64,000 bases of DNA from Nitzschia sp. DOCU1 (taxonomy: Eukaryota; Bacillariophyta; Bacillariophyceae; Bacillariales; Bacillariaceae). A program made the translations under genes and the position numbers. The stretch's first letter is position 1, and each line of letters opens with the position of its first letter. The stretch is from the NCBI GenBank assembly GCA_951394045.1, contig OX595985.1:4898001-4962000 (forward strand), read 5' to 3'. The notes beneath the pieces were generated by a model. It saw only the letters and a list, made by a program, of their open reading frames with translations, had not been told where the DNA came from and made no database searches. Positions 1-64,000 of the stretch are shown here, piece by piece.

Positions 1-617
1 ATCTCCTTGCGCCACTTGGCGGGGATTCCAAACTCGCAATTCTCCATGAGCTCGTCGTCGGGAATTTTGTTTTTCTCGCCTTTCTCGTCGAATAGCGCGA
101 GGTAATCGTTTAGCTCGCGGAGCCGAGCCACATACGCCTTCATTGTCATCGTCGGGGGCTTTCGGCAGATCCGACGCATATAGCGCTTTTGAAGTTGCAC
201 TGCGCGTTTTGGGAGGACATACGCCGTAACCGCGTGCAAACTTTTCTCAAAACTCTCAGGAGTTTCGGCTTCGAGTTCCGAGGCCTTCGCGTTGAACGCG
301 GCCAATACCTGGCCTTTCAGCAAATTGCGTGTTAACGCAAATTTCTGAGGTCCCGTAGTCAAGTCCTGACCCGCGATCACATCCTTAAGTCCGATAAGGA
401 AAAGGAACCACTCTTCGGGCGTTCCGTCCGTGAAATGCGGTTGTTTGACGCGTCGCGTCAACGATTTTTTATCCTTTGGGTCAATGCGCAAGTCGTATTG
501 ACTGTACGCCCCGTCTTTGAGCTCCTTTGGCTCGGGTCTTTCGATACTGACCGGTGCTGATTTGAAGCCCTGCTTCTCGGCAGCGGTCTTCTTCGGGATG
601 CTGTTTGCAATCTTCAT
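1..617 (-). CDS. Gypsy retrotransposon gag, N-terminal 205 residues (Gyp-1, partial)
   Basis: An open frame starts at the ATG at 617-615 and reads without a stop through 205 codons off the left edge. The product begins MKIANSIPKK and is charged and helical, with the segments FTDGTPEEWFLFLIGLKD and FALTRNLLKGQVLAAF; the first resembles the core of retrotransposon Gag proteins, which build the cytoplasmic particle around element RNA. It begins 38 nt inside an LTR (655-1055) that shares its inner end with the LTR of Gyp-2 at 18651, which is why I assign it to Gypsy. No zinc knuckle is reached before the edge. Gag assignment is by context and general character, not by a diagnostic motif; protease and pol should lie outside the window to the left. 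Confidence 0.7.
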   Translation of the reverse strand, partial: MKIANSIPKKTAAEKQGFKSAPVSIERPEPKELKDGAYSQYDLRIDPKDKKSLTRRVKQPHFTDGTPEEWFLFLIGLKDVIAGQDLTTGPQKFALTRNLLKGQVLAAFNAKASELEAETPESFEKSLHAVTAYVLPKRAVQLQKRYMRRICRKPPTMTMKAYVARLRELNDYLALFDEKGEKNKIPDDELMENCEFGIPAKWRKE

Positions 618-642
618 CTTTAGCTCACGCGTGTAACGTGGA

Positions 643-652
643 GTGTTAACAC
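643..652 (-). other. Palindrome at the primer-binding position of Gyp-1
   Basis: GTGTTAACAC, a perfect 10-bp palindrome, lies 2 nt inside the LTR, where a tRNA primer-binding site is expected. No TGG start of a tRNA 3'-end site is present. Gyp-2 has a different palindrome at the same spacing. Confidence 0.6.
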
Positions 653-654
653 TG

Positions 655-1055
655 TGCACTACGCTGAAAGTACGATGAAAAAGTTGTAGTGGAAATAATT
701 GTGAGATCTAAGTTATCGCTGATTCTATCGCTCCTAGACCACCAGGGTCTTTCCTCAACGCATCCTACATGCGTTGGATACAACTCCCACCGATCTAGCT
801 TCTCGAATCTCTTCAAGGTCCATAGCTAGATACCGTTGGAAGTTCTATTCCAGTAGTAGACGTCGACGGCTCGCCGCGCTCGCCGTTGTCGTCGTCATTG
901 CTCGTCAGCCGCGCCGGCCTTGCCCGTCCGTCCGTGCGTCCACAGACGTTCGACCAAGTCGACGTCGGCCAGGTATGTATCTGAGGTATGTTGGTACTAC
1001 ACGTAGGCCATTGTGTGTACTCATCGTTCGAACATTCTAACATTCCAGTGTTACA
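655..1055 (-). repeat. 5' LTR of Gyp-1
   Basis: Read on the minus strand it starts TGTAACACTGG and ends GTAGTGCA, the usual TG...CA form, 401 bp. Its last ~50 nt resemble the end of the Gyp-2 LTR (stretches like TTTTCATCG and GCGTAGTGCA). The partner LTR is outside the window, so the outer edge at 1055 is inferred. Short ORFs on both strands inside it are not credible genes. Confidence 0.6.
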
Positions 1056-1305
1056 ACATTCTAACGTTCTAACTACTTGTTAGATCTAGAGGGGTATTCT
1101 AGTGTACTGCAGTTGAAAGCCCGCATCTCAAAATTTCACCGGGACTTTTTATCCAGTAATGTGGATAATTTTTTGTTCCAAATGTCCTGCAAAGTACTCT
1201 AGAAAAAAAGTATGTTATATTTGTAATGTTATATTCGTATTGATATATAGTAATGTGGTCTGTGCGACATCGTTGGGACGGTCTTGAGGCACATGTGTCG
1301 AAGTA

Positions 1306-1334
1306 CGACCTATTGCAGAAAGTGCAAAAGGTCG
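1306..1334. repeat. 29-bp hairpin repeat, copy 1
   Basis: Arms CGACCTATTGC (1306-1316) and GCAAAAGGTCG (1324-1334), loop of 7 nt, one mismatch in the stem. Same design as copies at 1390 and 3941. The surrounding 1056-1560 stretch is AT-rich and shows no credible gene; as the 3' side of the Helitron it may include that element's terminus, but I could not fix a CTRR end. Confidence 0.6.
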
Positions 1335-1389
1335 GTATTACGTTTGTTGTCGCAGGAACCATGCAAAAGGCTGAGCAACATTCGCATCT

Positions 1390-1418
1390 CGACCTTTTGC
1401 GGAACGTGCAAAAGGTCG
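1390..1418. repeat. 29-bp hairpin repeat, copy 2
   Basis: Arms CGACCTTTTGC (1390-1400) and GCAAAAGGTCG (1408-1418) pair perfectly over 11 bp around a 7-nt loop. It starts 84 bp after copy 1, and both are followed by a similar GGTCGGTA-W-TACG tail. Confidence 0.65.
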
Positions 1419-1560
1419 GTAATACGTGGCAGGGACTGTGAGGATGTTCTTGTCTTGTTCTTTGATAATATTCTTCCCTGATGTGTCTCCCATATCAAAT
1501 GTTGTAAATCTTCGATTGACTGAACAAAGAGGCGTCCGTGGAAAGGAATGACGATTTTGA

Positions 1561-4500
1561 TTATCTTATGGGTGCTGTGGGGAGGGTGCTAATGGTATCA
1601 TCGCGCGTGTTGAGGAAAACGTTGTATTGGGCAATAATGTTATCAAGGGTTTCCTTGTTTTGCTCAGCAGTGTTCATCCATGTGAGGATGTTCTTTTCTT
1701 GTTCTTTGGTATATGTCACTTTCCTGTCATTCCCGTCAAGATATGAGGTCCAGGCGTCTCTCTTGTAGACGCGAAGAAACCTTGTCCCGTTTTGTTGGTG
1801 TATCATGTCTCTAACCCTTTCTTTTGACATGTTGCTCCCGGTGAAATAAATTGCTGATGATTGTGGGTCATCATTTGTACCAATTGTTGTACCTCGCGAG
1901 CAAGCTGAGTAGAACAACCCTGGGCTGTGGCCTTCGAAATGTAGAGTGCCAGGGTCAATTATGATCGATGGGGCTTTGAATTTGCGATCAGGTTGATCAG
2001 GACCAACTGTAGTTCCTTGGAAGGTATGAATTGTCTGACCATATGCGAGTCGTAGCGGTATTTGTGTTCGTGTGCAGCACATTCTCTGGCAAGAAACTGT
2101 TATGGGTGCTATAGGAACGTACGTCGGATGATCTGGAATGAAGGGGGGGGCTGTGTAGCTTGGGAAGTCAACCAAGGCGTATTTTGGGAGATGTTTTGTG
2201 TTTGGTGATTCACCTTGGTTGAACACCATATCGATGACAGTCCCTGGGGTATTGTTGTACAAACCCCATTCTGTCTTGAGGTTCCGACCTGTGAGACAGA
2301 CCCAGGATTTTCTTGCCAGTAGTGTAATCTTTGGAAGTTGATGGTCTTTGAAATGACTTTTATACCTCCCTATGTCCTGAGATCGTATTTTTGCTACTGG
2401 ATTTTGCGATGAAGTGTCAATGTACAGTTGTTTCAAATTGTGTGCTCGCATTGGTTCGGTGTTGGCAAATATGTGGATTGATTTCGATCGAATATGTTGT
2501 CGGTCAGTGTTTGAGAATCTGCCATTATCAAGATGAAGGTCCATCAGCCTAGAAGCGGACGCATCTGACATCATTCCATTGTATGCTTCTTCTAGTATTT
2601 GACGGTAGGTGCCCTCGTTGTCCTGTTGCCGATGATTCCTTGTTAGTGTTCTGACTTCTTTCCCCATCTGTTTGAATGTCTGCAATCCTATAGCACTGGG
2701 GGGATACGTCTGCCAATTCTGTCACAAAGCAATCAAATGCTCCTTTCCCTACAGATCCCAGTTGACCATCGTCTCCTATGAACAATGCTGCGGGTATATT
2801 GCCAAGCCCTTCTTTGGCATCAGCGTTTTTCCCGTTATGCGCCGTTTGTTTGATATAGCTTGCTGTAGTCCCAATGTCTTCAGCCGCCGCCATGCTTCTT
2901 TCATCCAGAATTAATAGCACAAGACGCTGGTTTTCTTTGAGCATCATGTTCATCTTTCGAGGGCTAAGGGCAAGAGGATTTTGTCCCACTGAAAGATGGA
3001 AACGGTTATGAATGGTTTTACCTCCGGCATTGTTAGCCGCACAACCGGAAGGACATACAACAGTCACACAGTCATCTGTCCCAAGAGTTCTTTGACAAGC
3101 GTAACAAGCGTGTTGATCAAGGTCGTTTTGCCCGTCCCTGCCCTCCCACGGATTGTGAGTCGCAAAGGCTTGTAGGCTTTCATACCTTCAGGGCTGTTGA
3201 TCGACTCAACCCATTCCCGGATATTGTCCATGACTTCCAATGCAATATCTCGTTGCACACCTCCAAGGTCCTCAAACTCGAATTTGCCACTTGGAGTGCA
3301 ATGGTTCTTAGGCAAGTGTACCCTGCCGTCATCTTTAATTTCTGACATTTCTATTTGTATATTTAGCCAAACGGGAGCCTCGTCTTCATTGAAAGGAAGC
3401 TCTGTATGACGTTGTGACCAGTCATAGGAAACTCCAAAGTCGTAGTCGTAACCTCCCGTCTCTGGAGGCTTCATATTTGTAGGGACAACAGCATAGGCTT
3501 CAACAGCTTCCTTTGTGGTTGGGTCAATGTCAGGATCGTTGTCATCCTCATCGTAGGTGGTGTCTGTTGGCTCTGTTACCATGTTTTCTGCGTTGTATTT
3601 GTCTCTCTGATATGCCTGCTTTAAAGATTCCGGGCACTCCGCTGATAAAAGAAAATACCGCAGCCCTTTTTTGAAATTTGACTTTTGAAGTGGTTCGTTC
3701 TTTGACCATGGTTTGTGTATCATTAATAGCATACGGGCAGTGTATTCAGAGTAAGGGTAAACTGATGTTCCTTTCCCCGGGAAATGGGGGATATATGTTT
3801 TCCAAACCGTCTCTGTCTTGAGTTTTCTCCGTGCATGGTTCTGCATGTACCACGCAAGAAGAGACTTTCGAGGGTGCTGTCAAATGGAATTCATTTTTGT
3901 AGAAGAAAATTAGGTGACATTCGCAAAAATTGTTCTATCCCGACCTTTTGCAGATTCTGCAAAAGGTCGATATGTCGACCTTACCTCAAGGGGGCGCTCA
4001 TTGTACAATTTGAGAAATCTGTTAGTGCCCTTCGTGTCAGTATTGTCCAGCCTTGTGTATCCTGAAAGGCTTATTCTTTGGAAATGTTCACTACAGATCC
4101 ACAATTCGAGCCCTGCGAGTTGCACCATGCATTCCTGTTTGGAAATCAGCTTTTCCCCAAGATATCTATTTAGGAGTTTTCGTGCAAGTGAAAACAATTC
4201 ATCTTGGCACCCAGTGACCTCTTCCGCTGCCAAAATTAGGGCTCGCATAGATGATTTTTCCTCTTCTAGAGTTTCTTGTCCTTTCGAGGCATACGATACA
4301 ATGTAGTTTGTAACTGTCGCGATATCTTTGGGGTCAGGATTTTGAGGGTCACTTTCATACAACAAAATTTTCACGTCACAATTGGCCCTCCACCCATGGA
4401 GTAGCGCCATTGAGGAAGGAATGATGTTCCTTCGAGGCTTTGGAACACGCCGTGCAAATTCAAGCTTCTTATGTCGCCCTTGACCTTGATTTATAATACA

Positions 4501-5250
4501 GGCATTGTTGTACTTAGGGAACCCCGGGGTATCGCAATGCCCGGGTGTTTTCTCAACGCCACATCCTGTGCGACAGATCCTTCGTTTTTTGCTTTCCTTT
4601 GTTTCCCCCTTGATGCTGGTAAATGTTGTGAGAATCTTGTTGGTTCAGGTAGTCCTTATGAATGCCAGGTTACTTACAAATACTTTCGTTTTCGCATACA
4701 ATTGTTGGTGCACACATGATTCTGCGTGGTGAGTTGAAAATTTATGCCGTCTTCTCTCAGGGAAGAATGCCGTACATCTCCAAGTCTAATGCTAGCAGGG
4801 TGGTTGTCCTTTGATGGCATCTCGTGACATGAAAGGTCAAAATCTTTTGGCAGATTAGCTGTCATTGCAAGCTCTTCCTCAGCCCATTTTTGGTAGATCG
4901 CAGCCCTTTCATATTCTAAATCTTTGAGAATATCACGCTTGATAGCGTCCTGCATGGTGGCATAAGCTTCCTTTTGCATCTCGAGATTATCGCATATGAG
5001 AAGACAATGTGCATGTATCTGCCCCCTCCCTGGTGCAAATTCGAATCTTAGCCAATAATGCTTTACTTTGAAGACATTCTTTCCCACAGTATCAAACCAA
5101 TTTTTGACACGAGTCTGGAAAAATTCTTGTATGACCAGAGTGTAATCATGTAGGAGTGATGGTGGAATCTTTCCAGGTTCCCCATTGCTCTGTTGTTGAT
5201 CCTTTGCCAGGCCAGGATTGTTTTCAAAAGAACAGCGTTCCTGGAGAAGA
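1561..5250 (-). pseudogene. Decayed Helitron Rep/PIF1-like helicase gene
   Basis: Fragments in changing frames read right to left as one Helitron protein. 5250-4674: Helitron-like N domain with the HUH-type motif GQIHAHCLLI, the rolling-circle nickase signature. 4410-3910: the linker segment around GEKLISKQECMVQLAGLELW. 3846-3064: PIF1-type helicase up to Walker A (RGRAGTGKTTL). 3067-2549: helicase motif Ia (CPSGCAANNAGGKTIH), Walker B (LLILDERSM) and GDDGQLGSVGKGAF. 2685-1561: C-terminal helicase with the late motif YGQTIHTFQGTT. The switch at 3064-3067 looks like an 8-nt duplication (TGACTGTG). The 5' end is cut at 5250 by the Cop-A LTR and no continuation is seen. An intact protein would nick, unwind and transpose a single strand; this copy is dead. 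Confidence 0.85.
3941..3969. repeat. 29-bp hairpin repeat, copy 3, inside the Helitron gene
   Basis: Arms CGACCTTTTGC (3941-3951) and GCAAAAGGTCG (3959-3969), 7-nt loop. It sits in the coding remnant of the Helitron near a frame break, so it may have been inserted there. Confidence 0.65.
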
Positions 5251-5389
5251 CGTTTAACGTCAGGCGGGACTGGAAATGCCCGCGATATAAAGTAAGGTCA
5301 CAATTTTGTTTCGTCCAATTGTTGAATCACCATCCATCGTATCGTGTGTTTTTGCTTGAATCGTCCGCCACTCCTTGCTAGATTTAATG
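5251..5389 (+). repeat. Cop-A left LTR (internally deleted)
   Basis: 5260-5389 matches 11610-11739 of the right LTR. The first ~34 bp of the right LTR are missing here and only a CGTTTAACG remnant precedes the match. The LTR ends in GATTTAATG. Confidence 0.8.
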
Positions 5390-5404
5390 GTTTATCAGAC
5401 CCAG
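5390..5404 (+). other. Cop-A primer-binding site
   Basis: GTTTATCAGACCCAG directly follows the LTR. The same 14-15 nt directly follow the LTR in Cop-B (35849) and, on the minus strand, in Cop-C (63647-63633), so this is very likely the tRNA-priming site. It does not start with TGG at the LTR edge; Drosophila copia uses an internally cleaved tRNA and a similar mode is possible. Confidence 0.65.
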
Positions 5405-5877
5405 AGTCTCCGTACAGCCTGGGAAGGCTACGACAATATCTGTTTCTCCATAAAGATGATGAGGAGATTCGGCGCAAAGAGGCAAAAAAGAAAGCCCATG
5501 GTCATCGTTTCGTGTTTTGCATCCGACGCGGCAAAACTGGCGATCATGCTGCCATGCTCGCATACGGGCTGGTATGCGCGCGCCAACTAGTAGGTGGACG
5601 CACCTAAATACAAACCCTGCGTTCGGGGGTTAACGGCACGGGTATTTAAGAGAGAAAAATGTGCAATGCACGAAGTATACCCTTTTAAGCATGCCTGTGG
5701 GGCGCATCGCCTGATCAGCGATTGTCGTTACCATATGGCCACTGCGGTCTTGCTCGACAGAATGTGTGACTGAGCAGAGAGATGTGCCGATCTCACCAAT
5801 GCTGGAAAATCCTCCAAAAAGATATCAAAAGGATCTTTCGTTAACGTACTGTCGTATCACAATTGTCTCTGATCAAC
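5405..5877 (+). other. Cop-A untranslated leader
   Basis: A 470-nt leader between primer site and gag. It is almost identical in Cop-B (35864-36337). A short open frame (to 5607) with a basic stretch is present in both copies, but identity of the copies is explained by common origin, so I do not call it a gene. Packaging or dimerisation signals would be expected here. Confidence 0.5.
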
Positions 5878-7335
5878 ATGGCTGCTGCTGTCGCTTTTCG
5901 TAATTACCTTGAGGCCACCCTTGGTTTTGATGGGACCCAGTCCACGGCTGTCACCGACCAAGGTTTTGATGACCCTGAGGAGTTTCGTCAACTGACCGAT
6001 GATGATGTTGATCGTTTGTGTGCTACCATTCGTCGTCCTGGGGGACAGGTTGGTGGCAACCCCAACCCTGGGGTCCTCATTGGCCAGAACCATGCTTTGC
6101 GTTTGAAACAACTCGCCTATTATCTTCGTTATTTGTATGCTGTTGGTCGCCCTTGGAACGCTGCTGCTGCAACTCGTAACGCTTTGAAAACCTTGTGGCA
6201 GTACAAGCTGCAGATTGATGAGGTGATTGCTGCTGGGAATCCCGACTTCCCCGAAAAGTTCACTACCTCCAAGAAGGCGCGTGAAACTATTGAAAACATG
6301 GAAGCGTGGGTCCACTCGTTTTACGGTTTGGAGAGACTTCCATTGGCCTACCTCGTTCGTACCGATGTCAATGTTCCAGACCCTGCAAATGACCCGCTTG
6401 GATATGGCCAGCCCTCGTTCCACCAAGAGCTTATTCGTCGTGCATCTCACAACGGAGCTGTTTATACAGCCAACAACGAGAAACTGTGGCTCATGGTCCG
6501 CCATGTTACTCATGGCACCGAAGCATGGTCTTTCGTGAAGGGCAATGCCTCGACCAAGAATGGTCGGGCCGCTTACCATGCCATCAAGTCCCAGTATACT
6601 GGGGCAAGCCACGTTAATCAATTGAAATTGGAAGCTGATCGTGTTATTGCCACAACGTTCTGGAATGGTAAAGCACGCAACTTTACCTGGCAGGGCTTCG
6701 TTGCTCGTTTAACTTCTGCCTTCACCGATTTGGCTGACCATGGTGAGGCTAGGAGTGAAAACTCCAAAGTTCGTACTCTCCTGGATGCTATCACCGATCC
6801 GAAGCTCCAGGTCGCAAAAGGATTAATTGCTGGTGATGATCGTCGCTCGAATGACTATCAGCTTGCCGTTGATTTCTTGAGCGGGCAGCTTGCTGCTAAC
6901 GAATCGTCGGCTTCGCGCAATCCATTGCCTCGTAATATTTCGTCCGTGACACAAAATGATAACTCAGGCCGTGGAGGTGGCCGAGGATACTATGCCTCAG
7001 GAAGAGGCGGAAGAGGAAGCAGGAATCAGGGGAGAGGCCGTGGCGGCGGCGGTCGCTTCTCTGAGTCAGGACACCTGTTGAACAACGGGTCATACCCTCC
7101 AACTATCTGGGCTACTTTTACCAGGGAGGAACGAGACTATGTGAATGAACAACGCGCCCGTAATCGTGAAAGAAATGTTTCTTCTACCCAATCTTCCGGT
7201 GGAAATTCTTTTACCTCAAATTTGAATGAAGCATCGACCACTCCAGCCACGAACAATAATAATAACAACAACATGGGGGACAATATGACCAGGCGAAATA
7301 ATAATGGAAATCGAAACAATGGTGGGAGCAACTGA
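5878..7335 (+). CDS. gag: Cop-A Gag protein
   Basis: The ATG at 5878 is the first in frame and gives a 485-residue protein starting MAAAVAFRNYLEATLGF. The N-terminal half is a helical capsid-like region. The C-terminal part has an RG-rich stretch (GRGGRGSRNQGRGRGGG), which here seems to replace a zinc knuckle as RNA-binding region, followed by an N-rich tail (NNNNNNN). It ends in TGA at 7333-7335, immediately followed by CTAG, and the downstream pol is in the same frame with no further stop. Gag would form particles; readthrough would give Gag-Pol. Cop-B Gag is the same protein with 11 extra residues in the RG region. Confidence 0.85.
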   Translation: MAAAVAFRNYLEATLGFDGTQSTAVTDQGFDDPEEFRQLTDDDVDRLCATIRRPGGQVGGNPNPGVLIGQNHALRLKQLAYYLRYLYAVGRPWNAAAATRNALKTLWQYKLQIDEVIAAGNPDFPEKFTTSKKARETIENMEAWVHSFYGLERLPLAYLVRTDVNVPDPANDPLGYGQPSFHQELIRRASHNGAVYTANNEKLWLMVRHVTHGTEAWSFVKGNASTKNGRAAYHAIKSQYTGASHVNQLKLEADRVIATTFWNGKARNFTWQGFVARLTSAFTDLADHGEARSENSKVRTLLDAITDPKLQVAKGLIAGDDRRSNDYQLAVDFLSGQLAANESSASRNPLPRNISSVTQNDNSGRGGGRGYYASGRGGRGSRNQGRGRGGGGRFSESGHLLNNGSYPPTIWATFTREERDYVNEQRARNRERNVSSTQSSGGNSFTSNLNEASTTPATNNNNNNNMGDNMTRRNNNGNRNNGGSN

Positions 7336-7339
7336 CTAG
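7333..7339 (+). promoter_or_regulatory. Stop-codon readthrough context UGA-CUA-G between gag and pol
   Basis: TGACTAG is the extended stop context known to give efficient readthrough in animal genes and alphaviruses. Here it separates two in-frame ORFs that must be joined for Pol to be made. The same seven bases occur at the same place in Cop-B. Confidence 0.75.
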
Positions 7340-10300
7340 GAAGAAGAGCTGCATCCTTGCACCGTATTGCATCATCGTCGTCTGGAGCTGTGGTTTCAGT
7401 GTGGAGATGTGAGCTCGATTCTCATGCGGATACTTGCGCTTTCTCTGAGAGCGGATGTTATGTGTTATATGTTTACCAATATGATATTGAAGTGAATGGG
7501 TTTCATGCTTCGATGGGCCCAATTTCAAAGGTTCGCGAGTGTATGGTCGCTGTTGCGTACGACTGCCCTCTCACCTATCAAACTTTTATTCTGTTGTTTG
7601 ACCATGTTTTGGTCGTTCCGGGTATGGGTTGCCATCTGCTATGCCCGGATCAATTGCGAGAAAACCAGCTGATTGTTAATGATATTCCGTTGTTAAGAAT
7701 TCCGTCGGCTCAGCGAAAGTCAACGGACCATTGTATCATTGAGGGGACTGCTGATCTGCGGATCCCTCTGCAGTATGACAAACCCTTTTCGTTCTTTCCA
7801 TGGAGAAAGCCCTCGAGAGAAGAGGCCACCGACCCGGTGAACAATATTCATGTTCGAATGACGAGTGAATTAGAGTGGAAACCGTCTGATCCTCATTGCA
7901 ACGACGCGGAGGAACATCTGCGACAAACGGTCGGCGGCAACAATTTTCACAATCTCGACTCTGTTGTGACGAAGCGCCTTGTGTCGGCTTTCAATGTTGC
8001 GTCAACGTTACAAAATCAGGCTCTTTCGGCGTTCCTAGGGAACAAAGTTTCAGCTACTCTATCGGGAGTGAAGACCGCCGCTAAAACTACCTTGGTTAAA
8101 GCAGATGCCCTGGCGCGTCGTTGGAGAATCTCGATTGAAGCCGCGCAACGAACGCTTAACAAAACAACTCAACGTGCCGTCAGAGACTGGAGCAAGGTCT
8201 CAGGGGACCGTTTATTTCGGCCCTCCCATTATCAGCTCCGGTATCCAAGGTTGAAATGTGCTATGTATACCGACACGAAATTTGGTCCCTGCACATCGCT
8301 TGAGGGGACTACTTGTCTCCAAGTTTATGCTACAATATTTCAATGGTGCCGAGCCTTCCCGTTGCGACAAGAAAAAGATGCTCATACATCACTGGATAAA
8401 TTATTTCGTGCGTTCGGATTTCCTGAAGCAATTATTCCTGACTCGGCTACTACTTTAACGCAAGGAGAATTCTTGAGGCGCTGTCAAAAGGCGCAGGTTC
8501 CTATTTATCCGGTGGAGCCTTACATGCATAACCAAGCAAGAGCGGAGGACACAATACGGGAAGTTACCCGATTGTATGAAAGAACGATGACCTCACGTAA
8601 CGTACCCGCTGTTTTGTGGGACAGATGCTTTATGACTTGTTGCGAACAACGATCTCACACTGTTTTAAACCACCCTGAGCAAGAAGGTGAATGCGCCACT
8701 ACAATTATTACAGGTAACACAGCAGATATTTCACATCTCGTGGACTTTGCATTCTACGATTGGTGTTGGTCTCGGTCGCCGGCAGAATCAGCCCAACCGA
8801 AAAAGCAACTCACCCGCTGGCTTGGCCCAAGTTTTGAAGTCGGAGACGAGCTCTGCTTCGCCGTGCTGACCTCGAAGGGGACAATTTTGCACCGTACTTC
8901 AGTCATTCCGCTGTTGCCCGAGGAGCATCGCTCCGAGGACATTAAGCAAACAAAAAAGGAGTTCACTGAAAAGTTAAAGGTGTCGCTTGGTAATCGAATA
9001 AAAGGGATTTCTGTCGAGCCGGAGGAAGATGATGATCGGTTTATCCGTATCGAGGCAACCGTTCCGGAATATGAGAGATACGACGACGATGAAGAAGAAA
9101 GGGAGCGGAAATTCCAGCAATGGGAACCGCCTCCAGTTGATGAGGAAGAGGACCAGCTCGCATTTGACAAATATGTGTCGTCAAAGGTTCGTATGGCCTC
9201 GGGTGACGGTAATTCGTTCTTCACAGGTATCGTGAAGGGCCAGAAGCGTCGCCCTGATGGGAAATTCATTGGTTTCTACCATGACAATCCTATTCTTGAC
9301 ACGAGCGTCTACGAAGTTGAGTTTGATGATGGTCATGTTGAAGCGTACAATGCTAACCAGATCGCGGAAGCGATTTATGCCACAGTTGATGATGAAGGCT
9401 ACACCGTCATGCATTTGAAAGAGTTCGTCGACCACAAGCGTGATGGGAGTGCCTTGTCCAAAGATGATGCTTGGATTGAGCGTCATGGCCAGAGAATACC
9501 CAAGAGAACAACGAAAGGATGGAAAGTTTGCGCCGAAATGGTCGATGGATCAACTGAATGGCTCTCGCTGAAGGATGCGAAAGAGGGCTATCCGGTGCAA
9601 CTGGCGGAGTATGCCGTCGCGAATAAACTTGTTGAAGAACCGGTGTTTGCTTGGTGGGTTCCCTATACTCTCCGAAAACGTGATCGGATTTTGAAGGCAG
9701 TCAAACGTCGCGCGATTCGTCGCAAAAATGAGAAATTTGGAATCGAAGTCCCAGGGCCCATGGACGTGGCCCGGGCACGAGCTATTGATGCTGAAACCGG
9801 TACCGACCTGTGGGAGAAGGCAATGGCTAAGGAAGTCAAAACTGTGCTGCCTGCCTTAAAAGTTCTCGAAGACACTGAACAACCGCCAGTCGGGTCGCAA
9901 CAGATCGACCTGATGATTATTTTTGACGTTAAAATGGATCTGACAAGGAAGGCCCGGATCTGCGCAAGAGGCGATCAGACCGAGGCGCCGTCATCAATTA
10001 CATATGCGTCGGTAGTGACGCGAGAAAGTATCCGAATTGCATTCCTCATTGCCGATTTGAATGGTCTTAACATTTTGTCTGCCGATATCGCAGGAGCTTA
10101 CTTGCATGCGCCCTGTGCAGAAAAGGTTCACACAATCCTAGGTCCGGAGTTCGGCTCTCTCCAGGGTCGGACAGCTGTGATCATCAAGGCACTCTATGGA
10201 TTGTCGTCTGCAGGATTTTCATGGAGGTCTCATTGTGCAAAGGTTTTGAGGGAAGAAATGCAATTTATTCCATGCCGCGCCGATATGGATGTCTGGCGTC

Positions 10301-11418
10301 GTGAGGCGTTGCACCCGAACGGGGAGAAATATTATGAGTATTTACTTGTGTATACTGACGACTTGCTGTGTGTCTCTCACGATCCAAAGTCAATCCTGAA
10401 CGCTCTTAATGATCGGTTCCTATTGAAACCAGAGTCAGTGGGAGAGCCAACATCCTATCTAGGAGCCACAATCTCCAAGTATTGGATTGACGGCGATGCT
10501 AATTTTAAATGGGCTATCGGTTCAGAGGAATACGTGAAAGAAGCAATCCGCGTGATCCAATTACGGATCGACGGGACCCTGAAGAATAAGGTCAGCTCTG
10601 CACTACCGAATGGCTACAGACCAGAGCTGGATTCATCGCCACTACTGAATGACGACGGTGTATCATTTTACATGCAATGTATTGGAATTTTGCGTTGGAT
10701 TGTTGAGTTGGGGAGAATTGACATCTGCGGAGAGGTCTCGATGCTGTCGGCGTATAATGCGTGCCCGAGGAAAGGGCATCTGGATGCGGTGCTACATGTG
10801 TTTGCATATTTGAAGTCCCACGATCGATCTAAACTTGTTATGGATGACGCCTACATGGAGTGGGAAGAGTTGCCCAAATGCGATTGGTCTGAATTCTATC
10901 CGTGGGCTAAAGATGAATGGCCGCCGGACGCGCCAAGGCCATTAGGAAAACCAGTGGTAATTACTATGTTCGTCGATGCTTCACATGCTGCTAACCTTGT
11001 TACTCGACAGTCGCGCACAGGTGTGTTGATTTTCTTGAACAGAGCGCCAATTGTTTGGTACTCAAAGAAACAGAACAGTGTTGAAACAAGTTCGTTCGGG
11101 TCCGAGTTCATGGCTTTAAAGACCGGAGTTGAGTTGTTGGAAGCGCTACGCTACAAGTTGAGAATGATGGGCATCCCTATCGAGGGCTACGCCAATGTTA
11201 GAGTTGACAACATGTCCGTGGTGAAGAATACAAGCGTTCCCGAATCGATGCTGAAGAAGAAATCGAATTCCATTGCGTATCACTACGTTCGTTCAAAGGC
11301 TGCGGCCGATATCATTCGCATTGGATATGAGTCTACACAATCGAACCTGGCTGATATGCTGACCAAGATTCAAACTGGACCAGAGAGAAAGAGATTATGT
11401 TCGAAGGTTATGTTTTAG
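7336..11418 (+). CDS. pol: Cop-A Pol polyprotein (expressed by readthrough of the gag UGA)
   Basis: Same frame as gag, open from the codon after TGA to the stop at 11418, 1360 codons; no ATG lies near the start, so it is probably made as Gag-Pol. Domains in order: aspartic protease with ELDSHADTC (catalytic Asp codon at 7417); integrase with D (MYTDTKFG, 8272), D (IIPDSATTL) and E (ARAEDTIREV); an acidic linker; Copia RT with SADIAGAYLHA and the catalytic box YTDDLL (10351); RNase H with FVDASHAAN, SSFGSEFMAL and VRVDNMSVV, ending near SNLADMLTK. These are the enzymes for cDNA synthesis and integration. All catalytic residues I can check are present. Order IN before RT is diagnostic of Copia. 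Confidence 0.9.
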   Translation, partial: LGRRAASLHRIASSSSGAVVSVWRCELDSHADTCAFSESGCYVLYVYQYDIEVNGFHASMGPISKVRECMVAVAYDCPLTYQTFILLFDHVLVVPGMGCHLLCPDQLRENQLIVNDIPLLRIPSAQRKSTDHCIIEGTADLRIPLQYDKPFSFFPWRKPSREEATDPVNNIHVRMTSELEWKPSDPHCNDAEEHLRQTVGGNNFHNLDSVVTKRLVSAFNVASTLQNQALSAFLGNKVSATLSGVKTAAKTTLVKADALARRWRISIEAAQRTLNKTTQRAVRDWSKVSGDRLFRPSHYQLRYPRLKCAMYTDTKFGPCTSLEGTTCLQVYATIFQWCRAFPLRQEKDAHTSLDKLFRAFGFPEAIIPDSATTLTQGEFLRRCQKAQVPIYPVEPYMHNQARAEDTIREVTRLYERTMTSRNVPAVLWDRCFMTCCEQRSHTVLNHPEQEGECATTIITGNTADISHLVDFAFYDWCWSRSPAESAQPKKQLTRWLGPSFEVGDELCFAVLTSKGTILHRTSVIPLLPEEHRSEDIKQTKKEFTEKLKVSLGNRIKGISVEPEEDDDRFIRIEATVPEYERYDDDEEERERKFQQWEPPPVDEEEDQLAFDKYVSSKVRMASGDGNSFFTGIVKGQKRRPDGKFIGFYHDNPILDTSVYEVEFDDGHVEAYNANQIAEAIYATVDDEGYTVMHLKEFVDHKRDGSALSKDDAWIERHGQRIPKRTTKGWKVCAEMVDGSTEWLSLKDAKEGYPVQLAEYAVANKLVEEPVFAWWVPYTLRKRDRILKAVKRRAIRRKNEKFGIEVPGPMDVARARAIDAETGTDLWEKAMAKEVKTVLPALKVLEDTEQPPVGSQQIDLMIIFDVKMDLTRKARICARGDQTEAPSSITYASVVTRESIRIAFLIADLNGLNILSADIAGAYLHAPCAEKVHTILGPEFGSLQGRTAVIIKALYGLSSAGFSWRSHCAKVLREEMQFIPCRADMDVWRREALHPNGEKYYEYLLVYTDDLLCVSHDPKSILNALNDRFLLKPESVGEPTSYLGATISKYWIDGDANFKWAIGSEEYVKEAIRVIQLRIDGTLKNKVSSALPNGYRPELDSSPLLNDDGVSFYMQCIGILRWIVELGRIDICGEVSMLSAYNACPRKGHLDAVLHVFAYLKSHDRSKLVMDDAYMEWEELPKCDWSEFYPWAKDEWPPDAPRPLGKPVVITMFVDASHAANLVTRQSRTGVLIFLNRAPIVWYSKKQNSVETSSFGSEFMALKTGVELLEALRYKLRMMGIPIEGYANVRVDNMSVVKNTSVPESMLKKKSNSIAYHYVRSKAAADIIRIGYESTQSNLADMLTKIQTGPERKRLCSKVMF

Positions 11419-11563
11419 GTTGATGTCGAAGATGCGTTTGGCTCCGCAGGGTGGCAGTGACCTTTCGCGAGGGATCTGTTGGGGTTAGACGTCCATCCGA
11501 AGAGGTGGTAACCCTTAGGCAAGAGATGACAATGCCATCGGATCATATAGTATCCGAGTAGCA

Positions 11564-11573
11564 TTGAGGGGAC
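11564..11573 (+). other. Cop-A polypurine tract
   Basis: TTGAGGGGAC directly precedes the right LTR, where plus-strand cDNA priming occurs. The 11419-11563 stretch before it is untranslated. The same tract precedes the right LTR of Cop-B at 42089-42098. Confidence 0.6.
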
Positions 11574-11739
11574 CGTTAATTCCCCGTGATAGTCGCCAAG
11601 ACTAGGGACTCAGGCGGGACTGGAAATGCCCGCGATATAAAGTAAGGTCACAATTTTGTTTCGTCCAATTGTTGAATCACCATCCATCGTATCGTGTGTT
11701 TTTGCTTGAATCGTCCGCCACTCCTTGCTAGATTTAATG
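11574..11739 (+). repeat. Cop-A right LTR
   Basis: 166 bp, starting CGTTAATTCCCC and ending GATTTAATG. Ends were set by what is shared among the Cop-A and Cop-B LTRs. The family lacks TG...CA ends; CGTTAA and TTAATG are near-inverted repeats. Confidence 0.8.
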
Positions 11740-11781
11740 TCGTACCTGGTACGAAACGGATGATAGTACCACCATCCCCCC

Positions 11782-11906
11782 TGTCGCCTGTCTGTCTGCC
11801 TGTCCGCTGAATGATCTCGGATGACGTCACCCCTCCTCCGTCACCAATGACGGATAGCGAGTAGAGCATAAGCCACGATAGACTCACTCTTTTCTCTAGC
11901 ACTACA
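11782..11906 (+). repeat. Cop-N left LTR
   Basis: TGTCGCCTGTC...CACTACA, 125 bp, TG...CA ends. Differs from the right LTR by a missing TGAC repeat and a few substitutions. Confidence 0.8.
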
Positions 11907-11976
11907 GGTTGTGCAGCCCTTTCTTACGCTTTATTGTTCTTTTACCCTGTTTTGGTTCTTTCTTTGCTTCCTCACG

Positions 11977-13775
11977 ATGGCTCGTGGTCGTGGTCGTGGT
12001 GGTGCTGTCGTTGGCGGGGTTCGTTCCTCTGTTCGTTTTCGTGGTCTCGTCCCCGCGAATGATCCACCCGACGCTCCTCCCACTGCCACCACTCGCGCCG
12101 CTGTGCCTACCTTGGCGACCAATGTCGCTGACGACAGCACTCCTACTGCGGCTGTGCTCGTTGATATTTCCGGTGAAGGCAGCCGTGACGGCTCCATTTC
12201 GGCCAATGGTTCACCTCCTGGTGTGGCGGCTGATGGCCCTGCTCTTGCGGCCGCACATGGCGGCAGCATTGGTGGTCTTCCGACCGATTCTGGGCCCAGG
12301 CCGGCTGTGCTGCTTCCCCAGTTTACCGCGGATTCCTTTGGCTCCCCGTCCCCTGGCGTCCCTGATACGGATTTGGTCCTGGCCCCTCATACCAGTCCTC
12401 ATTCGCTGTCTGCTCCCGGCATTGGCCATGCCGGTCCTCTGATGTCCCTTTCGGACTCCAATGCTCTGTTCCTCCAACAGTCCAGCCCGGTTCTGTTGGG
12501 TTCGTTCATGCCGGTCCCCCTTGGCTCTGCTCCTGAGGACAGTCTTCGTGCTATTCTCGAGGCCCAGGCGGCGCTGGTTCAACGACGAAATCAAGGTCAC
12601 TATTTCGGTCCTGTCACTTTTATTTTTAAGGGTGGACAGAAAATTGATTTGCTGCTCGATCCGATGGCTCTTACTGAAGATGAAGCCCTACGTGCGGCTC
12701 GTCATAGGTGGAGCGTGGTGCGTGCTCTGGATTTACAATTCCATGGTACCTCTCCGCTCTTTGGGGCCCGTCTCTTCGCCACTGTGCTTCAACAACTCTT
12801 GTCCCCTAGCCTCTTCGAGACTGTGGTGGCTCGCCTCCATGGCGACGATAGTCCACTGATTCAAGATGGCGTGCTCCTGTGGCTTTTGTGTTGGAAAGTT
12901 TTGTTCCCAACCCAGGCCGTCTTCAACAAGGCCTTCGTGATGCACTGTGATCACATGACCCTTGCACGTTTCAAGAATGATTTTCCTGCTTTTATTCGGT
13001 CCTTTCGTCGTCTGAGTACTATAGCGGCGCGGAATAAATTAGAAAGCTCTCAGAGCTTGCTTGAGCGCTTCCTGAGTGGTTGCATTGACTGCCCTCGTCC
13101 CATTGTGCAACACCATTTCCGGGCCACGTTTATTTCTTTTCTCGCTGATCCCACGTCGGATCGCTGGGACCTTGGAAAACTTATTGATGATGCCGAACGT
13201 CTTTACAGCTCTGCGGCAGCATTCAACTTGCCTGACTCTACCTTCGCTTCCCCCCCTCGTCTGGATTCGATCTTTCAGGTATCCAGTCCAGCGACGGAGT
13301 CATCGCCCTTTTTACCGAGGCTATTAAAAAGGCCGTGGCATCGGCCAGCTCTGCTCCTACTGCCTCGGGGACTGTGCCCAAGTCTGGTGCAAATAAAGGC
13401 AAACGCACCCGCTTTCAGGCATACAAGAATCGATACGCCAACATGCCGAAGCCTACATGGATTGCAGATGCACCTACGGATGTTCATGAAGTCAAGAAAT
13501 TCAACGACAAGGACTGGCGTTGGTGTGCCATTTGCCGCCATTGGACCACGAATCTTAATGGTCATGTGAACTGCAAAATGCGCAAGAAATTTAAATCCAA
13601 TGGTACCCCTTCCCAAGCCACGGCAGCAGTTGCTATCGTTTCGCCTCCCGTCCCGGCACCTTCGTCTGACAATCCCAACAATCCCTTCGGTGATCTTGCT
13701 GCTGTTGGTCAGCAGCTCGCGAATCATTTCGCTTCCCAGCTTCGCAGCAGTCGGGAGACTGCTAGCAAGAAGTAG
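11977..13775 (+). CDS. gag: Cop-N Gag, in two frames across a C7 run
   Basis: The ATG at 11977 opens a frame with an RG start (MARGRGRGG), a low-complexity Pro/Ala/Ser region, then a helical capsid-like domain (~residues 200-420) around GPVTFIFKGGQKIDLLLDP. At 13250-13256 a run of seven C allows a switch to the -1 frame, which then reads GFDLSGIQSSDGVIALFTEA and a basic nucleocapsid-like part with WCAICRHW...GHVNC, a candidate zinc-binding knuckle, to a TAG at 13773. The original frame after the run gives low-quality sequence to 13569. Either a real -1 frameshift (C-CCC-CCT fits the slippery pattern) or a 1-nt homopolymer error or mutation explains this. Confidence 0.7.
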
Positions 13776-16700
13776 AATCCCCTCGGTGTTTCGTTTTCGT
13801 GTTCAGGGCTTTCTTTCTACTTCTACCTATCGTTCTTGGCCCAGTCTAAACTAAGAACAATGAAAACATACTTTACAAATTATTTTACACGATGGCATCA
13901 GCTGTTGTGGTCCATCCTGCCGCCTCGTCCGGAACCATCGAGAGCTCGACGCTACCGCTCTCGCATTCGGCGACCCTGTCCTGTCTCTTCCGCATGCTAC
14001 CGACGGCCCACTGATATTCCGGTGCTCCCTGAGACTTATGCTACTGGTCAGCCGGTTGATTCTTCTGTGGCCCATGACACCCGTGCTCTCCTGAGCACCT
14101 TGATACATCATGATCATGTTGCCCTGCTCAGCCTGACTTCGGACGATGTTCCGGTCGTTCTTGATTCAGGTGCGACAATTGCAATCGGCATTGACAAGTC
14201 GGATTTTATCGGTGCCGTCTCCCCGTGTCCTATGGCCGAATTGAAGGGAATCGGTAGTGGCCTTGCAGTCAAAGGTATTGGAACGGTGAAATGGACTTTC
14301 CGGGATACTGACGGTGCCCTTTGCGATGTGCGCCTTCGGGCTCTCTATGTTCCTGATTGTCCAGTCCGTCTTCTGCCGCCTCAGCAACTTTCAACCGACC
14401 CAAACGGAAATGATTCGAATGGTGCATGGATCGGCTGTGGCGAGCATGCATTGGTGTTTTACAATGGCCACTGCCTACCGTTCTGCTATGACCAGGCATC
14501 AAACTTGCCCATCGGAAAGACGGTCCCTGGTGTTTCGCGTTTCCAGGCGTTCCTCGGCAGATTGTCGGTTTCCGATCCACCGTCTGCGGGCATTACGGAC
14601 ACTAACATGGAACCCCTTTTTGGTTCGACTCTGAGCGATGATCAGCGCCTCCTGCTGGACCTTCATTGTCGCTATGGTCATGTCGGCATGAGCCGGATCC
14701 AAGATTGGGCTCGAGCGGGCCTTTTCGGAATTCCAAAACGGGTTTCGCGATGCTCCATTCCCGTGTGTCCAGGCTGCCATTTTGGTGGAATGCATCGTCG
14801 CCCGCATTCCCACGAAATCAAAAGTAATTCGGTCCCCATCGAGGCCCCTGGTGATTTTGTCGCTGCCGATCAGATGGAATCAGCATTGGGAGGAAGAATT
14901 CCTTTCACTCGTGGTCGCCCCTCCAATCGCCGCTATAAATGCAGCACCGTGTTCGTGGATGCCTTTTCCAAGTACGCCAAGTCGTGCCTCCAAGAATCGA
15001 CCGCTGCCGAGCCAACGGTGGCTAGCAAGCATGCCTTCGAGGCTGATTGTCGCCGTCACGATGTCCATGTTCGGCACTACCGCGCGGACAATGGTGCATT
15101 CGCTACCCAGAAATTTCGGGCAGCCGTTGCTTCGGCCGGCCAATCCATGCCCTTCAGTGGTGTTGGGGCCCACTTCCAGAATGGCCTTGCTGAGCGATAC
15201 ATTGGCGTTTTCACCAGGACGGCTCGCATTTTATTGCTTGAGGCCATGTCGCGGTTTCCGGGCGTGATTGACGAATCGTTTTGGAGTTTTGCATTTCAAC
15301 ATGCAGTACTGCTCCATAATCACACTCCTCGGTCTCGCTCTTCCGGCCCTGGTTTTGAAACCCCCTTTGAATCCTTCGCAATGACAGACAGCCCCTACGA
15401 TGTTTCGTGTCTTCACCCATTCGGCTGCCCTGTTTTTGTTTTGGACCCAGCCTTGGCTGATGGCCAACCAATCAGAAAATGGCGTGAGCGATGCTATCAG
15501 GGGATTTACGTCGGCCATTCCCCTGAGCATGCTTCGAATGTGCCCTTGATCTACAATCCTAGGACCGAGTTGGTGAGTCCAGCATACCACGTCGTCTTTG
15601 ACGATGACTTCCACTCTGCCACAATGTTGGCGAAGAATGAAAACCCTGCAGCCATTATTGACGCCATACAGCGGTTGATTGTTGCCCCCGAAAACCAGTG
15701 GAAACACAAGGATCAATTCTCGGTTTATCCCGATGAGCTAATTGATCGTCGGTACCTCGATCACGCTGCCAGTGCTACGAGGGAGTTGTTGTTGGAGCAA
15801 CATCGTCACGCTGCTGCTGCTCTTGCTTCGACTAAAAGGCGTTTAGACGCAGCTTTCGCTCCACCCTCCAAGCGTTCCCGCACTGACGTCGGCTCGTTTA
15901 CACCTGTTTTGGCTCCCGAGGGAGTTTCAGACGGCGCCGTCCCGTCGCCACCTCTCGGGCCCGACCAGATTCTAGCGCTGATCCGGTCTTTGGGCTATTC
16001 GCTGCCGCCAGGTGTGGCCTTCGTGGCCACCAGCACTGCTCCCCTGCAGTCATCTGTCCCCTCTTCTTTTTCCACAGGTACTTCGGCTGTCATCCCTCCG
16101 CATGATCCGGCTGCTCTGCGTCCAGATGATTGGCCTGGCATTGCTCAAGCCGCTCTGGACTGCATGCCCATTGATCACACGTTGAACCTTGACAGCCTCC
16201 ATGCCTGCATTGTGAGCTCGAACCCTGATATCCTGACCCAAGGTGAAATGTTCCGGGCCACGGACTGTGCTGATTTCCTGCGTTCTCAAGTTGATGAAAT
16301 TACCACGCTCGAAACAGAAAACGTCTGGCGTGTAATTCCTCGCACTGAGCTTCCACCTACAGCCAGACCTCTAAATGCCGTCTGGTCTTATCGCCGCAAG
16401 CGCCGTCCGGACGGCAGCCTCTTGAAGTACAAAAGTAGGATCTGTGCTGATGGCAGCATGCAGGAACAACATCGTGACTTCACGGAAACCTATGCTCCAG
16501 TTGTCCAATGGAGCACCGTTCGTCTTGTTCTCGTGTACGCCTCCCTACTCGGCCTGGTGAATTGTCAGGTGGATTTTGCTCAAGCATTCACTCAAGCTGA
16601 TATTGACACGGACGTGTTCCTTGCCGTTCCGCAAGGTTGGTTCTACGACCCCTCTGCTGACCGTCTCATCCAGCATTCAGATCCCAGACATCGCGATCGT

Positions 16701-17921
16701 GAACATTGCTTGCACCTTGTCAAGAACCTCTATGGGACGAGGCAAGGAGCTCGCAACTGGTTTTTATTTCTCCGGGATGTTCTGCTGTCTCCCAAATTCG
16801 GTTTCAAGCAATCGCGCGTTGATCCATGCCTTTTTATTCGGGAAGATTGCCTTCTGACTCTGTACACAGATGATTGTTGCATGTTCGGAGCCTCCCAAAG
16901 GGTCCTTGATGATTTAAAATCTGCCCTCTCGGAACAATTCGTGCTCCGTGATGAAGGCTGCGTTGAGGATTTTCTTGGCGTTCGTATTCGCCCTGCTCCG
17001 GAGCACGGTCCTTTCGCTTTCGAAATGACCCAAACGGGGCTCATCGATCAAATCCTTGCTGATGTCGGCCTTTCTGCAGAAAATGACGAATCAGGTGCAT
17101 GCTCTGTTAGCATGAGCAACAAGAAATTTGTCCCAGCCACTGATCATTTGCGTACCAATTCCGATGCCGCACCGTTTGATGCCCCATGGTCCTATCGCTC
17201 CATCATTGGCAAGCTCAACTTTCTTGCTGCCAATACTCGCCCTGACATTTCCTACGCAGTCCATTCAGCCGCCCGCTTCTGCAATCAGCCGAACAAGGAC
17301 TGCCAGCTGTACATCAAATACCTGTGTCGATACCTGCTTGGCACTCGCTCCAAAGGCTTGCTTTTCCTCCCAAACATGCATCACCAACTCACCGCTCATG
17401 CCGATGCTGATTTTTGCGGCCTATTCTCTGCAAAGACCAGTCATCTCAGGGAGGCAGCACTGTCCAGAAGCGGGTTTATTGTTGCCTATGCTGGCTGTCC
17501 CATCCTTTGGAAGAGCGCCCTCCAAACAATCGTGGCACTGAGCACTTGTGAAGCGGAGTATGTTGCATTGTCGGATTGTGTGCGGTCCCTGCTCCCTCTT
17601 CGGCGAATCCTTGATGAACTGCAGGCTTTCCAAAGCCACCCGGGCTGTGGTTCCGCTGGCATGACCATCGAAAATAAGCAGCTTGCCTCCATCATTTTCG
17701 AAGATAACGTCGGTGCCTTGGAGATTGCCAGCAAGGAAGCACAGTATCGGCCTCGGACCAAGCACATTGCCATCCGATACCACCACTTCCGAGACCACGT
17801 GGCCGACGGCAGCCTCATCATCAAGAAGATTGATACGAAGGAACAAATCGCCGATATATTCACCAAGCCCCTGCCCCGTGTGACCTTCGAGCATCTTCGG
17901 CAAAAATTGTGTGGATGGTAA
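13776..17921 (+). CDS. pol: Cop-N Pol polyprotein
   Basis: Open in the same frame as the Gag C-terminus, directly after its UAG; the first ATG in this frame is 13860, and an out-of-frame ATG at 13892 opens a more natural-looking 40-codon N-terminus, so the true start is unclear. Domains: protease VVLDSGATIAIG (Asp codon ~14163); GAG-pre-integrase and zinc site H...H...CPGC; integrase core with D (AADQMES), D (YRADNGAF), E (NGLAERYIG); RT with CQVDFAQAFTQADI and YTDDCCM (~16860); RNase H with HADADFCGL, STCEAEYVAL and the late HIAIRYHHFRD. C-terminus QIADIFTKPLP is typical for Copia. Length and motifs look complete and potentially active. Confidence 0.88.
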   Translation, partial: NPLGVSFSCSGLSFYFYLSFLAQSKLRTMKTYFTNYFTRWHQLLWSILPPRPEPSRARRYRSRIRRPCPVSSACYRRPTDIPVLPETYATGQPVDSSVAHDTRALLSTLIHHDHVALLSLTSDDVPVVLDSGATIAIGIDKSDFIGAVSPCPMAELKGIGSGLAVKGIGTVKWTFRDTDGALCDVRLRALYVPDCPVRLLPPQQLSTDPNGNDSNGAWIGCGEHALVFYNGHCLPFCYDQASNLPIGKTVPGVSRFQAFLGRLSVSDPPSAGITDTNMEPLFGSTLSDDQRLLLDLHCRYGHVGMSRIQDWARAGLFGIPKRVSRCSIPVCPGCHFGGMHRRPHSHEIKSNSVPIEAPGDFVAADQMESALGGRIPFTRGRPSNRRYKCSTVFVDAFSKYAKSCLQESTAAEPTVASKHAFEADCRRHDVHVRHYRADNGAFATQKFRAAVASAGQSMPFSGVGAHFQNGLAERYIGVFTRTARILLLEAMSRFPGVIDESFWSFAFQHAVLLHNHTPRSRSSGPGFETPFESFAMTDSPYDVSCLHPFGCPVFVLDPALADGQPIRKWRERCYQGIYVGHSPEHASNVPLIYNPRTELVSPAYHVVFDDDFHSATMLAKNENPAAIIDAIQRLIVAPENQWKHKDQFSVYPDELIDRRYLDHAASATRELLLEQHRHAAAALASTKRRLDAAFAPPSKRSRTDVGSFTPVLAPEGVSDGAVPSPPLGPDQILALIRSLGYSLPPGVAFVATSTAPLQSSVPSSFSTGTSAVIPPHDPAALRPDDWPGIAQAALDCMPIDHTLNLDSLHACIVSSNPDILTQGEMFRATDCADFLRSQVDEITTLETENVWRVIPRTELPPTARPLNAVWSYRRKRRPDGSLLKYKSRICADGSMQEQHRDFTETYAPVVQWSTVRLVLVYASLLGLVNCQVDFAQAFTQADIDTDVFLAVPQGWFYDPSADRLIQHSDPRHRDREHCLHLVKNLYGTRQGARNWFLFLRDVLLSPKFGFKQSRVDPCLFIREDCLLTLYTDDCCMFGASQRVLDDLKSALSEQFVLRDEGCVEDFLGVRIRPAPEHGPFAFEMTQTGLIDQILADVGLSAENDESGACSVSMSNKKFVPATDHLRTNSDAAPFDAPWSYRSIIGKLNFLAANTRPDISYAVHSAARFCNQPNKDCQLYIKYLCRYLLGTRSKGLLFLPNMHHQLTAHADADFCGLFSAKTSHLREAALSRSGFIVAYAGCPILWKSALQTIVALSTCEAEYVALSDCVRSLLPLRRILDELQAFQSHPGCGSAGMTIENKQLASIIFEDNVGALEIASKEAQYRPRTKHIAIRYHHFRDHVADGSLIIKKIDTKEQIADIFTKPLPRVTFEHLRQKLCGW

Positions 17922-18094
17922 TTCCCTTTTGATCGGCAATAAAAGTCCAGTCTTCTGTCTGTTTGTTTCTGCCTTCTCTCTCGTGTGTCGCTCGCTCGGA
18001 GCACGAGGGAGAGCCGCAGTGCTTGAGTCCAGTTAGTCATTATGCTCCTTCTCTACTCGTCACCCGTTCGACTTTACCCTCGATCACGAGGGAG
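17922..18094 (+). other. Cop-N 3' untranslated region with polypurine tract
   Basis: No coding signal. CACGAGGGAG immediately before the right LTR is a plausible polypurine tract; a similar GCACGAGGGAGAG occurs near 18000. Confidence 0.5.
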
Positions 18095-18223
18095 TGTCGC
18101 CTGTCTGTCTGCCTGTCCGCTGAATGATCTCGGATGACGTCGCCCCTCCTCCGTCACCAATGACGGATAGCGAGTAGAGCATAAGCCACGATAGACTGAC
18201 TCACTCTTTTCTCTAGAACTACA
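18095..18223 (+). repeat. Cop-N right LTR
   Basis: TGTCGCCTGTC...GAACTACA, 129 bp. The extra 4 bp relative to the left LTR come from a GACTGACT duplication. Confidence 0.8.
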
Positions 18224-18650
18224 CCCCATGAAATGGCATGCAACGACGTGAAAAAATGAGACTACTGTTCTGCATTTCAGCGATCCAACTCGTGCTAAAA
18301 TCGCCGGATCTCCCCCCATGGCAAAGTCACAGCACGATAGAATGGAATCGAAGGTTTAATTATATGGTTACTTAGAAAAGGCGGATATATACATTATCTA
18401 GCTACGAATTCTAAGATTCTTTGGCCCTCGCCTCGATGGGTCTTGCTTGAGAGCTCGTTCGCTGAAATGCAAAACAGCTAAGTCTCATGATCATTTCATC
18501 TCGTCTCATGGGGGATGGTGGTATCCGTTTCGTACCGTACCACACCACATGCCGAGACGTATGTATCCATTGAAGAAAGTCTCCAAAACGGGTCGTGCTT
18601 CTTCGCTCTGAAAATCCGGTCGTGAGTCTCGCTCTCGGGCATCTGATCTG

Positions 18651-18833
18651 TGCAATACGCCCGCTGTCCCCTCGGGACTGGACGCACGATTCAACATTCG
18701 TCGCCCCTGACGTGGCGACCCAATACCGATATCTATAGAAAGATCCGTCCAGCCAGGAGAGCTCGATAGATCTACCTTTACAATAGACTTATTATTTTCA
18801 CCTATATCTACTTTTCATCGCTAGCGTAGTGCA
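18651..18833 (+). repeat. Gyp-2 5' LTR
   Basis: TGCAATACGCCCG...GCGTAGTGCA, 183 bp. Start and end were fixed by match to the 3' LTR and by the flanking ATCTG duplication. Confidence 0.93.
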
Positions 18834-18835
18834 CC

Positions 18836-18845
18836 GTGAATTCAC
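18836..18845 (+). other. Palindrome at the primer-binding position of Gyp-2
   Basis: GTGAATTCAC, a perfect 10-bp palindrome 2 nt after the LTR. Gyp-1 has GTGTTAACAC at the same place: same GTG...CAC frame, different centre. Confidence 0.65.
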
Positions 18846-18882
18846 GCACGGATTTCTTTCGAAACCTTCTTGGTTGCCCACC

Positions 18883-21800
18883 ATGGCCCCCAACCAACTT
18901 TCGATCCCAAGCATAGTGATGCGCACCGACTTCAACGGCAAGCGCAAGACTCTGAAAGGTCCTACGGTCAAGTTCGAGTTGAGGGACGAACCAGCCAACC
19001 CGAATGGAGGGACCCATGAGAAAAAAGTCACCGTATACGATGGCGAGTACGGCGACGACAACGCCCGCTTCTGGTGCCAATTCGAGGCCCGATTGCGAGA
19101 TGTTTTCCTTCGCAAGCCATGCGGTAATGGCCCAAGCAAGTTTGGAGTGACCGCCAGTTGCTTGTCTGGGAAGGCACTGGACGACTTCGAGCGGTACAAA
19201 GACGAGTACGTCTACGATGATGACGCAGCCTTCGAGGCAACCCTAGCGGACCTCAAGGCCGATATCTTTAACGGCGACACCCCAAGGTCCGACCAAGTGG
19301 ATTACCTCGAGACCCTGAGGAAGCCGGCAAGCGCGACCTTCAACCAATTCATCTCGGAAATCGACCGGATGATTGCCGACTTGAAATATTTCCCCCTTGA
19401 TCTGGACGCCGAAGGAAACCAGATCGCCGAAAACGACCAACCCACGCTCTCCGAGGAAGCGTACCGCAAACTGATTCTGCGTTCAGCACCCCAAGCGTGG
19501 TACGACAAGTTGACCTCCAATGGGGCGGACCCGAAGCAAATCCCGGTCAACGACCTGAAGAAACGGTTCCGACGCATGGAACAAAAAGAGCGACGCGATC
19601 GAAACAGATTTCCGTCGCGGCCCAAGGATTCTGGAAGCGGCCACCCGGAAAAGAAAAGAACCCGGCAGGACCGCGACTCTGATAATGGTCGCAAAGGTAA
19701 ATGGTGTCACATCTGCAAGATGGACAACCATAATACCTCTGACTGTGGTTACAATGCCCGACGCGAAAAGAAGCAGCGCGTTGAGGGCGGAAACAAATAT
19801 AATAATAAAGACGGAAAAATTCACCGTGACCGTGGCAGGCACAGGCACGACATCGAGGAAAAGGATCACGAAGACGATGAGGTAAGCGAGAGTTCGAACT
19901 CGACTCGTTCGTCTAACCACAAACGATCGGCGGGACGCGCTAAGAAACGCCGTAACCCAGCCCACAAGAGAAACCGTACTAGCGACTCAAATAGTGAGTC
20001 TAACTATTCTAGTGACGATTCTGAATCCTCGTACTATAAGTATTTCAGCGCCCTAAAAGAAAAATTTTTACCCCAAGTCTTGGAACGTGAGCGCTGTTAC
20101 GCCACAAGCCGACGGCACACACGATACGCCAACCCTATCCAACCAGGACGGATAAAAACGACGAAGAGGCGCAGGAAAGCGGCCCTCACAGTCAGCATAC
20201 TACCGGAAGACCACCGGATGGACCCAGCTAGTGCCAATGCGTTGCTAGACTCGGGCTCATCGAGTAGCTTTATCAATGCATCTCTTGTCCCGAGACGGTA
20301 CTGGAGAAAATGCAGACCCGTCGCCTTCGACACCAAACAAGGCACGTTCACATCGAATCATCTGGTAGCAGTCGACATAATGTTACCAGAACTCTCGACT
20401 GCCAAGACCGCCCGATGGACGTTCTACATAGACGACTCGGAGCTGGACTCGACATACCAGGTACTCATCGGTGCCGACTTTCTCGAGGAGATGGGCATCG
20501 ACATCAAGTACTCAAATAAAACGATCGAATGGGACGACGCTGTTGCACCTATGATGACGGTGGAAGAGCTTGAAGAACCCAAAGACATCAACCACGTCCA
20601 CGCGATGAACGATACGGACGATAAAGAAGCAAGCAAGCCAGTGAGAGAGACGGCTAAGCGCGCTCAAAAGATTCTGGACGCCAAGTACGAAAAGGCGGAC
20701 CTAGACGACATAGTATCTAAGATAAAAACCTTGGATGCTAAACAGAAGAAAGCTCTATTGAAGCTACTGAAGAAATACGAGCCATTGTTCGACGGAACAC
20801 TTGGCGACTTCGAATGTGACCCGGCTGACTTCCTAGTGAAGCCCGGACACGACGAACCTTACCACGCGAAATCGGCTTTCGCCGTACCCCACATTCATCG
20901 AGCGACTCTCAAAAAGGAGATCGATCGCCTCGAAGAACTAGGCGTTCTAAGACGCGCCGAAAATAGCCGGCACGCCTACCCAACGTTCATCATACCTAAA
21001 AAGAATGGAACAGTACGCTTCGTGAGTGATTTCCGCAAACTCAACGAGAAGCTCTTGCGAAAGCATACACCTCCACCGACGATCGCCGACATCCTCCACA
21101 ATTTGGAAGGATTCCAATTTGCGACGTCGCTAGATCTCAACATGGGCTACTACACAGTCCGACTTACCCCGAAAGCACAAGAAATGTGCACTATCATCAC
21201 GCCGTGGGGCAAGTACGCCTACCAACGGCTACCCATGGGCGTCTCATCTTCATCCGATATCTTCCAATCTAAAATGATGCAATTGATGCAAGGGTTAGAA
21301 CACTTTGTTCGCACCTACCTCGACGATCTATTACTGATCGGGCGAGACACGTTCGAAGCCCACTTACGAGATTTGGAGACCGTGTTGAGACGGCTCGAAA
21401 AGGCAGGACTGAAAGTCAATGCCGCAAAAAGTACCTTCTTCGCGGACCAAATCGAATACCTAGGCTTCTGGCTGACGCGACAAGGCATCACGCCAGTCAA
21501 AAAGAAAATACAAGGAATAATGAACATCGCTGTGCCGGAGAACAGAAAACAGTTGAGACGATTCATCGGCATGGTGAATTTTTATCGCGACATGTGGCGC
21601 CATCGGTCGCACATTCTTGCGCCATTGGCCGAACTTACCTCAAGTAAATCTAAAAAGTTTGAATGGCTGCCAAAACATACAGCTGCCTTCAACGCCATGA
21701 AAGAAGCGATCGCGCAAGACGTGATCTTAGCCTATCCCGACTTCTCGAAGAAGTTCGTGATCTACACCGACGCGAGCGACTATCAGCTCGGCGCGGTGAT

Positions 21801-23718
21801 CATGCAGGACGGCAAACCAATCGCCTTCTACAGCAGAAAGCTCACGGAAGCGCAGCAAAAATACACGACGACCGAGCGGGAGCTGCTCAGCATCGTCGAA
21901 ACCCTTCGGGAGTTTAGAAGCATCCTGTTAGGATACGAAATCGAAATTTATACTGACCACAAAAACCTTACCTTTGAAAGTTTCACTTCCGACCGCGTTC
22001 ATCGCTGGCGGATGTACGTCAAAGAGTTTGGACCCGCCATCCACTATATCAAAGGGAAGGCGAATATCGTCGCCGACGCACTGAGTCGGATGACGCTGAT
22101 ACCGGCTAAGGATGCCGAAGGCCGAGGAGGCAACGCGCGCGATAACACCAACTCGTCGGACGAGCCCGAGGTCTCCGTGGCTGCGCCGGCCTTACATGCT
22201 ATCCAAACTCGACGAGAAAGGAAGCTTACGGAGAAAGCCAGAAACTTTTTCGAGCAATTGAAAGAAAAAGAAAAAGAAAGGCCGAGTAAGCGACAAAAGA
22301 CAAAGCAAGCATCGGCAGAAGTCACCTTGGAACAAGTGGTGCCCATCCGCTACGACGTCATCGCCGCTCACCAATGGAAAGACGCCGAGTTGCTGCAAAA
22401 ATTAGAAACGAAGAGCAATTACACGGTGAGAAGCAAGGGAAAGCACCGTATCATCTTTAAAGAGAACAAAATTCCCGTACCTGAAACACTGCGGCAACCA
22501 CTAATTGATTGGTACCACACAAACCTATGCCATCCGGGGACGGACCGGACAGAGCAAACAATCCGCCGCAGCTTCACATGGAAAAACATTCGTCGGGACG
22601 TCCGCCGGCACACAAAGAATTGTGAGGAATGCCAGCGGTTGAAAACAAAAACGACAAAGTATGGCCACTTACCCGCAAAAAAAGCAGAGTACGTGCCATG
22701 GAGAAAATTATGTGTCGACCTCATCGGTCCTTACAAAGTTCAAGACGGCAAGGGACGCGTCCACGAACTATTGGCTCTGACCATGATCGACCCCGCGACA
22801 TCATGGTTCGAGATATGCGAAATACCAAACAAAGAAAGTGAGACAGTTGCGTTGGCTCTCGACAGGCAATGGCTATGCCGATACCCTCGACCTACTTACA
22901 TTACCTTCGATCAAGGCGGAGAATTCACTGGGAAAGAATTCCAGGAACTGCTTGACAGCTACGGAATAAAGGCAAAGCCAGCGACAAGCAGAAACCCTCA
23001 GTCAAACAGTGTCGTCGAACGCGTTCACCTCACACTGCATAACATGTTACGCACCTTCGACCTCCAAGTCCGCGATATGGACCCCCTTGATCCCTGGTCT
23101 GGCTACCTCGCCGCCGTTGCGTTCGCCATTCGCAGCACATACCACACCACTACTAAAGCCACGCCGGCTGAACTCGTTTTTGGGCGCGATATGATCATGG
23201 AGAGATCATTCGAAGCCAACTGGGACGACATCAGTGCTAATGCTACCAGTATCCAGCACATATGCCCGCCATTTCCCGCGCACCGTTTACATCCGTTGGA
23301 CTCACACACGCGCGGGCCCGCCAATATCTCACCGTTATCATCCGTTGGCGCGCCCAATGCCGATTGCCCGGCGCGCCACTCGAAACCACACATCACAGAA
23401 TAATGCCATTATTTAGTAATCTCCCGTTTCTCGTCACACTACTTCTACGTGATATTAGCAATCAGACGACAAAAGCAAAAATTAATCAATGACAACAACT
23501 CACGAGAGAACAAAAAACGAAAATACCACGACTACCGAGTCGGTGACCAAGTACTGTACCGACGACGCAAAACAGCGAAACACAATCGCCCATACGATGG
23601 CCCATTTACAATCACCCACGTGCATTCCAATGGCAACGTAACCATTGCTCGTGACAGCCGCGTTAAGCAACGCGTAAATATACGACTCCTTCACCCATTT
23701 TCCCCTCGCACATCGTGA
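18883..23718 (+). pseudogene. Gyp-2 Gag-Pol polyprotein interrupted by a solo LTR
   Basis: Start at ATG 18883 (good context, ccaccATGG). Domains: Gag capsid-like region (residues ~1-260); CCHC zinc knuckle CHICKMDNHNTSDC (codon ~19704); charged Ser/Asp/Glu-rich linker; protease LLDSGSSSSF (20248); RT with FPYL-type region and YLDDLLLIG (21315); RNase H with YTDASDYQLGAV, TTTERELLSIVE and YTDHKNL; integrase with H-H-C-C (HTNLCHPGT...CEECQRL), DDE core (CVDLIGPYK, TFDQGGEF, NPQSNSVVERVH). RT before IN is diagnostic of Gypsy. The frame enters a solo LTR at 23235 and stops at 23401. After it the same frame resumes with the integrase C-terminal domain (RVGDQVLYRRR, YDGPFTITHVHSNG) to 23718. Insert plus duplication is 231 bp, a multiple of three. 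Otherwise intact. Confidence 0.9.
23235..23460. repeat. Solo LTR inserted in the Gyp-2 integrase region
   Basis: 226 bp with perfect ends TGCTAAT...ATTAGCA, flanked by ATCAG at 23230-23234 and 23461-23465. TG...CA ends and a 5-bp duplication identify an LTR; no internal element sequence remains, so it is solo. No other copy is in the window. Confidence 0.82.
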
Positions 23719-23740
23719 CGTGCCCTTGGAAGGAAGCGAG

Positions 23741-23923
23741 TGCAATACGCCCGCTGTCCCCTCGGGACTGGACGCACGATTCAACATTCGTCGCCCCTGA
23801 CGTGGCGACCCAATACCGATATCTATAGAAAGATCCGTCCAGCCAGGAGAGCTCGATAGATCTACCTTTACAATAGACTTATTATTTTCACCTATATCTA
23901 CTTTTCATCGCTAGCGTAGTGCA
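23741..23923 (+). repeat. Gyp-2 3' LTR
   Basis: 183 bp, same as 18651-18833. Preceded by the purine-rich GGAAGGAAGCGAG, a plausible polypurine tract (23728-23740). Confidence 0.93.
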
Positions 23924-23969
23924 ATCTGATGATCATGAAGCACGACGCCAAGGACACAAAATACGAAAG

Positions 23970-24845
23970 ATGGTACTCATCACTCCCGAAGCATTCGAAG
24001 TTCTTGCGGCATCAGTTGCAAACAAGACTGACAATGGCGTCTTACTTAGCCATCGTGTCATGCTTTCATTTTATGGCGTGGACGCTGACATAATGGCTGA
24101 GGTGTGGCAACGCTGTTGTCGTCCGACAAAGTCCGAGCCAAAGCATCTGCTTTGGGCACTAATGTACTTGAAGTTGTACTGCCCAGAAGATGTCATGGCG
24201 ATATTGTGCAGTACTTCGAAAAATACGTTCATTAAATGGGTCTGGCTATGGATTAATGCCATGGCCGATCTATCGGTTGAAGTCATTCTGTTGGAAAACT
24301 GCTTCCGAAATGCACCCGACGGAGTTTGGTGCCGGATTTCTGTGGATGGGACGGACTTTGCCATGCAGGAACCATGGCCATTTAGCAAACAATGGATGAG
24401 CCCCAAGTTTAAAGGGGCGGGATTGCGATACGAAGTGGGTGTATCGATATACTCTGGCGACATTGTTTGGATCTATGGTCCACATCGAGCGGCCAAACAC
24501 GACAAAACAATCTTCAAGCAGAAGTTGGAGAGCTACCTGGATGAGGGCGAAATGGTTGAAGCCGACAAAGGATATCGCCATATGAATACTGTCAGGACTC
24601 CTCATGACTGTGAGGATATCCAGGAATGGCTTGAAAAGTCAGACATTCGCGCGAGGCACGAAACGATCAATCATCGCTTCAAGGTGTTTTCAATTCTTGC
24701 TCAGAAATTCCGGGTAAAAGATCGTTCGAAGCACGAGCTAGTGTTTCGATCGATTGCGACCTTGGTGCAACTAGACATTGCTCGTGGGAATGTACCTTTC
24801 TGTGTCGAGCCTGTTACAAAAAAGAAGTCGGCGTATTATGTCTGA
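23970..24845 (+). CDS. HARBI1/IS5-like DDE transposase
   Basis: The first in-frame ATG (23970) gives 291 residues. Upstream of the Gyp-2 insertion the restored flank carries a stop in this frame, so the ORF did not originally extend further left. Catalytic triad candidates: D126 in SVDGTDF, D199 in EADKGYR, E231 in RHETINHRFK; these match the DDE_Tnp_4 (Harbinger) fold, a nuclease that cuts and joins DNA ends. No N-terminal DNA-binding domain is seen; in the PIF/Harbinger family that job is done by a separate Myb/SANT-like protein, and the convergent gene at 25198-26388 is a candidate. Gyp-2 lies ~46 bp upstream and may supply or block the promoter. I found no terminal repeats, so it may be a domesticated or immobile copy. 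Confidence 0.82.
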   Translation: MVLITPEAFEVLAASVANKTDNGVLLSHRVMLSFYGVDADIMAEVWQRCCRPTKSEPKHLLWALMYLKLYCPEDVMAILCSTSKNTFIKWVWLWINAMADLSVEVILLENCFRNAPDGVWCRISVDGTDFAMQEPWPFSKQWMSPKFKGAGLRYEVGVSIYSGDIVWIYGPHRAAKHDKTIFKQKLESYLDEGEMVEADKGYRHMNTVRTPHDCEDIQEWLEKSDIRARHETINHRFKVFSILAQKFRVKDRSKHELVFRSIATLVQLDIARGNVPFCVEPVTKKKSAYYV

Positions 24846-25197
24846 TGCTGACCATCAAGAACTGCTCTGACCCACTCCCAACACAACGATTCCCTTTAGA
24901 TTATTAATGCATCGCACTATAGTACAAATAACAAATAAAAATTGTATGAACAGTGGTTTTTAGTTTAACATTCTACTGCATTATCCCGATCATAGAGTAT
25001 TGTGGTATTGCTACAACACTTTTCATCCGCGAAAATTGACCGTGCCTGCTGCCTGCATTTTGTCACGGATCTACGAATAAAAGCTTCAGAATGCATGCTG
25101 CAAATGTAGAAGATATGATAGAGCAACATAAAATATGGATTACTAATTATTCTGCAGTAGCAGTAGTAGTAGAAGTAGTTGTTGTTGTTGTAGCGGG
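24846..25197. other. Noncoding spacer between convergent genes
   Basis: 352 bp, AT-rich, shared 3' region of the transposase and the gene on the opposite strand. It holds an AATAAA-like stretch (near 24930) and a GTAGTAGTAGAAG/GTTGTTGTT microsatellite near 25160-25195. Nothing else is seen. Confidence 0.5.
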
Positions 25198-26388
25198 TCA
25201 AGAACCGATGCTTGCCGGTTTGCGGCGGCGGATCTGAGTGGTCGTTGGAAGTTCTTCCAGCTTTTGCTCCCGCTCAACATACCCGACAGCCCAATCTCCA
25301 AGGCAAGGAATCGTGTCGATGAGGACCGATTGCTCCGGCCTGCCCTTTCGGTCCTGAAAGGTCTTGAAGACCTTGAATGGGAACTTGGCTACAGTCCTCC
25401 TAACAACAACATCGCCGCTCCCACTCACACGGCCGCCATGACGGTTGACGGGATTGGCCGCATGGAAACTGCGGTGGGTTTCCCGGTGTTCGACCGTCAA
25501 AAGATTGAAAAAGACGTCATTGACGTCAAAGATTCCTTCGTTCTCGAAATGTTTCTTTGCCGCGAAATAGGCATCCTTCGGAAAGATGGTGTCCTCGACG
25601 ATGGACATGCCGTCATCGGCAATAAAGATCTCGCCGTCCCAGTTTTCTGGGAGTTTCCAGGAAAGGCGGATCCGTCCGTCGTTGTTCACGAGCAAACTGC
25701 ACGTCGGGGAACACTGATCTTTCGCCCAAAGTGGCTGAGAGTCAAAAGTGTCTGCGACCGCAGTGGCTCGAAGAACAGCAGGAGGAGAGAGGACTCGAAC
25801 AGCCGGAGCAGCCGGAGGGACGCGTACAGTAGGAAGACCGCTCGAAGGTGGTATGGCTCTTCGTGCTGTCTTAGTTTTGGATGGTCGCTTGTTCTTGGGA
25901 TCAAATCGCCCACCTCTATCCAAGAGAACTAAATCAGTCAAACTCTCCGTATCACTCCTTGGATCTTCGTTTTCGATATTTTTGATTTCCTCGTCAAATT
26001 GTTCTTCGTCGTCACCACTGTCATCATCGTCATTGGCGGCATAGTCTTCGTCGTCTTCGTCGCGTAAGTTTTCGAACTCCTGCCACGGAGCGACTTTCTT
26101 CAAGAGTTCTGCATTCTTTTCTCTTGCTTGCTTGATAAGTTTCTTGAACGCCAACGATAACCCAAGCCCAGTTTTCTCGTGACGTTTCACTCGATTTGCT
26201 TGTGTCTGGCAATATCGGTGCCAGTTCTTATTGTCATATTTACCAAAGATTGGGTAAAGATCGTTGTGTCTATAAATCCCGGCAGCGCTGTAGCTGTCGG
26301 GATTATAAACACGTTCCTGGAATAGATTGAATAGGAGCGCTGCATCAAGGCCATCAGGGCTCCATTTTTCTTTCTTTACTGGGTCCAT
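25198..26388 (-). CDS. Acidic hypothetical protein, possible Myb/SANT-like partner of the transposase
   Basis: A 396-residue protein from the ATG at 26388 (MDPVKKEKWSPDGLDAALLF). Residues ~9-75 are a compact region with conserved-looking Trp/Tyr spacing (KWSPDGLDAALLFNLF, YPIFGKYDNKNWHRYCQ) that could be a SANT/Myb-like DNA-binding fold. Residues ~108-145 are strongly acidic (DEDDEDY, DDDDSGDDEEQFDEE), followed by a basic, Pro/Ala-rich linker and a folded C-terminal half rich in Trp and Phe (WKLPENWDGEIFIADD). It converges on the HARBI1-like gene. PIF/Harbinger elements encode exactly such a pair, but the domain call is by eye. It could instead be an unrelated host gene. The long ORF on the opposite strand (25264-25932) is a shadow. 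Confidence 0.6.
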   Translation of the reverse strand: MDPVKKEKWSPDGLDAALLFNLFQERVYNPDSYSAAGIYRHNDLYPIFGKYDNKNWHRYCQTQANRVKRHEKTGLGLSLAFKKLIKQAREKNAELLKKVAPWQEFENLRDEDDEDYAANDDDDSGDDEEQFDEEIKNIENEDPRSDTESLTDLVLLDRGGRFDPKNKRPSKTKTARRAIPPSSGLPTVRVPPAAPAVRVLSPPAVLRATAVADTFDSQPLWAKDQCSPTCSLLVNNDGRIRLSWKLPENWDGEIFIADDGMSIVEDTIFPKDAYFAAKKHFENEGIFDVNDVFFNLLTVEHRETHRSFHAANPVNRHGGRVSGSGDVVVRRTVAKFPFKVFKTFQDRKGRPEQSVLIDTIPCLGDWAVGYVEREQKLEELPTTTQIRRRKPASIGS

Positions 26389-26687
26389 TGTTGTTGATGA
26401 TTATGTGATTTTGTGAGATGGCATTGCGCTACCCGAGATGGATGGAGGGACGAATGAAGTGCACGACTGCCTCCATCGCTAGAAGGGGCTTATGAGCGAA
26501 CGTTGACCAAACTCGAGGGAGTCCAGCCGGGTTGATCCCAATAGAAAATATTGTATTATTCAGTGCCGAATATAAAGCACCAACATGGGGAGGACGTCGG
26601 CGAACGATGGCCGAGCGGGCTCCCATCATATCATTTTTATCCACCTGTTAAGATCTCAATAGGGGAAGGTGGAGGGGAATCCGTTTT
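26389..26687. other. Upstream region of the 26388 gene
   Basis: About 300 bp with no credible gene; expected to hold the promoter of the minus-strand gene. No terminal repeat matching the left side of the transposase was recognised. Confidence 0.4.
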
Positions 26688-26812
26688 GCGTACATATGGT
26701 GTCTAGGTAGACACCAGATGTACGCAATCGTGGATGAGAAATTGAATTTACTTAATGAATTTTGATCCACGATTGCGTACATATGGTTTGTGCCTTACAA
26801 ACCATATGTACG
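26688..26812. mobile_element. 125-bp fold-back element with hairpin ends
   Basis: Left hairpin: arms 26688-26704 and 26709-26725 (17 bp, one mismatch). Right hairpin: 26775-26791 and 26797-26812. Between them a 10-bp arm pair (AATCGTGGAT 26726-26735, ATCCACGATT 26765-26774) around an AT-rich spacer. Both hairpins begin GCGTACATATGGT and the whole unit is a ~48-bp inverted repeat. Noncoding; a MITE-like or cruciform-forming element. Confidence 0.7.
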
Positions 26813-27354
26813 ATTTATGTCGGTGTATCAATGTAGCAACCGGTGTATCAAAGTAGGAAAGATTTCCCGTTTTTCCCTCAGCTGGTACTTGAGTCCTGTA
26901 GACCTTTCTACGTCGTGTATCAACAAATGTTTGCTATTTATTTACTTATGGAACATTGAAGGGGATCGTCTTGCAAGCCTCTTGGATTAACGCATCCCCC
27001 GTCGACGTTGAGATACGATCAAAGAGCATGCCGACATTGTTAGGGGGAAGATCAAGGGGATAAAAAGGACGTTGATACATCTCCCAGAGTCAAAATTCAA
27101 CCCTATTCCTAACCCTTGCTCCCTCGTGGAGCAAATTTGCAAATTTGGTAAGTGACTGAGCAAAATGAATTTTGGTTTGGCTCCATTTTCAATCTTGCAC
27201 AGGATGTGCGAGAATGCGTGGTGAAGAGAGGGCAGTAGAGACGTAGGAGCGTCCGAGTATCGTATAAGAATTTTCAGTACGTGTTATACCGTTATTACTA
27301 CTTAAGTATATGTAGAGGAGATGAATCGGAATAATTACAAGTTCTTAGAACTTA
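26813..27354. other. Noncoding stretch with the source copy of a 160-bp duplication
   Basis: No gene supported. 27085-27244 is repeated exactly at 32208-32367. The rest is AT-rich and unremarkable. Confidence 0.5.
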
Positions 27355-28198
27355 GAGCATCACTAATCGGGCCCATATTTTTTGGGGGTAAACTGGCCGT
27401 TTATGATTTATGGCGGAAGTTTATGGGGCTCTTCGCTTCGCATCACCAACCGCGTCATGGATATTTCCCCTTGATATTTTAGCTATTCCTACGTAGTGAC
27501 GTTGATACTAGACATATACTCATACCTTAAATATTTATTCGTTTTGGTCGGCAGAACTGACGACAACGAGGATGATGTGATGATCCTTTCTTGCCAACGA
27601 CAATTGGATCGACATTACACCCCCCCCCTGCTTCCTTCACATCCTTTTGTCCCATGATATGTGGCATTGCTGTCGGATTTGGAGGCGCTGGGCATGGCAT
27701 TTGTTTTGAGACCGCAGACTGATAAAGAAATAACAAGTTGATTGTTGCTTTCACTGCTGCTTTTGCGCTCGCTCTCTCTTTAGCGTCGGACCCATCTTCG
27801 ACCATGCAAATGATCACTGTGCTTGGGTTATCACTAAACTACTTTGGGAGATCGAAACGTTGAGCGACGGTGAAGTTGCGGTAAATGAAGGCGTTGTTTT
27901 GTCCTTGTTGTTGTTGTGGTGGTCGTCGGCATTGTGGATTTGATCGAACGGTTCGGCGGGAGAGGAAGCACTTTGCATAAACATATTCGCAATCGTATAT
28001 GTTTGAATGCTCCTCTGATTGATATTTTGTGGTTTGGTATAAATCGCCTGTTTATCTGTCGGCCCCATAAATTTTGGAAATTTATGGGACCGATCCATAT
28101 TTCATAAATTTTTGAGCATAGATTTCCCCCGGTAAGTGATGCCAAAGTACGTCGTTTCGGATAAACGGGTCATTTATACCCCCCGATAAGTGATGCTC
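27355..28198. mobile_element. 844-bp Harbinger-type MITE with TTA target duplication
   Basis: Ends GAGCATCACTAATCGGG (left) and the inverted GAGCATCACTTATCGGG (right); similarity continues inward (CCGTTTAT). TTA flanks both ends (27352-27354, 28199-28201), the 3-bp duplication of the PIF/Harbinger superfamily. No transposase inside; ORFs within (for example 27527-27817 minus) are not convincing. It may be mobilised by HARBI1-like enzymes such as that at 23970. Confidence 0.75.
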
Positions 28199-28655
28199 TT
28201 ACTACTGTGAACTGCCATAGAGGAGAGTCACTGCGCGCTAAGTTTTACGTGTATCTCAATCACACAAAAACCACAACCACAATCATCTTGTCATCATCAT
28301 TATTATTATGGACTGCCATCTTGATAATGTTTGAATGCAAGACGATAAATTGCTGTGCTTGCAGTGTTTATTAGAAGGGGACAGCCATGTGGATTCGGGC
28401 CAGTTACTCCCTCCCTGCCAGCTTTCTACTACAAGACCAAAGGCATGAGAGTTTCCGCCAATGACCACCAATGCCCTGCGTCAAGTCCAGTCAACATAAA
28501 AGTTGGCGGCGGGAAATAGTGTTTTGATCTGAACAACTATTGGGTTATACCGAAGGTAAGTGTGCTGGGTCATATTCAGTAGTGGGATGAAGGTGGATGG
28601 AATCGCTCACCAACTCCTTTACTCACTGTGTTTCTTCTTGTCCTGGCTATTATAG

Positions 28656-28889
28656 GAAGATGAACAAATCACCGTCAAGAATATTGCAGTACCCAACAAC
28701 AATCATCCAGCTATTGAAGAAGATCAGAAAGACGGCGACCACGACGAAAGTAGCAGTCCTCATTTGTATTCCTCCAGCACGGAAACGGAAATGCCGCGAC
28801 AAGCAACGACCAGGGATTGTGCATGTCAAAACACTGTTCAGCACAATCCTTACTTGGGATACAATTTCAAAAGAATTAGAGAGCAATGA
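28656..28889 (+). CDS. Candidate terminal exon of an unknown gene
   Basis: A GTAAGT at 28555 and a TATAG acceptor at 28651-28655 would bound an intron of ~100 bp. The frame after the acceptor reads EDEQITVKNIAVPNNNHP, is acidic and Ser/Thr rich, then ends GYNFKRIREQ with TGA at 28887. The upstream exon would read NNYWVIPK but no ATG is found near it. The overlapping ATG-started ORF (28597-28923) is in another frame and looks worse. No function can be proposed. Confidence 0.3.
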   Translation, partial: EDEQITVKNIAVPNNNHPAIEEDQKDGDHDESSSPHLYSSSTETEMPRQATTRDCACQNTVQHNPYLGYNFKRIREQ

Positions 28890-29663
28890 TAAGGGGCGCG
28901 AAGGAACGATAAATCCATCATAAAGGAAGGAATGAACGAATAAAGAACAAGTAGAAAGAATGGGGCAGGAATCAAACAAGGTCAGGTGGTGCTGGTGGAG
29001 TCCAGAGAACGATGGACGAGGACAACCACCAGCAGGATTACAGCCAGTAACAATGAACTCTAGCTTTTTGTTTTTACTGGTCGACTAGCTACTAGATTAT
29101 TCTTAGAATGGAGCCGCAGCTGCCATTTATACTGCATATAGGGACGGACGAGTTTGTTGTCTTGCTTTCTTGCAGTATCGTAGAGGGGGGTGCTTCTTGC
29201 ACATCGCCGCGGTGCGCAAGGAGAAATAGTGGGTGGTTTGCTACTAGCGGCAGCAGCGGTGACTTCGTAGAAATAGTGGTGCCGACGATTTCATCGTATC
29301 ATAGTGGCAGCTTCGGCGGCGGCGTAGCCTTGTTCGCGTGAGTCATGTCCTATTCGTGCCAGTCGTACCAAGCGGGCGGCGGCTGCAAAGGGGAATCCCA
29401 AGTCGGTATAATTTTTGTCCCGCCATTGAATATATCATGCGGGGAGTACCTCAAGGACTCCAAAAATTCCCATGAGATTTGCTAGGCAAAACTCCGTTCC
29501 AGGATCCTTGCAAAATATATGGTTTTCTTATATCGTTCGCTGAGTCTACGTCAGAAATATATGTACATGCCTATGATGCAGGACTATGTTCTTTTTAGAG
29601 GAGGGGCCCAATCAAACGTTTTTGCAAGTCATCTAATTTATAAGTGTTTGTAAGGCATATCAT

Positions 29664-29972
29664 TCATAAGCAAACCTTGAGGGCAGCAAAAAATAGAAAA
29701 ATCAATGATTTTCGATAAGGAATATGTGAATCAGAGCGGCAACGGACGAGGGGTGGAAATGGCATTTTTGGGAGGTAGTAGCAAGAAGCATTATGTTGGG
29801 GATGCACATCATGTTCCCTAATGGGCTGGTAAGAGCCTTCTGAATCCTCGCCGGCATCGTCATCCTCTTCAGACTCTCTGGAGCAGGGAGAGGCAACAGC
29901 TGAGAACTCTAGGTAGAATGTGACTGCAGAAGGTGGAGTCGCAATACAAGGAGCAGTGGGAGGGGTAGCCAC
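29664..29972 (-). CDS. Weak hypothetical ORF
   Basis: 102 residues from ATG 29972, but the frame is open further upstream to about 30097 without ATG. It has an acidic stretch (ESEEDDDAGEDSEG) and a hydrophobic C-terminus (SLIFLFFAALKVCL). It could be an exon or chance. No family recognised. Confidence 0.22.
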   Translation of the reverse strand: MATPPTAPCIATPPSAVTFYLEFSAVASPCSRESEEDDDAGEDSEGSYQPIREHDVHPQHNASCYYLPKMPFPPLVRCRSDSHIPYRKSLIFLFFAALKVCL

Positions 29973-31070
29973 AACAACAGTGGAGTTGTTGCGATTCCCC
30001 TCACGTTTTTCAACAAAGAAAGGTGAGATAACTGCCTTTGTAATCGAACGGTAGTCTTGTCTGATTATTCTTTTACAGTAGGTTGCGCTTTGGTGGAGGA
30101 TTCATATGAGCTGAATACTCTGTCCAAACGGCCTGTGCTTCTCTCTCCTGTTTGTACTTCTTCTTACAAGAAATTGACCTTACGAATTGAGCAACTTTGT
30201 GATCAAGACATTGTACACAAACTTCTGTTTTTCGTGGAAGAGCTCAAATTCACCATTAATCGTTGCACTACTTTCACAAGATATTGTGTCTATCCCAATC
30301 TAGCCTCAAGCAAGTGGTCATCCCCAACCTCTCACCATGATGTAGCGCCTCCGCGCTGTCGATAGTTGTCCATGCTCATGGCTGAAGTTGTGTTTTGGTA
30401 AATGCGATTTTGGAGGCAATCGGATGGTTTGGGGTGGCAATCGGATGAAGTTTAGAAGTGAAAGTGGAATTTAGCAGTTTGTAGACGGAGGACTCTACAA
30501 ACTTCTAAATCTTAGGCCATTCGAGACTCGGCTGTGGAAAAAAAGGGTGCGTGCTGATCAACTAAAATTTAGCATTGCTAGGTAGTAGTAGTTATCAAAA
30601 ATCATTCCATTTCATTAAGACTCTAGAAACTAGCTACAAAAGTGATATCTGCACCAACAGCTCGTTTGAAAGACTGCAAAAAGATGTATCCTCCAGCATC
30701 AACAAACAAATTATCGACATATTTTCTCATGAGTTGGAGGAATAGGCCCAAGAAGAAAACACCAGACTCGTCGTGATCATGGCTCATGATGCGGGAGTGG
30801 TGAAAAGGCTCAAGTGAAAGGATGTTGATGGTTTTGTGGTGGTGATTGTGTGGTGCTGGACCATGGATTAGTCCCGATATAACGCCACTTAACATTCCCC
30901 ACGCCTAAAAAATCGTTGTCAGACGCATAACTATAACCATAACTTCAAGCAACTGCTCAAGCATCACTGGGAAGTGCAATCAACATGCCCGGTATTGTGA
31001 CGCGGTTTTCTAGAACCGATCACAAATTAACATGAATTGGCGAAACATACTGAACGTTTACATCGACAGG

Positions 31071-31183
31071 AATAAGTCATACTAGTGCATTAACAGCAAG
31101 TATGAGTGTGACAAGAGTGCTTGTGGGACTGGTGTTTCTTAAAGGAGAGGGGCCTATTTCTTTACCACTGTCCTCTTGCCTTG
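31071..31183. repeat. 113-bp direct repeat, left copy
   Basis: Starts AATAAGTCATACTAG, ends TCCTCTTGCCTTG. I read it as identical to 32013-32125. The two copies flank the Copia relic at 31184-32012. Confidence 0.85.
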
Positions 31184-32012
31184 GTCCGCGCTGTACACCG
31201 GCATACTGGTGGAACACGACGACGACAGGTCCGCGGTTGTTGGTCTGTACAAGACCACCGCAAGTGACGATCGGTATGTTCGTCAATTGGTGCTTGTCGA
31301 TGCTTCGACGTTGACGGATCTGTCAGGGGACATGTTGATGATCCTGACGTCGTTGCCGGCAAGTCCTCCGTTAGCACCTTTATCAATGAGAGATCCTTTC
31401 TTGAGACGCTTAAGCTTGGAGATTTGGTAGATGTTCGTCGCGGAGATACGGCGGTATACTCCATCGTCGCCTTCGAATTCCTCCCCAACTTCGATCTCGG
31501 TTAGAGATACGCTCGCGGTTCTCTGCGAATTGTCGGACTGTCCGCTGGGCTTGTCGGACTTTCTCGCGTACTGCGGTGATAGAAGGCGTCGCGGATCGCC
31601 GGGGGGGAGTCGCTTGGCAGCGAGAGCGGTCAGCACGTTGTTGTCGAACTGGTCGTCAAGCTGTCCCTGATCATCGGGGGATTCCTCGTTCGTCGGTTCC
31701 GGGGAAGCGGAAGTGAAGTTGACCTTGCGTCGGTTGTTCCTCCCGCGATTGCCGGGACCGCGATTGGTCCTGGTAGTATGAGCGTCTGGCTTCGTCAGGA
31801 TGGTCGCCTTGCATGTCCCATTTTGGCGCTCATGGAGTTTCTGTAGTAATCTAGCAGTTCGGCCGTAAGCGATTGTGCGTCATATGTGTCCTTATATTTA
31901 ATCCTTAGCTCCATACCGTGAAGCGTTTGGAGGGCGGTACAATAAACTGAGTACACGTACTTCTGCTTCTCCCGGAATAAGTCGGGGTCATTGGGCATAT
32001 ACTTGATATCCG
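31184..32012 (-). pseudogene. Copia gag/protease relic between direct repeats
   Basis: On the minus strand, 32022-31795 reads a gag-like segment (SDIKYMPNDPDLFREKQ, HGMELRIKYKDTYDAQS), followed by RG/Asn-rich linker, then 31636-31283 reads the start of a Copia protease (SLIDKGANGGLAGNDVRI, Asp-Lys-Gly-Ala variant of DSGA) and 31286-31184 continues NIPIVTCGGLVQTNNRGPVV. It is a 5'-truncated and 3'-truncated piece with frame breaks, with neither LTR nor RT. Its ends coincide exactly with the 113-bp direct repeats, which suggests capture as a DNA fragment and not normal transposition. Confidence 0.65.
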
Positions 32013-32125
32013 AATAAGTCATACTAGTGCATTAACAGCAAGTATGAGTGTGACAAGAGTGCTTGTGGGACTGGTGTTTCTTAAAGGAGAGGGGCCTATT
32101 TCTTTACCACTGTCCTCTTGCCTTG
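32013..32125. repeat. 113-bp direct repeat, right copy
   Basis: Identical by eye to 31071-31183. An 82-bp unmatched filler (32126-32207) follows, then two further copied blocks. Confidence 0.85.
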
Positions 32126-32207
32126 CCTTGCCGTACTACTAGCTACTCGTACTAAAAACAAGCATACTCATTGTTGTTGCGATGTGGTCCTTTTGGTACT
32201 ATAAGAG

Positions 32208-32367
32208 CAGAGTCAAAATTCAACCCTATTCCTAACCCTTGCTCCCTCGTGGAGCAAATTTGCAAATTTGGTAAGTGACTGAGCAAAATGAATTTTGGTT
32301 TGGCTCCATTTTCAATCTTGCACAGGATGTGCGAGAATGCGTGGTGAAGAGAGGGCAGTAGAGACGT
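32208..32367. repeat. 160-bp duplication of 27085-27244
   Basis: Identical over 160 bp by eye, same orientation, source ~5 kb to the left. Confidence 0.9.
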
Positions 32368-32436
32368 TCTTTTTAGAGGAGGGGCCCAATCAAACGTTTT
32401 TGCAAGTCATCTAATTTATAAGTGTTTCTAAGGCAT
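32366..32436. repeat. 71-bp duplication of 29588-29658
   Basis: One mismatch in 71 bp, same orientation, source ~2.7 kb to the left. It overlaps the preceding block by GT, a 2-bp microhomology at the joint. Confidence 0.85.
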
Positions 32437-33070
32437 CTCTCGACCACAACACTTGCTTGTCAATTGTCAACCAGGTTATGCAAATTTTAAGGGTGAATAA
32501 CATTTGGATAAGGGAATTTATCGAGGATTACGATTACTTTCGGCCATCGCCGAAAACTTTTCGGCGGTGGACGAAACTTTCGGCGTTGGACGACGAGTTC
32601 GGCAGTGAACGGCGGTTAAGAAGCCCAACTCCCTCCTATACACACTAAATTAATTTGATGAAATTGATGAGGGATGCAAGCACAAAGCTCGATTTCATCG
32701 TCTCCGTAGGTGTGCAGGCTAGCGCTGATGATCCCCGACGGGTAAAAAAGTCGAATGAGTCGTAAGATTCAGCTGGCTGTCCAGGTAGCCCTTTATCGTA
32801 CCGGCGATATGGCGAGCTCGTTCCTTTCCAATCGTCCAGCTAGCTGCTAATTAGATAGCACGCACTTTTCGCTGCTTTAATAGTAGTTTATCCTGTTGTT
32901 TGATTGTTGTCTTCCTTCGTAACTGTCTTCTTTCCAATTGCAGAGCAAATTCGTTGTTTATTATTTGGAAGGGATCCAAACAAGCTGTTGTCAAGATTGA
33001 AAACAATAGTTTCTCCTTTGGTTGCAAATGGGCCCTAAACAACCGTTATTTCAAAATCGTCCCTTATTTC
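32437..33070. other. Noncoding stretch with a GC-rich palindrome
   Basis: No credible gene. Arms 32544-32556 (CCATCGCCGAAAA) and 32558-32570 (TTTTCGGCGGTGG) pair over 13 bp with one mismatch and a 1-nt centre. The rest is downstream flank of the minus-strand gene. Confidence 0.45.
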
Positions 33071-35185
33071 TTATTTGGAAGAAGCAACTGAAATCAAAAG
33101 TATGAACAAACAAACCGTTGACAACAGAATAACCCCGATAATTGCTCGTTCTGTTGGGGAGCGGCCCTGCATATGCTTTTTCCACAAGCCCAACAAAACT
33201 CTCTTTAGGTAGCAGTATGATTCGTACCTTTGCAAGAAGCCATCTGTCTTCTTTGCAAGAACGGAGGATTTTTGTACAAAACAGTTCCAGTAGTAATGTT
33301 CAATGTGTTGTTGCTTGCGCACGCCGGAGCCATTATCAGCGTTTCCCAACTCTATGTCGCAATGGATAGTAGACACATCGTCCGACTGACCTAAAACGGG
33401 AGTGACTTCTGAAGGGATCATCCCTTGGCCAAACGAGCTCTTGCTTCTCTTGTCACGTGAAACTTTCGCTTCGATACGAGAAAAGTGGGTTCCTGCACTT
33501 TCTGAGGCCAAAATACCTACTTCTTGTAGTTTCAGCCGACGGGCTAGATCCGAATCTCTGTCGCATGCATGGGAAGCCCTTTGTTGGACATTTACTGTAT
33601 TTGATTCCTCGGAAACTTCAGTTGTATCTGGACATAGTTTCCTTTTCTCCTGAATTGGCGATTGAGATGTGGTAAGCAATTTTGATAGCTTGGAAGAAAT
33701 TGACAGTGTTGATTTCGATCGGTTTTGTTGTTCAGAAAGCATAGCCAAAGTCGAAGCGACTTGCATTTTGCGGATCTTTTCTTTCAAATCTCGGATTCGG
33801 CGATCGGTCGCTGACTCGGGTTCGATAGGGGACACATACGACGCGGGACTCGCCACATCGATATCGGGCGTTGACGGATTTCCTGGTGTAATCTCGTTTC
33901 TTGCCACAGACAGCGGTGCTGACGATGCATGTTCGGAGTCCAATTGCTTCGCACCAGACGGTTCGCGACCATCGGGGTCGCCTCGAACCGCGGCACTGCT
34001 ACGATCGCAGTCGAGAGAGAAAGGTGGATTATCATCAGCGTTGCTTGTAGCTGATATAGAGCCAAGCGTTGACATCGAATCAACTCTTGGAAGGACTTGC
34101 ACCTGGGCCACGGGGTTTTCGGAAATGTTTGAAGAAAAGTCGTCATCTCCCCGTTCATTTCTCTTTAGTTGAAATTGGAATGCTGGAGCAGCGACTTGCT
34201 CGGGCATGCGATACGCAACTGTGCTGATATCATTATTATTTGATGCAACATCAACGTCGTCGAAGTACTTGACATGTTCCAGTGCTCTTGAATTCACTCT
34301 GTTCCTTTTTGCCTGTTGGGGAACTGCGCCCCGTTTCGTATAGACTGCTCTTTCAGAACATGCGTCTCCTTTCGCTATGATCGACCCGGCCTTCTGGGAG
34401 GAGATGGTTGAAACATCTACATCAAGCTTTTCTCGAACCGGAATCTCTAAGGGAACCATACGTCGGACAAATATCGGATGTGTTGCTTCCTGTGAAATGA
34501 AACAAACCTCACTTATTCCGTCATCAGTGGAAGCGACTTCAATGTCATCAAAATACTGGACATGCTCCAAAATCATAACATTTCCCTGTGTATTCTTTTT
34601 TAAGTCTGGATCAGGAGGTGACTCAATGGTGACCCTTTTCCGCGGTGTATCATGGGGTCGAGGCATGCTGTTAGCTGATTTCTTTATCTTGTTTTGCGGC
34701 CGAGAAGAGTCTTCGAACTTGTTTTCCGATTTCATCTTTTCTCCTTGGTTGGCTACGGACCCCCATGTATGTGCACCTTGCGACTTCAGGGATTTGACGT
34801 CTTGACCTAACTGAACGTTTGCCACGGACGCCACACTCCCTGGTGACTCGGATATGTACGTGGATCCGTCCGAGTCACTCCAAGATACTTCCCCATTCTC
34901 AGGTGGAACTATATCGGAAAATGAAAGGCTTTCAATGCTTTTTCCATCTTCCTCTTTTTTATTCGCAGTTGAATTGTGGTTTTGGCAGCCTTCGTCAGAA
35001 TAGGCGTTGTTGTCTCCCGTCCCTACGGAAGCTAAGTCGGCAGAACAGCTTTCTGAGGCGGCAATTTCATCAACGTTGCTGTTGTCAGTGTATTCTTCGT
35101 CGTTCATATCGTACGTCCCTTGTTCTGACTTTGCAGACACGGCTGCCTGAAAACGTGGGTAGGCTATGCTGATCGCCTTTGGCAT
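33071..35185 (-). CDS. Tail-anchored, largely disordered hypothetical protein
   Basis: 704 residues from ATG 35185 (MPKAISIAYPRF). Most of it is Ser/Asp/Glu rich and predicted disordered by composition. A motif is duplicated: LEHVQYFDDIEVAS (~residues 207-220) and LEHVKYFDDVDVAS (~310-323). A charged segment near residues 470-500 (TDRRIRDLKEKIRKMQ) could be a coiled coil. Tyr/Trp-rich segment at ~630-660 (HYYWNCFVQK, YESYCYLKRV). The last ~22 residues are a hydrophobic helix (IIGVILLSTVCLFILLISVA) with a short tail, so a C-terminal tail anchor in ER or organelle membrane, most of the chain facing the cytosol, is likely. No transposon feature is seen; this is the best single-copy host gene candidate. 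No family recognised. Confidence 0.72.
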   Translation of the reverse strand: MPKAISIAYPRFQAAVSAKSEQGTYDMNDEEYTDNSNVDEIAASESCSADLASVGTGDNNAYSDEGCQNHNSTANKKEEDGKSIESLSFSDIVPPENGEVSWSDSDGSTYISESPGSVASVANVQLGQDVKSLKSQGAHTWGSVANQGEKMKSENKFEDSSRPQNKIKKSANSMPRPHDTPRKRVTIESPPDPDLKKNTQGNVMILEHVQYFDDIEVASTDDGISEVCFISQEATHPIFVRRMVPLEIPVREKLDVDVSTISSQKAGSIIAKGDACSERAVYTKRGAVPQQAKRNRVNSRALEHVKYFDDVDVASNNNDISTVAYRMPEQVAAPAFQFQLKRNERGDDDFSSNISENPVAQVQVLPRVDSMSTLGSISATSNADDNPPFSLDCDRSSAAVRGDPDGREPSGAKQLDSEHASSAPLSVARNEITPGNPSTPDIDVASPASYVSPIEPESATDRRIRDLKEKIRKMQVASTLAMLSEQQNRSKSTLSISSKLSKLLTTSQSPIQEKRKLCPDTTEVSEESNTVNVQQRASHACDRDSDLARRLKLQEVGILASESAGTHFSRIEAKVSRDKRSKSSFGQGMIPSEVTPVLGQSDDVSTIHCDIELGNADNGSGVRKQQHIEHYYWNCFVQKSSVLAKKTDGFLQRYESYCYLKRVLLGLWKKHMQGRSPTERAIIGVILLSTVCLFILLISVASSK

Positions 35186-35610
35186 CTTGCATCAATTTCA
35201 ATTTCGAAAATGGCGAAACAAGGTGGAAAGGTGTGGTTAAAAGGGCATCGCCACTTACTTGCAAAGAAAAAATGAATTGCTTCTCTTTGCCCCCAAAGGT
35301 CAATCATTGTTTCAACAGGACCGTTATTCCTGATCGCTCACCAAATCCGTCAATCGCATGCCAAAAACGATTCCAAATGACATAGGTACGGACATTTCTT
35401 ACCTTCGGCTTCACCAAAAATTTTCGTTGCGGGAACTGGACTCGTATTGGCGGATGCGTTGAGTCGCGGAAGCATTTTTTGGCGACTGCCACAGATCACT
35501 ATTATTTATTGAACATCGGATCGTTTATTATTATCATAGGGTTTCTGTCGTGCTTTGAATCGTGACACAACGACGCGCGCGCGCCAGGATGAGCATTGCA
35601 CCATCGCGCT
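35186..35610. other. Upstream flank of the tail-anchored gene
   Basis: No gene seen. It should contain the promoter of the minus-strand gene. Low-complexity CGCGCGCGC near 35575. Confidence 0.4.
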
Positions 35611-35611
35611 A

Positions 35612-35678
35612 AGAGCATCCGTAGCGGTTAGGGTTATGTCGGGCTATTTCTCCCCGAGCTATTTTCTTGGTGACGTGG
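35612..35678. repeat. MITE end interrupted by Cop-B
   Basis: GAGCATCCGTAGCGG, preceded by TAA, resembles a Harbinger-type terminal repeat. Past Cop-B, CACTACGGATGAGGATG (~42309-42325) and AAATAGCTC repeats (~42545-42560) look like its degenerate inverted counterpart (left side has GAGCTATTTT). Boundaries are uncertain. Confidence 0.4.
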
Positions 35679-35848
35679 CGTTAATTCCCCGTGATAGTCG
35701 CCAAGACTAGGGACTCAGGCGGGACTGGAAATGCCCGCGAGATAAAAGTAAGAGGTCACAATTTTTCTTTCGTCCAATGTTTGAATCACCATCCATCGTA
35801 TCGTGTGTTCGTGCCTGAATCGTCCGCCACTCCTTGCTAGATTTAATG
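35679..35848 (+). repeat. Cop-B left LTR
   Basis: 170 bp, CGTTAATTCCCC...GATTTAATG; carries an AG insertion (AAGAGGTC) relative to the right LTR. Primer site GTTTATCAGACCCA follows at 35849. Confidence 0.85.
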
Positions 35849-36337
35849 GTTTATCAGACCCACTGGACTCCGTACAGCCTGGGAAGGCTACGACAATATC
35901 TGTTTCTCCATAAAGATGATGAGGAGATTCGGCGCAAAGAGGCAAAAAAGAAAGCCCATGGTCATCGTTTCGTGTTTTGCATCCGACGCGGCAAAACTGG
36001 CGATCATGCTGCCATGCTCGCATACGGGCTGGTATGCGCGCGCCAACTAGTAGGTGGACGCACCTAAATACAAACCCTGCGTTCGGGGGTTAACGGCACG
36101 GGTATTTAAGAGAGAAAAATGTGCAATGCACGAAGTATACCCTTTTAAGCATGCCTGTGGGGCGCATCGCCTGATCAGCGATTGTCGTTACCATATGGCC
36201 ACTGCGGTCTTGCTCGACAGAATGTGTGACTGAGCAGAGAGATGTGCCAATCTCACCAATGCTGGAAAATCCTCCAAAAAGATATCAAAAGGATCTTTCG
36301 TTAACGTACTGTCGTATCACAATTGTCTCTGATCAAC

Positions 36338-37828
36338 ATGGCTGCTGCTGTCGCTTTTCGTAATTACCTTGAGGCCACCCTTGGTTTTGATGGGACCCAG
36401 TCCACGGCTGTCACCGACCAAGGTTTTGATGACCCTGAGGAGTTTCGTCAACTGACCGATGATGATGTTGATCGTTTGTGTGCTACCATTCGTCGTCCTG
36501 GGGGACAGGTTGGTGGCAACCCCAACCCTGGGGTCCTCATTGGCCAGAACCATGCTTTGCGTTTGAAACAACTCGCCTATTATCTTCGTTATTTGTATGC
36601 TGTTGGTCGCCCTTGGAATGCCGCTGCCGCAACCCGTAACGCTTTGAAAACCTTGTGGCAGTACAAGCTGCAGATTGATGAGGTGATTGCTGCTGGGAAT
36701 CCCGACTTCCCCGAAAAGTTCACTACCTCCAAGAAGGCGCGTGAAACTATTGAAAACATGGAAGCGTGGGTCCACTCGTCTTACGGTTTGGAGAGACTTC
36801 CATTGGCCTACCTCGTTCGTACCGATGTCAATGTTCCAGACCCTGCAAATGACCCGCTTGGATATGGCCAGCCCTCGTTCCACCAAGAGCTTATTCGTCG
36901 TGCATCTCACAACGGAGCTGTTTATACAGCCAACAACGAGAAACTGTGGCTCATGGTCCGCCATGTTACTCATGGCACCGAAGCATGGTCTTTCGTGAAG
37001 GGCAATGCCTCGACCAAGAATGGTCGGGCCGCTTACCATGCCATCAAGTCCCAGTATACTGGGGCAAGCCACGTTAATCAATTGAAATTGGAAGCTGATC
37101 GTGTTATTGCCGCAACGTTCTGGAATGGTAAAGCACGCAACTTTACCTGGCAGGGCTTCGTTGCTCGTTTAACTTCTGCCTTCACCGATTTGGCTGACCA
37201 TGGTGAGGCTAGGAGTGAAAACTCCAAAGTTCGTACTCTCCTGGATGCTATCACTGATCCGAAGCTCCAGGTCGCAAAAGGATTAATTGCTGGGGATGAT
37301 CGTCGCTCGAATGACTATCAGCTTGCCGTTGATTTCTTGAGCGGGCAGCTCGCTGCTAACGAATCGTCGGCTTTGCGTAATCCCTTGCCTCGTAATATTT
37401 CGTCCGTGACACAAAATGATAATTCAGGCCGTAGAGGTGGCCGAGGATACAATGCCTCAGGAAGAGGCGGAAGAGGAAGCAGGAATCAGGGGAGAGGCCG
37501 TGGCGGCGGTCGCGGTCGCGGTGGTCGTGGTCGTGGCGGCGGCGGTCGCTTCTCTGAGTCAGGACACCTGTTGAACAACGGGTCATACCCTCCAACTATC
37601 TGGGCTACTTTTACCAGGGAGGAACGAGACTATGTGAATGAACAACGCGCCCGTAATCGTGAAAGAAATGTTTCTTCTACCCAATCTTCCGGTGGAAATT
37701 CTTTTACCTCAAATTTGAATGAAGCATTGACCACTCCAGCCACGAACAATAATAATAACAACAACATGGGGGACAATATGACCAGGCGAAATAATAATGG
37801 AAATCGAAACAATGGTGGGAGCAACTGA
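36338..37828 (+). CDS. gag: Cop-B Gag protein
   Basis: ATG at 36338, 496 residues, nearly identical to Cop-A Gag. The RG region is longer by 11 residues (extra GRGRGGRGRGG units), a replication-slippage type change. Ends in TGA at 37826-37828 followed by CTAG, as in Cop-A, with pol in the same frame. Capsid-like N-terminus and Asn-rich C-terminus are as in Cop-A. Function: particle assembly and RNA binding. Confidence 0.85.
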   Translation: MAAAVAFRNYLEATLGFDGTQSTAVTDQGFDDPEEFRQLTDDDVDRLCATIRRPGGQVGGNPNPGVLIGQNHALRLKQLAYYLRYLYAVGRPWNAAAATRNALKTLWQYKLQIDEVIAAGNPDFPEKFTTSKKARETIENMEAWVHSSYGLERLPLAYLVRTDVNVPDPANDPLGYGQPSFHQELIRRASHNGAVYTANNEKLWLMVRHVTHGTEAWSFVKGNASTKNGRAAYHAIKSQYTGASHVNQLKLEADRVIAATFWNGKARNFTWQGFVARLTSAFTDLADHGEARSENSKVRTLLDAITDPKLQVAKGLIAGDDRRSNDYQLAVDFLSGQLAANESSALRNPLPRNISSVTQNDNSGRRGGRGYNASGRGGRGSRNQGRGRGGGRGRGGRGRGGGGRFSESGHLLNNGSYPPTIWATFTREERDYVNEQRARNRERNVSSTQSSGGNSFTSNLNEALTTPATNNNNNNNMGDNMTRRNNNGNRNNGGSN

Positions 37829-37832
37829 CTAG
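37826..37832 (+). promoter_or_regulatory. Readthrough context UGA-CUA-G in Cop-B
   Basis: TGACTAG between in-frame gag and pol, same as in Cop-A. Confidence 0.72.
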
Positions 37833-40800
37833 GAAGAAGGGCTGCATCCTTGCACCGTATTGCATCGTCGTCTGGAGCTGTGGTTTCAGTGTGGAGATGT
37901 GAGCTCGATTCTCATGCGGATACTTGCGCTTTCTCTGAGAGCGGATGTTATGTGTTATATGTTTACCAATATGATATTGAAGTGAATGGGTTTCATGCTT
38001 CGATGGGCCCAATTTCAAAAGTTCACGAGTGTTTGGTCGCCGTTGCGTACGACTGCCCTCTCACCTATCAAACTTTTATTTTGTTGTTTGACCATGTTTT
38101 GGTCGTTCCGGGTATGGGTTGCCATCTGCTATGCCCGGATCAATTGCGAGAAAACCAGCTGATTGTTAATGATGTTCCGTTGTTAAGAATTCCGTCGGCT
38201 CAGCGAAAGTCAACGGACCATTGTATCATTGAGGGGACTGCTGATCTGCGGATCCCTCTGCAGTATGACAAACCCTTTTCGTTCTTTCCATGCAGAAAGC
38301 CCTCGAGAGAAGAGGCCACCGATCCGGTGAACAATATTCACGTTCGAATGACGAGTGAATTGGAGTGGAAACCGTCTGATCCTCATTGCAATGACGCGGA
38401 GGAACATCTGCGACAAACGGTCGGCGGCAACAATTTTCACAATCTCGACTCTGTTGTGACGAAGCGCCTTGTGTCGGCTTTCAATGTTCCGTCAACGTTA
38501 CAAAATCAGGCTCTTTCGGCGTTCCTAGGGAACAAAGTTTCAGCTACTTTATCGGGAGTGAAGACCGCTGCTAAAACTACGTTGGTTAAGGCAGATGCCC
38601 TAGCGCGTCGTTGGAGAATCTCGATTGAAGCCGCGCAACGAACGCTTAACAAAACGACTCAACGTGCCGTCAGAGACTGGAGCAAGGTCTCAGGGGACCG
38701 TTTATTTCGGCCCTCCCATTATCAGCTCCGGTATCCAAGGTTGAAATGTGCTATGTATACCGACACGAAATTTGGTCCCTGCACATCGCTTGAGGGGACT
38801 ACTTGCCTCCAAGTTTATGCTACGATATTTCAATGGAGCCGAGCATTCCCGTTGCGACAAGAAAAAGATGCTCATACATCGCTGGATAAATTATTTCGTG
38901 CATTCGGATTTCCTGAGGCAATCATTCCGGATTCGGCTACTACGTTAACACAAGGAGAATTCTTGAGGCGCTGTCAAAAAGCGCAGGTTCCTATTTATCG
39001 GGTGGAGCCTTACATGCATAACCAAGCAAGAGCAGAGGACACAATACGGGAAGTTACCCGATTGTATGAAAGGACGATGACCTCACGTAACGTACCAGCT
39101 GTTTTGTGGGACAGATGCTTTATGACTTGTTGCGAACAACGATCTCACACTGTTTTAAATCACCCCGAGCAAGAAGGTGAATGCGCCACTATGATTATTA
39201 CAGGTAATACAGCGGATATTTCACATCTCGTGGACTTTGCGTTCTACGATTGGTGTTGGTCTCGGTCGCCGGCAGAATCAGCCCAACCAAAAAAGCAGCT
39301 CACTCGGTGGCTTGGCCCAAGTTTTGACGTTGGAGACGAGCTCTGCTTCGCCGTGCTGACCTCGAAGGGGACAATTTTGCACCGTACTTCAGTCATTCCG
39401 CTGTTGCCCGAGGAGCATCACTCCGAGGACATTAAGCAAACGAAAAAGGAGTTCACTGAAAAGTTAAAGGTGTCGCTTGGTAATCGAATAAAAGGGATTT
39501 CTGTCGAGCCGGAGGAAGATGATGATCGGTTTATCCGTGTCGAGGCAACCGTTCCGGAATATGAGAGATACGACGACGATGAAGAAGAAAGGGAGCGGAA
39601 ATTCCAGCAATGGGAACCGCCTCCAGTTGATGAGGAAGAGGACCAGCTCGCATTTGACAAATATGTGTCGTCAAAGGTTCGTATGGCCTCGGGTGACGGT
39701 AATTCGTTCTTCACAGGTATCGTGAAGGGCCGGAAGCGTGGCCCTGATGGGAAATTCATTGGTTTCTACCATGACAATCCTATTCTGGACACGAGCGTCT
39801 ACGAAGTTGAGTTTGATGATGGTCATGTTGAAGCGTACAATGCTAACCAGATCGCGGAAGCGATTTATGCCACAGTTGATGATGAAGGCTACACCATCAT
39901 GCATTTGAAAGAGTTTGTCGACCACAAGCGTGATGGGAGTGCCTTGTCGAAAGATGATGCCTGGATTGAGCGTCATGGCCAGAGAATACCCAAGAGAACA
40001 ACGAGCGTCATGGCCAGAGAATACCCAAGAGAACAACGAAAGGATGGAAAGTCTGTGCCGAAATGGTTGATGGATCAACTGAATGGCTCTCGCTGAAGGA
40101 TGCGAAAGAGGGCTATCCGGTGCAACTGGCGGAGTATGCCGTCGCGAATAAACTTGTTGAAGAACCGGTGTTTGCTTGGTGGGTTCCCTATACTCTCCGA
40201 AAACGTGATCGGATTTTGAAAGCAGTCAAACGTCGCGCGATTCGTCGCAAAAATGAGAAATTTGGAATCGAAGTCCCAGGGCCCATGGACGTGGCCCGGG
40301 CAAGAGCTATTGATGCTGAAACCGGTACCGACCTGTGGGAGAAGGCAATGGCTAAGGAAGTTAAAACTGTGCTGCCTGCCTTAAAAGTTCTCGAAGACAG
40401 TGAACAACCGCCAGTCGGGTCGCAGCAGATCGACCTGATGATTATTTTTGATGTTAAAATGGATCTGACAAGAAAGGCCCGGATCTGCGCAAGAGGCGAT
40501 CAGACCGAGGCGCCGTCATCAATTACATATGCGTCGGTAGTGACGCGAGAAAGTATCCGAATTGCATTCCTCATTGCCGATTTGAATGGTCTTAACATTT
40601 TGTCTGCCGATATCGCAGGAGCTTACTTGCATGCGCCCTGTGCAGAAAAGGTTCACACAATCCTAGGTCCGGAGTTCGGCTCTCTCCAGGGTCGGACAGC
40701 TGTGATCATCAAGGCACTCTATGGATTGTCGTCTGCAGGATTTTCATGGAGGTCTCATTGTGCAAAGGTTTTGAGGGAAGAAATGCAATTTATTCCATGC

Positions 40801-41943
40801 CGCGCCGATATGGATGTCTGGCGTCGTGAGGCGTTGCACCCGAACGGGGAGAAATATTATGAGTATTTACTTGTGTATACTGACGACTTGCTGTGTGTCT
40901 CTCACGATCCAAAGTCAATCCTGAACGCTCTTAATGATCGGTTCCTATTGAAACCAGAGTCAGTGGGAGAGCCAACATCCTATCTAGGAGCCACAATCTC
41001 CAAGTATTGGATTGACGGCGATGCTAATTTTAAATGGGCTATCGGTTCAGAGGAATACGTGAAAGAAGCAATCCGCGTGATCCAATTACGGATCGACGGG
41101 ACCCTGAAGAATAAGGTCAGCTCTGTACTACCGAATGGCTACAGACCAGAGCTGGATTCATCGCCACTACTGAATGACGACGGTGTATCATTTTACATGC
41201 AATGTATTGGAATTTTGCGTTGGATTGTTGAGTTGGGGAGAATTGACATCTGCGGAGAGGTCTCGATGCTGTCGGCGTATAATGCGTGCCCGAGGAAAGG
41301 GCATCTGGATGCGGTGCTACATGTGTTCGCATATTTGAAGTCCCACGATCGATCTAAACTTGTCATGGATGACGCCTACATGGAGTGGGAAGAGTTGCCC
41401 AAATGCGATTGGTCTGAATTCTATCCGTGGGCTAAAGATGAATGGCCGCCGGACGCGCCAAAGCCATTAGGAAAACCAGTGGTAATTACTATGTTCGTCG
41501 ATGCTTCACATGCTGCTAACCTTGTTACTCGACAGTCGCGCACAGGTGTGTTGATTTTCTTGAACAGAGCGCCAATTGTTTGGTACTCAAAGAAACAGAA
41601 CAGTGTTGAAACAAGTTTGTTCGGCTCCGAGTTCATGGCTTTAAAGACCGGAGTTGAGTTGTTGGAAGCGCTACACTACAAGCTGAGAATGATGGGCATC
41701 CCTATCGAGGGCTACGCCAATGTTAGAGTTGACAACATGTCCGTCGTGAAGAATACAAGCGTTCCCGAATCGATGCTGAAGAAGAAGTCGAATTCCATCG
41801 CGTATCACTACGTTCGTTCAAAGGCTGCGGCCGATATCATTCGTATTGGATATGAGTCTACACAATCGAACCTGGCTGATATGCTGACCAAGATTCAAAC
41901 TGGACCGGAGAGAAAGAGATTATGTTCGAAGGTTATGTTTTAG
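37829..41943 (+). pseudogene. pol: Cop-B Pol, frameshifted by a 35-bp tandem duplication
   Basis: Reads as Cop-A Pol through protease (ELDSHADTC), integrase (MYTDTKFG, IIPDSATTL, ARAEDTIREV) and the acidic linker. At 39968-40002 and 40003-40037 a 35-bp unit beginning GAGCGTCATGG is repeated in tandem; 35 is not a multiple of three, so the frame is lost and terminates at 40096. The RT/RNase H part (YTDDLL, FVDASHAAN) stays open in another frame to 41943. The single lesion makes the copy unable to produce RT, yet it might be mobilised in trans by Cop-A proteins. Confidence 0.88.
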
Positions 41944-42098
41944 GTTGATGTCGAAGATGCGTCTGGCTCCGCAGGGTGGCAGTGACCTTTCGCGAGGGAT
42001 CTGTTGGAGTTGAACGTCCATCCGAAGAGGTGGTAACCCTTAGACAAGAGATGACAATGCAATCGGATCATATAGTATCCGAGTAGCATTGAGGGGAC

Positions 42099-42266
42099 CG
42101 TTAATTCCCCGTGATAGTCGCCAAGATTAGGGACTCAGGCGGGACTGGAAATGCCCGCGAGATAAAAGTAAGGTCACAATTTTTCTTTCGTCCAATGTTT
42201 GAATCACCATCCATCGTATCGTGTGTTCATGCCTGAATCATCCGCCACTCCTTGCTAGATTTAATG
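42099..42266 (+). repeat. Cop-B right LTR
   Basis: 168 bp, CGTTAATTCCCC...GATTTAATG, preceded by the polypurine tract TTGAGGGGAC. Differs from its partner by about four substitutions and a 2-bp indel. Confidence 0.85.
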
Positions 42267-42546
42267 GTGGAACATTGATGTGGAAAGTTTCGAAGTTTTG
42301 ATGGGACACTACGGATGAGGATGAATGAAGCACCCTCCAGCTCCTCCTCCATCGATGGTACCAACCCCGATGATGCAACTCAATTTTCAAATTTGAAGAG
42401 GACAACGGCGTAGAGAAAGCAAAGAAGGAGCATTTGTGAAACGAAAGGAAGTAGAATTGTGCAATTGACTACTGCAGCATAGTGGTGAAAGCTATCTTCA
42501 GAGTTGTATAAGTGCATAAAAATAGCTTTGCGCGGGAAAAAATAGC

Positions 42547-42930
42547 TCAGAAAATAGCTCCGGGCGCAGTGGGAGACATCGCGGCAAAAACGATCGCATC
42601 CATCCTAGCACGGAGACTGACAATCCATCTCAACACCTTTGGAATCGACGAACAATGTGGCTGCTTACTCGGAAAAGGAAGCACTGATGCAACCTTCTCT
42701 CTGAAAACAGCACTCCAAACGATGAAAGAGCACAACCTGTCAGCATACGTCCTGTTTGTAGACCTCGTCAAAGCATTTGACTCAGCCAACCGAGAATTAC
42801 TTTGGAAAGTGTTAGCAATTTACGGAATACCAAGCAGAACCATTGATGTCATCAAGAAGCTTCATCAAAATGTGACATACCAAATTAAAGTGGGAGCTGT
42901 CAGGATTGACTCACTGGACTACTTCCAGGG
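42547..42930 (+). pseudogene. LINE reverse-transcriptase fragment
   Basis: An open segment with a non-LTR RT signature: FGIDEQCGCLLGKGSTDATF followed by motif A, YVLFVDLVKAFDSANRELLW (catalytic first Asp), then LAIYGIPSRTIDVIKKL. It ends at DYFQG, where the GVKQGD motif would normally follow, and has neither the second catalytic block nor an endonuclease. The upstream 42271-42546 stretch is noncoding with AAATAGCT repeats. This is a truncated piece of a LINE of another family than LIN-1. Confidence 0.75.
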
Positions 42931-43199
42931 TCGACTGACGTTGCACATCATCCTTCCCCGAGCCTCTCACATCCATCCATCTCCCCAATGACGATAGAGA
43001 TAATGATAGTATAACAACAACAACACAAGGATTTATAGAACATTAGGCACAAGCCAAGTCTATCGCCCCAGAAAGGCAGCGCACAGAAGTTCGACCATCT
43101 ACCCACGTTAATGACGTGTCGAAGTGTAACGCGGACGGAAGACCGCGGGCCGAAGCCCGGGTCTAACATTATGGAAAGTTTCGCAAAGCAGCAGGGCCC
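42931..43199 (-). other. LIN-1 3' untranslated region with a UUCG hairpin
   Basis: Follows the LIN-1 ORF2 stop on the minus strand. At 43158-43147 (minus) GGGC-UUCG-GCCC forms an ultrastable tetraloop hairpin. The far end carries a GTTGTTGTTGTT tract (~43022-43010), a plausible LINE 3' tail. The 17-mer GAGATAATGATAGTATA near 42990-43010 recurs near 55420. Confidence 0.55.
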
Positions 43200-46100
43200 T
43201 CAGGCATCGGGAGCCTGTGGAGGAGGATCAAATGAGCGGACCATGTCCAGCCACTCCTGCTTATACGAAAGCGGAAAATTCAAGAGATTCTGCAGTGTAA
43301 ACCGGAACCAGCGATCAAGTTGGGGTGGGTGGGAGTCATGGAGACGATGATAATCAGCCGTAACTACCGCATCGAGTAGAGCATTTTCATGGGCTAAGGA
43401 AAAGGAGTCGGGAGTCTTGGCGATCTCCATGCGGTGCTTCCAAAGGTCCCAGGCAATCTCCCACTGTTTGGTGATCAGTCGAGTGAGCCACCGCTTGCCG
43501 GTCGTGCGGCGCTGAAGCGACAAATAATACGCGTGTTGGGCCTCTGCCCAGCCATTCGTCCACCACCCAAAAAGCACCGAAGATGAGCCGAATTGGCTTT
43601 GTCGCAGGAACGTTGTTCGGATCGAGTCATTATTGGTGTCAGGTGGCACCCACGGCATTCCCCGAAAAGAGGACTGCAGCAACGTGACGACGCCATGACG
43701 GAGGGTCGGGTGAGTGCTCTGCTTGACCAGCCACAGCTCCAATTGATCCAACCACTTATTCACGAGACTGGAAGCGCCAGTATGTTGGCAGCAAAGGACA
43801 TGACGATGGGTCTCATCGGGTGCCCCGCAGCGGGGGCACGCAGAGGAATTCGAGGGCGACCAAGAGGAAATGACGGATCCCACTGGCAGGCGTCGACATA
43901 GAACTTTCGGAATACGAAGCTGATAATAGAGAGAGAGAGACTGGTAGGCCGCGCGAACGGCAGGAAAATCCAACACTTCCAAGTTTGTATACTTCGTGGT
44001 CCAATAGTGTTCAGCCATGGGATTAAAATAGTAGCGCTCTGCTACCCCGGTTGTCCACTGGGAAACTCGGTTCCCCTGATGCCAAAGACTCCACACGCCT
44101 GGAGACGGTTCGAGCGAGAATGGCGCAGGGCGATGATTTTGCAACAGCCTCCAGTGATCCTTGGCCATAGAGTCCATATCAACGTTTAATCGACCCCATG
44201 CATCCAGATCCACGTAGGCCACGTGATTATCCTGATGACCCTTGACCCAGTGGTCTCGCCAAGTGATGCGAGAGGAGCGTTTGAAAAGAAAAATTTCCCA
44301 CAGTAAGTCCATATCAGCGAATTTAGGGGCAGGTGGCCGATCCAAGAAGGTGTGGGTTAGAGCTTCTTTGCAGTCACACGCGATGGTAATAGAGCCGTTC
44401 GATGGAAAGGAGGGATGTTGCTGGAGGCGGTCCAGGAAGGCAGCCACGCCGTATAGTCCTCCAAGTTCTGCACGATACGGAGTCATAGAATGCGGCAATC
44501 CAGGGGTCATGTGCACAAAGGCCAACCGACGAGGATCCTCGATGGAGGACTTAAAGGCGAAAGCTGCAGTGCCAAATTCATCCTTCAGGGATCCATCAGT
44601 AAGGACTATCGCCGTTCCTGAGAGAATCGCATCTAGAAGATCCTGCAAAGGAAGACTGTCGTCAGTCAAAATAGCCCACCATTCATCTGGGAGAGTAGGG
44701 GGGCAAGGACGATGAGTCACAATCCCAGTATGACGTATAGCAGTAAGCGATCCCTTGGTAGTAGTAGGAATGGCATCACCTGGTAACTCTGAGCAGGTAT
44801 TAAAGCGTTGGAACGTGGGTTGCCGCGTGGCCCCAACTCGCCCTGCTCTTCGGAATTGCTGAAATCGTCCAATGACATCCGGGCAGTAGATACAGTCCCG
44901 ACTAACCGAGTAGAAGGCCGAGCCGTATAAAGCGGGCGCGATCCAATCACCGAGCTGTACCCGCAGTTTCCAGGGGTATTGATCATGATCCCCGACAAAG
45001 CACCGAACCAGGGCTGATTCCCACAGCCGCCAGCAATGTGCGGAAGGTGTGCCTGATTTGGGCCACCGAAGCCGAGCGTGGGTGAGCAGAGGGCGTCTTC
45101 CTGTAGCCAGAGTCTCATCCAAGTGAGTACCAGTCCCGGTGGTGAGGTCAGAGAGTAAGTAGACCCGTAAATAAAGACGGCACAAGTTCAACTGTTTCAA
45201 CTCCACCGGCGAGTAACCATGGTGTTCGAAGGCCTCCATAAGGAATACGTCATTGTCGCGGCCCACCTCCAGATCGGGTAAGCCATCTTGCAATTCAAGC
45301 GATGCGCATGATGCGTACTCCCACATGGCGAAAAATTGGTTCTTCGTAACACAACGAAACCAGCGGGAGTGTGGATATTGCAGAGGACATTTTTGCACGC
45401 CCATCTCAAGCCGCATGGATTGAATGACACTGCGAAGAAGAACCCCAGTGGGATCATCAGATAACGATCCATGACGGAGGCAGTGTTCAATGAACAGATA
45501 GGCTTGATCATGCCAAATTTCAGGGACTCCCACACCCAAATAACTTCGAGGGGCATAGACGACAGCATCAGGCAGTGTGAGAGGTAACTTGCTGGCTTGT
45601 AGCGCAGCATGCTTTAACTTCACTGTGATGGTCCGACATTCCTTGCGGGTAAGATTGGAAGTGCTAAGTTGATAGCGCAAACTTGCCAGTAATCCAGTCT
45701 TGAATGATAGCCATCCTTCAGTAGGAGTGAGTTGGCCAGTTCGAATCTTATCAGCCCACAAATCCACTTTTGTTCGAAGGCTATCCAAAATAGCCCGTTG
45801 GTTCCCATCCATAGCAATGAAGGTACCCAAAGTGCCATCGGGATCGGGCTCCCAGGACTCCTTGCGGGCGAGAGGCTGAGGTAGTTGCCCAGGGTTGCGC
45901 AAATACACTGTGGATGGTGTCTCTGCAATCGACTTATATTCCCACTCTAACGTGCGTGAATTCCATTTAAAATCAATCAAATACCAGTACGATTTCTCCC
46001 CTTCAATCATTCCCCCAGTCGCATGGAGTCCACCACTCCAGAGATCCAGCATCCGTTGCATGTCGGCAGACACCCTCCCCACCGTGAGGGTGGGATCGGC

Positions 46101-48821
46101 TAAGGGAGCGTGTATCGAATCGGCGTCGTCGACGTAGACAAAACAGGACAGAAGGCACTCTTCCTTAGTCAGAGGAGTGAAAACTCGTAGCCCAAAGCCT
46201 GCACGCCGCAGCATTGAAATCAGAGGAATAGTTATCACTAGCCAGATGGCAGGGCCAGCGCCATTTCCCTGTCCAACACCATGTAGCGGGATACGGACAG
46301 CTCCATAGCCACGGGCTCGTTCGCCGAAGGCCGTTCTAACATGATGCTGCAGTTCCTGTAAGGTGCCAAAAATAACATGGCATGCTTCTGCCGATACGCC
46401 CATGCGCTGCATGCAAATAGAGGCAATAGTGTGAATAATGCGATCATAACAGGAACGAGCATCGTTACTGCATAACGCAGCGATACGTCTTTCCTGTCGA
46501 ATGATGTCCAGGGATAGAATCTTATTCAGGGTACAGGTTGTGGCACGCCGACCAGGAACTCCTCCATATGCTTCAGCCGGAAGCAAGCCGAGCTGCCCAG
46601 CCCGTCGGATCATATCTGTAGCAATGCGTTTGTTGCCCATGTTAAACATCGCATCAAACAGAACAATAATGCGCAGTTTTTGGACATGACGGGACGACTT
46701 CTTTTTTGGAATCATGACGTCAGTGGCTTCTCTCCATTGTGTCGGAGTGAAACCAGTCATGAAAGGGATAGACGCCATGGACGCATCAACATCTGCAACC
46801 TCGGAGTGATGAGTGCCAGCAATATAATCACAAAAGAGGGGGCCATATGGGCTGGACCCTGCCCGCATCTTCTTCCAGCCTTTTGTGTGCTCTTCAGTGG
46901 ATGCCACACCCGTGATAAGAGGCAGGGCGGAAATTACGTCAGGCCGTTTTAGCTCCTTAATGAACAGTCGAGTGTAGTGGGAAACATCCTCATGAGGGAC
47001 ATAATCCCCCCGAAGGACAGCCTGAGTAGGCACGCTTGCAGCATTAAATCCAAAGTCCTGCAGGAGGGAGCCCTGAAGGAATGGAGTATGTTCTGCCTGG
47101 GTAAAGCGACGCTGGCCTTCTTGAACGCAGGCATCTTCAATTTCAAGCCGAGAAAGACATTCAACGATAGTCCCGTCTGGCTGAGTAGACTCTAGAGTGC
47201 TGATCGCCATTCTCTCCTGAGGTTTCATGACAGTCTTAATCTTTTTGAAGATGCGGCGAGTACCCGCAGTATTCTGTTGACTGCGTTTCTGAGATTGAAC
47301 GGTGGTGCCGGTAGCTTGGGCTCGTCGTTCATCCAACTTTTCTTCAAACTTTTCCCTGTTTCTATCCCGATTCTTCTTCAGATTCTTCCATGCTTCCACC
47401 GCAGCTTCAGCACGGAGGTTAGCCTCTTCCCTAGAGATGCGAAGAGCATCGAATTCCCGAAGTTGTTGCATCAATCGGCGAATCTTTCGTCCATCGACCC
47501 GTTTGTTACAGCGTCGCAGCTCCACCAATTTCCACAACTTGCGTCGACGATATACTGTTCCCACGTCAGCAGTGAATGCCATTGCACCGGTATAAAATCG
47601 TCGACATTTGCGTTTGGCTCGGCGGCGGATATCAGCCTGAATTGCCTGAAGTTTGTTGTATTGAGCCACATCGGAGACCGAGAACTCCCCAGAGAGAGCT
47701 TTCTTTTCCAAGGAGAAAACTTTTGCAGGTATCTTGTGTTGTTCCATTTGCTCCAGTACATACTTGTTATATTTCTTCATGGCGACAGGGTCCCGAAGTG
47801 GCAAACTGTCTACTGGGCGTTTATCTGGAAGTGGGGTAGGAAACCCAAAAAGGGAATGGACATCGATATCCACCCACAGAAGACGATGATCTGACTCGGC
47901 ATACAACTCTCCAAAACCGGTCATACCAGCAGAACGCACAGTGAGCCCGGGGGATGTCCAGATACCGTCTATAGGAACATCTTTCTTATTTGACATGCAT
48001 GTCGCAACACGAGGAAGCTGGGGGTGGGTGGACTGCATAATGTTGACGAGACCCCACTTGGATGTCCATTCTTGTGGGGCATCGTTAAGATCTTCATTGG
48101 CGTCCATGCCTATCACAATTTGATCACCGGCGGCCACCCATTTATGAACCTGCTGGTCCAAATCTTCGAAGAAGGCAAGACGGGGTTCTCGATAGCCAAG
48201 AGGCTCCGCCACCTTATTGAAATAATGCTCGTGTTGAGAGAAAACAGATGTAATCTTGGCTGAAGTATCTTTTACCGGACGATATGCAGAAATAACGTGA
48301 ACACGAATTCCTTGCTTGCCTTGAAGGAGTACCCATATCCATCGGCCCAATCCTGTAGGATCTTCTCCTTGGTCAATTTTTCGTAACATAGTATTTTCAT
48401 GGAGGAAACAAGCAGTACCGCCAAAAATCACTCTGCGATTGCTGGTAGAGTGGCGATTAGTGGCGGCAATAGTATGAAGATGCGGAAATCTCCGCTGCCA
48501 GCAGAGGGATGGTGGTAGGATGCGATCATGGCAGTTAACTTCTTGGACACCAAAGAAGTCAAAGCGGTAGTCCTGGAAGACGGAAGTAAGAAGTTCCGCT
48601 TTGAAGCTCCTCGGTGCCAATGGGAGGCCCTTGATGTTCTGAAAGGCAAACCGAAATGAGTTCGTGTCTTTGGTCTTGCTAAGTTTTGTGCCCCAGAAAC
48701 CGGCCCCTTTTTCCCGACCCGTTAATGGCGGCGCTCCTCGTCGTCGGGAAGACGAGGAGCGGCGCTTATTTTCAATCTTGTTTGTCGACACTGTCGGCCG
48801 CAGTGTCGACGACATCCCCAT
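43200..48821 (-). CDS. LIN-1 ORF2: endonuclease, reverse transcriptase, RNase H
   Basis: 1873 residues from ATG 48821 (MGMSSTLRPT). Order: APE-type endonuclease (FAFQNIKGLP, FFGVQEVNCHDR, VIGMDANEDLND, AESDHRLLW); RT with SNDARSCYDRI (motif A), GVGQGNGAGPAIW (motif B) and FVYVDDADSI (motif C); RNase H with VLTDGS, YRAELGGL, ACDCKEALT and the late DMDSMAKDH; C-terminal CCHC-type knuckle CPRCGAPDETHRHVLCC. Endonuclease nicks the target and RT primes on it (target-primed reverse transcription); RNase H is found only in some LINE clades (for example I). All catalytic motifs are present and the frame is unbroken, so this copy looks active. It overlaps ORF1 by 50 bp in a different frame. Confidence 0.92.
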   Translation of the reverse strand: MGMSSTLRPTVSTNKIENKRRSSSSRRRGAPPLTGREKGAGFWGTKLSKTKDTNSFRFAFQNIKGLPLAPRSFKAELLTSVFQDYRFDFFGVQEVNCHDRILPPSLCWQRRFPHLHTIAATNRHSTSNRRVIFGGTACFLHENTMLRKIDQGEDPTGLGRWIWVLLQGKQGIRVHVISAYRPVKDTSAKITSVFSQHEHYFNKVAEPLGYREPRLAFFEDLDQQVHKWVAAGDQIVIGMDANEDLNDAPQEWTSKWGLVNIMQSTHPQLPRVATCMSNKKDVPIDGIWTSPGLTVRSAGMTGFGELYAESDHRLLWVDIDVHSLFGFPTPLPDKRPVDSLPLRDPVAMKKYNKYVLEQMEQHKIPAKVFSLEKKALSGEFSVSDVAQYNKLQAIQADIRRRAKRKCRRFYTGAMAFTADVGTVYRRRKLWKLVELRRCNKRVDGRKIRRLMQQLREFDALRISREEANLRAEAAVEAWKNLKKNRDRNREKFEEKLDERRAQATGTTVQSQKRSQQNTAGTRRIFKKIKTVMKPQERMAISTLESTQPDGTIVECLSRLEIEDACVQEGQRRFTQAEHTPFLQGSLLQDFGFNAASVPTQAVLRGDYVPHEDVSHYTRLFIKELKRPDVISALPLITGVASTEEHTKGWKKMRAGSSPYGPLFCDYIAGTHHSEVADVDASMASIPFMTGFTPTQWREATDVMIPKKKSSRHVQKLRIIVLFDAMFNMGNKRIATDMIRRAGQLGLLPAEAYGGVPGRRATTCTLNKILSLDIIRQERRIAALCSNDARSCYDRIIHTIASICMQRMGVSAEACHVIFGTLQELQHHVRTAFGERARGYGAVRIPLHGVGQGNGAGPAIWLVITIPLISMLRRAGFGLRVFTPLTKEECLLSCFVYVDDADSIHAPLADPTLTVGRVSADMQRMLDLWSGGLHATGGMIEGEKSYWYLIDFKWNSRTLEWEYKSIAETPSTVYLRNPGQLPQPLARKESWEPDPDGTLGTFIAMDGNQRAILDSLRTKVDLWADKIRTGQLTPTEGWLSFKTGLLASLRYQLSTSNLTRKECRTITVKLKHAALQASKLPLTLPDAVVYAPRSYLGVGVPEIWHDQAYLFIEHCLRHGSLSDDPTGVLLRSVIQSMRLEMGVQKCPLQYPHSRWFRCVTKNQFFAMWEYASCASLELQDGLPDLEVGRDNDVFLMEAFEHHGYSPVELKQLNLCRLYLRVYLLSDLTTGTGTHLDETLATGRRPLLTHARLRWPKSGTPSAHCWRLWESALVRCFVGDHDQYPWKLRVQLGDWIAPALYGSAFYSVSRDCIYCPDVIGRFQQFRRAGRVGATRQPTFQRFNTCSELPGDAIPTTTKGSLTAIRHTGIVTHRPCPPTLPDEWWAILTDDSLPLQDLLDAILSGTAIVLTDGSLKDEFGTAAFAFKSSIEDPRRLAFVHMTPGLPHSMTPYRAELGGLYGVAAFLDRLQQHPSFPSNGSITIACDCKEALTHTFLDRPPAPKFADMDLLWEIFLFKRSSRITWRDHWVKGHQDNHVAYVDLDAWGRLNVDMDSMAKDHWRLLQNHRPAPFSLEPSPGVWSLWHQGNRVSQWTTGVAERYYFNPMAEHYWTTKYTNLEVLDFPAVRAAYQSLSLYYQLRIPKVLCRRLPVGSVISSWSPSNSSACPRCGAPDETHRHVLCCQHTGASSLVNKWLDQLELWLVKQSTHPTLRHGVVTLLQSSFRGMPWVPPDTNNDSIRTTFLRQSQFGSSSVLFGWWTNGWAEAQHAYYLSLQRRTTGKRWLTRLITKQWEIAWDLWKHRMEIAKTPDSFSLAHENALLDAVVTADYHRLHDSHPPQLDRWFRFTLQNLLNFPLSYKQEWLDMVRSFDPPPQAPDA
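48731..48761 (-). promoter_or_regulatory. Strong stem-loop just after the LIN-1 ORF1 stop
   Basis: Arms GCGCTCCTCGTC (48731-48742) and GACGAGGAGCG (48751-48761) pair over 11 bp with an 8-nt loop. On the coding strand it begins 11 nt after the ORF1 TGA (48774-48772) and inside ORF2. Confidence 0.6.
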
Positions 48822-51213
48822 GGGCCGAGGGAGTAACTGCGCTTGTGGCGCGAGTCAACCTCAAACGAGCTTGTAGATATTCCTGATGCATTGTTTCATA
48901 CATTTTCATTTGTTCGGCTTGTTTCCGAATTAAGTCCTTCATGTCGGCCAGTTCCTTTGCCATTTCCTCTCGCTGAACCCTTGAAGTTTCGGCAGTTTTG
49001 GCTGAGGTTTTAGTTTTAACCGTGGCTTGTGAGACTTCTTCCATATCAACATCAATGATTTCCGCCACCTCCTTGTCTTCGTGGGATAGAGTGCCTTTTG
49101 TGGAGACACTAGCTGCGTCGTCCGTCCCTACCCTGGTGGTAAATGCTGTATCTCCATCGTGTGGGCCATTATACACACTGCCGAGAGAGGCAACGTCTCC
49201 GCCTTTCTTTGCAGAGAGGCTATTGATCAAGCCGCTGGGGGAGTTCTTCTTGGTGGGGAAGCTTGCTGGGGGAGGAGCAGTTTTGGCGACGGTTGTGCCT
49301 CCTGGGCGTTTGGAGGCTTCTTCCTTTTTCCATGCGTCTCCCATACCAAAGTAGTCTTCCTCCACAACGTCCTGAACCTCTTTATCGGCTTCCGAGATTG
49401 TTGTCTTCCGAGCAGGGTCCCAGTTTTGACCTTCAAAGGCCCTGATGCCTTTATTAGTGAACCAACCCACACAGCCTGTGCCCCAACGGTAGGCGCAGTA
49501 TGGAATCATGGTACGCAGCGCCTGCAGAGTTTCTTGATGGTAGGCCTTGGTAGTTATGATAATGGTTTCACTGGGATCGTTCCATGCTTTGTCGATAGAA
49601 TGGATAAGGCGTGCCGTTGGCTGTCCCGAAGGCGTCAAGCTTTTCAAGTACCTATACAGGCTCCAAGGGTCCTTAGATGAGCCCGTGGGCCGCTGTGGGC
49701 TGAGGATGTGGTAACTCGAAATCTTGACGAACCACACATGGACAAGGTATTCTTGTTTGTCCCGCAATTCTCCCATTGCTTCTCTTTGGGTTTCTGTCGC
49801 ATTTTTCCCTGTGTCCGTGCCGAAGCAAGGGACTAGGCGAAGATCCAAGCCGCAAGGCTTCTCCGAGAGTTTCCCGTGTTTTTTGAAGACATTGGCTAAG
49901 ATAGGCTCATAGACAGATGCATATTCTGAGTCGATGTCGATATGCAACGCCATGGGTTGGCGCTCACCCTGTACCCACTTAGGTGAGAACCCACGAGCAT
50001 CTTTGATTGCTCTCCATTGCAGCCCGATTGGGACATAAGCCGGAATCTTTGCCTTGTTGACGATGTCCTTCAAGAGAGAGTCGCTATTAATCCATTTGTG
50101 TGAGGCAAACAACCACCCGACACATGCTGGCTTCATAGCCTGACAAGGGATAGGGTCGCGAGTGAAGTTGATGCCAGAGACCACCGATTCTAATCTGGTT
50201 TTAAATTTACCCAGGTTAGGGAGGCGTTCGCTCAGCTTATCCGGTCTTTGGGTTACGAAACGGAGGCGAATAAATGCCAGACCTTCATCTTGAGCTTTCA
50301 GAGACAGGAATGAGCCATGGATCGCAGTCCAGCTATCGTGATCCTTGGACTCAGGGAGAGAGGAGGATTTCCAATAAAATTTCTGAGCGCCCTCCTTGTT
50401 ACTCCAAGTGGCTAGTCCAAGTTTATCCATACCCTCAATGCTTTGAAGGGCCTTAAAGAGCTGGGTGACTTTATCAGCCAGGAAGGCCTTAGGGTCGTCT
50501 GACGGAGAGATTATCACTTGGGCCCGGTATCGGATGTCCTTTTCGGGATTCACTACGGTCGGGAAAATCGAGATGCCTTCCGGTCCACCTTGGAGGAGCT
50601 CTGCTAGGGTTTTGATGGGTTTATCCGTGGTATTGTCTTGTGAAACTTCAAATTGGTCGGCCAATTTGGTGGGGACAGTCACCATCTCGGGAGATGAAGC
50701 ATCAATGTTGAAGACTTCAGCAGTGCTTGCAAACGATTGTCGCCTTTTGGCCGTTTCAGTTGTCGGAGCCCTTTCCGTATCGTTGGGAGCCGAGACTTTA
50801 GGTGCGGAAACAGCAGCAGCATCGCGTTCTTCTTCGGGACGGTTCTTCTTTTTATTCTGACCTTTTTGAGGTGTTTCGTTCGTTGGTTCGCTTCGCCTTT
50901 TGGGATTGTTAAAAACTGTGTCCATCGTTTGGATCAAATCGTCGGTTTCATCAGTTACAGTCCCATTGTCATTCACAACGTCGGTACGAGCATGAGTTGC
51001 CGACGCCGCGGTACTGTTTGTACTAGGATTTGTACGTGGATTTGTGTCATTGGTGGGAGAAATCAAAAGGAGCTCTCCCGAGCTGGTTTTTCCATCTTTT
51101 GCCCCCGCTTTTGCTTTGGTAGCCTTGGATGAGAGAGCTGAAGTCCTACCGGACCTGCGATGAGAGGAATACTTGCCCATCCCTCGATTGTTGTGAGTCT
51201 TCGCCATGGTCAA
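48772..51213 (-). CDS. LIN-1 ORF1 protein
   Basis: 813 residues from ATG 51213; a second ATG two codons on (gaccATGG) has the better context. The N-terminus is basic and Ser/Thr rich, residues ~100-200 disordered and charged, then a large folded middle (~210-600; SIFPTVVNPEKDIRYRAQV, CVGWLFASHKWINS, IPYCAYRWGTGCVGWF). The C-terminus has a heptad-like segment (REEMAKELADMKDLIRKQ, then EQMKMYETMHQEYLQ), a likely coiled coil for multimerisation. ORF1 proteins of LINEs bind the element RNA. No RRM or zinc knuckle recognised. Position before ORF2 on the same strand, with a 50-bp overlap, supports the call. Confidence 0.85.
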   Translation of the reverse strand: MTMAKTHNNRGMGKYSSHRRSGRTSALSSKATKAKAGAKDGKTSSGELLLISPTNDTNPRTNPSTNSTAASATHARTDVVNDNGTVTDETDDLIQTMDTVFNNPKRRSEPTNETPQKGQNKKKNRPEEERDAAAVSAPKVSAPNDTERAPTTETAKRRQSFASTAEVFNIDASSPEMVTVPTKLADQFEVSQDNTTDKPIKTLAELLQGGPEGISIFPTVVNPEKDIRYRAQVIISPSDDPKAFLADKVTQLFKALQSIEGMDKLGLATWSNKEGAQKFYWKSSSLPESKDHDSWTAIHGSFLSLKAQDEGLAFIRLRFVTQRPDKLSERLPNLGKFKTRLESVVSGINFTRDPIPCQAMKPACVGWLFASHKWINSDSLLKDIVNKAKIPAYVPIGLQWRAIKDARGFSPKWVQGERQPMALHIDIDSEYASVYEPILANVFKKHGKLSEKPCGLDLRLVPCFGTDTGKNATETQREAMGELRDKQEYLVHVWFVKISSYHILSPQRPTGSSKDPWSLYRYLKSLTPSGQPTARLIHSIDKAWNDPSETIIITTKAYHQETLQALRTMIPYCAYRWGTGCVGWFTNKGIRAFEGQNWDPARKTTISEADKEVQDVVEEDYFGMGDAWKKEEASKRPGGTTVAKTAPPPASFPTKKNSPSGLINSLSAKKGGDVASLGSVYNGPHDGDTAFTTRVGTDDAASVSTKGTLSHEDKEVAEIIDVDMEEVSQATVKTKTSAKTAETSRVQREEMAKELADMKDLIRKQAEQMKMYETMHQEYLQARLRLTRATSAVTPSAHGDVVDTAADSVDKQD

Positions 51214-53122
51214 AGTCTACGCTTTCCGTCGTAAAATTCGATACGTCTAAATTTTTCGCTTTGGTGTTTATTATTTTAGGAGTTATGGAGCCGCAGTGGG
51301 TTTATCCCCGGAGGTAGAATATGTGTGTGCGATCACGAGACATGGAAACAGGTATTTGGTAGGATGATGTCGAATTGTGCATTGAGAGAGAACCATCTCC
51401 GTATAAAAGGGAATCTACAGAGTCGGCGGCCACTTTTTTTGCGAAATTTTCATCTAGTAATGAATGGTTTTTAATGATCTTTATTTTTGGGATTTTGGTG
51501 TTTAAGAAAGTCCGACAATGATGGGACACTCCATAAGCGCATGTATTCGTAAATGTCTCTTTGCGAAGAATTCAGATCGGGATATGCAGATATCGCTCTG
51601 TTTAAGGGATCCACGCGCATGGGTGCGAAGGCGTTATGGTCGAAGTAGTCGAAAAGGGAAGCTCCTACCTTCTGCCTCTTCCTACCTACGGTCGCATACC
51701 TGGTATTATCTTTCTCAGACCGGGATGCAATCTGGATAGCGCAGTCGCTTGCCCCAACATTACGGTCGAAGTAGTCGACAATGGAAGCTCCCAATAACTT
51801 TCGCCAAGACTGGCTCCCGGCAAGGGTCGAAAGACTGAGGACATATTGGCCTCTCGCATATTGGCTCCCAATTATTGGCGCTTTGATCTGCTTTTATGTG
51901 CCTCCAACGGTCCACAAAAGTAAATGTTTTATGTCTTTGAAGGGGTCAACAATGGACGTTCCGACTACCATTCGTCTAAAAGGGGCTCATACAAGAAAAA
52001 GGGCCGATTGCAGAGTGGAGACGATGCTTTAGGTGATAGTAAGGTAGCATTCTGCCCCTCAGCCCTTGTCCTTTATTGCTAAAATTCCATTCATGGCCAT
52101 CAACCCGCCAAAAACGGCTAATTCTCGCCATATTTTCATCTCATGCTAAAACAAACAAACGCAAGATTAACTACTTAAAAAGCTACCATACGTGGCGCCA
52201 GTAGTTGCCTGTCAAGGCTTTACCGTCGCTCAGGGGGTCTGCCATGCTAACCCTAATTGACTTGGATCACCATGATACGACCACCATTACCAGCTCTTTC
52301 ATGAGTATTCCCCGTTTTGTTGCCAAACAACAAGAACATGCTCTATTACCGGCCATTTTTCTAAAGTTGCCGCTTTTGCCAACCTTCCGCCCCCAATGAG
52401 CGTTGTGGCTGAAAATCAGTGTGGTCCTCGTATTGCCCTGGAAATATCTCAAAGCATGGCAACTCTATCTCTTATTACCTGTTGCCCTCGTATCGCCCCA
52501 CACAAGAATAAGACGGCAAAGCACGTTAGCAGTTTCTTTCTTTTACCTTGTTTCACCTTCACTAAATAGCATACCTTATTTGCCTCTGATGCTGCCTTTT
52601 GGTGACTCCTCTCGTTGTAGTTTGTCACCTATGCAGAAGGAACCAGCCCCCCGTGCAACCAACGGACCGGTGCATTTTGTCAATCCCACTCGCTGTCGCT
52701 TGTCATTTGTGCAGAAGGAACCCGTGCAGCAGCAACCATTGAACCGGTGATGCTGTTGTTGATGGCGGCATGCAGCCTTTTGTCAACTCCTCTCATTGTC
52801 GCTTGCTGCTTCTTGTGAAGCGGCAACTGTCAACCGGTGGGCCACACTGTTGTTGATCATTCAGATTGGTCGCCCCAGGGGAATGGCAAGGACAACATCG
52901 TTCTTCTCGCAATCCAAGTGCTCCTTGTCAATGCCGGCAAAAGCCGATTTGGAAGACAACGTTTTTGGTAGCCTCCATTATGTTTCACATAAAGTCATTT
53001 TTGTAGCCTTGTGACCCTGGCATCACGTTTGTTTGTTCTTTATGTGAACGAAGTGATGGGATGTGCTGCCGTGGAGGGCCGGTTGAATATGTGGTAGGCA
53101 TGACTTATACAACGGAAACAGA
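51214..53122. other. LIN-1 5' flank and repeat-rich noncoding DNA
   Basis: The first part should be the LIN-1 5' UTR. A ~38-bp motif GGTCGAAGTAGTCGA occurs at ~51639 and ~51766 (minus-strand ORF 51471-51794 repeats DYFD because of it) and a relative near 55178. 52595-52839 holds three degenerate ~80-bp units each ending in ACCGGTG. No convincing gene. Confidence 0.45.
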
Positions 53123-54198
53123 TGCACCGAATGTTTTTGGTTGCGTCCATTAAGTTTCACATAAAGTCGTCCGTTTGACCACCACGCTCCAGCACCAACC
53201 GGCTTATTGATATCTTGATATTCTCACAGAATAATATCAAATTGTTCCTCCTTGGGCAACAATACTTTCCAACAAGCTTGCAATTGAAGGAAACTGATGC
53301 GCCGAATGTTTTTGGACGCATCCATTAACTTTCACGCTCCAGCACCGACTGGCTTGTTGATATCTTCAAATTCTCACAGAATAATATCAAATTGTTACTC
53401 CTTGGGCGACAATGCTTTCCAACAAGCTTGCAATTGAAGTAGAGTGATGCACCGGATGTTTTTGGACGCATCCATTAACTTTCACGCTCTAGCACCAACT
53501 GGCTTGTTGATATCTTGATATTCTCACAGAATAATATCAAATTGTTACTCCTTGGGCGACAATGCTTTCCAACAAGCTTGCAATTGAAGGAAACTGTCGC
53601 ACCAAATGTTTTTGGACGTGTCCATTAACTTTCACGCTCCAGCACTGACCACCGGCTGGTTGTTATCTTGATATTCTCACAGAATAATATCAAATTATTA
53701 CTCCTTGGGCGACAATACTTTCCAACAAGCTTGCAATTGAAGGAAACTGTTGCACCGAATGTTTTTGGATGTATCCATTAACTTTCACGCTCCAGCACCA
53801 ACCGGCTTATTGATATCTTGATATTCTCACAGAATAATATCAAATTGTTACTCCTTGGGCGACAATGCTTTCCAACAAGCTTGCAATTGAAGTAGAGTGA
53901 TGCACCGAATGTTTTTGGATGTATCCATTAACTTTCACGCTCCAGCACCGACCGGCTTGTTGATATTTTGATATTCTCACAGAATAATATCAAATTGTTA
54001 CTCCTTGGGCGACAATGCTTTCCAACAAGCTTGCAATTGAAGTAGAGTGATGCACCGAATGTTTTTGGACGCATCCATTAACTTTCACGCTCCAGCACCG
54101 ACTGGCATGTTGATATCTTGATATTCTCACAGAATAATATCAAATTGTTGCTCCATGGGCGACAATACTTTCCAACAAGCTTGCAATTGAAGTAGAGT
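53123..54198. repeat. Satellite: about seven tandem 150-bp units
   Basis: The landmark TTGCAATTGA recurs at 53278, 53428, 53578, 53731, 53881, 54031 and 54181: period 150 bp with one 153. Each unit contains CGAATGTTTTTGG, TTTCACGCTCCAGCACC and the short inverted repeat TTGATATT...AATATCAA. Partial, more diverged units extend left to ~52970. No coding potential. Confidence 0.93.
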
Positions 54199-55497
54199 GA
54201 TGGCAAGTTTAGCCATGCATTGGACAGTGGCTCATTCTTGCAATGGTTCAAATTGAAAAAATTGTTGGCTAGAGGTATCAAACCCCCCTTGGCTCGGACT
54301 CGGAGCTTGGTCAATTAAGGGTTTATTGTCGCCGTTGTCTTCTCTCAGATCTGAAATGCACGTTTGTTCTTGATACTCAGAACAATTCCACCGCAAGATA
54401 CAGACGTCTTCGTCGACAATCTCGCTACTAACTGCACTTTCGATCATTCTTCTCCAATTGGAAATCCCCAAACAATAGCGAATTATTGCACGAAGTAACT
54501 GCAACAACATTCGACCGCCGGATGTGAATAATGGTCAGGCGGGTGAAGAAAACGGGGTTTTAGTTGGATTGTTCCATGTAATGGTCGTGTTTCTGACGGA
54601 ATACAACCACTCTCAAAGCATTACTCCGCTCCAACCAAAGCAATTTGACAATGCAATAATGCTGGTATTCATTAACACAAACGCCAGTATCGGTGCAAAA
54701 CGGCTAGACGACGCAAAATCTGCATGGGATCAAGTCACAGCAATTGACTGGTTCAATACTGAGTAGAACCCGACAGTAACACAAAGAATGACTGCATGTA
54801 CCAATTTATTGTTGTTAATGGAGAATGATCAAATCCCATCGTTTCAACGTTTTTATTGTTCCCTCCGTCCCCGCTGCCGCGGGCAGCCGGAACCCCTCGG
54901 TCCGCGCGAACGCACTCCGTTTAGTCGAACCAGTCAAATGAATTGTGAAGATGTCCTTGGAAACTCCACGTGGAATACGTACCTTGTTTTAATTCTTTTA
55001 ATAAACAAGACGTTAAAAAACCGTTTCTTGTTATGAAGAATTTAACGCTACTTATGATTTGGTAAAAGCAGTGGGCTGATAACGCTCCCCCTTCTGCGTC
55101 TGGCTGCCCCGTATTATCTTGGATTGCTTGATTGATACGACCAAGCGAGTGGGCACGTTCGGTCCAATGAGTCGAATCGAAGTAGTCGAATTGGAAGTCA
55201 CCATTAACTTTTGTCCGAATGGCAGAGCCACAACGTATGCACACACATATCAAAGGTATCTAGGTACGTCGTCTTTCAGCCAGGCTAAGCACCCACTGCG
55301 GCGTCGAGGGTGCCCAACCCCAATCATACCAACGGTACATCCCCGCCTACTCCCCCACCCAAAACGTCAGGCTCCCACGCGCATGTGTAACCACACCCAA
55401 TCAAGTTTGCGCCCCTTGTAGAGATAATGATAGTATAGTTTTTCATCCTGACGATTAACAGCGCTTTCGCTTTTTACCCTGTGTTTCCCCTGTAACG
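54199..55497. other. Noncoding DNA leading into Cop-D
   Basis: No gene supported; ORFs at 54232-54510 (minus) and 54524-54766 (plus) are featureless. The part next to 55498 should hold the Cop-D LTR and leader, but with its partner outside the window I could not set LTR ends. Confidence 0.4.
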
Positions 55498-57041
55498 ATG
55501 TCGACTCCCGAACGCTACATTGCTAACTCTGTCGTAACTCCTGCCGTACTCCGTACTAACACGGACAGTAGTGTTGTGGTTGACCGCCGTCTGGCCCCAT
55601 CCAGTTATGATGACGAGGCAAAGTTTGTTTTGCGTGAGTTGAAAATCATTGCTTCCATTGTGTTGGGATCTACATATGACCCCACCAAAAATGTTGTTGC
55701 GTTGGAAGAACTCGATAAATTCCTTGTTGAGATCTTGGGCGCTGCCTGTTTTGCTGATTTGTCCTCCATCACTGGTTCCGAGGCTGTGGCAAAACTTGGT
55801 GACGACTTTCCAACCCTACAACTCCCTACCAGGGCCAACAGGCTCCAGCATGTGGTGGATTTTTCCCGTGTAAACACTTCTATCTCGTTGGATACGGACT
55901 ATTTGAAACATGTCCTTCCGGCATTGGCCACAAAGGATGTTAGTCAACATAAAGTTGCCTTTCCTACCGAGACGAAGAAATTGGAAGTCCCAACATTGCT
56001 ACCATTCAAGAACGACTTGGGCGAGTGGTACAATTGGTACCCCGATGTCGAGAACAAGCTGGGTAAAGCTGATCTACGAGATGCTATTACCGATGCTACT
56101 TTTGCTTCTCGCTACCCTACTGTTGCGAAACGAGTCTTCTTTGCAATGCGTGAAGCCTTGGCAGACGGTAATGCCAAGCACTTGGGTGAGGACTTGTTTG
56201 CCCAGGATGACTTGGACCCGTACAAATTGTGGAGGAGCCTCCACACTGCCTGTGATACGGACTCTAACAAGGCCAATATTACTTTGTTCCTAATTCGCAA
56301 GCTCATGGAAATCAGGTTGGATTTATCGATTATCCTACGACCTTTATCTCTGACTTCAAGAGTACGTTGATAAAGCTCCAAAGAAATGGGGCGTCCTTAG
56401 CACAGGACCATCAGACCCTTCGGTGTCTGTTACTCCAAGCAATCCAATTGGATGAATATGAGGCAATCCGTGAGAAAATAATTGCGGACCCTACCCGTTC
56501 CGTCGACCAACTTTTGAGTGACATCCGAGTCCGTACGGACACCTTGAATATCCAACACGGAGAACATGTGGATGGTAGCACACCGGTGACTACGTCCCGT
56601 CGCACTCCAGTTCGTGGAAAATTCCAAGGCACCAAACCGTATAAAGACCAGAAGGCTGGAGGCGGCTTGTCCCTTTGGAATATTCCAGACCTTCCACCCG
56701 GATGGGACCAGGCTTTTTCTAAAGGTCTTTACTCTCTTTTGATGAAGTGGCGTAACCGTTGTAATGAGGATCGTCGTCTTCCCCAGTCAAAAATAAATGA
56801 TGAGTTCGAGGTTGAACGACACACCTATCGCCCAAATAATAGCCGACCGAATGCCAACAAGTCCCGTCAGTCTCGCCAAACCAAACGTCAACGCACCGGG
56901 TCAGAAGACGATGGCGAGCAAACCACCGAAACTATTAACAGTAAGCAGACCCGCACTACTCCAAGTACAGTCACGGAATTTCGGATTAAAAGTGGCCCCA
57001 TGGCCAACCGATGCGTCACTTCCAAGAAGTCCTCCAACTGA
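55498..57041 (+). pseudogene. gag: Cop-D gag, frameshifted
   Basis: ATG 55498 (MSTPERYIANSVVTPAV). Frame 1 runs to about 56320, with the capsid-like region LKIIASIVLGSTYDP and LGEWYNWYPDVENKL; then the homologous reading moves to another frame, where TTFISDFKSTLIKLQRNGAS and LAQDHQTLRCLLLQAIQLDE continue the same protein to 57041. A single-base indel near 56320 explains this. C-terminal part is basic (QTKRQRTGSEDDGEQ) and lacks a clear zinc knuckle. A TGA at 57039 separates it from the protease in the same frame. A decayed Copia Gag. Confidence 0.75.
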
Positions 57042-57286
57042 AAAGTTGGGGATGGAGCTACGTTGGTGGGCATAACACCCATAAGATCAAGACGCATATC
57101 CCCACCATCGAGCCCATCCGAGTCCATATTAATCTCGGACAGTGCAAATGACCAGTTTTTGGTTAATTCTACCTGGACAATAATGCGTTATACGGGACGT
57201 TGTGTCTCCCTCTTGGGTGCCCTAGCAGGCCGCCATGCGGGGCAAACATTCCCGGTAGTATCAGCTGCCGCAAAGCTAACTACTGA
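57042..57286 (+). pseudogene. Cop-D protease, first part
   Basis: In the frame of the Gag C-terminus after its TGA. LISDSANDQFLV is at the place of a Copia-type DSGAD catalytic motif, so Gly-Ala are replaced by Ala-Asn and activity is doubtful. YTGRCVSLLGALAGRHAGQ and FPVVSAAAKLTT follow. The frame is interrupted exactly at 57286 by the LTR of Cop-C and resumes at 63833. Confidence 0.7.
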
Positions 57287-57472
57287 TGTGTAAAGTTTCC
57301 TGTGACTTACTCGTATCCTAATGATGATAAGCAGACGTAAAGCTAAAGACAACCGTATCCGAGATAAACCAAGATTAGATTGTGCCATTGTCGATGGCTT
57401 ACGTATTTCCTCCTTTCCATGACCGATGACCGTGCGCGTGATGCGCGCATATGCCACATCCACATTCGAACA
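57287..57472 (-). repeat. Cop-C 3' LTR
   Basis: On the minus strand TGTTCGAATGTGG...CTTTACACA. Preceded on that strand by a short purine tract (AAAGGGACTG). Confidence 0.88.
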
Positions 57473-57588
57473 GTCCCTTTGATAGCACAGCTCCCAAAGT
57501 AGTTAGCTATCAACATATTCGAATTGGGTGGTAAGACCTGATTTGTGTATCGACGCGTTGCCAGGAGGTACCGCCACATCGCGGAAAC

Positions 57589-60500
57589 CTACGCCGTCCC
57601 ATCTCCCTTTGTATCTTCCAATGTCCTAGGCTTCCCGAAATACAATATCTCCTGAAGTAACCTTTTCCTGTCATCCGTTGGAATCGTGGTCTTGGTAAAC
57701 AGATCTGCTAGATTGCACTTCCCATCGATCTTCGCAACCCTGATTGCTTCTCTTGCCGCCTCCTCACGAACAAAGTGATATGAAATCGAATGATGCTTCT
57801 TTTGTAACGTTGAATGAGGTAATGACGTATTCTTGACGACACTTTCATTGTCGCAGAAGATGTTGCTGGGCCCATCAATTGGAACTCCAAACATTCGCAG
57901 TTTGTACCTCAACGATTTGTTCATCTCGACCGCAACTCGCATTGCGTTGAACTCACTTCCGAATGTAGCGGCTTCCACCGTGTTCTGCTTCTTGGATAGC
58001 CACATGATTGGGGCATTATTCACAAATATCAAGATTCCAGATTGCGACCGACGATTCACAACGTTGCCAGCGTGATTGGCATCCACATAAATGACGATGC
58101 GAACGGAATTTCCTTTCGGCACCGGCATATTCGGTGGTAGTTCCTCTCCATCTACATCATAAAAATCTTTCCAATCAACGGGAACAAACAAGCTCTCGTC
58201 GAAATCAATCAACAGATCATCGAACACCATTGTCGACCATTCATGTTTCTGCAAGTAAGCAAATATTTTGTAAACGGTCTCGAGATGTCCAACGCGTGGG
58301 GCACAAAGGTGAGTCGCCAACGACGCTACCTCCGCAAGCATATCAATTCTTCCAAGCTCACACGCCCACCGCAGTACTCCTATCAAATGCATAAAACGAG
58401 TCGCCATGTCGTCGTCCAGTAATGGACTCGTGTCCAACTCCGGCCGATAACTCTTTGGAAATGGCCGATCAGAATCCTTCATTGGCAGATCACGGCCTTC
58501 TGACTTCAAGGTCTCACGCAAATTCTTAACCGCGCTCTTCACATAATCGTTGGCCGAGATTGCCCAAACCCAACGACCATCAGGTAGTTGATACTTGCCT
58601 ATGTTTGCCCCGAGATACCTCTCGGGCGGTGCCACTTCATCGTTCTTCAACTGGTACATCCCTGCGATAGCCTTCATTGTTTCCTGCGGTTTGTGCAACA
58701 TGCACATGATATCATCAACATAAACGAGTAGATATTCATAATATTCGCTCCCGTCCGGCTTGATTTGCGGCCTGATGTAAACGTCAGGGTCTGCTTTCGA
58801 GTCTCGCCATCCCAAATCAATTAGACTCGTCCTCAGCATATTCCTCCACGCTGCCCCGGACGACCTTATTAATAAATTCATAAATGGTTAGTGTACAAAG
58901 CAAATTTTGTGTTTCCTTTTCCTCTCTCACCGTAGACCATACAGTGCCTTGACGATCAACATAACTGCCCCCTCGTCGCTGCCGAATTCCGGGCCTGCCA
59001 CTGTCCAAATCTTCTCCCGGCAGTCTGCATTTAAATATGCGTTGCCTACATCGGCCGCGAGTATGTCTAGATTGTTCAATGCTGCCATCAAAAGGGCAAT
59101 TCGCACGCTGTCCCTGGAAACCACCAACGCATAAGTTATCGATGCCGGGGTCTCGGTTGTATGCCCTCCGGCAACAAGCCTGGCTTTTCTTGTGAAGTTA
59201 CCGTCCATTTTAATATCAAATACCATATGGCATTTGATTTCTTGATATCCCACCAATGTTTTGCCTGACCTTGCCTCCTCAACAGTAACGCCATCTTTTC
59301 TTTGAAAAGCTGGGCGCACATTCTTCATTTCCTTCATGATGGCATCGTACCAAAGGGTCGTGCCAGTTTCCTCATCGATCTTGAGTGCTTCCTTAACAGA
59401 ATGTGGTAGCCGAATGCCGAACTTGTGGGTAGTTCGCCAGTATCTGCTCTTGACCTTCTTGATAATAATGTTGCGCTTTCGCAGCACGTCCGAAACCCAC
59501 CACTTGAATGCGGGTTCTTCAGCGATCCCGTTTCCAACGGCATATTCTGCCACCTCTACTGGGTTGCTTTCTTTTAAGTCCTTCATCGCAACCCAAGTCG
59601 TTGCTCCATCCTTCCATTCTACTAAAAGGTCCCACCCGATGGTGGTGATCTTGGGAATTTGATTCCCATTCCTTGAAGTTACAAAACCATTGTCCTTCTT
59701 GATTGCTCGCCGATCCGACCTGTGATCCAAGATTTCCTTTAAATAAAAGAATTGGTGACCCTCGTCATCCACCTGCGAGAATAAGTTTTCTGCAATGACA
59801 TTCGCTGTGTACTCCGCCGTCGTCCCGTCTGGGAACACGACTTCGTATTCCCGAGTATTCATGATAGGGTTAGCATTATACTTTCCAATTGGGAGACCGT
59901 CTGGTCCCTTTGCCCTTTTCTTAACGGTCCCTCGCACATATTCATCCCCCTGAGGTAGTAAAACCTCTGCTCCAATGTAAGTGTCCAAGGAGTCAGCATC
60001 GTGGCCCTCCACATCCATTCCAGGCATATCTTCGCCTTCCACTGCTCCGACAATTTCGTGGTCTTCGTCTTCATCGGCGAATAAATCCTGTTGTCCAAAT
60101 TTACCTTCTTCGTCTCTGTCTATGTATTGCTCGTCATTGAGCGCCTCCTCGAGTTGTCGATCAAACCTCTCTATCCTTCGCCGAGTATCATCGTTCTTGT
60201 AGTCGTCTTCGACCACATGCTGAATCGTCGTGCGAGCCAATACTCTTCCTGATTCGTTCATGACGTAGTCACACAAAGCACCACCAATTCGGTGCACCAC
60301 TCCAACAAACCTACCGAGCTGTGGATTAATGTCGGCATTTGGGTTGTCCCAATACCAAACACGATCCCAGAAAGAAAAATCGAGCCACTCAGAAATATCC
60401 ACCGAGTCACCAGTGACCCGTTCAACGCCAGTCCTCCCGTCCCGTCCTGAAGCAGTGCGAGATAAAATCTCGGCTTCCCATACCATGCCGTAATCCCACA

Positions 60501-63288
60501 CTCTCCTTGGGACGCCCAGAGACGTTGCCCTGTTCTTCCATTTCCTCCTCAGCGTTCCAATGTCTCGTTCACAGCGATTCTGCCAGGGTGAGTAAGGCTC
60601 TGTCTGTCGCAAAAGCATCCGCACCTTGCGTGCAGTCTTAGCAAAGTCGCTGCCCGGAGCGACTTGCTCCAAAGCGCCATCTACTGTCATCATTTCCGGC
60701 ACGCCAACGTCGTCAAGAAACTCTTGCAGTGCTGCGCCGGCTTCACCTTTTGACTCCATTGGAAATACCTTAATCAAACCTTCGCCACTGAAGACCTGTG
60801 CATACTTATTACCTCGAATAGATTTCACCCCAGAGATCATCGTATCTGAGAAGAACTTAGCCCTCAATCGTCGCCTCGAATCCGACAGAATATCTGTGCG
60901 GTATCGCCGCCGAAGAGGATGGACGGCTGTGCGAATACCGACTTGAGTCGTCACCTGTAAGGTGCTCTTTGCTGTTTCCAAGCCGATTCTCCATTTCTGA
61001 GCCAACAACTCCGGTGTTATGACAGAGTGCCGAGTGGTAGCTACTGGAGCAACCGACATGGCTTGAGCAGTCCTCACAACCTGCACCTTTGAAATTAATT
61101 TAGATATCATCGTGGAACCTGTATAAACAGAAGAAATTTGTGAAAATGTAATGTTGCCGGGATCAAGACCCTTTGGCTGAACATTAACCCCGTAAGCCAG
61201 ACGATCCATTTCTGCCTCCTCCTTCGACAGCCCGAAAATGGCGGAAGAAGGATCCCAAAGATCGTCGTTCATCAAAATATGACGACACGTATTTAAGTCC
61301 TCGTCAGAAGGGCAAAAGGATTCGAAGGAACAAGTGGTCCCTTTCATCCGGAAGGGAATGAAATCACCATCCAAAGTAGATACACCAAGTGGGCGATTAG
61401 GATCAGTCGGGTCATCACAGACCGAATGGCCAAATGCACGCCATTGATATGGGTTGATCAACGAGTTTTCCATCGAGGTCCAAAATCCAAGGCCCTGTGG
61501 GAGAACAAGAATAACCGTTTCACCTGTGGAAGGAATCTGAAAAGCAGTTGCCGCCGTTACCATGGGTACTCCTCGGATTGGTTCGTAACCAGGATTAAAG
61601 GGTGAGACGTCAACAATTTCCCCAGTGTATTCCAAGGGTCGGAAATTCTTTCCGAAGCAGTGATTGTCAGATCGGCTGTCAATCTCGTTAGTGCGAAATT
61701 CACCAATAGGAAATACCGTAGTATCAACCTGAGCCTTGCCAGATGTCCTTTTCAATATCTTTACCATGCTCGAATTACGAGAGTTGCCGCCATAGGCGCC
61801 TTGCCCCATTCTTGGAGGCTGGGCATTTGTAGATGGTCGTGCGGTAGGCACGGATGTGGCGACTGAGGCGTTGTCCTGATTCGTAGCTGCCATGACTCCC
61901 CGAGTCACGGCCTGTTCGATTGCCTCAGTCATAGTGGAGACATCGCCTCCAGTAGTATTAGCTGCCGAAATGTTGCGTTGCTCAACAGCCCTAGCACGGT
62001 TTGGATCAGTTTGAATTGCATAGCGAATAGCGGGAGTCAAGCTCCACCACTCCGCCTCCGTCATATAACGGTGCGGGTCGGAAAGGTCCACGCCAGCATA
62101 AGACTGTGGGACCCCTGGGATACGGTTGGAGGACCTGCCTCCTCGACCGCCCCTTCCGTCTCGCCCTCCACCACGGCCACGGCCTCCCCGGTGACTAGAA
62201 CCATCATTGCTTGCCTGTGAAATGTGCCTGTTAGCGCGTTTGTATCCTCCGCCTCGTTCAAACATAGCAGGGTGAGCACGACGCAAAGTATCACTGAGCG
62301 TAGCGGCGCTTTTGTCAAAGTCAGCTCTCAAGTTCCTGTCAAGCATGATATACTCAACCGTAGCCTTAAATTCAGGCGCATTTGTATTGATACCACGAGT
62401 CAATTTCTCAACCTGTTCCTCGCCCGTAACAGGGCGTCCATACTTCCTCATAGTCTCGAATGCGGACTTGAGCTCCGAAACGTATGACTCAAAACTCTTA
62501 CTCTGTTCATTGCGCCAGTGCAAATGCTCGATTTGATAGCGAGCCTGTTCCAAACGACGCTGTTTCATATCTGGCCCATCGTAATGGGACCTGAGGTCTT
62601 GCATCGTCATCCTACCGTCCTTGTGCTTTTCGTTACCTTTCACCCAATGATAGGCGTCCGTACTAATCACGCACTGCATAATCTTGCGGAATACCACCTC
62701 CGCGTCTTTCTTGAATACTCTACCCTCGAGTGTAGCGCTCCAAAACGGCAAGGTATCATCCCTGTCTGGGTCGTTATCATCGCGGACAACGTACGACAAC
62801 GGAACGTTGCTGGCACCCTTCATGCTCTCCAAGTGGTTGATAAAATCTTTCTCCCAGTCAATCCATTTCTCGGGCTTGAGCTTTCCGGGCATTTTAATTT
62901 CATCCGCTTCGTTCCCTGCTTCCTTCTCCTGGATTCCTAAGTTGTATTGGTTCTTAGCATCGGAATACGCATCCAGATCAAAGTCATCCGGGAGCAAGGC
63001 TGCGCCACGCGAGTTCAAATCACGGACCCAAAATGCGAGGATTTGCAACTTCTTGATCCCAATCGCATTAAGCTTCGGCTTCATGTTTCCTCCCATGTCA
63101 CTCCACTCCTTGTCGGTAAAACCAATCATGTCCTCCAAGTCGTTGATGCCCTGCAAATGGACCTGAAAGGCTTGCAAGCGGCTCAAACCAAGCACATCAT
63201 GCAAAATGAATGGGACATCGTCCACGTTCGCCCCGCCGTTGGCGTTGAAGTAGGCGTTCGCCTGAGCAACTGTCGCATCGTTAACCAT
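57589..63288 (-). CDS. Cop-C Gag-Pol polyprotein, two exons
   Basis: Coding complement(join(57589..58864, 58931..63288)), 1877 residues, ATG at 63288 (MVNDATVAQANAYF). Gag: helical region to ~360, then RG-rich (HRGGRGRGGGRDGRGG). Protease candidate EIDSRSDNHCFG. Integrase: D (FFSDTMISG), D (MTVDGALEQ), E (NRCERDIGTL). Acidic linker, then RT: AADVGNAYLNADC, VKALYGLR | SSGAAWR across the intron, YVDDIMCM catalytic box. RNase H: YVDANHAGN, AATFGSEFNAM, FCDNESVV, ending NLADLFTK. Without splicing, the frame meets TGA right after YGLR (58929-58927) and lacks the catalytic YVDD and RNase H. Related Cop-A/B have no intron here (ALYGLSSAGFSWR). Gag and pol are fused in one frame, unlike Cop-A. Confidence 0.9.
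58865..58930 (-). other. 66-bp spliceosomal-type intron inside the RT domain
   Basis: Minus strand: donor CTACG|GTGAGAG, acceptor TTAATAAG|GTCGTCC, branch-like CACTAACC with the A 23 nt from the acceptor (about 58888). Phase 2. Removal restores GLRSSGAAWR, the conserved Copia RT block. The intron holds an in-frame TGA as its first full codon. Length is a multiple of three. Confidence 0.85.
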
Positions 63289-63632
63289 GTTTCCTTAATT
63301 TGTGCGCAAACAGTAATATGTTAGTCAATAAAACGGTGGGCCGGAGCCCGATCCGCACGTTTCCTAGTCGCCTTTTGTCCTGAGTTTGGGTCAAAGACCC
63401 TTTCCTGTTGTTCCTTTCGTTGTACCTCGAGCCTGCCCACGGAGAGTTGCATTTAAAAGTGGCACCAGGGCCGCAACTTCGAAGCAGTTTTACACCTCAA
63501 TTGTGGGTGTCTCGGGCGCCGAACGGGGTGATCAGTCCCTGGCGTTGCCTAATTGCCTTGTATCCCTGTTTCCTTGTTCTCCTCGAAAACTCTTTCTTTT
63601 TCCTTACTACCTTCGAAACCCTCCAAAGCGTC
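63289..63632 (-). other. Cop-C leader
   Basis: Untranslated region between primer site and ATG (minus strand). No ORF supported. Confidence 0.5.
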
Positions 63633-63647
63633 CTGGGTCTGATAAAC
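63633..63647 (-). other. Cop-C primer-binding site
   Basis: Minus strand GTTTATCAGACCCAG directly after the LTR; the same 15 nt occur at the same place in Cop-A. Confidence 0.7.
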
Positions 63648-63832
63648 TGTGTAAAGTTTCCTGTGACTTACTCGTATCCTAATGATGATAAGCAGACGTA
63701 AAGCTAAAGACAACCGTATCCGAGATAAACCAAGATTAGATTGTGCCATTGTCGATGGCTTACGTATTTCCTCCTTTCCATGACCGATGACCGTGCGCGT
63801 GATGTGCGCATATGCCACATCCACATTCGAAC
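63648..63832 (-). repeat. Cop-C 5' LTR
   Basis: Same as 57287-57472 with one substitution seen. Confidence 0.88.
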
Positions 63833-64000
63833 ACTGAAGATGGAAAACAATTTTGCGCTATTGTGCATGAGGCTCTCTATGATGATAATCCTGTGCAAAT
63901 GGAATCCCTGATAGCCAATGCCCAGGTGCGGGTTTGGTTTGACCTGGCGACCAAACGTCCATCGCGCACACATCAAAAGGTTCATCCATTTCCAATGCCT
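63833..64000 (+). pseudogene. Cop-D pol, continuation after Cop-C
   Basis: Continues the protease frame broken at 57286: reading from ACT at 63833 gives TEDGKQFCAIVHEALYDDNP then LIANAQVRVWFDLATKR, open to the window edge (56 codons). Joining the flanks restores a known Copia-type context, which confirms that Cop-C is an insertion. Integrase, RT and RNase H should lie to the right of the window. Confidence 0.75.

Follow-up and report, generated by a model that had tools for sequence, protein, structure and literature searches.

Cop-C, an LTR retrotransposon on the minus strand of the window (the whole stretch of 64,000 nucleotides analysed, part of contig 1 of a 52-Mb genome), has a reverse transcriptase (RT) reading frame that is interrupted by a spliceosomal-type intron, and most copies of the element elsewhere in the genome carry the same intron. 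We propose that Cop-C is a Ty1/copia element with a functional host-type intron that divides its RT, and that some of its transcripts undergo splicing; only the spliced transcripts would give an RT with both active-site halves and the RNase H region. Unspliced transcripts, if translated, would stop at the TGA that opens the intron and yield the proteins from Gag to integrase plus half of the RT. New copies would usually be templated by these unspliced transcripts, and in this way the intron would have survived; spliced RNA would be copied now and then to give an intronless element such as that at locus L024. In our judgement this model as a whole, drawn from genomic sequence, is probably correct.

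The element in the window is flanked by LTRs of 186 bp, which, as the preliminary description had reported, differ by one mismatch (185/186 identical in a self-comparison). The same description had located an intron of 66 nt, GTGAGAG...TAATAAG, at 58930-58865; these coordinates proved exact, and the element is here additionally placed on the minus strand (Table 1). The upstream frame (63294-58927, 1455 aa) is closed by a TGA that overlaps the GT of the intron, in agreement with the in-frame stop described earlier at the intron start, and the downstream frame (58887-57589) carries SSGAAWR...YVDD. The intron, which contains CACTAACC, is in phase 2 and falls within the Arg codon of ALYGLR/SSGAAWR (the slash marks the intron position); the preliminary description had the reading restored as GLR/SSGAAWR, and L024 lacks precisely these 66 nt. 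Within the RT, the intron lies between motif A in exon 1 and the YVDD and RNase H region in exon 2. We assigned the RT motif names from general RT anatomy, and the Gag, protease and integrase parts of exon 1 are likewise presumed from familiar motifs.

Residues 1352-1455 of exon 1 matched the Pfam family RVT_2 (PF07727) over profile positions 15-124 of 244 (1.4e-8; 35.1 bits against a cut-off of 31.6). Exon 2 alone had no Pfam match at E 0.001, and PF07727 was present in many of the protein relatives of exon 2 among the matches listed. Protease-like and integrase-like motifs were recognised by eye upstream of the RT, with no Pfam integrase match. The RVT_2-type RT, the TG...CA ends of the LTRs and the short target duplication place Cop-C in the Ty1/copia superfamily. 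Cop-C seems to have gone into, or close to, other coding sequence (55459-57041 on the plus strand, and 63834 onward), whose two open reading frames (55459-56370 and 56268-57041) appeared Gag-like by eye and had no Pfam match. A 52-nt direct repeat of 96% identity occupies 54001-54052 and 54151-54202, at a spacing of 150 nt.

Table 1. Features of the Cop-C element in the window; protein parts and motifs are named as we take them to be.
Feature	Position	Strand	Remarks
5' LTR	63648..63833	-	TGTTCG...TACACA in element orientation; self-comparison
3' LTR	57287..57472	-	self-comparison with 5' LTR
Target-site duplication adjoining 5' LTR	63834..63837		CTGA on plus strand, TCAG in element orientation
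Target-site duplication adjoining 3' LTR	57283..57286		CTGA on plus strand
Exon 1	58931..63288	-	Gag, protease-like and integrase-like parts, N-terminal RT half to ALYGL(R)
Motif A of RT	Asp at 59050-59052	-	AADVGNAYLNA; exon 1
Intron	58865..58930	-	spliceosomal-type, 66 nt, phase 2; 5' GTGAGA, 3' AAG
In-frame TGA opening the intron	58927..58929	-	would end translation of unspliced RNA
Branch-site-like CTAAC	58887..58891	-	first base 27 nt from intron end
Second in-frame stop, TAA	58888-58890	-	within CTAAC of the intron
Exon 2	57589..58864	-	C-terminal RT half with YVDD, and RNase H region; 424 codons past the split codon
YVDD of RT	58711-58722	-	exon 2

The Cop-C intron qualifies as a GT-AG intron by its ends, its branch-site-like motif and its exact loss in a retrocopy, and it resembles the introns of its host. 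That the host is a diatom was shown by the silicon transporter family PF03842, for which 18 of 18 matches scored above the cut-off; among 14 control genomes, one had a match and none had a match above the cut-off. Host introns inspected by eye in eight silicon transporter genes and four chaperonin-gene gaps were approximately 71-94 nt long, and the 66 nt of Cop-C are slightly shorter. CTAAC, CTCAC or CTGAC was seen by eye in all eight silicon transporter introns, and one of the four chaperonin-gene gaps (L039, where no intron was delimited) had no CTNAC candidate. In the host introns GT, mostly CTNAC, and AG are placed similarly to those of the Cop-C intron. Points against the proposed model are the slightly shorter length, the chaperonin-gene gap with no candidate and the lack of a pyrimidine tract at the 3' splice site of the Cop-C intron (TAATAAG); given the last, splicing could be weak, which would agree with partial splicing.

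A DNA search of the genome with Cop-C gave 25 matches at 24 loci, and all 24 (the one in the window and 23 fetched with their flanks) were aligned. They comprised 13 loci of Cop-C, eight of a sister family, termed B, and three of an intronless family. The full 66-nt intron was present in 11 of the 13 Cop-C loci; L015 is truncated within the intron, which is interrupted there by other DNA, and L024 is intronless. Genome-wide pattern searches, whose counts are lower bounds, gave at least 11 perfect matches to the Cop-C donor pattern and at least one to the spliced junction, namely L024. A further donor-pattern match with two mismatches (C2:1889217) was dismissed as noise, as a reversed control pattern gave eight matches within two mismatches. 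Both LTRs lay within the fetched stretch at 11 of the 13 loci (L010 and L015 being the exceptions), and all 11 had a 4-bp target duplication, no two alike. Ten of these 11 loci carry the intron, and in five of the 11 the two LTRs did not differ at all over 200-201 bp. The distinct duplications and identical LTR pairs argue that the insertions are independent and in part very young, and segmental duplication of a single intron-bearing copy is ruled out by the distinct duplications. The LTRs of L009 (C19:5888-13088) measure approximately 232 bp and are longer than those of the window copy (186 bp) and of the other two-LTR copies (approximately 200 bp). That the intron is not fortuitous is upheld by 11 loci that keep it with the first 10 nt invariant and by one exact loss. 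The preliminary description had asked whether the 66 bp accompany copies at different target sites, as they do in ten two-LTR carriers whose duplications all differ; that all other copies might lack the 66 bp, which would have told against it, did not occur.

In the alignment of the 24 loci, the gap at L024 ran precisely from the GT to the AG, and the locus had one uninterrupted open frame of 1902 aa. It is bounded by LTRs of its own, which differ by one gap and no mismatch, and by a separate target duplication. In a tree of exon 2, L024 grouped with the intron carriers L014 and L023 with a support of 1.0, and the intron of L014 was homologous to that of the window (z 8). Nested among carriers whose intron is shared with the window copy, L024 must have lost the intron rather than being primitively intronless, and the loss occurred either in L024 itself or in an earlier parent. 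Reverse transcription of a spliced RNA would be the simplest cause, from which we infer that Cop-C transcripts are very probably spliced and that such RNA has been copied on at least one occasion. The loss is thus an indirect sign that splicing takes place in living cells, and it indicates that spliced RNA can act as a template and that the choice of template would not be absolute.

The coding sequence behind the intron has been maintained. Twelve Cop-C loci span the junction, and in all of them but L010, where it stops at 250 codons, exon 2 was open over 424 codons; in L015, outside these 12, it ends at 276 codons. Exon 1 was open over 1454-1478 codons in seven of the 12 (the window copy, L009, L011, L013, L020, L021 and L024) and broken in L010, L012, L014, L022 and L023. 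Between Cop-C subfamilies, dN/dS of exon 2 was 0.021-0.031 in the eight pairs computed, at synonymous distances of 0.22-0.63; it was 0.067-0.070 in three close pairs and 0.078-0.080 in two pairs within family B, and synonymous sites were saturated between Cop-C and family B. Exon 2 of Cop-C is under strong purifying selection, and the RT half behind the intron must therefore have been in use throughout the history of the intron-bearing lineages.

The first 10 bases of the intron were invariant in the 11 intron-bearing Cop-C loci, as were 39 of 66 columns overall, a count that depends on the alignment, in which a 1-nt shift of L014 and L023 was left ungapped. CTAAC was present in all 11, at 26-27 nt from the end, and each of the ten Cop-C introns translated had two in-frame stops. 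Away from the two splice sites and the branch site, divergence was 13-26%, compared with 13-45% at fourfold positions in the exons, the counts for L014 and L023 being approximate owing to the ungapped shift. Intron divergence was below the pooled fourfold rate in six of six non-independent pairs, with p 0.009 in one and 0.13-0.31 in the others. This pattern is that of an ordinary spliceosomal intron and not that of a translated insert. A conserved packaging element within the intron is not clearly supported, and the lower divergence is compatible with mild extra constraint outside the splice signals. The TAA of a (T/C)TAAC branch-site-like motif was in frame in eight of the ten Cop-C introns and all eight family B introns translated.

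Family B (L016-L019, L025-L027 and L031) shares 71-72% DNA identity and approximately 87% protein identity with Cop-C, and it also has an intron in the RT. This intron is 60 nt long, in phase 1, and interrupts the Gly codon of ALYG/LK, 7 nt upstream of the Cop-C site; it was present in all eight loci found, with one in-frame stop each. The lengths of both introns, 66 and 60 nt, are multiples of three, and both contain in-frame stops. Genome-wide, the family B donor pattern had at least eight matches (seven perfect and one with two mismatches), and the spliced-junction pattern had none. A 4-bp target duplication matched in two of the three family B loci scored, L027 being mismatched, and L025 matches by eye. 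Homology between the Cop-C and family B introns was not detected in four pairs (z 0.2 to 1.4 against dinucleotide shuffles), whereas introns of Cop-C subfamilies aligned to each other with z 8 and 12. Since synonymous divergence of the exons has reached saturation, this result is compatible with an ancient shared origin followed by sliding. Two random gains within 7 nt would have a chance of approximately 15/5,700 by our arithmetic for a coding length near 5,700 nt, which argues that one intron slid or that the place is favoured.

Other Copia elements were surveyed at 97 of 399 candidate loci, 77 of which belonged neither to Cop-C nor to family B. No intron at the junction was found in the 60 of these 77 that were inspected; 59 read through, and L060 was frameshifted just past the junction. 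The remaining 17 lay within open frames of 540-1569 aa (16 loci) or 381 aa (one locus). The window itself holds two copia elements without an RT intron, both on the plus strand, at 10204-11415 (frame of 1360 aa) and at 40729-41943 (frame of 657 aa, containing one stop). From two protein searches (best 120 of 2385 and best 120 of 1716 matches), 235 proteins were compared. By a loose motif, 164 had an ALYG-like match followed by at least 70 residues, 28 ended within 70 residues of the last match (in P0047 this match was far from the RT), and 43 had no match, some of them starting or stopping short of the motif. The best public match among those listed, P0001 (88-89% to Cop-C and 98.5-99.3% to family B), starts after the intron and therefore adds no independent evidence. 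The next relatives among the matches listed, P0002 (76-77%) and P0003 (72-73%), are both intronless. Together with the other Copia loci, they indicate that the presence of an intron is in all likelihood a derived character of the clade formed by Cop-C and family B. P0195 (659 aa) appeared the most intron-like of the 235 proteins by eye: its frame reaches VRALYG, continues for approximately 24 unrelated residues and ends, its departure from the RT consensus falls at the Gly codon that holds the intron in family B, and its codons could conceal a GTGAG donor. P0211 departs a few residues later. A scan of viral contigs with exon 2 gave no match, and one with P0195 gave ten pattern matches, none confirmed as a relative.

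The catalytic residues of RT fall on both sides of the Cop-C intron site. With the active site divided in this way, unspliced RNA should be unable to encode a working RT, and the production of spliced RNA, which would then be required, is strongly supported. The intron in 11 of the 12 junction-spanning loci implies either that unspliced RNA is the usual template or that intronless copies are at a disadvantage. We prefer a template bias since many insertions are young, although a single intronless locus among the 12 does not suffice to separate the two. A split into mRNA and template pools, as we infer it, would follow from partial or inefficient splicing, from nuclear retention of unspliced RNA or from selective packaging, and control of the Gag:RT ratio by splicing would be its natural consequence. 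The preliminary description had held that RT is made only from spliced RNA and that only unspliced RNA is copied; the division of the catalytic residues sustains the former, and in view of L024 the latter is too strong.

The intron might instead be a relic of an ancestral gain with no regulatory role, the genomic RNA pool being rarely spliced for unrelated reasons. Drift of the intron outside its signals, which was not clearly different from that of fourfold sites in five of six pairs, would fit such a history, but the constraint on exon 2 requires splicing in some RNA, and the introns of the two sister families, being separated by 7 nt, suggest that their location is of importance, unless one of them slid. 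We consider this explanation unlikely, though it deserves to be kept in mind. Somewhat less likely still is efficient splicing with frequent copying of the spliced RNA, in which case intronless copies would be unfit (through the protein ratio or silencing) or lost, and selection would keep the intron. L024 indicates that spliced RNA is copyable, and the spliced-junction search with its single match revealed no further intronless copy; yet for one of 12 loci to be intronless when five of 11 LTR pairs are identical leaves little time for selection.

It is very improbable that the intron carriers never undergo splicing and move as non-autonomous passengers, with the RT of intronless masters such as L024 acting on them in trans. 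An intronless copy with a single frame of 1902 aa does exist, but it is nested within the carriers, exon 2 of the carriers is under strong purifying selection and their 5' splice site is invariant, and the family B intron occurs in eight of eight loci found with no match to a spliced junction. Although 66 and 60 are both multiples of three, the notion that the 66 nt are a translated insert passed by stop-codon readthrough, and no intron, is scarcely credible in view of two in-frame stops in ten of ten Cop-C introns and one in eight of eight family B introns translated, the unrelated sequences of the two inserts, the invariant splice signals and the exact GT-AG loss in L024.

More speculatively, the intron that divides the RT active site in this copia clade might be a control kept by selection, with active RT obtainable from spliced RNA alone and a template that is chiefly unspliced. 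Such a device would have arisen twice, or been lost and regained, near the same spot, given sister introns that are unrelated in sequence, differ in phase and lie 7 nt apart, and given the departure of P0195 at the same Gly codon; we regard this reading as doubtful.

Penelope-like and DIRS1-like elements are retroelements said to retain introns, and they are not copia elements; foamy retroviruses are not known to have an intron through the RT frame. Foamy viruses, of a different family, resemble Cop-C in that, by the passages concerned, Pol is made from spliced RNA (PMC5014426). An overview of DIRS1 does not contain the term intron (PMC3266345). The working principle proposed for Cop-C is shared, as far as the relevant passages describe it, by Ogre (PMC12786077). 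Ogre, however, is a plant Ty3/gypsy element with the corresponding RT and an intron between protease and RT, whereas Cop-C, with its RVT_2 copia-type RT, is not a member of that family and carries in a diatom an intron of 66 nt within the RT, between motif A and YVDD. BARE1, EVD and Drosophila copia belong, like Cop-C, to the Ty1/copia superfamily, and their RNA forms a spliced and an unspliced pool, as is proposed for Cop-C. In the portions of the papers drawn on here, the authors argue for BARE that unspliced transcripts alone replicate (PMC3735527), and the unspliced RNA of EVD is largely nuclear and is the template (PMC8892269). The polarity is opposite, since splicing of BARE1 and EVD gives a Gag-only RNA (PMC3735527; PMC8892269) and splicing of Cop-C would complete the RT. 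DNA copies of spliced BARE RNA were not amplifiable according to the same portion (PMC3735527), in contrast to the one presumed copy of this kind in Cop-C, L024. In the plant Ty3/gypsy element CRR, splicing likewise involves the rt region, but as described there it removes rt and creates two ORFs (PMC3735527) instead of completing the RT. For Cer1 of C. elegans, the passages cited state that genomic RNA left unspliced despite its splice sites has to avoid being retained in the nucleus; splicing of Cer1, unlike that of Cop-C, yields an extra protein, CERV (PMC10309623). The CoDi elements are diatom Ty1/copia elements like Cop-C, as the part of their survey used here describes them, and its main text lacks the terms intron and splic (PMC2806351). 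A cryptic intron is mentioned for yeast Tf2 (PMC7175516), and the passages of this and three other papers (PMC13148404, PMC12477816 and PMC7017206) offer no close parallel to Cop-C. No report of an intron inside a Ty1/copia RT was noticed among the titles and abstract openings listed from a literature with few subscription papers, which provides weak evidence that the arrangement in Cop-C is new. Its differences from Ogre concern superfamily, intron position and host.

Elements that move through RNA are expected to lose introns, and Cop-C has kept its own in ten independent two-LTR insertions, with one natural loss. The intron-bearing and intronless copies are a natural experiment, and the retention of the intron together with its loss in L024 offers a direct way to learn which RNA pool serves as template. 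With the RT active site divided by the intron, the dependence on splicing should be absolute. If confirmed, the arrangement would extend splice-dependent Pol expression to Ty1/copia elements and to diatoms.
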